A DNA stretch of 31,266 nt from a virus, in IMG/VR virus record IMGVR_UViG_3300024520_000333, positions 1 to 31,266 of that record; one strand, written 5' to 3'. Made by a program: the position numbers and the translations under genes. Shown in pieces: positions 1 to 31,266 of the stretch. Positions within the stretch are counted from its first letter, which is position 1. Each line of letters starts with the position of its first letter. The notes under the pieces were generated by a model. It was not told the origin of the DNA. It saw only the letters and a list, made by a program, of their open reading frames with translations, and did no database searches.

Positions 1-53
1 AATCTCCCATCGAATACACATCCGATACACTCAATGAGGGGCCATAATTTAAA

Positions 54-140
54 ATGGATTTAAATCAATTTATGAGAAGACTTAAAGAAAAGTCTATTCA
101 TATGACAAGAGGTGAAAACAATGGTAAAACGTTGGATTAA
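54..140 (+). CDS. possible 28-residue leader peptide
   Basis: A short ATG-initiated reading frame (starts MDLNQFMRRLKEK) of 28 codons. Its end overlaps the start of the HTH-DUF3310 gene, and it carries that gene's GGTG ribosome binding site. I see no family resemblance. It is basic and helical-looking. It fits the overlap style of this genome, but such a short frame could occur by chance. Confidence 0.2.
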   Translation: MDLNQFMRRLKEKSIHMTRGENNGKTLD

Positions 141-630
141 TAGAAAAGAAGTAAAGGAACTGTTTAAGGTAAGCCCAGCAAGGCTTAAGAAACTAGCCCA
201 ATTAAATTTGGTAGAAACTAAGACGGAAAGTGGAAAAAGGGGGCGACCGAGTATATTATACAATACTGCTCAATTGCGAAATTTTCTCAAGAATAGCGAA
301 CCACAACGTAAAGCATTACTAAATATCGTACGGGGGGTCTTGCCCTCAAATGAGGAAAATTTGAAGGCTTGGTCGGCAATTGTAGAAAAAACAGCAGATT
401 TATCGTATACTAAACCATTATCTATTGTTGAAGAAGCACCTGAAGAAAAGGTTAATCATCCGGCTTACTATAATACAGGTAGTATTGAAGTAATTGATGC
501 TATTGATGATTGGGGATTGGACTTTAGCGCAGGTAATGTTGTGAAATACGTTGTTCGTGCGGCACATAAGAATAATCAACAAGAAGATTTAGAAAAGGCT
601 ATGTGGTATATTCAACGCTTGCTTGGTTAA
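121..630 (+). CDS. HTH protein fused to a DUF3310 domain
   Basis: A 169-residue protein. Residues about 4-60 look like a helix-turn-helix/MerR-like reader (INRKEVKELFKVSPARLKKL, then a GKRGRPSILY wing-like segment). Residues about 110-169 match DUF3310, a phage domain once called nucleotide kinase-related: HPAYYNTGSIEVIDAID, then GNVVKYVVRAAHK and EDLEKAMWYIQRL. DUF3310 is common in phages and has no firmly known activity. I chose ATG 121 over the in-frame GTG at 112 because AGGTGAAAACA sits at the right distance. A perfect hairpin covers the stop codon, so transcription may end here before the tRNA region. A DNA-binding reader joined to DUF3310 suggests regulation, but that is inference. Confidence 0.75.
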   Translation: MVKRWINRKEVKELFKVSPARLKKLAQLNLVETKTESGKRGRPSILYNTAQLRNFLKNSEPQRKALLNIVRGVLPSNEENLKAWSAIVEKTADLSYTKPLSIVEEAPEEKVNHPAYYNTGSIEVIDAIDDWGLDFSAGNVVKYVVRAAHKNNQQEDLEKAMWYIQRLLG

Positions 631-637
631 AACCAAG
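622..637 (+). terminator. hairpin over the stop of the DUF3310 gene
   Basis: CTTGGT-TAAA-ACCAAG forms a perfect six-base-pair stem, extendable across the loop edge, exactly over the TAA stop. No long T-run follows, so it may protect the 3' end of the mRNA rather than terminate. Confidence 0.35.
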
Positions 638-850
638 TAACGTGTATTCCACGACAGTTAAGCACAAACTTGGGTGAAAGCACACTTGAGGCTTATTAGG
701 TGAAAACTGAAAGGTTAAAGGTGATTAAGTTTAGTAGCCCGAACCGTGTGATTCTGGTTCAAAAGCAGGTGGAGGCCTGTATAATAGCGAAAATTGCCTC
801 AAGACTGAAACAGGTCCACACAATAGACGCTCGCGGTATAATATACAATA
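638..850. other. non-coding stretch with a candidate structured RNA
   Basis: I find no convincing ORF. The stretch contains repeated GGTGAAA words and a stem in which TGGA-GG-CCTGT (770-780) pairs with ACAGGTCCA (810-818), leaving a two-base GG bulge. TATAATATA at 837-845 lies just before the tRNA-Lys gene, closer than a standard archaeal TATA box would be. It may be a precursor leader or a small RNA. I cannot name a family. Confidence 0.3.
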
Positions 851-1024
851 GGGCCATTGGCGCAGTTAGGTAGCGCATCGGGCTTTTAAGGGGTTTATCG
901 AATAATAAGGAGAAAATCTTTTCCGTACATCGAGATAGTAGTTTCAATTATTTGGTTGTTTCCACTATGAACTTCTTTCCTCGAAGATACCCGATGGTCG
1001 TGGGTTCAAATCCCACATGGCCCT
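851..1024 (+). tRNA. tRNA-Lys(UUU) with 100-nt archaeal intron
   Basis: Exon 1 is 851-888 and exon 2 is 989-1024. The acceptor GGGCCAT pairs with ATGGCCC (1017-1023), the D-stem is GCGC/GCGC, the anticodon stem TCGGG/CCCGA holds loop CTTTTAA with anticodon TTT (885-887), and the T arm is GTGGG-TTCAAAT-CCCAC. The intron at 889-988 sits at the canonical 37/38 position and forms a bulge-helix-bulge: CTTT (883-886) pairs with GAAG (983-986), the three-base bulges are TAA (887-889) and ATA (987-989), and GGGG (890-893) pairs with CCTC (979-982). Splicing needs the host endonuclease. The discriminator is T, unusual for Lys, and no CCA is encoded. Confidence 0.93.
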
Positions 1025-1268
1025 CCTATTCAAAAACATCACATCTTTCCTGAGCATGAAACAAAAGGCTCAATCCTACTCTTTAGAGCAAACTAAAGGT
1101 GAGTCCCAACCTCTACCGAATAGACTTAAAATATGGTATTAATAAAATAAATTTAAAGAAATACTTTAAGCACCTCGGTCTTGATTGATGCAGAGCCTTA
1201 AGGTATTTATATTAAAAAACCATCCTGAATATGATGCTTCATTTTTTTGAAGAAAGTGTTCTATATAC
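1025..1268. other. non-coding spacer between tRNA-Lys and tRNA-Leu
   Basis: I see no ORF with a start and a ribosome binding site. The 5' half has a small GAGC/GCTC hairpin near 1052-1072, and the 3' half holds the long stem-loop listed separately. The rest is AT-rich and I see nothing recognisable in it. Confidence 0.5.
1159..1208 (+). other. 12-bp perfect stem-loop, candidate ncRNA or processing element
   Basis: AAATACTTTAAG (1159-1170) pairs with CTTAAGGTATTT (1197-1208) over all twelve positions with one G-U pair, enclosing a 26-nt loop. It lies about 60 nt before tRNA-Leu. It could be a processing signal, a terminator or a small RNA. No family is recognised. Confidence 0.4.
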
Positions 1269-1353
1269 GCGGGGTTTCCAGAGTGGTCAAATGGGAGAGG
1301 CTTAAGACCTCTTGGATAATCCTTCGCAGGTTCAAATCCTGCACCCCGCACCA
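1269..1353 (+). tRNA. tRNA-Leu(UAA), CCA encoded
   Basis: Acceptor GCGGGGT/ACCCCGC, anticodon arm AGAGG-CTTAAGA-CCTCT with TAA at 1303-1305, a long class II variable arm (TGGATAATCCTTC) and T arm GCAGG-TTCAAAT-CCTGC. The long variable arm confirms Leu. The discriminator is A1350, followed directly by CCA at 1351-1353, so the tail appears to be genomically encoded. Confidence 0.93.
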
Positions 1354-1363
1354 ATTCTTAAAA

Positions 1364-1437
1364 GGACAGTTAGCACAGTCTGGAAGTGCGCCACGCTCAT
1401 AACGTGGTAGTCATTGGTTCAAATCCGATACTGTCCA
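1364..1437 (+). tRNA. tRNA-Met-type (CAU anticodon)
   Basis: Acceptor GGACAGT/ACTGTCC, D arm GCAC/GTGC, anticodon arm CCACG-CTCATAA-CGTGG with CAT, and T arm ATTGG-TTCAAAT-CCGAT. The discriminator is A1437 and no CCA follows. The arm lacks the three G-C pairs of an initiator, so it is either elongator Met or the Ile2 tRNA whose C34 is modified to read AUA. The sequence alone does not decide. Confidence 0.9.
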
Positions 1438-1453
1438 TTAACGAGGCATAAAT

Positions 1454-1555
1454 ATGAGAAATATAATTTTATTTGAGAAAATATTAGATAAAATGGGCGA
1501 AGTAAACTCATTTGATGTTAGATACCAATTAATAATTAGTTGGTGTGTAACATGA
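1454..1555 (+). CDS. 33-residue hypothetical peptide
   Basis: Starts MRNIILFEKILDKMGE. It has ATG with a weak GAGG upstream and a four-base ATGA overlap with the following zinc-ribbon gene, which supports translation. No family is recognised. Confidence 0.4.
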   Translation: MRNIILFEKILDKMGEVNSFDVRYQLIISWCVT

Positions 1556-1683
1556 TATGTTTTAAATGTAAAGAAGAAATGTTTTGTATTGAGACCTTTA
1601 CTCAAGGCCAACAATCAATAGTGGGCTTTGAGTGTAGACCCTGCAAAATAAAGTATGAGGTGAAGAACAATGCCAATGTGTAA
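1552..1683 (+). CDS. 43-residue zinc-ribbon micro-protein
   Basis: Two Cys pairs at residues 3/6 (CFKC) and 28/31 (CRPC), separated by a short beta-rich segment, give a zinc-ribbon layout. It overlaps the gene before by ATGA and the gene after by 14 nt. Function is unknown. It belongs to a set of tiny Cys-pair proteins scattered through the window. Confidence 0.6.
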   Translation: MICFKCKEEMFCIETFTQGQQSIVGFECRPCKIKYEVKNNANV

Positions 1684-1768
1684 AAAATGTTCTTGCACCC
1701 GATTTATTGGGCATGGTAACAAAGTATATTGTGTTAATTGTAATGAGGTGATAAAATGGCTGAATTAA
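1670..1768 (+). CDS. 32-residue zinc-ribbon micro-protein
   Basis: CKKC (residues 4-7, plus C9) and CVNC (residues 21-24) around a short turn give a minimal zinc ribbon. It overlaps both neighbours, and the AGGTGA before the next gene lies inside it. Function is unknown. Confidence 0.5.
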   Translation: MPMCKKCSCTRFIGHGNKVYCVNCNEVIKWLN

Positions 1769-2001
1769 ATGACCATCAAGATAGTGAACATTTTTTATAT
1801 GATAAATCTTGGAAAGAAATTGAAGATATGTTAGACGATGCCGAACGTCGGTTAAACTATCATCTAACTAAAATCAGTCGAAAGAACATTTCTAAGAAAC
1901 AACAAGTTTATCACTTGAGGAACTACAAGGCTCTTCAAGGGGTAATCAAAACACTTCGATGGGTATTGGGTGACATTAGCATTCAAGACCCATTAGAATA
2001 A
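1756..2001 (+). CDS. 81-residue hypothetical, helical
   Basis: Begins MAELNDHQDSEHFLYDKSWK. The body is strongly helical and charged (EIEDMLDDAERRLNYHLTKI and onward), probably a helical hairpin or coiled coil, with no Cys or membrane segment. The start follows GAGGTGATAAA at good spacing. No family is recognised. Confidence 0.6.
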   Translation: MAELNDHQDSEHFLYDKSWKEIEDMLDDAERRLNYHLTKISRKNISKKQQVYHLRNYKALQGVIKTLRWVLGDISIQDPLE

Positions 2002-2014
2002 AAAGGTGAAAAAA

Positions 2015-2206
2015 ATGAACGTAGAAGAAGTAACAATAATTGTGGCTATGGTTATGTCCGTAATGCCAGTAATGTGGATTGCCTATCTATACTATAGATT
2101 GGAAATCAATAAACTAAAACTTGCTGTTAAGATTGAACAGACACGTTCTGAAACAAATTTAGTAGTTTCGGAAACAAAGCCTACACTATTCCCTGAACAG
2201 GAGTAA
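2015..2206 (+). CDS. 63-residue single-pass membrane protein
   Basis: Starts MNVEEV, then a hydrophobic helix at about residues 7-27 (VTIIVAMVMSVMPVMWIAYL), then a charged helical tail. ATG 2015 is preferred over GTG 2006 because the GGTG at 2005-2008 serves as its ribosome binding site. It probably sits in the host membrane. Its role is unknown. Confidence 0.6.
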   Translation: MNVEEVTIIVAMVMSVMPVMWIAYLYYRLEINKLKLAVKIEQTRSETNLVVSETKPTLFPEQE

Positions 2207-2217
2207 TGTAGCAATTT

Positions 2218-2294
2218 GGGCATATAATGTAGTTTGGAAATCATTTTGGCCTTCTAAGCCGAGAACAGGGGTTCAAATCCTCTTATGCCCGCCA
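2218..2294 (+). tRNA. tRNA-Arg(UCU), CCA encoded
   Basis: Acceptor GGGCATA/TATGCCC, anticodon arm TTGGC-CTTCTAA-GCCGA with TCT, and T arm AGGGG-TTCAAAT-CCTCT. The D arm is weak (ATG/CAT). G2291 is the discriminator, and CCA follows at 2292-2294. It reads AGA, which is frequent in the AT-rich genes of this window, so a codon-supply role is plausible. Confidence 0.88.
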
Positions 2295-2310
2295 AACTAA
2301 AGAAAAAGAG

Positions 2311-2688
2311 ATGAATAGAATGATGAATGAACAGACAGAAAAAAGAACACTTGAATTTAATTGTATCAGAGTTTATGATTTAAGAAGACTAACTGCAAAT
2401 CCAACCACAGATTCATATGTGGTTTCATATCATTTGCAGAAAAGAATTGATACACATACTTTATGTGGATATAAAACAGATACATGGAGAAAGACAGGTA
2501 AATGGATTAATGCCAGTGAAGCCTTATTTGTGGATTCTCCTACGGAGAGAGACTCAATTTGTTTCAGATGTTTGAGACTTTGGGCAGTTAAAAATCGACT
2601 CCAATACCCTCGGCTATGGATGACTGGTCGAATTGAAAATGAAGAATATCGAAATGAACATTCAGGATTTCGAGTTAAAGAGAAGTGA
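2311..2688 (+). CDS. 125-residue hypothetical with Cys pairs
   Basis: The first gene after tRNA-Arg. It has a beta-rich N-terminal part (LEFNCIRVYDLRRL), a central HTLCGYKTDTW segment and CFRCLRLW near residue 90, which together could bind one zinc. Several ATGs (2311, 2320, 2323) are possible starts and no strong ribosome binding site decides. No family is recognised. Confidence 0.6.
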   Translation: MNRMMNEQTEKRTLEFNCIRVYDLRRLTANPTTDSYVVSYHLQKRIDTHTLCGYKTDTWRKTGKWINASEALFVDSPTERDSICFRCLRLWAVKNRLQYPRLWMTGRIENEEYRNEHSGFRVKEK

Positions 2689-2694
2689 TGATAA

Positions 2695-2943
2695 ATGAGA
2701 AGAATGAATAAAGAAACAGCAGGTGTATATGCAACATATAATTGCCAATTGTATTTTAATGTAGAAAATGTAGATAAAGAACAAGTAGTAGATTGGTGGA
2801 TTAAGCATGGAACGATGTATTTGAAACTAAAAGACGATAGTGTTATTACTATTGACGGTGGTGATATTGAAATAGATTACGGGTGGCCTATGTCTGAATG
2901 TGAATATGATATAGACTTTATCGAATTAGAGGTGCATGACTAA
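2695..2943 (+). CDS. 82-residue hypothetical, acidic
   Basis: Begins MRRMNKETAGVYATYNCQLY (an internal ATG at 2704 is the alternative). The C-terminal half is rich in Asp/Glu (DDSVITIDGGDIEIDYGWPM). It looks like a small beta protein. The stop overlaps the next start as TAATG. No family is recognised. Confidence 0.6.
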   Translation: MRRMNKETAGVYATYNCQLYFNVENVDKEQVVDWWIKHGTMYLKLKDDSVITIDGGDIEIDYGWPMSECEYDIDFIELEVHD

Positions 2944-3188
2944 TGAGCGTAGTAGAATTTAGAATAATTAATGATATGGGATTGCCTCCTATTGTTATAA
3001 CCATGAATGACGATGATGAGGTAAAAGTAGTATTAAATACTTATCACCGATTATGGCTTTCTTTGAATAGAAAACTTATTGGTGGAAGTGCAGAAGCATT
3101 GTTTGAAAAGATTGACATGATTTTATCTAGTTATCTAGAAGAACAATATCGCTTTGAAAAAGAGGATAGGGATTTTAATGAAGTGTAA
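2943..3188 (+). CDS. 81-residue hypothetical
   Basis: Starts MSVVEFRIINDMGLPPIVIT. A short beta-rich N-terminus is followed by helices, including a charged C-terminal helix (SSYLEEQYRFEKEDRDF). It overlaps the DnaJ-type zinc-finger gene by 11 nt. No family is recognised. Confidence 0.6.
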   Translation: MSVVEFRIINDMGLPPIVITMNDDDEVKVVLNTYHRLWLSLNRKLIGGSAEALFEKIDMILSSYLEEQYRFEKEDRDFNEV

Positions 3189-3573
3189 GGCTTGCGAAGG
3201 CGTAGGTTCATTTGAAGTCTTAGAAAAAGGTATCTCGTATAAGAATGCGTGTTATCTATGTGAAGGTGTAGGCGAAACTACTATTTGTAAAAAATGTAAT
3301 GGTTTAGGAGAATTTATTTCTAATAATCGTTTTACTCCTTGTATGGCTTGCCGAGGCAACGGACACTCCCCAAAGATTGAATACGTGTGCCGACTATGCG
3401 ATAATACGCGAGTAGTATATGTTGATAATAAACTTCCGTGGGAAGAAGACGCTATATTGGAAAAAGAAATGTGTGATTGTTCAATTCAAGAACACATGAT
3501 TGATGAAAAAGGAAATAACACAAAGTATTTTTACGAAATACACAATGTAAGGAGGAATTATAATGGAGTTTGA
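3178..3573 (+). CDS. DnaJ-type zinc-finger protein
   Basis: 131 residues with four CxxCxGxG-like repeats: CKACEGVG, CYLCEGVG, CKKCNGLG and CMACRGNG, followed by CRLCDN and a CDC. This is the cysteine-rich zinc-finger repeat of DnaJ/Hsp40, here without a J domain or a DnaJ C-terminal domain. In DnaJ the repeat binds unfolded protein and supports disulfide chemistry. Stand-alone versions act as small chaperones or scaffolds. ATG 3178 is chosen because the repeat begins there. The upstream in-frame TTG at 3154 would add eight residues inside the preceding gene. The window also has its own GroES/GroEL pair, so a folding role is plausible but unproven. Confidence 0.8.
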   Translation: MKCKACEGVGSFEVLEKGISYKNACYLCEGVGETTICKKCNGLGEFISNNRFTPCMACRGNGHSPKIEYVCRLCDNTRVVYVDNKLPWEEDAILEKEMCDCSIQEHMIDEKGNNTKYFYEIHNVRRNYNGV

Positions 3574-4819
3574 AGAAGTATTACCTAGAAGGTCGTTGAA
3601 AGAAGGACGTTGGGATAAAATATTGAAAGCACGAATGATAGAGTTATCCGTAGCAGATAACTATGATGATTGTAAGCATGAATGGATTGTTACCGGCGAA
3701 ACTTGGTATATTCCTTTTGTTGAAGAAGCGGGTATGGTTTTACCTGATTATCATAATGTTCATGCTCATGAATGTCTTTGTGGTCATCCTATTGTTTGGC
3801 ATTTTGAGATTGAAAATACTGAGAATGGTCATAAGGATATTGTGGGTTCAGAACATATTGAATCATACATGGTCATTAGACATTTAGAGGCTAAGGGCAT
3901 TGACCCTACTACTATTACTGAAGACATGATTGATAAGTGGGTTTCAGAACAAATTAAATCGCTTAAGGCTAAATGGTGGTGGGACTTGCATGGTGAACAA
4001 TTTGAAGAATGGTTTGCTCATATTTCTGATTTAGATTTGCGTGTGAATGTTAGGCCTAAAGGTCGTCGTTGGGACTATTCAACTCGTCAATATGAAAATG
4101 AACACGTTATTCGTAAGCGAGCCGAAGGTAAGTTTGGACAACCCGGATATAAAATGGCTAGTATTGTTTGGCGATGGAATCATGAAGATAATACTCGGAA
4201 TCAAAGAGATGGTCGAGGCTATCCTAATGAACGCTTGTGGAATGATTTACAAATGTTCTATATTACAGCACAGCGCCATATAACACGTCTTAATGAAGAG
4301 GATGAAAAAAGAGCAGCCCGGCTTGAACTTCTTAAGGAGCAAGAGCGTATAAATGAACTTGCTAGACAAGAGAGATTAGAGGCTAGTCGAATCTTTAGAG
4401 AAGAGGCTCGACAAAGAAGAGAAAAGAACGATGCAAAGGAAGCAGAATTAGATGGGGCGCGTGAACAAAAGCGACTCAATCGAGCAATTGCTGCTAGAAT
4501 TAACAATGAAGGGGCAGACGAGAAGTTTTCCGATGCTTGTGAATACTATGACATTCCTACTTTCTCTGCTCAACTTGGTCATAATGATTGGGAGAGAACT
4601 TTTTTGTCTGATATGATTACACAACTTTCAGATGGAAAGGATTTGTCAGAAGCACAACTGAATCGGTTGCGAAAGATTGTAATTGATGAACCGTTACCTG
4701 CTACTGATAAGCAGATTTGGTATATTAAGAAATTAGCAGTAGATGGATATACTCCCCCGGAGGGATTAACTCGGACTGAGGCTAGTATTCTAATTAATGA
4801 ATTAAAGGGGGGTGAATAA
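3563..4819 (+). CDS. 418-residue zinc-binding and coiled-coil protein
   Basis: Not a named family to me. The N-terminal third has a probable zinc site: CKH near residue 37, then HNVHAHECLCGHPIVWHFEI around 64-82 and an NGHKDIVGSEHIESYM segment. This recalls phage domains in which a CxCG knuckle is followed by a G-S-E-H helix. Residues about 235-305 form a long Arg/Glu-rich coiled coil. The last 45 residues contain ATDKQIWYIKKLAVDG and LTRTEASILINEL, a short repeat-like C-terminal motif I associate with phage-encoded DNA-processing proteins. It overlaps the previous gene by 11 nt and has GGAGGAATTATA before the ATG. Confidence 0.65.
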   Translation: MEFEEVLPRRSLKEGRWDKILKARMIELSVADNYDDCKHEWIVTGETWYIPFVEEAGMVLPDYHNVHAHECLCGHPIVWHFEIENTENGHKDIVGSEHIESYMVIRHLEAKGIDPTTITEDMIDKWVSEQIKSLKAKWWWDLHGEQFEEWFAHISDLDLRVNVRPKGRRWDYSTRQYENEHVIRKRAEGKFGQPGYKMASIVWRWNHEDNTRNQRDGRGYPNERLWNDLQMFYITAQRHITRLNEEDEKRAARLELLKEQERINELARQERLEASRIFREEARQRREKNDAKEAELDGAREQKRLNRAIAARINNEGADEKFSDACEYYDIPTFSAQLGHNDWERTFLSDMITQLSDGKDLSEAQLNRLRKIVIDEPLPATDKQIWYIKKLAVDGYTPPEGLTRTEASILINELKGGE

Positions 4820-4821
4820 TT

Positions 4822-4887
4822 ATGTTTGGACTATGGACTTTATTAAAAGCTATTTTGAGTGTAATGGATGACACAATTGGTGAGTAA
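4822..4887 (+). CDS. possible 21-residue hydrophobic peptide
   Basis: MFGLWTLLKAILSVMDDTIG plus Glu, preceded by GGGGTGAATAATT at good spacing. It ends two nucleotides before the ATG of the next gene. The strong ribosome binding site argues for translation, and its length argues for caution. Confidence 0.4.
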   Translation: MFGLWTLLKAILSVMDDTIGE

Positions 4888-4888
4888 G

Positions 4889-6061
4889 ATGTTTTATGTT
4901 GTATGGATATGTAAATCTGTGTCTTCTAATATGAAGAGTAAAAAGGCTTGTGGAAGGCATACTGTTGCTTATTCACTATTTAATCCTCTTTTAAATCCAA
5001 AGAAGATATTAAAGACTTGTGTTTGTGGAAAAAAGACTTCTGTGAGCGTGTTGAACAAAACTTTAGTCCCAATTATTTTTGAATCATCTAATGGTGCTAA
5101 AAAGTGGATGACTGAAGTAAATGAGTTTAATAATATTCTTCCAATGCAAAAAGTAAATCCTAATTACAATTATGTATGGAGATGTGTGCAATCGCCAAAC
5201 GCACGTATAACTGCTAAGAAAGGGTGTTTGAAGTATCAGTATGCAAAATCAGAGGAAAATCCTTTGCTGAAAACTGAAAGGACTGTGAAAAAATGTTGGT
5301 ATTGTAGTAAAAGGACCGTCATGAATATGAAAAGTGGGTCATTAATCCCAATGTTATTTGATAGTAGGCACCATGCTAAAAAATGGGTAAATACTATGAA
5401 TTCATTAGAGGAAGTAGAAGAACCGATTGTCACAAATGAAACTATGGATATTCACACAGCAAAAATATATTCGGCTTTCGCTAGAGCAAATAAAAATAAA
5501 GATGGTTGGGTGTTAAAGCGAAATATTAGGGATTTGGCATTTGTTTATGAAAACATGGCCCATGCGTCTTTTTATAGACATTGGAAAAAGATTAGTGACG
5601 ATTTTGATGTGATGAAAGATGGTAGAAATGTTCATATTAGAATGAAACGTATTAATACTGATGTTATGGTTTTGGAAAAAGATAATGAACATATTTCTAA
5701 GGAAGTATTAAAAATGATTAAAAAACTTAATAATGCAAAAAATGATAATTATGTGTTACGGAAACAAATAACAGAGTTAAAAGAAACAATAGACAAGTTA
5801 AATATAGATTTGCTTGATAAAGAGGCGACTAAAGAACAATGGACACCATTAGTTACGCAAACAGTAGCCGAGAATCAAATGTTGCGTTTAAGGATAAATG
5901 AATATGAAGCCCTCCTTAAACACTATGAACAGACTATGGCTGTGCTATTGGAGAGAATGATAACAGAACGGGGGGTCTTAAATACCCCTGTAACCACGGA
6001 AAATCGCGCCGAAAGCGGGGGAATCGTGGAAAGGGCGACACAAAATGAGGTGAACAAATGA
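4889..6061 (+). CDS. 390-residue protein with duplicated zinc-ribbon-like domain and coiled coil
   Basis: Two copies of one domain are visible at residues about 2-78 and 94-171. Both run YVWxC, KKxC, NPLL, a CxC or CxxC knuckle (C44/C46; C136/C139), KxTxxxxxxxxLxPxxF, then AKKWxxxxN. Four Cys per copy suggest one zinc each. Residues about 190-255 look like a basic helical reader domain, and about 260-360 are a coiled coil (KDNEHISKEVLKMIKKLNNA). The tail is low-complexity. No named family is recognised. ATG 4889 follows GGTGAGTAAG. The upstream in-frame ATG at 4868 would overlap the 21-residue peptide. The 3' end overlaps the ubiquitin-like gene by ATGA. Confidence 0.65.
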   Translation: MFYVVWICKSVSSNMKSKKACGRHTVAYSLFNPLLNPKKILKTCVCGKKTSVSVLNKTLVPIIFESSNGAKKWMTEVNEFNNILPMQKVNPNYNYVWRCVQSPNARITAKKGCLKYQYAKSEENPLLKTERTVKKCWYCSKRTVMNMKSGSLIPMLFDSRHHAKKWVNTMNSLEEVEEPIVTNETMDIHTAKIYSAFARANKNKDGWVLKRNIRDLAFVYENMAHASFYRHWKKISDDFDVMKDGRNVHIRMKRINTDVMVLEKDNEHISKEVLKMIKKLNNAKNDNYVLRKQITELKETIDKLNIDLLDKEATKEQWTPLVTQTVAENQMLRLRINEYEALLKHYEQTMAVLLERMITERGVLNTPVTTENRAESGGIVERATQNEVNK

Positions 6062-6258
6062 AATTGAGAATTTTGAACGAAACCGGACATACTGAATTAG
6101 TAGTTAACACAAGCGAAGTAATTGACCAAATTAATGACCACCCGACACATTGGGTGTTTGTTGATGGCGAGATGGTTTCCCGTGAAACAGTTAATACTGT
6201 GAATTGGGATGAAGTCGAGCAAGTAGATTTAACCCCCGCAATTGTTGGTGGGTATTAA
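6058..6258 (+). CDS. ubiquitin-like beta-grasp protein ending in GGY
   Basis: 66 residues whose order fits a beta-grasp fold: strand MKLRILNETG, strand HTELVVNT, helix SEVIDQINDH, strand WVFVDGEMVS, then NWDEVEQVDLTPAIVGGY. The end matches the ThiS/MoaD/SAMP/phage-Ubl pattern in which a D-x-V-x-L-x-P-A-I-x-G-G tail is adenylated by an E1-like enzyme. The extra Tyr after Gly-Gly would have to be removed first. The same window encodes a ThiF/E1-like protein (12182-12748) and a JAMM protease (13447-13935), which supports this reading. It could be a protein modifier or a sulfur carrier. It is the last gene before two hairpins and overlaps the upstream gene by ATGA. Confidence 0.7.
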   Translation: MKLRILNETGHTELVVNTSEVIDQINDHPTHWVFVDGEMVSRETVNTVNWDEVEQVDLTPAIVGGY

Positions 6259-6271
6259 TCTATGATGTGGG

Positions 6272-6297
6272 GAGAGGACAGTTAATTCTGTCCTCTC
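6272..6297 (+). terminator. perfect 10-bp hairpin after the Ubl gene
   Basis: GAGAGGACAG-TTAATT-CTGTCCTCTC, a perfect ten-pair stem with a six-base loop, 13 nt after the stop of the ubiquitin-like gene. Only short T-tracts follow (TTCATTTCT). It is the best candidate transcript end in the window. Confidence 0.6.
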
Positions 6298-6313
6298 TTC
6301 ATTTCTAAATAAA

Positions 6314-6337
6314 TGGACTACTCTTCGGGGTAATCCA
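6314..6337 (+). promoter_or_regulatory. UUCG-capped hairpin in the leader of the RNR operon
   Basis: TGGACTACTC-TTCG-GGGTAATCCA forms a ten-position stem with one C-A mismatch and one U-G pair, closed by a UUCG tetraloop. It lies between the first hairpin and the GGGGG ribosome binding site of the 6365 gene. It may be a second terminator or an mRNA leader element. Confidence 0.45.
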
Positions 6338-6364
6338 TGTATTTTAATTTAGAGAGGGGGAAAT

Positions 6365-6772
6365 TTGACAGAAAAATATAATTTTTTATCAATAGATGCT
6401 CTCGAAATGATTTTATCTCAATTGGGTTGGAATTATTCTAATTCTTTAAACGATATTATAGGTGAACATCAATCCTATTCTTTAAAGAGGATTCCATTCA
6501 GGGCGGATTTCTACCCACCCGGATGGAGATTAGCAGCATCTAAAAAAGCAATAATTATTTCTGATGGAGAAACAGAAATAGAATATAAAGGAGAACTATT
6601 TTATTCTCCGTGGGAAATCTTTGACCGATTTGGTGAAGATTCCCTGTTAGATATTAACAATTGGAACTTCATTGTTGAACGTCAATGGTTAATTAGGAAA
6701 TTAAATGGAGATTGGGTGAAATCATTCACGTTATTAACGGAATGCCCATTCAGAACAGTAATAAGGTGTTAA
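6365..6772 (+). CDS. 135-residue hypothetical before RNR
   Basis: Starts at TTG 6365 with a strong AGAGAGGGGG ribosome binding site seven bases upstream; no ATG lies near. The sequence (MTEKYNFLSIDALEMILSQL, later DFYPPGWRLAASKKAIII and WEIFDRFG) has no family I recognise and looks like a soluble alpha/beta protein. It ends two bases before the preferred RNR start, so the two are probably translationally coupled. It may be an RNR-associated factor, but only position suggests it. Confidence 0.6.
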   Translation: MTEKYNFLSIDALEMILSQLGWNYSNSLNDIIGEHQSYSLKRIPFRADFYPPGWRLAASKKAIIISDGETEIEYKGELFYSPWEIFDRFGEDSLLDINNWNFIVERQWLIRKLNGDWVKSFTLLTECPFRTVIRC

Positions 6773-6774
6773 AA

Positions 6775-8934
6775 ATGTTACCAGATGAAAAACCGTGGGT
6801 GCAAAACCTACTACAACAACGATATTATCAAAAGGAAGAATCTACATGGCCGCAAATATGCCAACGTGTAGCGTCTTTAGGTAAAACGGCAGAAGATAAA
6901 GCAGCATTTTTTAATTATTTGCTACATTGTGATTTCCTACCTAATAGCCCGACATTGTTTAATGCGGGAACAGGTAAGGGAAATCTATCTGCGTGTTATG
7001 TATTACCAATGAAAGATTCATTAGAAGAAATTTTTGATTCTACTAAAAATACCGCATTAATCCATAAATATGGTGGAGGAACTGGGTTTGATTTTAGTAG
7101 AATTAGACCAGAAAATTCTCCGGTTGGTGGAACAAATCAAGTAGCATCAGGACCACTTTCATTTATGAGAGTTATTGATGCTAACACACAAGAAATCAAA
7201 CAGGGAGGAAAGCGCCGTGGAGCAAATATGGCGGAATTACGTATTGACCATCCTGACATTATCAAATTCATTAAGATGAAGCATGAAGAAGGAACACTAT
7301 CTAATTTTAATATTAGTGTGAGTGTTACTGATGAGTTTATGGAGCAATTTCAGAAATACCCTGATGACAATTTTGTTGCAAAGTGGAATGATGATTTTTT
7401 CCTCATTACTTTAGAAGACGATGAAGTTATTCCTGTTAGCCCTAGCACAGTTATAGAACAATCAGAAAAGACTAAGCATTATACCTATCGTCAAGTTTGG
7501 GATTTGATTGCTCAATCAGCATGGGAATGTGCAGACCCCGGTATTATTTTCATTGATAGGATTAATGAGCAAATGCCAGCAAGTTACTTGGCTTGTGAAG
7601 AATACCTAGAAGAAACTGGAGATGACTTAACTATACGCGCAACTAATCCTTGTGGTGAACAGCCACTTCCTGATTATGGTTCTTGTAATCTTGTTGCGCT
7701 AAACATTGGTAATTTCGTTATTAAGGGCCAAATGGATTGGAAGGCTCTTCAAGAAGCAATTAAGTATGCTTATCGTTTAGGAGAAGCCGTGATTGATAGT
7801 AATGTTTATCCTATTTCAGAAATCGAATCGCATAGTCGTGCGTATAGAAATATCGGAATCGGAGTTATGGGCTATGCTGATGCGTGTATTCTATTGGGTA
7901 TGAAGTATGGTCAAGAAGACGCTTTGGCGTTTGGTGAAGAAGTAATGAAGTTCATCTATAAATGGACGTTTGTTGAGTCTGTTGATTATGCTGAAACATT
8001 TGGAGCATTCAAGGGTTGGGAATATGGAGACTATCGACCATTAATTGATAGAAGACAACTTCCACCGGAAACGCGAAAGAAGTATAAGGCAACAGGGATT
8101 AGAAACATTTGTTTGACTACTATTGCCCCAACAGGTAGTATTGGTTATATTGCAGATTGTTCCACCGGAATTGAGCCACATTTCGCGGCCCGCGTGTTCC
8201 GTATTGACGAGTCAAACCCTGAAGGCACATGGATTACTACCCCTCTCGCGGCACAATACCCTGAAGTATTCGTTACAGCCCAAGATTTGCCCATTGATGA
8301 GCATATTGCTACTCAAGCGACATTTCAAAAGTGGGTGGATTCGGGCATCAGCAAGACCATCAATATGGATAGTGAAGTTACTATTGAAGATGTTAAACGG
8401 GCATATATGCTTGCTTGGGATGCTAATTGTAAAGGTGTGACTATTTATCGAGATGGGTCCAAATCTAAACAGGTGTTAAATACTAATGATAGTACATTTA
8501 AACCAAAGGACTTAGATGATATTAGCGAGGCGGTTAGATTTAGATTACCTGCTGAGGGATTAGATGATGAGTTTATTTATATTACGGTGTCTCATAATAG
8601 TAATCAACCTATTGAAATGTTTGTGAATTATCCTTACTTAAATAGGCCTTCAATCGAACACACTCAAAAGCGAGAACAATTAGATAGTATTTCTAGACTT
8701 ATTTCTGTTGGACTACGATACCATATTCCGTTAGATAAATTGATTGAACAATTAGAGAAATCAAAGGGTTCTATGCGTGGAACAGTAGCACAGATTTCAA
8801 ATGTATTAAAAGAATTCGCATCAAGAAGTGACGACCCGTATACTGAAAAATGTGTAGATTGTGATAATGGGAGTATGATATTTCAAGGTGGTTGTGCGAC
8901 CTGTAATGAATGTGGACATTCTGAGTGTGGTTGA
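6775..8934 (+). CDS. nrdJ: class II (adenosylcobalamin-dependent) ribonucleotide reductase
   Basis: 719 residues. It reduces ribonucleotides to deoxyribonucleotides for viral DNA synthesis. Visible signatures are NSPTLFNAG, the redox Cys in LSACYVLPM, the YGGGTGFDFSRIRP loop, GGKRRGANMA, the radical-site block NPCGEQPLPDYGSCNL, and the phosphate-binding loop TIAPTGSIGYIADCSTGIEP. The C-terminus ends in a zinc/redox cluster (CVDCDNGSMIFQGGCATCNE), typical of NrdJ. No separate radical-generating subunit is present, which fits a B12 enzyme. ATG 6775 is chosen because AAGGTGTTAAAA precedes it. An in-frame TTG at 6712 would extend into the upstream gene. It depends on host cobalamin. Confidence 0.93.
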   Translation: MLPDEKPWVQNLLQQRYYQKEESTWPQICQRVASLGKTAEDKAAFFNYLLHCDFLPNSPTLFNAGTGKGNLSACYVLPMKDSLEEIFDSTKNTALIHKYGGGTGFDFSRIRPENSPVGGTNQVASGPLSFMRVIDANTQEIKQGGKRRGANMAELRIDHPDIIKFIKMKHEEGTLSNFNISVSVTDEFMEQFQKYPDDNFVAKWNDDFFLITLEDDEVIPVSPSTVIEQSEKTKHYTYRQVWDLIAQSAWECADPGIIFIDRINEQMPASYLACEEYLEETGDDLTIRATNPCGEQPLPDYGSCNLVALNIGNFVIKGQMDWKALQEAIKYAYRLGEAVIDSNVYPISEIESHSRAYRNIGIGVMGYADACILLGMKYGQEDALAFGEEVMKFIYKWTFVESVDYAETFGAFKGWEYGDYRPLIDRRQLPPETRKKYKATGIRNICLTTIAPTGSIGYIADCSTGIEPHFAARVFRIDESNPEGTWITTPLAAQYPEVFVTAQDLPIDEHIATQATFQKWVDSGISKTINMDSEVTIEDVKRAYMLAWDANCKGVTIYRDGSKSKQVLNTNDSTFKPKDLDDISEAVRFRLPAEGLDDEFIYITVSHNSNQPIEMFVNYPYLNRPSIEHTQKREQLDSISRLISVGLRYHIPLDKLIEQLEKSKGSMRGTVAQISNVLKEFASRSDDPYTEKCVDCDNGSMIFQGGCATCNECGHSECG

Positions 8935-8935
8935 T

Positions 8936-9220
8936 ATGTGGTGGGATAATAAATTTAAAGATTGGGCTAAGTTTGAAGAAACCATTGAAGAAATGGTTAA
9001 AGAAAATAAATATATTGATGGACAATTTGTATTAGATGTTATGGATAAAAGCATGGATATTGTTGATTGGAAAGATAGAATAGATTTCGTATTAACTAGA
9101 ACTTTTAATGGGTTCAAACACCCATCAGGAAAATTTGCATATACGCATTTTATCACAACAGCAAATGCGATAGAAGATAGATTAGATTATTATAGAAAAA
9201 ACTCGGAGGAAGAAGAATGA
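8936..9220 (+). CDS. 94-residue hypothetical
   Basis: MWWDNKFKDWAKFEETIEEM then a helical, acidic protein ending in SEEEE. The ATG lies just after the RNR stop. The last codons carry the GGAGGAAGAAGA ribosome binding site of the next gene, which overlaps by ATGA. No family is recognised. Confidence 0.6.
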   Translation: MWWDNKFKDWAKFEETIEEMVKENKYIDGQFVLDVMDKSMDIVDWKDRIDFVLTRTFNGFKHPSGKFAYTHFITTANAIEDRLDYYRKNSEEEE

Positions 9221-9546
9221 ATTTTGAAGGTTATAAAGAATTAACAGAAATGAATAAAGGACAAATGGTTGACTTTTTTAAAGACCAACTGTGTCCAAGT
9301 AGAGTGCGTGGTGCTAATAAAATTATAACAGCCACTAATACAGTAAAAAGAACTGGCATCGACAGCAAATCAATTGATTATGAGTTATTAACAACTTATT
9401 CTCAATCAACAATAGGGACTAATATGAGTCTACATCGGCCTGTAATTGGTGATACTGAATATACATGGGGAGAATTGAAAAAACATCCTGCGGATTTATT
9501 ACGAGTAATGATTTATCAATATCTTAAACAACAGGAGGCAAAGTAA
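9217..9546 (+). CDS. 109-residue hypothetical
   Basis: MNFEGYKELTEMNKGQMVDF, then a central basic part (CPSRVRGANKIITATNTVKR) and a helical C-terminus. It could bind nucleic acid, but I recognise no family. It overlaps both neighbours (ATGA at the start, TAATG at the end). Confidence 0.6.
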   Translation: MNFEGYKELTEMNKGQMVDFFKDQLCPSRVRGANKIITATNTVKRTGIDSKSIDYELLTTYSQSTIGTNMSLHRPVIGDTEYTWGELKKHPADLLRVMIYQYLKQQEAK

Positions 9547-9707
9547 TGGAAACTTTTAGATACAGAATTACCTTTTTACGCAGTAGTGGTAGCGTTTGGG
9601 TTCAAGATTATGATAGCCCAGAAGCAATCGCTAGAGACATTGAATCACACATTGAGGAATACCCTCATATCATTGTTTCAAAACAGCGTATCATAAAGGA
9701 TGATTAA
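9546..9707 (+). CDS. 53-residue hypothetical
   Basis: METFRYRITFLRSSGSVWVQ then DYDSPEAIARDIESHIEEYP and a final strand. The strand-strand-helix-strand order suggests a small alpha/beta protein. It is preceded by GGAGGCAAAGTA. No family is recognised. Confidence 0.6.
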   Translation: METFRYRITFLRSSGSVWVQDYDSPEAIARDIESHIEEYPHIIVSKQRIIKDD

Positions 9708-9708
9708 A

Positions 9709-9876
9709 ATGAGTAAAGACCCTGATTATGTAAAGAGCAGACGCTCCTATATGAAAAGAATTGCTACTAGATGTAGGCTTTGTGGTAAGCAATTGCTTGA
9801 CCCTATGGAAGCAAGAAAAGAAGTGCACGAAGGGTGTATTAAACAATATAAGCGTAACAGTTATGGAGTGAAATAA
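9709..9876 (+). CDS. 55-residue zinc-finger micro-protein
   Basis: Basic N-terminus, then CRLC at residues 22-25 and HEGC at residues 40-43, giving a CxxC...HxxC zinc site. It ends directly against the next ATG. Possibly a DNA- or RNA-binding finger; function unknown. Confidence 0.55.
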   Translation: MSKDPDYVKSRRSYMKRIATRCRLCGKQLLDPMEARKEVHEGCIKQYKRNSYGVK

Positions 9877-11121
9877 ATGACATATGAACGATTAGACATT
9901 TTTACACCAGATGATTCTGGAAGAAGTTATTCTACCTTTGTTGGAGTAGATGGAGAAAATATGATATGGCAAGAACCACTTCGAGGATATCGACATCAAC
10001 AACAATCAAATGGTATTCGGCCTAACTATTATAGAAATGAACATGAACCTACTATTAAAGCAATCAAAATTTGGCTTCAAGGTTATTTGGGTTGGGGCAA
10101 GAGTGGCCGGGAACAATTTAATGGTTTCTTTATTATTTCTAAGGGTATGGATAAAGCCCAAATTCATTGTTCAAAAATTGGAAATAAATATATGATTCAA
10201 GGGATGGTGACTACTAAAGATACTGCGATTACTGCAATTGCTCGGACTGTTTATCGTTCTTGTTTTGAAACTGATACTGCTAAATTAGAAAGGTATTGTT
10301 TCAATAATATCCTTTTACCTGAAAATGTTTCATACGCTCTAGAAAATAGAGCGCCGTATCATTGGTATAATAAGGGTATTAAAATTGATGTTCGATTTAA
10401 TGTCAGAATGATTGCCGCAGATGAGTGCGCAATTGAAATTTCAGATGGTATTTGGGCTCCAATTTCAGTAAAGAAAATGAATACATATATGAATTATTAT
10501 TGGAAGGGGCAGAAATCTTCGTCTTGGTTTAAGGCGAGATTGACGCCAAAGAAATTATGGGAAAAATTATTGCATAATGAACCGACTAAAGGCCAAACGA
10601 AAATGATGATTGCTTTTCTAGAACAGAACAGAACAGATGCTCTTGTTCAGAAGAGGGCATATGCATTGGTTAATGATTTAGAAAAACAATATCCTGATAG
10701 AATTAAAGTCTTTTGGGATGAAGAAACTGGAAAGCTAGTTAAGGCTATGTTGATTAAAGGTAAAATTGCTGATTGGTTAATTACTGATAATAAGTATAAA
10801 TCTAATATTCAGGCAGTATCAACCTATGTCTATTTGAAACAGAATATTGATGGTATGAAAAAACATACAAGCGGTGTTTTTGCAGGTGGTATATTGAAGG
10901 GACCAATTTGTATTGATAATATGACGAAGAATTCTTCAATTGGTGACCAATTTGCAGCAAGAGCAATGGCTTTATTAAATGATAAAATTACAATAACATT
11001 AGTTAGCACCATTAATCATTATCTATCAGATGTTCATTTTGATGGTCAATATGAACATAGGATAAATTTTGGAGAAGTGAAATATGATGAAATTGATAAA
11101 GTGTGTAACAATAATAGTTGA
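9877..11121 (+). CDS. 414-residue protein of unknown function
   Basis: A large gene with no family I can name. Landmarks are an N-terminal YSTFVGVDGENMIWQEPLRG segment, WLQGYLGWGKSGREQFNGFF (no Walker motif), a helical middle (TKGQTKMMIAFLEQNRTDAL), and a FAGGILKGPICIDNMTKNSS loop near the end. No transmembrane segment or Cys cluster is visible. It starts at ATG 9877 right after the previous stop, with GGAGTGAAATAA upstream. Confidence 0.65.
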   Translation: MTYERLDIFTPDDSGRSYSTFVGVDGENMIWQEPLRGYRHQQQSNGIRPNYYRNEHEPTIKAIKIWLQGYLGWGKSGREQFNGFFIISKGMDKAQIHCSKIGNKYMIQGMVTTKDTAITAIARTVYRSCFETDTAKLERYCFNNILLPENVSYALENRAPYHWYNKGIKIDVRFNVRMIAADECAIEISDGIWAPISVKKMNTYMNYYWKGQKSSSWFKARLTPKKLWEKLLHNEPTKGQTKMMIAFLEQNRTDALVQKRAYALVNDLEKQYPDRIKVFWDEETGKLVKAMLIKGKIADWLITDNKYKSNIQAVSTYVYLKQNIDGMKKHTSGVFAGGILKGPICIDNMTKNSSIGDQFAARAMALLNDKITITLVSTINHYLSDVHFDGQYEHRINFGEVKYDEIDKVCNNNS

Positions 11122-11239
11122 AACTGATTCCCAAGACATTTGGGATGATTCTCTTAAAGATATGAAAGATATGATTAAATTAATGACTAATATTACAAGA
11201 AGGATTAAAATTATAAACATTGAGGATGTAAAAAAATGA
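11084..11239 (+). CDS. 51-residue hypothetical
   Basis: MMKLIKCVTIIVETDSQDIW then a helix and a terminal strand (RRIKIINIEDVKK). It overlaps the 414-residue gene by 38 nt and TFB by ATGA, with GGAGAAGTGAAAT before the ATG. It looks like a small alpha/beta protein. No family is recognised. Confidence 0.5.
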   Translation: MMKLIKCVTIIVETDSQDIWDDSLKDMKDMIKLMTNITRRIKIINIEDVKK

Positions 11240-12192
11240 CAGAAGTAGAAGACATAATAAAATGCACAGAATGTGCAAGTAGAAATTTAATTATTGACGA
11301 TTTTCGTGGAGAATTATATTGTTATGATTGTGGAGTAGTATTAGATGAAGATATTATTGAGACTACTTCGGCCGGGAGACAAAAACCGGGCGACCCACAA
11401 TCTGAATTAAGTCATGAAAGAAATAGAGAAGGTTTTATTCTAGGTAGTACGGTTGGATATAGAAACCATGATGGTTCTAGCAATAATACTAAAATTGCTC
11501 GTTCTCTTAGACGAATGGATAAACGTGTGAAATTAACTGCTCAAGAACGTAATCAACAACGGGGATTAGTTTTATGTAATATGCTTGCTTCTGAATTTGA
11601 GACTAGCCATAATTTTAAAGAACAAGTATCTTGGAACTATAAAAAGATTCAAGTGGGTCAGGTGTTAAATGGTATGTCTTTAGAAATTAGAGCGGCTGCT
11701 ATTGTGTACTATACGTTTAAGGATAATGGCATATCTAGAACTATTAATGAAGTGTGTTCTAAAAATAGTGCGCATCCAAGACAAGTAGCAAAATCTGCTA
11801 GAAAGATTGCATCATTTTTTAGAAAACCTTGGGTCTTATCACAAAAAAACATTGCGGTAGAAATTGAAAAGTATTGTAGTTTGTTGGGTGTTCATAGAGA
11901 TTATACTAATGCCGCAATTAAAATTGGAATAAAGATGCACCAAATGGCAGAAGAAAGATTTATTACTGCTAACGTTGGATTTACAGCAGCCTGTATTTAT
12001 TTAGCGGGGCGTTTAATGCCTCATGTTTCTATTAGAACTCAAATTGAAATTTCAACAGTCTGTAATATCACGGAAGTGACATTGAGAAATAATATGTTGA
12101 ATTTATTAAAAATGATTAATTTAACTAGAGACGATTTAGAGGGATTAACAGTAGATAGTTTATTGGAAGGAGCGTATAAAAATGAAGAATGA
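11236..12192 (+). CDS. tfb: transcription initiation factor TFB
   Basis: 318 residues. TFB bridges TBP on the promoter to RNA polymerase. The N-terminal zinc ribbon is intact (C10-x2-C13 ... C29-x2-C32, with YCYDCGVVLDEDIIE). A B-reader/linker-like stretch (GRQKPGDPQSELSHERNREG) follows, then two cyclin-fold repeats at about 115-205 and 215-305, including LEIRAAAIVYYTFKDNGISR and FTAACIYLAGRLMPHVSIRT. Length is normal for the family. No TBP gene is seen in the window, so it likely works with host TBP to direct host RNA polymerase to viral promoters. It overlaps the E1-like gene by 11 nt. Confidence 0.9.
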   Translation: MTEVEDIIKCTECASRNLIIDDFRGELYCYDCGVVLDEDIIETTSAGRQKPGDPQSELSHERNREGFILGSTVGYRNHDGSSNNTKIARSLRRMDKRVKLTAQERNQQRGLVLCNMLASEFETSHNFKEQVSWNYKKIQVGQVLNGMSLEIRAAAIVYYTFKDNGISRTINEVCSKNSAHPRQVAKSARKIASFFRKPWVLSQKNIAVEIEKYCSLLGVHRDYTNAAIKIGIKMHQMAEERFITANVGFTAACIYLAGRLMPHVSIRTQIEISTVCNITEVTLRNNMLNLLKMINLTRDDLEGLTVDSLLEGAYKNEE

Positions 12193-12748
12193 GAGAAATA
12201 TATTAATTATTGGAGCAGGTGGAATTGGAGGATATTTGATTCCACTATTAGATAAAACTGGGTTATATACGATGACAGTATCTGACCCTGACATTGTTGA
12301 AAAGAAAAATTTAACCTATCAAAACTTTCGCACTAAAGAGGTGGGAATGAATAAGGCGTCGGTTATGGATTGGAATTATGGTTCTGTTACAAGAGGAATA
12401 ACTTATCCTATTCTAACAAGTAAACAGATTCAGAATTATGATTTGATTATTTGCTGTGCAGATAATTTAGATGTGAGAAGAATGCTTTATCGCGATGATG
12501 TTAAATGGTTGGACCTGAGAGCGCAAGGTAGAAATTGTGCCTTCATTTCCTTTAGAGCAGATAAGATGAAGCATGATGTTTTGTTGGCCGGACCTGAAGG
12601 TTCATTTAGTTGTCAAGGCAATTCATGGGATGGTTCAACAGCCGCTCAACATTTTTCACATTTGATTGCAGCAGGAATGGGAGCAGAATGGATTCACCGG
12701 TATTTCGCAGGTGATGATGTAGCAGATTTTAAGGTGGTGAATGTATGA
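12182..12748 (+). CDS. compact ThiF/E1-like adenylating enzyme
   Basis: 188 residues, shorter than ThiF/MoeB (about 250). These enzymes adenylate the C-terminal Gly of ubiquitin-like proteins. The Rossmann loop is GAGGIGGYL (G11-G17). The next block, SDPDIVEKKNLTYQNF, matches the E1 D-x-D-x-V-E-x-x-N-L-x-R-Q signature, but the Arg is Tyr46. Lys58 (VGMNKA) and Asp94 (CCADNLDVRR) occupy the expected nucleotide-binding positions. The zinc-binding CxxC pairs of MoeB/ThiF are absent; C144 (GSFSCQG) is a possible catalytic Cys. A JAMM gene lies 700 bases downstream and a Ubl gene six kilobases upstream. It overlaps TFB. Confidence 0.85.
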   Translation: MKNERNILIIGAGGIGGYLIPLLDKTGLYTMTVSDPDIVEKKNLTYQNFRTKEVGMNKASVMDWNYGSVTRGITYPILTSKQIQNYDLIICCADNLDVRRMLYRDDVKWLDLRAQGRNCAFISFRADKMKHDVLLAGPEGSFSCQGNSWDGSTAAQHFSHLIAAGMGAEWIHRYFAGDDVADFKVVNV

Positions 12749-12870
12749 GTTGGAAAGATACTTATCCAGAATTTAACGAGGGAAAATTATTAGCCCTGAT
12801 TGTTATATCAGCACAAGACTACAACGCCCAATCAACACTTAAAACGATGGTGGATGGTGGAAGAGAATGA
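12745..12870 (+). CDS. 41-residue hypothetical
   Basis: MSWKDTYPEFNEGKLLALIV then a short helical, polar tail. It is joined by ATGA overlaps on both sides, with AAGGTGGTGAATGT before the ATG. It is too short for an E2 domain. No family is recognised. Confidence 0.45.
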   Translation: MSWKDTYPEFNEGKLLALIVISAQDYNAQSTLKTMVDGGRE

Positions 12871-12908
12871 GCGATAAAGAATGGAAACGTAGGAGGCAAT
12901 ATCAATGA
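12867..12908 (+). CDS. possible 13-residue peptide
   Basis: MSDKEWKRRRQYQ, flanked by ATGA overlaps with both neighbours. It may exist only to couple translation, and its end carries the AGGAGG ribosome binding site of the next gene. Weak on length. Confidence 0.2.
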   Translation: MSDKEWKRRRQYQ

Positions 12909-13036
12909 TGGAAGAGACAAATATATTATTAGAGAAACTCAATACTTTAATTGAGAAAACTAATAGGATTATTATTACTGTTAATGTAGTGAATATTGTT
13001 ACGTTAATAGTATTACTTATGGTGGTGATGAGATGA
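12905..13036 (+). CDS. 43-residue single-pass membrane protein
   Basis: A charged helix (EETNILLEKLNTLIEKTNR) followed by a hydrophobic segment at about residues 22-42 (IIITVNVVNIVTLIVLLMVV). GTAGGAGGCAATATCA before the ATG is a strong ribosome binding site. It overlaps the next gene by ATGA. Function unknown. Confidence 0.55.
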   Translation: MMEETNILLEKLNTLIEKTNRIIITVNVVNIVTLIVLLMVVMR

Positions 13037-13293
13037 AAAGAAGAATGAGAATGAGAACATTAGTTAAATATGAATGTGAGAAATGTAATAAACTTTGGGG
13101 ATTGCACCCTGAAAAATTAATCCTACGTGGAAGCGGGCCTATTTTTTGCGGCTATGATGGGAAAGGACATAAAAAATGGCGTTTAGAGGGTCATTGTCAT
13201 TGTGGGACAGCATTTGCATATCCCTTTACAACAATGGCTAAATTGCACGAACAATACGGACGCGCATGGGCATATAATAAAGAAGGTGAATAA
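13033..13293 (+). CDS. 86-residue zinc-binding protein
   Basis: Basic start, then CEKCNKLW near residue 15 and, about 40 residues later, GHCHCGTAFAY. The paired knuckles suggest a zinc ribbon with a long insertion (GPIFCGYDGKGHKKWRL). It lies between the E1-like and JAMM genes. Function unknown. Confidence 0.6.
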   Translation: MKRRMRMRTLVKYECEKCNKLWGLHPEKLILRGSGPIFCGYDGKGHKKWRLEGHCHCGTAFAYPFTTMAKLHEQYGRAWAYNKEGE

Positions 13294-13294
13294 A

Positions 13295-13450
13295 ATGAAA
13301 TACAGAGATGAAAACGGGAAATTTATTAGTAAGGAAGCGTGGGAAACCATGCGAAAAGAAGAAAACAATAGTGGACGATTGATTTTAATGGGTATGATAG
13401 CATCTTTAGTGGTGTTGTATACTATTAATAATTTGGGGTGGCTTAATTGA
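13295..13450 (+). CDS. 51-residue single-pass membrane protein
   Basis: MKYRDENGKFISKEAWETMR then a hydrophobic segment (LILMGMIASLVVLYTINNLG). ATG 13295 follows AAGGTGAATAAA, whose GGTGA lies in the last codons of the previous gene. The stop overlaps the TTG start of the JAMM gene as TTGA. Confidence 0.55.
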   Translation: MKYRDENGKFISKEAWETMRKEENNSGRLILMGMIASLVVLYTINNLGWLN

Positions 13451-13935
13451 TTTCAAGTGATAGTATTGTAGTTATGTTAGCGGATTGGGAAGACCAAATC
13501 CGTGAAGCGTTCTTAATTACCGCTGATGGTAATTTTGAAGACCAGAGATTTCATGATGTTATTTGGGAAATGAGCCTAACAGCATTTGATATTCCACGAG
13601 AAGTTCAAGTGGTTATTGATGGAAAAATGAATCTTCATATTTCAGCGGGCGACCCCGGATTTGTATGGTTTGAAACACCACCAATAGGAATGTCGCTACC
13701 TATTGAATGTTGGATTCATACCCATCCTTTTGGTAAGGCTTATTTTAGTATGACTGATTGGAATACAATTCGCACATGGGAACCAATAATGCATTGTGCC
13801 ATTGTTCTTGGAGATAGGGAATATATGATTTGGGCTAAAGGAATGTGTCAAACCTTATTTTTTGCAACTGTTGATATTCCAGATTGGGTTAGCGGGCAAA
13901 CAACGCTTGATGATTTTATGGGTGAAGAAGAATGA
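13447..13935 (+). CDS. JAMM/MPN metalloprotease (deubiquitinase-like)
   Basis: 162 residues. The zinc motif of the JAB1/MPN/Mov34 family is complete: H91-T-H93-P, seven residues, S101-x2-D104 (WIHTHPFGKAYFSMTDW). Such enzymes cut after the Gly-Gly of ubiquitin-like proteins or trim their precursors. The catalytic Glu should lie upstream; E20, E31 and E41 are candidates I cannot separate. TTG 13447 has GGGGTGG seven bases upstream, so I prefer it to ATG 13474. The neighbouring E1-like gene, and the Ubl whose GGY end needs trimming, point to a ubiquitin-like role. A free-standing nuclease or peptidase role cannot be excluded. Confidence 0.85.
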   Translation: MISSDSIVVMLADWEDQIREAFLITADGNFEDQRFHDVIWEMSLTAFDIPREVQVVIDGKMNLHISAGDPGFVWFETPPIGMSLPIECWIHTHPFGKAYFSMTDWNTIRTWEPIMHCAIVLGDREYMIWAKGMCQTLFFATVDIPDWVSGQTTLDDFMGEEE

Positions 13936-14021
13936 AGTGCCTAAAGGATGGATTGGAACACCCAAGAATTCTTGTCATTTGTAATTGCCCGAAATGTGAG
14001 GTGAAGAGTAATGAAGTGTGA
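13932..14021 (+). CDS. 29-residue Cys-rich micro-protein
   Basis: MKCLKDGLEHPRILVICNCP then KCEVKSNEV. Cys at residues 3, 17, 19 and 22 could form one zinc site. It overlaps the JAMM gene by ATGA and the next gene by 11 nt. Function unknown. Confidence 0.4.
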   Translation: MKCLKDGLEHPRILVICNCPKCEVKSNEV

Positions 14022-14112
14022 ATGTAATGGTAGAACTTATGACTTAACTGTAACCGACTATATTTTGTGTATCGAATGTGGAGCACAATTCGCAATGGAG
14101 GTAGTAAAATGA
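14011..14112 (+). CDS. 33-residue zinc-ribbon micro-protein
   Basis: CEC at residues 3-5 and CIEC at 20-23 around a short beta segment. AGGTGAAGAGTA precedes the ATG. It overlaps the following gene by ATGA. Function unknown. Confidence 0.5.
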   Translation: MKCECNGRTYDLTVTDYILCIECGAQFAMEVVK

Positions 14113-14255
14113 AATGTCCTAAATGTGGTAGAGAAATGATTGAAGAACATGACCGAGGATATGATGGTAGGAATGTTCAGTTTTGGTATTTTTGGACATG
14201 CCCGAATTGTGGTTATGTGCATAATATAGATAATGATGGTGATTGGAATGAATGA
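14109..14255 (+). CDS. 48-residue zinc-ribbon/rubredoxin-like protein
   Basis: CPKCGREM at residues 3-10 and CPNCGYVH near residues 31-38, a classic two-knuckle layout with aromatic residues between (FWYFWT). It could bind zinc or iron. The ATG overlaps the previous stop, with GGAGGTAGTAAA upstream. Function unknown. Confidence 0.6.
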   Translation: MKCPKCGREMIEEHDRGYDGRNVQFWYFWTCPNCGYVHNIDNDGDWNE

Positions 14256-14409
14256 GAAACTTTTAATAGAAACGGCAAATCGAGTTAGTGATGCTAATTC
14301 TGTTGTATTATGGAATCTGATAAATGTGTTTGATGACAGCAAACATGACATAAATGATTTGTATGCAGTAGCATTAAAAATGTTAGAAGAATTGGAGGAA
14401 GAAGAATGA
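14248..14409 (+). CDS. 53-residue hypothetical, helical
   Basis: MNEKLLIETANRVSDANSVV, a second helix, and an acidic end (LEELEEEE). It overlaps both neighbours; GGAGGAAGAAGA near its 3' end is the ribosome binding site of the GroES-like gene. No family is recognised. Confidence 0.5.
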   Translation: MNEKLLIETANRVSDANSVVLWNLINVFDDSKHDINDLYAVALKMLEELEEEE

Positions 14410-14645
14410 AAGCGTATGGACATTGGGTGTTACTCCAACATACTAAAGATGAAACTGATTCTGGGATTATTAGTAATCAAGGGGCAGCGATGGAAGTAAT
14501 TTCTGTGGGAGCAGAATGTCCACCATCCTTTCATAATTTAGTAGGTAAGAAAATCTACTATAAACAAAGCCGTTCCGCTATTGAGATGGGTGGCTATATT
14601 TGTATTGAATGTAGAGATGTGATGTATTCGGAGGAAGTAGTATGA
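14406..14645 (+). CDS. groES: GroES-like co-chaperonin
   Basis: 79 residues, shorter than bacterial GroES (about 97). GroES caps the GroEL ring. The family order is visible: GHWVLLQHTKDETDSGII (first strand and mobile loop start), a V-I-S-V-G turn, KKIYYKQSRSAIEMGGYICI and the C-terminal ECRDVMY strand. The roof hairpin seems missing. It is followed by a GroEL-like gene with an ATGA overlap, which is the usual operon order. The similarity is weak by eye, but position makes it convincing. Confidence 0.75.
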   Translation: MKAYGHWVLLQHTKDETDSGIISNQGAAMEVISVGAECPPSFHNLVGKKIYYKQSRSAIEMGGYICIECRDVMYSEEVV

Positions 14646-16192
14646 CTGAAATTTTATATGGTGAATCTGCAAGAGTGAAATTATTAGAAGGTATTAATTT
14701 AGTATCTGATACTATTAAATGCACGTTAGGGCCACAGGCTCGCACGGTAATTTTAAAACAAAATGGGGTTCCTGTCATTATTAATGATGGAGTAACTATT
14801 GCTAAGGCCGTTACAAGTGATGATGAATTTATTCAAATGGGAGTGGAATTGCTTCAACAGGTTGCTTCACAGGCGCAAGAGAATAGTGGTGATGGAACTA
14901 CTACTGCTGCAATTATAGCACAATCAATTTGTGAATTTGCCCTTAATTCGATTATCGAGGGGGCCAATCCTATTAAATTAAAGGCCGAACTTGACTCCTT
15001 AGTAAAGGGTACTCTTCTAGAATTAGATAATATGGCGGTGCCTATTGATAGCCGAGAAATGCTTGAGAATGTTGCTAGTATTGCAGCGAATAATGACCCA
15101 CAATTAGGAGAATTAATTGCTGATGTTGTCGAAGCCGTAGGAAAAGACGGTATTATTTCCGTCGAAGACGGTCATAGTCTTGAGACTACATTTGAAGTGA
15201 TTGAAGGGATGGAATTAGATAATGGATTCATGAGTCACTTGATGGTTAATAATGATGATGGAACCCATTGTGTGTTTGAGGATTGTCTAGTCTTAATGTC
15301 TAATGAAACAATCAATAATTTCCAAGAACTTCTCCCTGTATTAGAAGTAGCAGTTTCAGAAAAGAAACCATTAGTCATCATGTGCAAGGAATTAGAAGGA
15401 ACCGCTTTTCCAAACTTGCTAGTAAATGTAATGCAGAAAACACTTAAGGTATGCGCAATTAAAACGCCAGATTTTGGTGATGAGCAAATTGAAATTCTTA
15501 AAGATATTCAATCTATGATTGGGGGTCACGTATTCAATGCGGATTTGGGAGATAAGATTTCTAATGCGACTTTAAATGATTTAGGAGTGATTGATAAAAT
15601 TAGCATTGGACGTTCAAAAAGCACATTAATTCATGATGCTAATGAGCATCAAAAAGAAAGTATTTCTGATAGGGTCTTTGCTCTCAATAAACAAATGGAG
15701 GCTCAAACTAACGATTGGTATAAAGAAAAAATTCATCGTAGGATTGGGCGATTATCAGGCGGAGTCGCTTTAGTAAAGGTTGGTGGTTCAACTGAAATTG
15801 AATTACGTGAAACTAAAGAGCGGTTGGATGATGCGTTAAATGCGACCACGGCCGCAATTCAAGAAGGCGTTGTTGTAGGCGGAGGATTAGCATTGTATAA
15901 TATCTCACTATCTTTGGAATCTCCATATGCCTTTTATAGAACTGCTCTCCAAAGACCAATTAAGCAACTGGCTGATAACTCAGGAGTAGAACTAGATATA
16001 ACTCAATTAGATGCTTGTGTAGGATTTGATGCTAATTCCAATACATATCGAGATATGTGGAATGCTGGAATTTTAGACCCAGTTAAAGTAACAAAAAGCG
16101 CATTGGTTACGGCGGCGTCAATTGCCGGATTGGTTATTACAACTTCAGTATTGATTGCTCCCGATGAAGAGGAATTACCTCCGATGTATTAG
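14642..16192 (+). CDS. groEL: group I chaperonin, GroEL-like
   Basis: 516 residues; GroEL is about 548. It folds proteins in an ATP-driven double ring. The ATP loop is GDGTTTAAII (D84-G-T-T-T), preceded by KCTLGPQARTVIL, with INDGVTIAKAV and the late GVVVGGGLALYNI region conserved. The family is group I (bacterial/organellar type), not the archaeal thermosome. The C-terminus (EEELPPMY) lacks the GGM repeat of bacterial GroEL. The partner GroES-like gene is immediately upstream. Role: folding of viral or host proteins during infection, perhaps capsid proteins; that part is inference. Confidence 0.92.
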   Translation: MTEILYGESARVKLLEGINLVSDTIKCTLGPQARTVILKQNGVPVIINDGVTIAKAVTSDDEFIQMGVELLQQVASQAQENSGDGTTTAAIIAQSICEFALNSIIEGANPIKLKAELDSLVKGTLLELDNMAVPIDSREMLENVASIAANNDPQLGELIADVVEAVGKDGIISVEDGHSLETTFEVIEGMELDNGFMSHLMVNNDDGTHCVFEDCLVLMSNETINNFQELLPVLEVAVSEKKPLVIMCKELEGTAFPNLLVNVMQKTLKVCAIKTPDFGDEQIEILKDIQSMIGGHVFNADLGDKISNATLNDLGVIDKISIGRSKSTLIHDANEHQKESISDRVFALNKQMEAQTNDWYKEKIHRRIGRLSGGVALVKVGGSTEIELRETKERLDDALNATTAAIQEGVVVGGGLALYNISLSLESPYAFYRTALQRPIKQLADNSGVELDITQLDACVGFDANSNTYRDMWNAGILDPVKVTKSALVTAASIAGLVITTSVLIAPDEEELPPMY

Positions 16193-16200
16193 GTGATTAT

Positions 16201-16449
16201 ATGACAGATGGATTTGAAGTAAAAGGGCGCATTCCAAGAAGTGCTACTCAAGAAATTAAAGTAAAGCAAGGCGTATATTGGAATATACCAATTGTAGATA
16301 TACGTTGGTATGAAGATGGTAAGCCTTCTAGAAAAGGAATAAGAATGAACATGAATGAGTTAAGACACTTAGTAAATATTTTAAGGAGGATTGATGATGG
16401 TCAGCAACGAAGAAATGAAACGAGTAATCAAAAAGACGAAGAAGAATGA
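16201..16449 (+). CDS. PC4-like ssDNA-binding transcription cofactor
   Basis: 82 residues. The core IKVKQGVYWNIPIVDIRWYE, then PSRKGIRMNMNELRHLVNIL at about residues 19-61, follows the PC4/p15 pattern: beta strands with V-D-I-R-x-W/Y and K-x-G-I, then a helix. PC4 proteins bind single-stranded DNA as dimers and act in transcription or replication. The C-terminal tail is charged and ends in KDEEE. The histone-fold gene starts inside it. Confidence 0.75.
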   Translation: MTDGFEVKGRIPRSATQEIKVKQGVYWNIPIVDIRWYEDGKPSRKGIRMNMNELRHLVNILRRIDDGQQRRNETSNQKDEEE

Positions 16450-16642
16450 ACAATGGTCAGCGAACGCTAAAGCAGCGTTCCGCTCAAATATTGAAGCCCT
16501 AATGATTTATCTTGCTAAACGTTCAATTGAAATTAAAGAAGACCGATGGTTAACTAGTCAAAAAAGAGTTACTGGCGACGATGTAAATGCGGCGTTTGGA
16601 GAACTATGGCCAAAACTATTTAAAGGTGATACTAATGAATAA
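16397..16642 (+). CDS. histone-fold DNA-binding protein
   Basis: 81 residues. Residues about 19-75 read as a histone fold: helix WSANAKAAFRSNIEALMIYL, long helix continuing AKRSIEIKEDRW, then loop and helix KRVTGDDVNAAFGELW. The K-R-V-x-x-x-D-V motif is the usual L2 loop with following Asp. A basic N-terminal tail (KRVIKKTKK) precedes it. AAGGAGGA at 16383-16390 places the start at ATG 16397 rather than 16394. It overlaps the PC4-like gene. Archaeal histones wrap DNA as dimers or polymers; this one may compact the viral genome or alter host chromatin. It could also pair with the second histone-fold-like protein at 18812. Confidence 0.75.
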   Translation: MVSNEEMKRVIKKTKKNEQWSANAKAAFRSNIEALMIYLAKRSIEIKEDRWLTSQKRVTGDDVNAAFGELWPKLFKGDTNE

Positions 16643-16847
16643 ATTGAATTTTACAGAATTATTAAAAGGTGTGCAAGACGCACAAGAATATTTAGAAATG
16701 AATACTGGTAAGACCTTAGAGGAACTAGTAGATGAACATTATGAATCTTTACCATTTGCATTAGGACATATGTTAGGTATGAGAGATTGTTTAATAATTG
16801 TTCAACAGATGTTAATAGGTATGATGAATTCTGGTGAGGAAGAATGA
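16635..16847 (+). CDS. 70-residue hypothetical, helical
   Basis: MNKLNFTELLKGVQDAQEYL and further amphipathic helices, ending SGEEE. The ATG follows AAAGGTGATACTA. No membrane segment is clear and no family is recognised. It overlaps the next gene by ATGA. Confidence 0.6.
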   Translation: MNKLNFTELLKGVQDAQEYLEMNTGKTLEELVDEHYESLPFALGHMLGMRDCLIIVQQMLIGMMNSGEEE

Positions 16848-17194
16848 GCCAATGGTTAAGAAAAAAGATTATTGCCATTATGGGTAATACCTATGTATGG
16901 TTAGATAAAGGGCTAACCCATGAAACGAGTCCTATTCTTGGTCAAGAAATTGATGAGGATTTTAAAAATATGTCAAGGTATGAATTGTGTAATCATATTG
17001 AGAAGAAGTTTGGTTGGGAGAAAGATGCTTTCTGGAATCTTGAATCAACTCAAAAGATTCGATTGTGTTGTCAAACTGCAAGAGATATGGAAATTAAGAA
17101 TGAGAAGGTTATTCGGGTGTTAGAACAGACATTTGGTAATAATGGAACTAATGATTGGCAATATTTTAATAGAGGAAAGGGTGAAGAAGAATGA
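16844..17194 (+). CDS. 116-residue hypothetical
   Basis: MSQWLRKKIIAIMGNTYVWL, then a helical soluble body (YELCNHIEKKFGWEKDAFWN) and a glycine/asparagine-rich end. GGTGAGGAAGA precedes the ATG inside the previous gene. No family is recognised. Confidence 0.6.
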   Translation: MSQWLRKKIIAIMGNTYVWLDKGLTHETSPILGQEIDEDFKNMSRYELCNHIEKKFGWEKDAFWNLESTQKIRLCCQTARDMEIKNEKVIRVLEQTFGNNGTNDWQYFNRGKGEEE

Positions 17195-17286
17195 CTAATG
17201 GTGAACTTTGTGTTACATTTATGTGGGTAGTTTTATCGTTATTAATGATAAGAGAATATATTATTTTAAAAGGTGAATTAAAATGA
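17191..17286 (+). CDS. 31-residue membrane micro-protein
   Basis: One hydrophobic segment (LCVTFMWVVLSLLMI) with a short charged tail. It has ATGA overlaps on both sides and GGTGAAGAAGA upstream. Function unknown. Confidence 0.5.
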   Translation: MTNGELCVTFMWVVLSLLMIREYIILKGELK

Positions 17287-18812
17287 GTTGGATTAATTTT
17301 TGTAGAATGAATGAGGCTATTGAAGACCTAACCCCTACTGGCTCAATTAGAATTATTCGTAGGTCATGGGATTCTCTACCAGAAAAAGATTTAGTAGCAT
17401 CGTTATTAACCCTAGAATATCCACAAAATAATCTTGGTCAAAGTAAGGCTATCAAGTGGTTAACTGCCTATTATGATGTGTTTGACGATGAGATTGAAAC
17501 CTATGCTTCTATTTATGGTGACTTAGGAGAAGGTATATATTTCTTTGATGAAAGTGCAGATGATAGTGAATATAGTATTACTCAAGTATATGAATTATTA
17601 AGTGCTGATTGTAGTAGAATGGACGGGCAAGCCTTTACCTTATTCTGTAATATGTTTAATAATATGAGTGCTTTGGAAAAGAAGTGGTTTATTCGTTTTT
17701 GGATTAGGACCCTTAGACATGGATTCGGTCGAGGTAATTTTGTTAAATTGCTAGCACTTGTTTATGATAGAAAACAAAAAGATGTAAAACGTCATGCTAT
17801 GTTTAATACATACACAGATATTACTTCTTGTTATATGGCTAATGAAGAACCTAGTGTAACATTAACTCATGGGAATTTCATTAAACCTATGTTGGCTAAG
17901 GCTGCACCTAAAAATAAATGGCCAAAAGAAAAAATCATTGAATATAAATATGATGGGGCTAGGTATCAAATTCATAGAAAGGATGATAGTATCATTATTT
18001 TTAATCGGAAGGGTGTAGTCGTGACTCACCAATTTGAAGATATAGTAAATATTATTAGTCAATGGGATATTAAGACTTTTATTATTGATACTGAAATTTA
18101 TCCAGTTTTACCCAATGGGCGACCTGCGGTATTCCAAAAGATGAATGCTAGATTTCACAGCAAGAACCACGCCGAGGCTGCTTTAAAATGCCCTGTTAGC
18201 CTTGCTGTATTCGACGCTATGATGGTCGAGGGAGTTAGTTTGATGGATGAGCCTTTGAGCATTCGTATGGGCTTTATTGAGAGGTTCCCGAACCAAGCCT
18301 TGAGAATGCGTGATGCTGAAAATAGTATTGGTTTCTATAATCAGGCTATTTCAGATGGCTATGAAGGTATTATGATTAAGGCTTTAGATGGAAAATGGGA
18401 ATCTGGAAAGCGTTCTATGAAATGGATTAAATACAAACCGCCTAGAATTGAATTAGATGTAGTAATTACTGGTGGTAGATATGGTGATGGTAAACGGTCT
18501 TCAGTCTATGGTTCATATGACATAGCCGTTGCTGATTCTGAAGGTGGTTTTATCCCTATTGGTTCTATTGGAACTGGGTTTTCAGATATGGATTTAATTA
18601 ATCTAACCCAACAGTTAAAGAAACTAGTAACCAATTATTCTGATGGGCAATATACTTTTTCTCCTAGAATTGTTATCCAAGTGACAAGTGATTTGGTGAC
18701 TAAAAATGAAACTGGTCAATATGGCCTTAGATTTCCTAGAATGATGAGAATTAGAAATGATAAACCCGTCAATGAAATAGATTCTATTGATACACTAAAG
18801 GAGTTAATGTAA
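17283..18812 (+). CDS. lig: ATP-dependent DNA ligase
   Basis: 509 residues. It seals nicks after Okazaki fragment synthesis. The nucleotidyl-transfer motif I is EYKYDGARYQIH with the AMP-accepting Lys at 222. Motif III (FIIDTEIYPV), motif IV (DGYEGIMIKAL) and motif V (SMKWIKYKP) follow, then an OB-fold domain. The N-terminal 190 residues look like a divergent ligase DNA-binding domain. Length is a little below archaeal Lig1 (about 560). The 3' end joins the second histone-fold-like gene by a one-base overlap (TAATG). Confidence 0.93.
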   Translation: MSWINFCRMNEAIEDLTPTGSIRIIRRSWDSLPEKDLVASLLTLEYPQNNLGQSKAIKWLTAYYDVFDDEIETYASIYGDLGEGIYFFDESADDSEYSITQVYELLSADCSRMDGQAFTLFCNMFNNMSALEKKWFIRFWIRTLRHGFGRGNFVKLLALVYDRKQKDVKRHAMFNTYTDITSCYMANEEPSVTLTHGNFIKPMLAKAAPKNKWPKEKIIEYKYDGARYQIHRKDDSIIIFNRKGVVVTHQFEDIVNIISQWDIKTFIIDTEIYPVLPNGRPAVFQKMNARFHSKNHAEAALKCPVSLAVFDAMMVEGVSLMDEPLSIRMGFIERFPNQALRMRDAENSIGFYNQAISDGYEGIMIKALDGKWESGKRSMKWIKYKPPRIELDVVITGGRYGDGKRSSVYGSYDIAVADSEGGFIPIGSIGTGFSDMDLINLTQQLKKLVTNYSDGQYTFSPRIVIQVTSDLVTKNETGQYGLRFPRMMRIRNDKPVNEIDSIDTLKELM

Positions 18813-19297
18813 TGAAATACCATAAAATTGGCGACCCGGTTCCAATCGGGACAGATATATACATTGTTGAGAAAATTAAAGATGGTTATGTTCACCTTAG
18901 AAAATTAAATGCTAGGGGCAAAGCCAAGAAAATGTATTGGAGAGAAGTGCCTTACTTTGAAGAAGGTAAATTAGTTATTCCAACTATGGAAAAATTACCC
19001 TCATTTAATTCTAAGATTCATTTGGGGAGTTTCTTTAAAAAGAATTCGACTCTTCAAGTTTCAAAGGAATTTATTGCATTTGCCTATGAACACATTGAAT
19101 CTATTTTACATGACCTATTACAATTAGCACACGATAATGCTGTGACTAAGGGGCATAAACGGTTATTACCGGCTCATTGGTATTTATTAGAATTAAGGCC
19201 GGGAGAAGGTAAAGGTTACATTGAGGAACAAAATGATTATGCTATTAAAGAATCAATTTGGATTCATAAAGATGAAGAGGCGAAAAAGAATGTTTAA
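18812..19297 (+). CDS. protein with a C-terminal histone-fold-like domain
   Basis: 161 residues. Residues 1-65 are beta-rich (PVPIGTDIYIVEKIKDGYVH) and unplaced. Residues about 82-126 resemble a histone fold: QVSKEFIAFAYEHIESILHD, then LAHDNAVTKGHKRLLPAHWY, with the H-K-R-L-x-x-x-H-W stretch at the L2-helix 3 position. The match is weaker than that of the 16397 protein. It sits directly after DNA ligase. It could be a DNA-binding partner of the other histone-fold protein. Confidence 0.5.
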   Translation: MKYHKIGDPVPIGTDIYIVEKIKDGYVHLRKLNARGKAKKMYWREVPYFEEGKLVIPTMEKLPSFNSKIHLGSFFKKNSTLQVSKEFIAFAYEHIESILHDLLQLAHDNAVTKGHKRLLPAHWYLLELRPGEGKGYIEEQNDYAIKESIWIHKDEEAKKNV

Positions 19298-19640
19298 TGA
19301 AGATATTATGGATTGGGTGGAAAAGTTTGGGTCAGTAACCACCCACACTTTCATGGTGTTTGGTGATTTTACAGTTAAGGATAATGCTATAATTAATAAA
19401 GGATTAACATTAACTCTAGTAAATGAACGTTTTGATACTACTAGATATATACAATTAGTTAGAAAAGTAGAGAATGAAGAAGCAGAAGAATCAAATATTC
19501 AAAGGGGTTGGAATCTACAATGGGTGTTTCCCGGTGATTTCCAACATGAATTTGTCCCAATGTTAATTAGTGATGGCTTAACCCATTTAAGATTAAAACA
19601 TGAATACCTTGGTATGTTTAGGAGTGATGTAAGTGTTTAA
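19290..19640 (+). CDS. 116-residue hypothetical, beta-rich
   Basis: MFNEDIMDWVEKFGSVTTHT, then strands (FMVFGDFTVKDNAIINKGLT) and a W-V-F-P-G region. Soluble, with no family recognised. ATG 19290 lies within the end of the upstream gene; the longer upstream frame would overlap too far. Confidence 0.55.
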   Translation: MFNEDIMDWVEKFGSVTTHTFMVFGDFTVKDNAIINKGLTLTLVNERFDTTRYIQLVRKVENEEAEESNIQRGWNLQWVFPGDFQHEFVPMLISDGLTHLRLKHEYLGMFRSDVSV

Positions 19641-20031
19641 TACACATCAGATTCAAGGTATTTTATTATCCTCTGCTAGACCAGAATTAACTATTTATCG
19701 TAATGATAAAAAGAATTTGGGATACGAAGTAAGAGTCAGAGTATTCTTTAGAGCAGATAATGGAGAATTTTTAATGCTTCTTAAAGACGCATTAGATGAA
19801 TTAAATGTCACCTGTCAATTCAGAGATAAAGAATCCAAAGTTAGGCCTAAACCTGTATTGTGGGTATCAGGAATTAATAATCTATTAACTTTATGTAGAT
19901 TGGTTCCCTCACTTCCTGATTCTAAAAATCAATGGGCGCCTTTTATTATAGCCATAGATTTAATTTGTGATGGAGAACATACTACTCAAGAAGGTTTAGA
20001 CCGACTATTAACATTAAAGGGTGCATTATGA
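19633..20031 (+). CDS. degenerate LAGLIDADG-like domain protein
   Basis: 132 residues starting at GTG 19633. The layout recalls one LAGLIDADG half-domain: QGILLSSARPELTIYRNDKK, then GYEVRVRVFFRADNGEFLML, a variable middle, and the closing DGEHTTQEGLDRLLTLKGAL. The catalytic LAGLIDADG helix is replaced by QGILLSSARPEL, so the acidic active-site residue is gone. It would then be a nuclease-dead, domesticated DNA-binding protein. The call rests on pattern alone. It sits between DNA-replication genes and overlaps both neighbours by a few bases. Confidence 0.45.
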   Translation: MFNTHQIQGILLSSARPELTIYRNDKKNLGYEVRVRVFFRADNGEFLMLLKDALDELNVTCQFRDKESKVRPKPVLWVSGINNLLTLCRLVPSLPDSKNQWAPFIIAIDLICDGEHTTQEGLDRLLTLKGAL

Positions 20032-20882
20032 GTTTAATTGATTACAATAGACCAACCCCAAAATTATTAGTGGGAAAACCAATGACGGGCAAATCCACAA
20101 GAGCAATTAAGGAATTGGATAACCCAATTGTAATGTATGCTAATGATATACCTATTGATATATATTCACTTCCAACTGAAGTAGGGATTATTATTGAAGA
20201 TGTGCATTTTAAACCTGATGTTGATTCCATATTAGAAATATTGCGAGTTTATCAGGGTGAGATTATTATCACTTCCATAAATGAAAAGGATGTTCCTAAG
20301 ACAATTAAAATTAAATGTCAATTGAAAAGGATGAAGGGGTCCATAGGGCGGGATAAAATTAAAAATATTGCGCCTAATTCTGAAGACCCTGATAATAAAG
20401 ATAAAGAGATTTTTGAGTTAACTCAACAGTTTCTTAAGAATCCTGATAGAGATTATGTTGCAAATATGTTAAAACATAATAAACCTAGTATAACACAATT
20501 AATGATATGGGTTGGAGAAAACCTACCTGCTGCTAAAATAGCATTCATTGATAGTCATATTAAGTGGAAGTGGTCTTCTGCATATCTATATGAAGTGTTA
20601 GCCTATTGTCATAGAGGTAATCAATATACAAAAATGAATTTTCCCTCAAGGGGAAAATACGATAAGACTAATCCTATTTATAGAAAGATTGGTTTAAAAC
20701 AGAACGAAAAGTATCTTCTTAAAGATTTACTAAAGGATGATGCGTTTAGAGAATATGCCAAAGGGAAATTATCTCATCAACAATGGAGGTTATTAGGCTA
20801 TGGTGAAAAGAAATTACGTAAAAATAAAGAATATAAACAAACTTCTGATATTGATTTGAGGATGTGGACAAATGAAACGTAA
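20028..20882 (+). CDS. divergent AAA+ ATPase, candidate clamp-loader large subunit
   Basis: 284 residues. The Walker A is GKPMTGKST (G16-T24) and the Walker B-like strand is VGIIIEDVH, with the usual acidic pair reduced to E-D. A helical region (SITQLMIWVGENLPAAKIAF) and a basic C-terminus follow. The RFC small subunit is 260 bases downstream with only a small gene between, so a role as the RFC large subunit is the best guess. Key RFC box residues are not obvious. It could be another AAA+ protein. Confidence 0.55.
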   Translation: MSLIDYNRPTPKLLVGKPMTGKSTRAIKELDNPIVMYANDIPIDIYSLPTEVGIIIEDVHFKPDVDSILEILRVYQGEIIITSINEKDVPKTIKIKCQLKRMKGSIGRDKIKNIAPNSEDPDNKDKEIFELTQQFLKNPDRDYVANMLKHNKPSITQLMIWVGENLPAAKIAFIDSHIKWKWSSAYLYEVLAYCHRGNQYTKMNFPSRGKYDKTNPIYRKIGLKQNEKYLLKDLLKDDAFREYAKGKLSHQQWRLLGYGEKKLRKNKEYKQTSDIDLRMWTNET

Positions 20883-21156
20883 AGGAAAAAAGATGCAAAA
20901 TGGTATGGTTTTACCTGAAGGATTAACTTCGTCAAAACCAACCACTTTATATAAAATTATGAAAATTTTAAAAGAAAATGGTGAATTAAGCAAAGACGCC
21001 ATGTTAAGTAGAATGAAATTGCGATGGAAATATTATCCTGATGCTAAAAAATTAGTGGCTATTTTACATAAAAGAAACGATGTATTCACTTGGAAATTAG
21101 ATAGGAAAATTAAGATATATAATCTATTGGAGGAATGGAGAAATGCTATGGACTGA
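20872..21156 (+). CDS. 94-residue winged-helix-like protein
   Basis: Basic N-terminus, then helices TTLYKIMKILKENGELSKDA, a recognition-like helix and a strand-turn-strand (NDVFTWKLDRKIKIYNLLEE). This is the shape of a winged-helix DNA-binding domain. It overlaps both clamp-loader-like genes. It could be a detached C-terminal piece of the large subunit or an independent partner. Confidence 0.5.
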   Translation: MKRKGKKMQNGMVLPEGLTSSKPTTLYKIMKILKENGELSKDAMLSRMKLRWKYYPDAKKLVAILHKRNDVFTWKLDRKIKIYNLLEEWRNAMD

Positions 21157-22048
21157 AAAATATAGACCTAATACAATAAAACAAATTATGGGAAATGGGG
21201 CATTTATTGAAGATGCAGGTACTTGGATGGAAAATCGTGATATTCCTAATTTATTATTATATGGCCCTGCCGGAACAGGAAAAACTAGTGCGGCAATTGC
21301 TTTAGCAAAGGACGTATTAAAAGAGGATTTTGAATTAAATTTTCTAGAATTAAATGCTAGTGATGACCGAAGATTAGAAACAGTCAGAACTAAAATCAAA
21401 GAGTTTGCTGCAACCGGTAAAATGGGTAATGTCCCATATAAAATTTGTCTATTAGATGAAATGGATGGGATGATTATTGATGCACAAAATGCTTTAAAGC
21501 GAATCATTGAACGGTATCATACTAATATTAGATTTATTATTACTTGTAATGATAGAAATAAAATTATTTACCCTGTGCAATCTAGATGTGCGAATTATTT
21601 TTTCAATTTAATTCCTTCATCCACAATAGCATTTACACTTGAACGTATTTTAGTCTTAGAAGGACTCCCTGTGATGGATAGAAAGATTTTGGAGCAATTT
21701 GCCGAATCTCATCATGGTGACTTAAGGCGGTCTATTGGTGAATTACAAGCAGCGGCGTCGAGTGGGAAGGCCTTAAATAGCCATAAGTCGGAGGCACTTT
21801 CGACGCATCGGGTCCTTCTTGGACTTTTGATAAACAGAAATCCTAAAGCCCTAACGGAAATACATAATATGCTATTTTCGGGCTTATCCGTAAAGGATGT
21901 TTGTCATGGCCTCCATGACGTATTATTGAAAGAGGATTATGATAATGAAACGAAGTATAAATTTTTAAGAATTATAGGAGAAACAGAATATAGAAGTAAC
22001 ACCATGACGCCACGAATTGTAGCATCATGGATGGTAGCCCAAATTTGA
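21143..22048 (+). CDS. rfcS: replication factor C small subunit
   Basis: 301 residues, close to archaeal RfcS (about 320). It loads PCNA onto primed DNA using ATP. RFC boxes are clear: WTEKYRP at the start, Walker A GPAGTGKTSAAIAL (G41-T48), ELNASDDR, Walker B ICLLDEMDGM, the sensor strand RFIITCNDR, the SRC motif (SRCANYFF), and HHGDLRRSIGELQAA in the lid. The PCNA gene lies 2.3 kb downstream in the same direction. Confidence 0.93.
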   Translation: MLWTEKYRPNTIKQIMGNGAFIEDAGTWMENRDIPNLLLYGPAGTGKTSAAIALAKDVLKEDFELNFLELNASDDRRLETVRTKIKEFAATGKMGNVPYKICLLDEMDGMIIDAQNALKRIIERYHTNIRFIITCNDRNKIIYPVQSRCANYFFNLIPSSTIAFTLERILVLEGLPVMDRKILEQFAESHHGDLRRSIGELQAAASSGKALNSHKSEALSTHRVLLGLLINRNPKALTEIHNMLFSGLSVKDVCHGLHDVLLKEDYDNETKYKFLRIIGETEYRSNTMTPRIVASWMVAQI

Positions 22049-22058
22049 GGTGATTGAA

Positions 22059-23282
22059 ATGAACATGAATGAAAAAGTTAGAAAAGAACTGACACATGCA
22101 GCGGAAAATCTAGAGATGGATTTCTCCGCAATTGAAGAAAAATGGAATGAATTGTGTAGTGACAATAATATGGTTGACGAAAATGACTCTAATATTGCAC
22201 TATCGTTATTTCGACAATGGCATTCTGGAATGCGACGAGTTGCATCTTCAGGAGAAGCACCAAAACAGAAGACAGGTGGAGATAATCATACGGTATTTGG
22301 ATATGTAGTCGCTAGTGAAGAACTACGAGACTTTGAAGAATACAATCGTGATAAGTTACGAGTAGAAATTATTCGTGATGCAAATGCTGCGTTCAATGCG
22401 GGAAAGTTTGCTCGCGTGACTCAACTTGCAGATGGAACTTATGAGGTTAGCCAAATCATGAATAATGAAACTATAACTCGACCGCTGAATAATACTGAAT
22501 TACCTGAGTCTACTATGGAAATTGATGGTAATTTGATTGTTCCTATTGATAACCAACAGGAAAATCCGTGGGGAGTAAATAAAAAGTATGGACACCCTAA
22601 GCCCCTGAATAACTTTCAGCGAGCGGTTCACTTTATTGGTTCTTTGAATGGTGGAACCATTCAATATTGGAGAATTGGTTTGAAGAACGAAGTGGCTAAG
22701 AATTGGAATGTTGAAGAACAACGTGCTGTGTATATTGATGTGTATGCAAATTCTGAACATTTAGATGCAGGTAATCTATACAATCCTAACTTGGAAAGTG
22801 TCATCTACAATGATGAATTGGAAACCCCTCAACCTGCGAATAATGATTTGCAGACCTTAATTGGTGAAAATATGCGTGGCTTTGTTAGTCCTTTAGTTCA
22901 ACTAGAGCATTACCATGTGAATAATAAGTCTCGACCAACGAAAGAACGTATGGTTGTGACTGATGGAAACGTCACAAATATGTATATGAATCCCAATACT
23001 AATGGTAATCGAACGCTGTATATTTCAGATTTGAATGCAGATTACGATTATGATGGTGACGGTTATTCATCAACACCGTGTTGGGTTCCTGAACACATTA
23101 ACTTGGACTTTGGTATTGGTAGCCATGTGTTAATTATTGGCCGCTCCAATCAAAGTATGAATCAAGATACTGGACAGATGAGACAATGCAGCATAAATGT
23201 ATTCGGTGTAATTGTTCTCAACCGTCGCGGTTCGCCAAATCAAACTACTGATAGTGGCGAGCAATATAGTGGTTGGTTCTGA
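22059..23282 (+). CDS. candidate RPA-like ssDNA-binding protein
   Basis: 407 residues. A helical N-terminus (about 1-75) is followed by a beta-rich core. The segment HTVFGYVVASEELRDFEEYN and a late G-S-H-V-L-I-I-G-R ... CSINVFGVIVLNR stretch look like OB-fold strands. An acidic linker (NADYDYDGDGYSS) precedes the last strands. No zinc-finger Cys cluster is present. Its place between clamp loader and RecA-like ATPase suggests the replication SSB, but the family is not certain. GAGGTGATTGAA supports ATG 22059 over GTG 22050. Confidence 0.5.
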   Translation: MNMNEKVRKELTHAAENLEMDFSAIEEKWNELCSDNNMVDENDSNIALSLFRQWHSGMRRVASSGEAPKQKTGGDNHTVFGYVVASEELRDFEEYNRDKLRVEIIRDANAAFNAGKFARVTQLADGTYEVSQIMNNETITRPLNNTELPESTMEIDGNLIVPIDNQQENPWGVNKKYGHPKPLNNFQRAVHFIGSLNGGTIQYWRIGLKNEVAKNWNVEEQRAVYIDVYANSEHLDAGNLYNPNLESVIYNDELETPQPANNDLQTLIGENMRGFVSPLVQLEHYHVNNKSRPTKERMVVTDGNVTNMYMNPNTNGNRTLYISDLNADYDYDGDGYSSTPCWVPEHINLDFGIGSHVLIIGRSNQSMNQDTGQMRQCSINVFGVIVLNRRGSPNQTTDSGEQYSGWF

Positions 23283-23299
23283 TTAGATTAAACGTGTGT

Positions 23300-23343
23300 A
23301 AACGTCGGCGCGAAAATGACGTTTGGTGGGGTGCGAGGCCCCA
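23300..23343 (+). promoter_or_regulatory. two adjacent hairpins before the 23358 gene
   Basis: AAACGTC (23300-23306) pairs with GACGTTT (23318-23324). TGGGG (23327-23331) pairs with CCCCA (23339-23343). The pair lies in the 75-nt gap after the RPA-like gene, an unusually GC-rich spot for this genome. It may end the upstream transcript or form a leader. Confidence 0.4.
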
Positions 23344-23357
23344 TAGGAGTGATAACT

Positions 23358-23567
23358 ATGAATTTTCTTAGAGTACATAGAGCAATTATTGACAGAACTG
23401 AAATTGAAACTGTAGAATGGAATCCCGTGAATAACGAACTTCCATCAGACGAAAAAAACGAACTATACCAAGTCCAATTCCATATGCGGAGCGGAAAGAA
23501 ATTTACGAGAAGAATATACCAAAACCAATTAGATACGATTTTAAATTTATTTGAAGGAGATGAATAA
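23358..23567 (+). CDS. 69-residue hypothetical
   Basis: MNFLRVHRAIIDRTEIETVE, a beta-rich small basic/acidic protein ending FEGDE. AGGAGTGATAACT upstream fixes ATG 23358; an in-frame ATG at 23316 would read through the hairpin region. No family is recognised. Confidence 0.6.
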   Translation: MNFLRVHRAIIDRTEIETVEWNPVNNELPSDEKNELYQVQFHMRSGKKFTRRIYQNQLDTILNLFEGDE

Positions 23568-23568
23568 A

Positions 23569-24405
23569 ATGAGTTGGGCAGCAACAACAACGACACAAGC
23601 GGTGTCAGAAGAAAATCTGTTAGAGATTATTAAAGCAGAAGTAACTCAAGAATTAGAAGCAATTCTTGAAAGACAAAGAGCACATTTATGCTGTTTGATT
23701 TACGGGGATGCAAAAACTGGTAAATCTGGTTTAGCATTAGATTGTAGAACGACAGAAGAATTGGATAATGATGCCATTATTATGGTGTTAGATTTTGATA
23801 ATGGAGTCGAACCCACTTGGAGAACGAATTGGGATTCCGACCCAAATATTAAAATCTTAAATCCTATTGCTAGAGATGATGAAGGATTCCCTAACTTAGA
23901 TAAAACGGTTAGAAGAGCAGAAGCCTTTATTGCTATTGCTAAGGATTATCTGAATGAAGGAAAAACTGTCAAATTCATTTTTGATGGTATTGACCGTTGG
24001 CTACGACTTGCTATTTATGCTATGCCTATCGACAAAAGGGCCACAAAAATTCAAAAGATGCCAAGAGAATGGGGAGTTAGAAATTTAGCATATGAGCAAT
24101 TAGTGGAAAAGGTTACTGATGGATTAGACTGTGACCGATTCTTTATTACTCACATGAAAGACAATTATGAAAATAATATTGTGGTAGGTAGGGGTCCGAA
24201 TATCAAGGAGCAAACTATTGATAAGGTGACTCAAGTCATCGAAGTCAAATCAAATAAGTTAGGAAAGAAACACACTTCAACCGCAACAATTGTTGCAAGT
24301 AAAACTAACACCGAATTGGTTGGGAAAACCTTTGATTTCTTAATTATTGATGATGGAGAAGTTACTTGGACAGCAATTGAGGAATTGCAAAAAGGTGAAC
24401 TTTGA
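23569..24405 (+). CDS. RecA-fold ATPase, Sak4/RadA-like
   Basis: 278 residues. Walker A GDAKTGKSG (G46-S53) is in the usual place, with a Walker B-like strand FIFDGIDRW and a RecA-type core. It lacks the N-terminal HhH domain and the full length of host RadA (about 320-350), so it fits short phage Sak4-type recombination ATPases best. Such proteins promote strand annealing or exchange with the cognate SSB. An RPA-like gene lies just upstream and PCNA just downstream. Confidence 0.75.
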   Translation: MSWAATTTTQAVSEENLLEIIKAEVTQELEAILERQRAHLCCLIYGDAKTGKSGLALDCRTTEELDNDAIIMVLDFDNGVEPTWRTNWDSDPNIKILNPIARDDEGFPNLDKTVRRAEAFIAIAKDYLNEGKTVKFIFDGIDRWLRLAIYAMPIDKRATKIQKMPREWGVRNLAYEQLVEKVTDGLDCDRFFITHMKDNYENNIVVGRGPNIKEQTIDKVTQVIEVKSNKLGKKHTSTATIVASKTNTELVGKTFDFLIIDDGEVTWTAIEELQKGEL

Positions 24406-25169
24406 TGCAGATTACTTTAGCAAAAGAAGTTTTCGTTGAAGCATTTAAAGCCGTGGAAATGAAAGGGAAGTGGTTTACATCAACAGGATTAAAAAGTGAG
24501 ACTTTGGGTAGTTTTGTAAAAATCGTTGCTAAAGAGGATAATCCTAGAAGGGGTTTACATTTCATGAATGCTAATAATCAGACATTCGTAGATTATTGGA
24601 TTCCTATGGATGTTGAAGTAAATGAAACCGTGGTCTTAGATATTTCTAAAGCAATGAAGTATCTAAATACGATGAGTGATTTCGTAACATTGGAAGCGGG
24701 CCAACATGGTTGCCTTTTTACATCTGAAAGGAAAACATCAAAATTTCCTTCAAATGTAATTCATCCGAATAATGGTGCGTGTGAAAGTTTTTTTCGTGCT
24801 TCACAAAATATTGACCAAGAAAATTATGAAATTGAATGGGGTGAATTTCCAATAACTTCCGGATTTGTAATCGAGGCAAAGGATTTCGCTAAGGTGATTA
24901 AGTCATGTGAAATTGTTGGACATGGAGTGTATAAATTACAGGTAACAAATGATGCCGTATTAATCACTTCGTCAATCAATACTAGTGAATTGTATAGTGA
25001 AAATATTGCTACTGCACATCATTTTGGCGAAGCGACCGTTGAATATACGGGGCCGATTCATTCGGCATTTAAGTCTGGATTCATTACATTTTATTTTAAT
25101 GATGAGTCGTTAGTGGTAGCAATTTCAGATAATGTGTTAGTAGCAAGAGCGCCGTATGTGGTGGTATAA
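24405..25169 (+). CDS. pcn: PCNA-like sliding clamp
   Basis: 254 residues, the normal length for PCNA. It encircles DNA and tethers polymerase, ligase and nucleases. The C-terminal third is most PCNA-like: ATVEYTGPIHSAFKSGFITF, then YFNDESLVVAISDNVLVARA, matching the last domain strands. A central linker and two-domain layout are present. The start is ATG 24405, overlapping the upstream stop as TGATG. The RFC and PolB genes are close. Confidence 0.8.
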   Translation: MQITLAKEVFVEAFKAVEMKGKWFTSTGLKSETLGSFVKIVAKEDNPRRGLHFMNANNQTFVDYWIPMDVEVNETVVLDISKAMKYLNTMSDFVTLEAGQHGCLFTSERKTSKFPSNVIHPNNGACESFFRASQNIDQENYEIEWGEFPITSGFVIEAKDFAKVIKSCEIVGHGVYKLQVTNDAVLITSSINTSELYSENIATAHHFGEATVEYTGPIHSAFKSGFITFYFNDESLVVAISDNVLVARAPYVVV

Positions 25170-25375
25170 TGAGTTATGAAGAATTTAATAATATGGTTCA
25201 GAATATGAAGCCTGATAACGATTATGAATATAGATTATGGTCAATTGCTTATGAGATAGAAAGGGCTCTTAAAGAATTAAAGTTTAGAAACTCATGGAGT
25301 GCAGGGAACGCTGAAAAGCATTTGTTAAAAACGATAAATAAGTTTGATATGAATACTCCAACGGAGGAATTGTAA
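25169..25375 (+). CDS. 68-residue hypothetical, helical
   Basis: MSYEEFNNMVQNMKPDNDYE, then two amphipathic helices. One-base overlaps (TAATG) join it to both neighbours. No family is recognised. Confidence 0.6.
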   Translation: MSYEEFNNMVQNMKPDNDYEYRLWSIAYEIERALKELKFRNSWSAGNAEKHLLKTINKFDMNTPTEEL

Positions 25376-25551
25376 TGGGAAGAATGAAAGAGATTTATAT
25401 TATGTGCATGAATGGTGATAGTGAAGAAACTATTGCTAAGTGGATTATGAAGCATGGTGCTTCTAAACCTAATGAGCAAAAGGCATTAGAATTGGCTAAG
25501 ATTTTTAAGAGTCAAGTAAAGACTAATGAGGAATATGAAGGAGGGGTTTAA
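25375..25551 (+). CDS. 58-residue hypothetical, helical
   Basis: MGRMKEIYIMCMNGDSEETI, then helices with Lys-rich faces (KALELAKIFKSQVKTNEEYE). GGAGGAATTGTA precedes the ATG. No family is recognised. Confidence 0.5.
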   Translation: MGRMKEIYIMCMNGDSEETIAKWIMKHGASKPNEQKALELAKIFKSQVKTNEEYEGGV

Positions 25552-25553
25552 AA

Positions 25554-25709
25554 ATGGAAAACGATTTAGAAGACAAGTTAATTGCAGAATTTAGAAAATG
25601 TGTTCGATGGTATGGACCAATTACGGAAATAGATGTGAATTTGAATACTGTTTGGTTTTCTAATGAACATGGTGAAGAATATGTTATATTAATTAATAAG
25701 GTGGAATAG
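25554..25709 (+). CDS. 51-residue hypothetical
   Basis: MENDLEDKLIAEFRKCVRWY then three strands (ITEIDVNLNTVWFSNEHGEE and onward). GGAGGGGTTTAAAA is a strong ribosome binding site. It ends two bases before the PolB start. No family is recognised. Confidence 0.5.
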   Translation: MENDLEDKLIAEFRKCVRWYGPITEIDVNLNTVWFSNEHGEEYVILINKVE

Positions 25710-25711
25710 AA

Positions 25712-27382
25712 ATGATTATTTGTCAAACGGAATCTAACGGCGCGATTAATATTAGATGGCGAGATAAAGAAGGTAATAGAGAAGAGTCTACAATTACAGA
25801 TTTTAATCCATACTTCTTTATCCCGGTATTTGCCGATGAACCAGATTTTTATGAGGTTAGTCAAAGTATTGGAGGGCGAAGAGTTAAATTAGAATATCCA
25901 TATTTGTATGAGGAAGGAGATTGGTTTAGCCTTCAGCAAAAACCTTTAAAGAAAGTAAAGGTTGTTAGAGCCGGAGACATTTATAGTGCTAGAAAGTATT
26001 GGCCTAAGACATATGAAGCAGATGTTCCTTTTCATTATAGATATTGTATTGATAAGCTAGAAAAATTAGAAGAGTATAACTTACGCAAATGGTATTGGGA
26101 TATGGAATGGATTAATAATGACCCTGAACATGGAGATGCGATTACTTGTATTGTTGTGTATGATAATTACAATGAGAAATTCACAACTTACTTTTGGCTT
26201 CCGAAAGGAATTCATGAACATATGGGAGATGCCCATGATAGTGAAAAAGAAATGCTTGAGGCATTTATCGCTGATATTCAAGAACAAGACCCTGATATGC
26301 TAATTTCATGGTTCGGGTCAAAGTTCGATTTACCGAAACTGATTCATAGAATGAAGCATAATGATATTGACCCTAGAGGGATTTCTCCTTATAACGAAGT
26401 AAAAGGAATTAACTTGGGAGAATTATCTAAAAAGGTAGATAACTATTCTCCCATTGAACAACCTATCAGGGGAAGAATTACTCTAGATTTGGATTTAGCA
26501 TTTGAGCGCCAATGGAATGATGCTCAACGTGGAACATTACCTTCATTGGCTCTTGACTATGTTTCTGAAACAGTATTAGGAGAAAAGAAATTAGTATCTG
26601 AGAAGTTTCCCGACAAGAACGAATTTTTTAAGAGAGGATGGTTGGAAGATACTGAGAGATACCTTGAATATGCTCAAGTGGATGTTGATTTAATTCGCCG
26701 GCTTGATGATGAAATGGGACTCAGCGAGGGGATTATATCTTTGCAAAGACTTTTGATTGCACCCTTTGATGCTTGCTTTTACGCGTCAAACATGGGGTCA
26801 ATTTACTTCATGCGGAACGCTGACTGGAAGGCTCCTACGGGCGATAAATCACAGGTTAGAGAAGAATATGATGGGGCATTAATTTATGACCCTATGGAGC
26901 ATGGAACCAATGGTCTTCATATTGGTGTTGCAGCATTTGATTACGCGGGACTATACCCTAGTATGATGTTAGCGAGGAATATCAGTTGGGAAACTCTATC
27001 TCCACGTAAAACAGATTTTGCTGTGAATTTGAAAATTCCAAGGGACTTCTCAGAAGTAACTGAGAAAAAGATGGTTTATTTCAAAACTGATAAATTGGGG
27101 TTATTGCCTCGTTCTGTATTGGAATTGAAAACACTTAGGGATAACTACAAGAATAAGATGCGGGCCGCAAGGTCCGTGGGGAATACGAGGGAATATACTA
27201 AATGGAATAATAGCCAAATGGCCGTTAAGAGATTAATGGCGAGTTTTTATGGAATTGTAGCATATCAGGGATTTGGTTGGGCTAATGTCACATTAGCGGC
27301 TTCAATCACAGCAAGTGCAAGAGAAGCCATTAGAGCAGCAGCATTTAAAGTAGGTGAAATGGATGAGCAGCACATTGTATAA
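25712..27382 (+). CDS. polB1: family B DNA polymerase, N-terminal part (exonuclease, motifs A and B)
   Basis: 556 residues. The 3'-5' exonuclease is intact: Exo I WYWDMEW (D130, E132), Exo II ISWFGSKFDLPK and Exo III YLEYAQVDVD. Motif A is DYAGLYPSMM (D410) and motif B is KRLMASFYG (K506), with Ala where Asn is usual. The chain stops after AAAFKVGEMDEQHIV, exactly before the conserved K-V-V-Y-x-D-T-D-S strand. That strand opens the gene at 27605. The polymerase is thus made in two pieces, each needed for activity. The reading frames of both pieces match (same phase), with about 220 bases and a stop between. Confidence 0.92.
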   Translation: MIICQTESNGAINIRWRDKEGNREESTITDFNPYFFIPVFADEPDFYEVSQSIGGRRVKLEYPYLYEEGDWFSLQQKPLKKVKVVRAGDIYSARKYWPKTYEADVPFHYRYCIDKLEKLEEYNLRKWYWDMEWINNDPEHGDAITCIVVYDNYNEKFTTYFWLPKGIHEHMGDAHDSEKEMLEAFIADIQEQDPDMLISWFGSKFDLPKLIHRMKHNDIDPRGISPYNEVKGINLGELSKKVDNYSPIEQPIRGRITLDLDLAFERQWNDAQRGTLPSLALDYVSETVLGEKKLVSEKFPDKNEFFKRGWLEDTERYLEYAQVDVDLIRRLDDEMGLSEGIISLQRLLIAPFDACFYASNMGSIYFMRNADWKAPTGDKSQVREEYDGALIYDPMEHGTNGLHIGVAAFDYAGLYPSMMLARNISWETLSPRKTDFAVNLKIPRDFSEVTEKKMVYFKTDKLGLLPRSVLELKTLRDNYKNKMRAARSVGNTREYTKWNNSQMAVKRLMASFYGIVAYQGFGWANVTLAASITASAREAIRAAAFKVGEMDEQHIV

Positions 27383-27608
27383 AAAACGAATTAGAACTGA
27401 AGCAGAAAAATTGCGTATTTTTACTAGTGCGGACATTATGCAACAAGTAAATAATTATCCTAATATGTCAGGGGTAGGCAGAACAGCGTATCAAATTACT
27501 ATTTTTCAAGTAAATAGTTTATTTAGGACTATTCCTAATATTCAGATTAAAGTTCCGGGAACGAAAAAAATTCCTCATGTTTGGGAATGGATTAGTGATG
27601 AAAAATGA
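27363..27608 (+). CDS. winged-helix-like ORF inserted between the polymerase halves
   Basis: 81 residues from ATG 27363 (GTG 27354 is an in-frame alternative). After a basic start (MSSTLYKKRIRTEAEKLRIF) come TSADIMQQVNNYPNMSGVGR and helix-strand-strand elements ending IPHVWEWISDEK, a winged-helix pattern. It overlaps the N-terminal polymerase gene by 20 nt and the C-terminal gene by ATGA. No intein or homing-nuclease motifs are seen. It may be a DNA-binding accessory that joins the halves. Confidence 0.6.
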   Translation: MSSTLYKKRIRTEAEKLRIFTSADIMQQVNNYPNMSGVGRTAYQITIFQVNSLFRTIPNIQIKVPGTKKIPHVWEWISDEK

Positions 27609-28396
27609 AAGTAGTATATGCACACACAGATTCAATATATGTTCCTATCAAGAATGTAGAAACCGCAGAAAGTATCTGTAAAAAACTGAATAACCATGTT
27701 AAAAAACTATTCCCTAATTTACTTAATTTGCCAGAACATCCTGTAAGTTTAGAATTTGAAAAATATTACGATGGTTTAGGAGTAGGAACTAAAAGAAATA
27801 GAAATGCGGGTTTCATTTCATGGAAAGATGGAGAATATTTAGATGAACCTGAGTTTGTGGTTACAGGATATTCTATGAAAAGAATTGCAGAAAATAAAAT
27901 AGCAAAAGAATTTCAAGGGAATCTTCTTAAAATGTGGGCAGGTCAAACCCCTAAAGAAACTATTATCAAATATTGTAAAGAGCAATATAATCATGTCAAA
28001 AAAGGCAGAGTAGGCATTCAAGGAATAGTTAAACGAGGCCGAGTGCGTAAATCATTATCAGAATATAAACAGGTTTCGGGAGGTATTGCTGGCGTTTGTT
28101 ATTACAATCAATACTTAGACCAAGACAATCCTATTAATGATTCCTTTTTCTATATTCAATGTTCCCATATTAACGGACCAACAACAATCATCTTACCAAA
28201 TGGGAAAGAAAGAGTGGCGACCTTCATCGCTGTAAAAGAAATGAAAGAATTTGATGAACGATTTACTATAGATTGGAATGCTTATGCACATAAATCTATT
28301 GTTCAAAAGGCAATTCCTATTTTTGAAGCGATGGGCTGGGACATAAAAGAATTTATTATTGATGAAAATCAAAAGAGTTTAAGGGAGTGGTTATGA
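27605..28396 (+). CDS. polB2: family B DNA polymerase, C-terminal part (motif C, thumb)
   Basis: 263 residues. It opens MKVVYAHTDSIYVPI, motif C at residues 5-10, directly after the initiator. The canonical Y-x-D-T-D-S is Y-A-H-T-D-S: the second Asp (D9, the metal ligand) is kept, the first is His7. The K-x-R-y region TKRNRNAGFI and the thumb (VVTGYSMKRIAENKIAKEFQ) follow. Together with the 25712 gene it gives about 820 residues, the size of a whole archaeal PolB. Methanothermobacter also splits PolB before motif C. Confidence 0.9.
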   Translation: MKVVYAHTDSIYVPIKNVETAESICKKLNNHVKKLFPNLLNLPEHPVSLEFEKYYDGLGVGTKRNRNAGFISWKDGEYLDEPEFVVTGYSMKRIAENKIAKEFQGNLLKMWAGQTPKETIIKYCKEQYNHVKKGRVGIQGIVKRGRVRKSLSEYKQVSGGIAGVCYYNQYLDQDNPINDSFFYIQCSHINGPTTIILPNGKERVATFIAVKEMKEFDERFTIDWNAYAHKSIVQKAIPIFEAMGWDIKEFIIDENQKSLREWL

Positions 28397-28542
28397 TGTT
28401 CTGGAAAAAAAAGAAACCCACTATCAATAAACATTTTAAAAAGAAATTGATTGAAGAATTGGCTAGGCTAAGAAACGATAGTCTCTTAGTAGTCAAGGAT
28501 GTTGAAAAATTAATTAAGAAAATCAAGGAGGAAAAACTATGA
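28393..28542 (+). CDS. 49-residue basic hypothetical
   Basis: MMFWKKKKPTINKHFKKKLI, a Lys-rich helical protein that could bind nucleic acid. It overlaps PolB C-terminal part and the Cas4-like gene by ATGA. No family is recognised. Confidence 0.45.
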   Translation: MMFWKKKKPTINKHFKKKLIEELARLRNDSLLVVKDVEKLIKKIKEEKL

Positions 28543-29465
28543 ATTATGTAAGAACATACGGACATGAAAATGAAGAAGGAGAATGGGTTAGGCCTATTCC
28601 AAAACCTGAAGATGAATACACTTATCAATGGAATCCTGAATGGATTAATGACCCAACAAAACCTATTTTAAAGATAACTAAATCCTCACTTGGTTCGTTT
28701 AAATGGTGCAATAAACAATATGAGTTTTCATATTTAGACCGACGGCCTCAAGACCAAACTGAAGCCATGTTAAAAGGAACAATTATTCATGATAATTACG
28801 AAGATTTCTATAAACAAGTTGATATTAAAAAGGCAGAAAATATGTCTTTCTTAGAAATTAACAATTATTTTACTGGGCTATTTCCTATTTCAGATTACAC
28901 AGACTTGACTGACACTATCGCAGCGTTTGAAACACAGCGATTTGTTGATGCTATTAAGGAAGAAAAATTAGAAGAATTCTTACCTGAAGGGAATGAACTG
29001 ATGTTAGACGCAGCAGTTTTAATTACTAGAGACACCAATCCAAAATATCCTTTAAGTAGAGATTATACAATTCATCTTCAAGGAATCATTGATAGGATTT
29101 ATACTGAAGACGGTAATTCTATTCCTTTTGAATTAAAAACTGGACCGTGGAAAGACACTAAAAAAACTGGTATGCGACGAGAAATGGCATTCTATAAAAT
29201 GCTAATGGAAAATTCTCCAGATTGGGAAGGAACAATAACACATTGGGGTTGGTATTATCCTGCTAGTAATTATGTTTACGTTGAAGAAGTTAATAAAAGG
29301 TCTGAAACTGCGATGAAAAAATCGCTTGCTGAAATTATTCATTCGTATGAACAGAATGATTTTAAACCATCATATTTCCATAAGAAGTGCGTCCATTGTT
29401 CATATGTTGGGATTTGTCCGGCAGCGATTGATGCTGAATTAAATAGTGGAGGCAGTTGGTTTTGA
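28539..29465 (+). CDS. Cas4/RecB-like Fe-S nuclease
   Basis: 308 residues of the PD-(D/E)XK superfamily. Active-site residues are GIIDRIY (D185) and FELKTG (E198, K200). Four Cys, C57 (WCNKQ) and C284, C287, C293 (CVHCSYVGIC), give the Fe-S cluster of Cas4 and AddB-type nucleases. These proteins are 5'-3' exonucleases in recombination, replication or CRISPR adaptation. No cas1 or CRISPR array is seen here, so the role is likely DNA end resection or processing. AAGGAGGAAAAACT precedes the ATG. Confidence 0.88.
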   Translation: MNYVRTYGHENEEGEWVRPIPKPEDEYTYQWNPEWINDPTKPILKITKSSLGSFKWCNKQYEFSYLDRRPQDQTEAMLKGTIIHDNYEDFYKQVDIKKAENMSFLEINNYFTGLFPISDYTDLTDTIAAFETQRFVDAIKEEKLEEFLPEGNELMLDAAVLITRDTNPKYPLSRDYTIHLQGIIDRIYTEDGNSIPFELKTGPWKDTKKTGMRREMAFYKMLMENSPDWEGTITHWGWYYPASNYVYVEEVNKRSETAMKKSLAEIIHSYEQNDFKPSYFHKKCVHCSYVGICPAAIDAELNSGGSWF

Positions 29466-29857
29466 ACATAGAAGAATATATTATGAATAAAGAGTGGAAG
29501 TTTTCAGAATTATTACAATTAACTGACACTTCAAGAGAAGTGGCTAAACAATTATATCAATCAGCACACGCTTCTGAAATGCTTGAAGAACTGTGGGATA
29601 AAAAAATTGACGCTAATGATATAACTTTAGGTGAATTGTATCATCAGATTGTAATGGACCATTTAACAAAACAAGTAATGGAGGCTTTCAAAAAATACTT
29701 TGAGTCTGCAACTGTTAGTTTTGATAGACCAACTTTATTAGAAGCACAAACTGGAATTGTGGAAGAACCAAAACCCACACCACCAAAACCAAAAACAATA
29801 AATAAAAAACTAAATACTGATGGAACAGATTTACCACCGGGCGTTGAAAGAATATGA
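29462..29857 (+). CDS. 131-residue hypothetical with Pro/Lys-rich tail
   Basis: Starts at TTG 29462 with GGAGG upstream at 29448-29452 and a TTGA overlap with the nuclease stop; ATG 29483 is the alternative. It is helical at first (WKFSELLQLTDTSREVAKQL), then has a disordered, Pro-rich tail (VEEPKPTPPKPKTINKKLNT). No family is recognised. A small regulator or adaptor of replication is possible. Confidence 0.55.
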   Translation: MNIEEYIMNKEWKFSELLQLTDTSREVAKQLYQSAHASEMLEELWDKKIDANDITLGELYHQIVMDHLTKQVMEAFKKYFESATVSFDRPTLLEAQTGIVEEPKPTPPKPKTINKKLNTDGTDLPPGVERI

Positions 29858-30861
29858 AATTTCCTAGAGAAGTTTGGGCAGGTAGCCACCTAACCAAAAA
29901 GCAACAGTTAAAAAGGCAGATGATAAATAATCGAGAAGAATTTGTAACTTTCTTAAAACGATTTAATAATAAAATGAATTGCTATACTAGCGTATATGAT
30001 TACAAAAGATTTACTAATAATCAAGCCTATGTATCATCAGTAGTTTTAGATAGACTTTTCTTAGATTTTGATTCACACGGAAAACCATTGAGGCTTTCAC
30101 TAGAGGACGTTAGGTCTGTAATTGCTTATTTAGATGAAAAGAATTTTACATATGAAATCTACTTTAGTGGTAATGGTTTTCATGTATTTGTATATGGGAC
30201 TGTTGCTGATTCGATTAGAGATATTCAACAGTTTTTCTATATGCTATATCCTAAAGCGATTAACAAAACATTGGATAAATCCGGCGTTCAAACGCGAAGA
30301 CTTCGACGTGTTCCCAATACCGTTAATATGAACACTAACGATTTTCTATTCTGTATTCCTCTTGAAAAGGAACATTTACAGTCTATGGACAATATCATCG
30401 CTTTAGCGAAAGACCCGCCTTTCTCAGCCCCTATTCGCTACGGAAATCAGCCGGTCATGTGGCCGAAGGCCCCTCTATTTGCCTCCGCCCCCATAGAAAT
30501 TAGCACGGTTGAGAGGGTGGGAAAACTTCCAATCATCCCTTGTTTGAACAATAGCATTATGGTGGAGAATCCTACTCATGAGGCTAGAGTTTACCTTGTT
30601 TCTTGGTATAGAACATTATTAGCAGATAATAAAAAATGCTATGATTATGAAAAAAACCAAGAAATCCTCAAAATAATTGTGGATGAAATTAAAAACATTG
30701 CATCAAAGGAAGGGGTTTGGTTAGATTGGAATGAAGGAGTAACTACTCATCATGCTAATTATACAGTATCAAATGATGGTGGCTATATGGCGCCAACTTG
30801 TGAAAAATTAATTAGTGAAGGGTATTGTGTAGGAAAATGTTGGAGATACCCGGAGGTATAA
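29854..30861 (+). CDS. AEP primase with fused PriL-type Fe-S domain
   Basis: 335 residues. The catalytic part is PriS-like: LFLDFDSHG with D71 and D73, the SGNGFHVFVYG phosphate-binding strand (S105-H110), and RRLRRVPNTVNMNTND. It is truncated relative to PriS (about 330-350 residues alone). The rest resembles the C-terminal domain of PriL: an N-terminal IPCLNN, then THHANYTVSNDGGYMAPTCE, and C-x-G-K-C near the end, four Cys that could hold a 4Fe-4S cluster. Fusion of the two subunits in one chain is known in Nanoarchaeum equitans and in plasmid/virus primases. Confidence 0.8.
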   Translation: MKFPREVWAGSHLTKKQQLKRQMINNREEFVTFLKRFNNKMNCYTSVYDYKRFTNNQAYVSSVVLDRLFLDFDSHGKPLRLSLEDVRSVIAYLDEKNFTYEIYFSGNGFHVFVYGTVADSIRDIQQFFYMLYPKAINKTLDKSGVQTRRLRRVPNTVNMNTNDFLFCIPLEKEHLQSMDNIIALAKDPPFSAPIRYGNQPVMWPKAPLFASAPIEISTVERVGKLPIIPCLNNSIMVENPTHEARVYLVSWYRTLLADNKKCYDYEKNQEILKIIVDEIKNIASKEGVWLDWNEGVTTHHANYTVSNDGGYMAPTCEKLISEGYCVGKCWRYPEV

Positions 30862-30863
30862 AA

Positions 30864-31266
30864 ATGAAATTAATAATAGATAGTAGAGAAAATTCAACTC
30901 TTGCCAAACTTATTGAACAAAAGGCAACAAGAATGGGAATTAAAAAGGAGAAAAAATGGTTAGAAGTGGGCGATTATATAATTGGTAATGTTTGCTTTGA
31001 GGCTAAATCAGCGGTGGACTTTTTAGGGTCTATTTTGAATAAACGGCTTTGGACCCAAGTGGATAATATGGATAAATGGTTTGATAAAAACTATGTAGTA
31101 ATATATGGGTCAATAGAAGATGCCCTTTCAAATATGAAATACATTCAAAAATTTAGTGATATTAATCCAGAGGTTACTAAAAATACATATAGAATGAGGT
31201 TTAGGGGGGCAATAGGCCGTCTTAGATTAGATTATGATATTGGAGTTATTTGGAGAGATAGAGTAG
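30864..31266 (+). CDS. ERCC4-type nuclease, cut by window end
   Basis: 134 residues are visible, then the window ends in frame. The start MKLIIDSREN and the GDYIIGNVCFEAKSAVDFLG block match the ERCC4 (XPF/Hef/MUS81) nuclease fold. The usual E-R-K-x-x-x-D motif is E-A-K-x-x-x-D-F, so Arg is replaced by Ala. Such enzymes cut branched DNA at forks. CGGAGGTATAAA precedes the ATG. Whether HhH domains follow cannot be seen. Confidence 0.8.
   Translation, partial: MKLIIDSRENSTLAKLIEQKATRMGIKKEKKWLEVGDYIIGNVCFEAKSAVDFLGSILNKRLWTQVDNMDKWFDKNYVVIYGSIEDALSNMKYIQKFSDINPEVTKNTYRMRFRGAIGRLRLDYDIGVIWRDRV

What the first reader, a model, noticed from the sequence alone, without database searches (positions are those of the whole stretch)
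25712..28396. DNA polymerase B split before motif C by a small DNA-binding ORF
The first gene ends right before the K-V-V-Y-x-x-T-D-S strand, which opens the second gene. Between them is an 81-residue winged-helix-like ORF that overlaps both halves. The split point is the same conserved site where pol-c inteins insert and where Methanothermobacter PolB is divided. An ORF with overlapping ends, kept as a three-gene unit, looks selected rather than decayed. The middle protein may help assemble the split enzyme.
Basis: partly seen in the sequence, partly recalled or inferred. Interest (0 to 1): 0.8.

Follow-up and report, generated by a model that had tools for sequence, protein, structure and literature searches.

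The report
Archaeal-virus DNA polymerase split in two
A family of uncultured marine viruses, related to known viruses of marine archaea, makes its DNA-copying enzyme as two separate proteins because the gene broke once, long ago, and the break has since become a slot where different small genes, such as the small DNA-binding-type gene here, come and go.

Summary
polB-N (25712-27382) stops just before the motif C strand, which opens polB-C (27605-28396). Between them lies an 81-aa ORF (27363-27608) that overlaps both.

All 80 best relatives in IMG/VR end polB-N at the same place; 65 hold both halves. Intact single-ORF polymerases form the sister clade, so one ancient fission explains the split. 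Only loop residues are affected and both halves are under strong purifying selection: a two-subunit enzyme, not decay or assembly error.

The break lies 6 residues upstream of the pol-c intein point; the Methanobacteriaceae split lies 10-15 residues downstream of that point. The three-gene unit is confined to one subclade: others carry nothing, unrelated genes, or up to 2 kb of cargo, swapped between near-identical genomes. The middle protein is a predicted winged helix, single-copy, fast-evolving, and elsewhere in other genomes: best read as a passenger, not an assembly factor.

Split PolB is already labelled in a figure legend for a related magrovirus (PMC10768690); a T4-like analogue is active (PMC2988022).

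The parts
25712..27382 (+). polB-N: N-terminal subunit of split family-B DNA polymerase (exonuclease, motif A, motif B), 556 aa
   Evidence: ORF; PF00136 1-200 part and exonuclease domain; motifs aligned with intact PolBs; same end in 80 relatives
27363..27608 (+). Middle ORF, 81 aa, predicted winged-helix protein; accessory gene carried in the split
   Evidence: ORF overlaps; homologues in the gap of 7 relatives; AlphaFold2 H-E-H-H-E-E, pLDDT 86.8; no Pfam, PHROGs or NCBIfam match
27605..28396 (+). polB-C: C-terminal subunit (motif C YAHTDS, rest of palm, thumb), 263 aa
   Evidence: ORF; PF00136 222-451; Foldseek match to C-terminal part of solved PolBs, E 2e-9
27352..27357 (+). Shine-Dalgarno-like AGGTGA before the middle ORF
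   Evidence: 6-base match to AGGAGGTGA
27605..27608 (+). ATGA overlap: stop of middle ORF and start of polB-C, consistent with translational coupling
   Evidence: sequence; the same overlap is common across relatives
21143..22048 (+). Clamp loader (RFC small subunit) of the same replication module
   Evidence: phrog_168 E 3.5e-56; conserved order in relatives
24402..25169 (+). Probable sliding clamp upstream of polB-N
   Evidence: weak phrog_947 match E 9e-4; conserved position
28539..29465 (+). PD-(D/E)XK/Cas4-like nuclease downstream of polB-C
   Evidence: PF12705 E 1e-13; conserved position in relatives

Best explanation
The two outer genes encode the two subunits of one split family-B replicative polymerase of a magrovirus-like tailed virus. 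A single fission, in an ancestor of this clade, fell in the short loop between the helix after motif B and the motif C strand: intact sisters read ...ELG-YEVIYGHTDS where split members read ...ELE*/MKVVYGHTDS. Each half is translated from its own start codon, polB-C often by stop-start coupling (ATGA) and/or a Shine-Dalgarno-like site. The halves then associate without splicing, the motif C strand of polB-C completing the palm active site of polB-N (inferred). Because the junction can take sequence without breaking the enzyme, it became the main accessory-gene slot of the replication module. The middle ORF is one such passenger, a small winged-helix protein, probably a DNA-binding regulator, not needed for polymerase assembly. 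Shown: the split, its single origin, conserved motifs, purifying selection, variable cargo. Inferred: heterodimer activity, the middle protein's function, the host.
For: Same polB-N end in all 80 relatives kept; 65 with both halves. All three relative reading frames occur, 27/16/22. Intact sister polymerases exist and the split rows form one group with support 100 in a 71-row tree. Alignment shows nothing but loop residues affected. Catalytic carboxylates of the exonuclease, motif A and motif C (the TDS Asp) are kept. dN/dS 0.02-0.17 for polB-N and 0.04-0.15 for polB-C in 11 pairs. SD-like site of 4 or more bases at 80% of polB-C starts versus 20% background. No second PolB in long records. 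polB-C model matches known PolBs, with residues 1-8 disordered when modelled alone. Gap -4 to 1948 nt with variable cargo and clean insertion, loss or swap in near-identical pairs. Middle family single-copy and elsewhere in other genomes, fast-evolving. T4-like phage 25 split 43A/43B co-purify and are active (PMC2988022).
Against: No biochemical or proteomic evidence for the heterodimer. Joint complex not modelled. In the window's subclade the middle gene is retained in all seven relatives found, so a subclade-specific role with the polymerase is not excluded. Whether the first junction was bare or already held cargo is unresolved, because the bare junctions are nested in the tree.
Confidence: 0.8

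Rival explanations
1. The middle winged-helix protein is a third subunit that helps assemble or regulate the split polymerase.
For: Overlapping, co-oriented genes; middle family in the gap in all seven members of the window's subclade; a different winged-helix-like family recurs in the gap of another clade.
Against: Four split relatives have no gap at all; most carry unrelated genes. Homologues sit 4.5-5.7 kb upstream of polB-N or downstream of polB-C in other split genomes. 11 of 20 long records have none detected. It evolves several times faster than the halves: dN 0.43 versus 0.09 and 0.08. The two winged-helix-like families show no detectable homology.
Confidence: 0.07
2. The split began with a mobile element (intein or homing endonuclease) that invaded this spot and was later lost, with the present cargo as its successor.
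For: Makarova 2014 proposes this for methanobacterial PolB3. A GIY-YIG/T5orf172 protein with an HTH sits in the gap of L064 and a weakly HNH-like protein in L077. T4-like phages show split genes with homing endonucleases. Distant relatives carry inteins at pol-c (L107) and pol-b (L126).
Against: The break is not at a known intein point. No intein residue remains at either new end, and no intein or nuclease match in the middle ORF. The nuclease-like cargo is confined to a few tips of the tree.
Confidence: 0.2
3. The halves are joined into one polypeptide by recoding, intron removal or trans-splicing.
For: Overlapping ORFs in the window could invite frameshifting.
Against: Gaps hold in-frame stops and all three relative frames occur. 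No group I or II intron match in the window or four loci. Neither half carries intein sequence. polB-C has its own start signals.
Confidence: 0.03
4. Recent frameshift, decay or assembly error.
For: Related viruses with one intact PolB exist.
Against: The same break is in all 80 relatives kept, from separate contigs, with purifying selection on both halves and no second PolB in long records.
Confidence: 0.01

Closest known systems
PolB-NTD/PolB-CTD of Aoguangviridae, virus YSH_150918 (ON649702), order Magrovirales (PMC10768690)
   Same: Split PolB labelled in the genome figure legend; largely the same replication gene set (RFC-S, PCNA, ligase, TFB, chaperonin); marine archaeal tailed virus
Split gene 43 (43A/43B) of T4-like Aeromonas phages 25 and 44RR (PMC2988022)
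   Same: T4-like PolB in two genes, with different material in the gap of related phages (seg homing endonuclease or untranslated sequence); 43A and 43B co-purify and have polymerase activity
   Different: Bacterial viruses; an independent event; break point not compared here; gap contents unlike the window's
Split PolB3 of Methanobacteriales (Kelman 1999, via PMC4104785)
   Same: Archaeal PolB made as two proteins without known splicing
   Different: Cellular PolB3; in four Methanobacteriaceae genomes the N-piece contains motif C and ends 10-15 residues after the pol-c point; in one genome the pieces lie on different contigs
Nanoarchaeum equitans PolB and other pol-c intein polymerases (PMC549080)
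   Same: Interruption near motif C
   Different: They use (split) inteins at YGD|TDS; no intein here, and the break is 6 residues upstream
PDB 2OD5, putative nucleic-acid-binding protein from a marine metagenome
   Same: Foldseek rank 1 for the middle protein (TMq 0.62) and a weak profile hit (E 0.08)
   Different: 17% identity; function unknown; no known link to polymerases

Membership tests
Family-B DNA polymerase (the two halves together) | Profile coverage of exonuclease, palm, fingers and thumb across the two halves | tested here: met
   PF03104 and PF00136 in polB-N, PF00136 222-451 in polB-C, phrog_262 14-560 and 574-843; fold match of polB-C
Family-B DNA polymerase (the two halves together) | Catalytic motifs ExoI, ExoII, ExoIII, A, B, C | tested here: met
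   Catalytic carboxylates and motif B Lys kept; the first Asp of motif C is His in all split members and in most intact kin
Family-B DNA polymerase (the two halves together) | DNA polymerase activity of the two-chain enzyme | not testable with these tools
   Needs expression and assay
Magrovirales / Aoguangviridae-like virus | Archaeal-type replication set with TFB and chaperonin, split PolB | tested here: met
   Searches compared with PMC10768690
Magrovirales / Aoguangviridae-like virus | Phylogenetic placement with the type genome; MGII (Poseidoniales) host | not tested
   ON649702 and OR863078 are not held; no host link computed
pol-c intein or split-intein polymerase | Insertion at YGD|TDS with intein motifs | tested here: not met
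   Break 6 residues upstream; both new ends align as extein only; no intein match
Methanobacteriales-type split PolB | Same break position | tested here: not met
   Methanobacteriaceae N-pieces include motif C
Homing endonuclease remnant (middle ORF) | LAGLIDADG, HNH or GIY-YIG profile match | tested here: not met
   No match in Pfam, PHROGs or NCBIfam for the window protein
Winged-helix DNA-binding protein (middle ORF) | H-E-H-H-E-E winged-helix fold | tested here: met
   AlphaFold2 pLDDT 86.8; many winged-helix structures at Z up to 8.8
Winged-helix DNA-binding protein (middle ORF) | DNA binding | not testable with these tools
   Fold alone does not show it

The most novel reading that the evidence does not exclude
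The split is kept because it is useful: separate synthesis of the motif-C subunit, coupled to whichever small gene precedes it, lets the virus set the dose or timing of active polymerase, and winged-helix proteins carried in the gap (two families without detectable homology, in two clades) act on that operon or on the polymerase.
Probability: 0.12. Interest if true: 0.7.

Novelty: new variant of a known kind. Interest (0 to 1): 0.45.

Why it matters
It traces one gene fission in a replicative polymerase, with intact sisters for comparison, at a point that differs from the pol-c and Methanobacteriaceae break points examined here (the T4-like break point was not compared). It makes testable how a palm active site assembles from two chains, and why a broken essential gene is kept and turned into an accessory-gene slot. 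It also warns annotators that the N-terminal piece of these viruses' PolB lacks motif C.

Tried and rejected
The window's polB-N had no relative in GTDB genome contigs. Weak middle-protein hits downstream of polB-C in L051/L058 fall in or next to another gene's homologue and were dropped. Homology of the middle protein with the gap winged-helix-like proteins of the L068/L036 clade was tested and not found (hhalign probability 3%). Recoding and introns rejected. A Pfam HK97 capsid search was silent in eight records. Assembly error rejected. The 950-990-aa 'open frames' reflect that tool reading through stops; the sequence has stops there. Philosof 2017 is not in the library, so a mention of the split there is unchecked.

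Full report
WHAT IS THERE. polB-N runs 25712-27382 (556 aa) and polB-C 27605-28396 (263 aa), same strand. The middle ORF starts at ATG 27363 and ends at 27608 (81 aa); it overlaps polB-N by 20 nt and polB-C by 4 nt, ATGA. The halves match consecutive parts of the same profiles: PF00136 36-200 and 222-451; phrog_262 14-560 and 574-843. The record is a 31,266-base IMG/VR virus contig. Its other genes include an RFC small subunit, a weak sliding-clamp match, an ATP-dependent ligase, TFB, a chaperonin, a ribonucleotide reductase and a PD-(D/E)XK nuclease. [quoted passage not shown] The host was not tested here. That paper's figure legend already labels PolB-NTD/CTD; its text does not discuss the split.

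THE SPLIT IS ANCIENT AND SHARED. 540 IMG/VR stretches encode a polB-N relative; the best 80 were kept. All 80 end polB-N at the same place; 65 also hold polB-C, which in every case opens at motif C. The frame of polB-C relative to polB-N is 0, 1 or 2 in 27, 16 and 22 cases, so a conserved frameshift cannot join them. Fourteen long records contain only these two PolB pieces, no second intact copy.

WHERE IT BROKE. A search seeded with an intact haloviral PolB found related single-ORF polymerases of about 770-820 aa, most sharing the unusual motif C YGHTDS. In a 71-row tree the 36 split rows need one change, support 100, and a clade of 14 intact rows is their sister, support 100 (quick method, SH-aLRT support). 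Intact sisters read ...AREAMRSVAFKSIELG-YEVIYGHTDS; split members read ...AREAIREAAFIVRELE*/MKVVYGHTDS. Only loop residues between a helix and the motif C strand are affected. The D-to-H change in motif C is shared with intact kin, so it came before the split.

NOT THE POL-C OR METHANOGEN SITE. The pol-c intein point is YGD|TDS (PMC549080), six residues downstream of this break. A distant viral PolB, L107, has such an intein (YGD|S...VHN|TDS). In four Methanobacteriaceae N-pieces (L255, L256, L257, L260) motif C is included and the protein ends 10-15 residues after that point. M. thermautotrophicus itself was not examined.

BOTH HALVES ARE SELECTED. Across 11 close pairs dN/dS is 0.02-0.17 for polB-N and 0.04-0.15 for polB-C. 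Catalytic carboxylates are kept. SD-like matches of 4 or more bases precede 80% of polB-C starts against 20% at random positions, and an ATGA overlap with the preceding ORF is common. Modelled alone, polB-C has good confidence except residues 1-8, the motif C strand, and it matches the C-terminal part of known PolB structures. That is what one would expect if this strand needs its partner in polB-N; this step is inference. A precedent exists: 43A and 43B of Aeromonas phage 25 co-purify and are active (PMC2988022).

THE GAP IS A CARGO SLOT. The polB-N to polB-C gap runs from -4 to 1948 nt in 65 relatives. Its median (348 nt) is the second highest of eight core-gene junctions, behind one that always holds a conserved gene, and its interquartile range (265-918) is the widest. 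Contents range from nothing to about eight small ORFs: putative membrane proteins, zinc-ribbon-like proteins, winged-helix-like proteins, a T5orf172/GIY-YIG protein with an HTH (L064), and a protein with a weak HNH-endonuclease match (L077). Near-identical pairs show events at the junction: about 100 nt present in L015 and absent in L024, about 100 nt present in L041 and absent in L048, and a cassette swap between L054 and L064 in which homology stops exactly at the polB-N stop codon.

THE MIDDLE PROTEIN. It is predicted as a winged helix (pLDDT 86.8), with assorted winged-helix structures as best matches. Homologues occupy the gap in L002-L007 and L020, all in the window's subclade. In L023, L025, L060 and L072 the family sits 4.5-5.7 kb upstream of the polB-N start, and in L032 about 0.4 kb downstream of polB-C. 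A search of 20 long records found exactly one copy in each of nine and none in the rest; among 11 further records, mostly intact-PolB viruses, one weak match was found (E 5e-5). Between L005 and L007 its dN is 0.43 against 0.09 and 0.08 for the polymerase halves. It behaves as a relocating, fast-evolving accessory gene. A DNA-binding regulatory role is inferred from fold only.

VERDICT. Observation confirmed; 'selected, not decayed' supported; site identity and a conserved three-gene assembly unit not supported. The thing is a two-subunit PolB, already labelled once for a related virus, here given an origin, an exact break point and a junction behaviour.

LIMITS. No wet-lab or proteomic evidence; a quick tree; best-80 sampling of 540 relatives; type magrovirus genomes and Philosof 2017 unavailable; host not tested; the middle-family profile includes the sequences found first, so its later scores lean on them.

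Noticed in passing
window 27605-27634; loci L102-L132: Motif C reads YG/A-HTDS (first Asp replaced by His) in all 66 split polymerases and 33 intact ones, and YGFTDS in four more; outgroup PolBs have DTDS.
   Followed up: partly
L107:3935-7477; L126:3971-7540: Viral PolB genes with apparent inteins: L107 at the pol-c point (YGD|S...VHN|TDS), L126 inside motif B (LAN|C...Q|SIYGY).
   Followed up: partly
window 1756-2001; L004, L005, L007 just upstream of polB-N: An 81-aa gene near the window's left end has 62-67% identical homologues immediately upstream of polB-N in three relatives: another small gene that changes place.
   Followed up: no
L064 8008-8631 region: A GIY-YIG/T5orf172 protein with an HTH sits in the split gap of L064/L065 and is absent from near-identical L054; a candidate free-standing homing endonuclease.
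   Followed up: partly
L054 versus L064; L002 versus L003: Synonymous divergence differs between polB-N and polB-C in some close pairs (0.11 versus 0.43; 0.13 versus 0.04), hinting at recombination near the split.
   Followed up: no
gap of L036, L039, L042, L043, L044, L054, L064, L067, L068, L076, L078: A second family of small winged-helix-like proteins recurs in the split gap of another clade, sometimes in two copies, with no detectable homology to the window's middle protein.
   Followed up: partly
window 851-2291: tRNA cluster: Leu(TAA), Met(CAT) and Arg(TCT), plus a 174-nt Rfam tRNA match at 851-1024 long enough to hold an intron.
   Followed up: no
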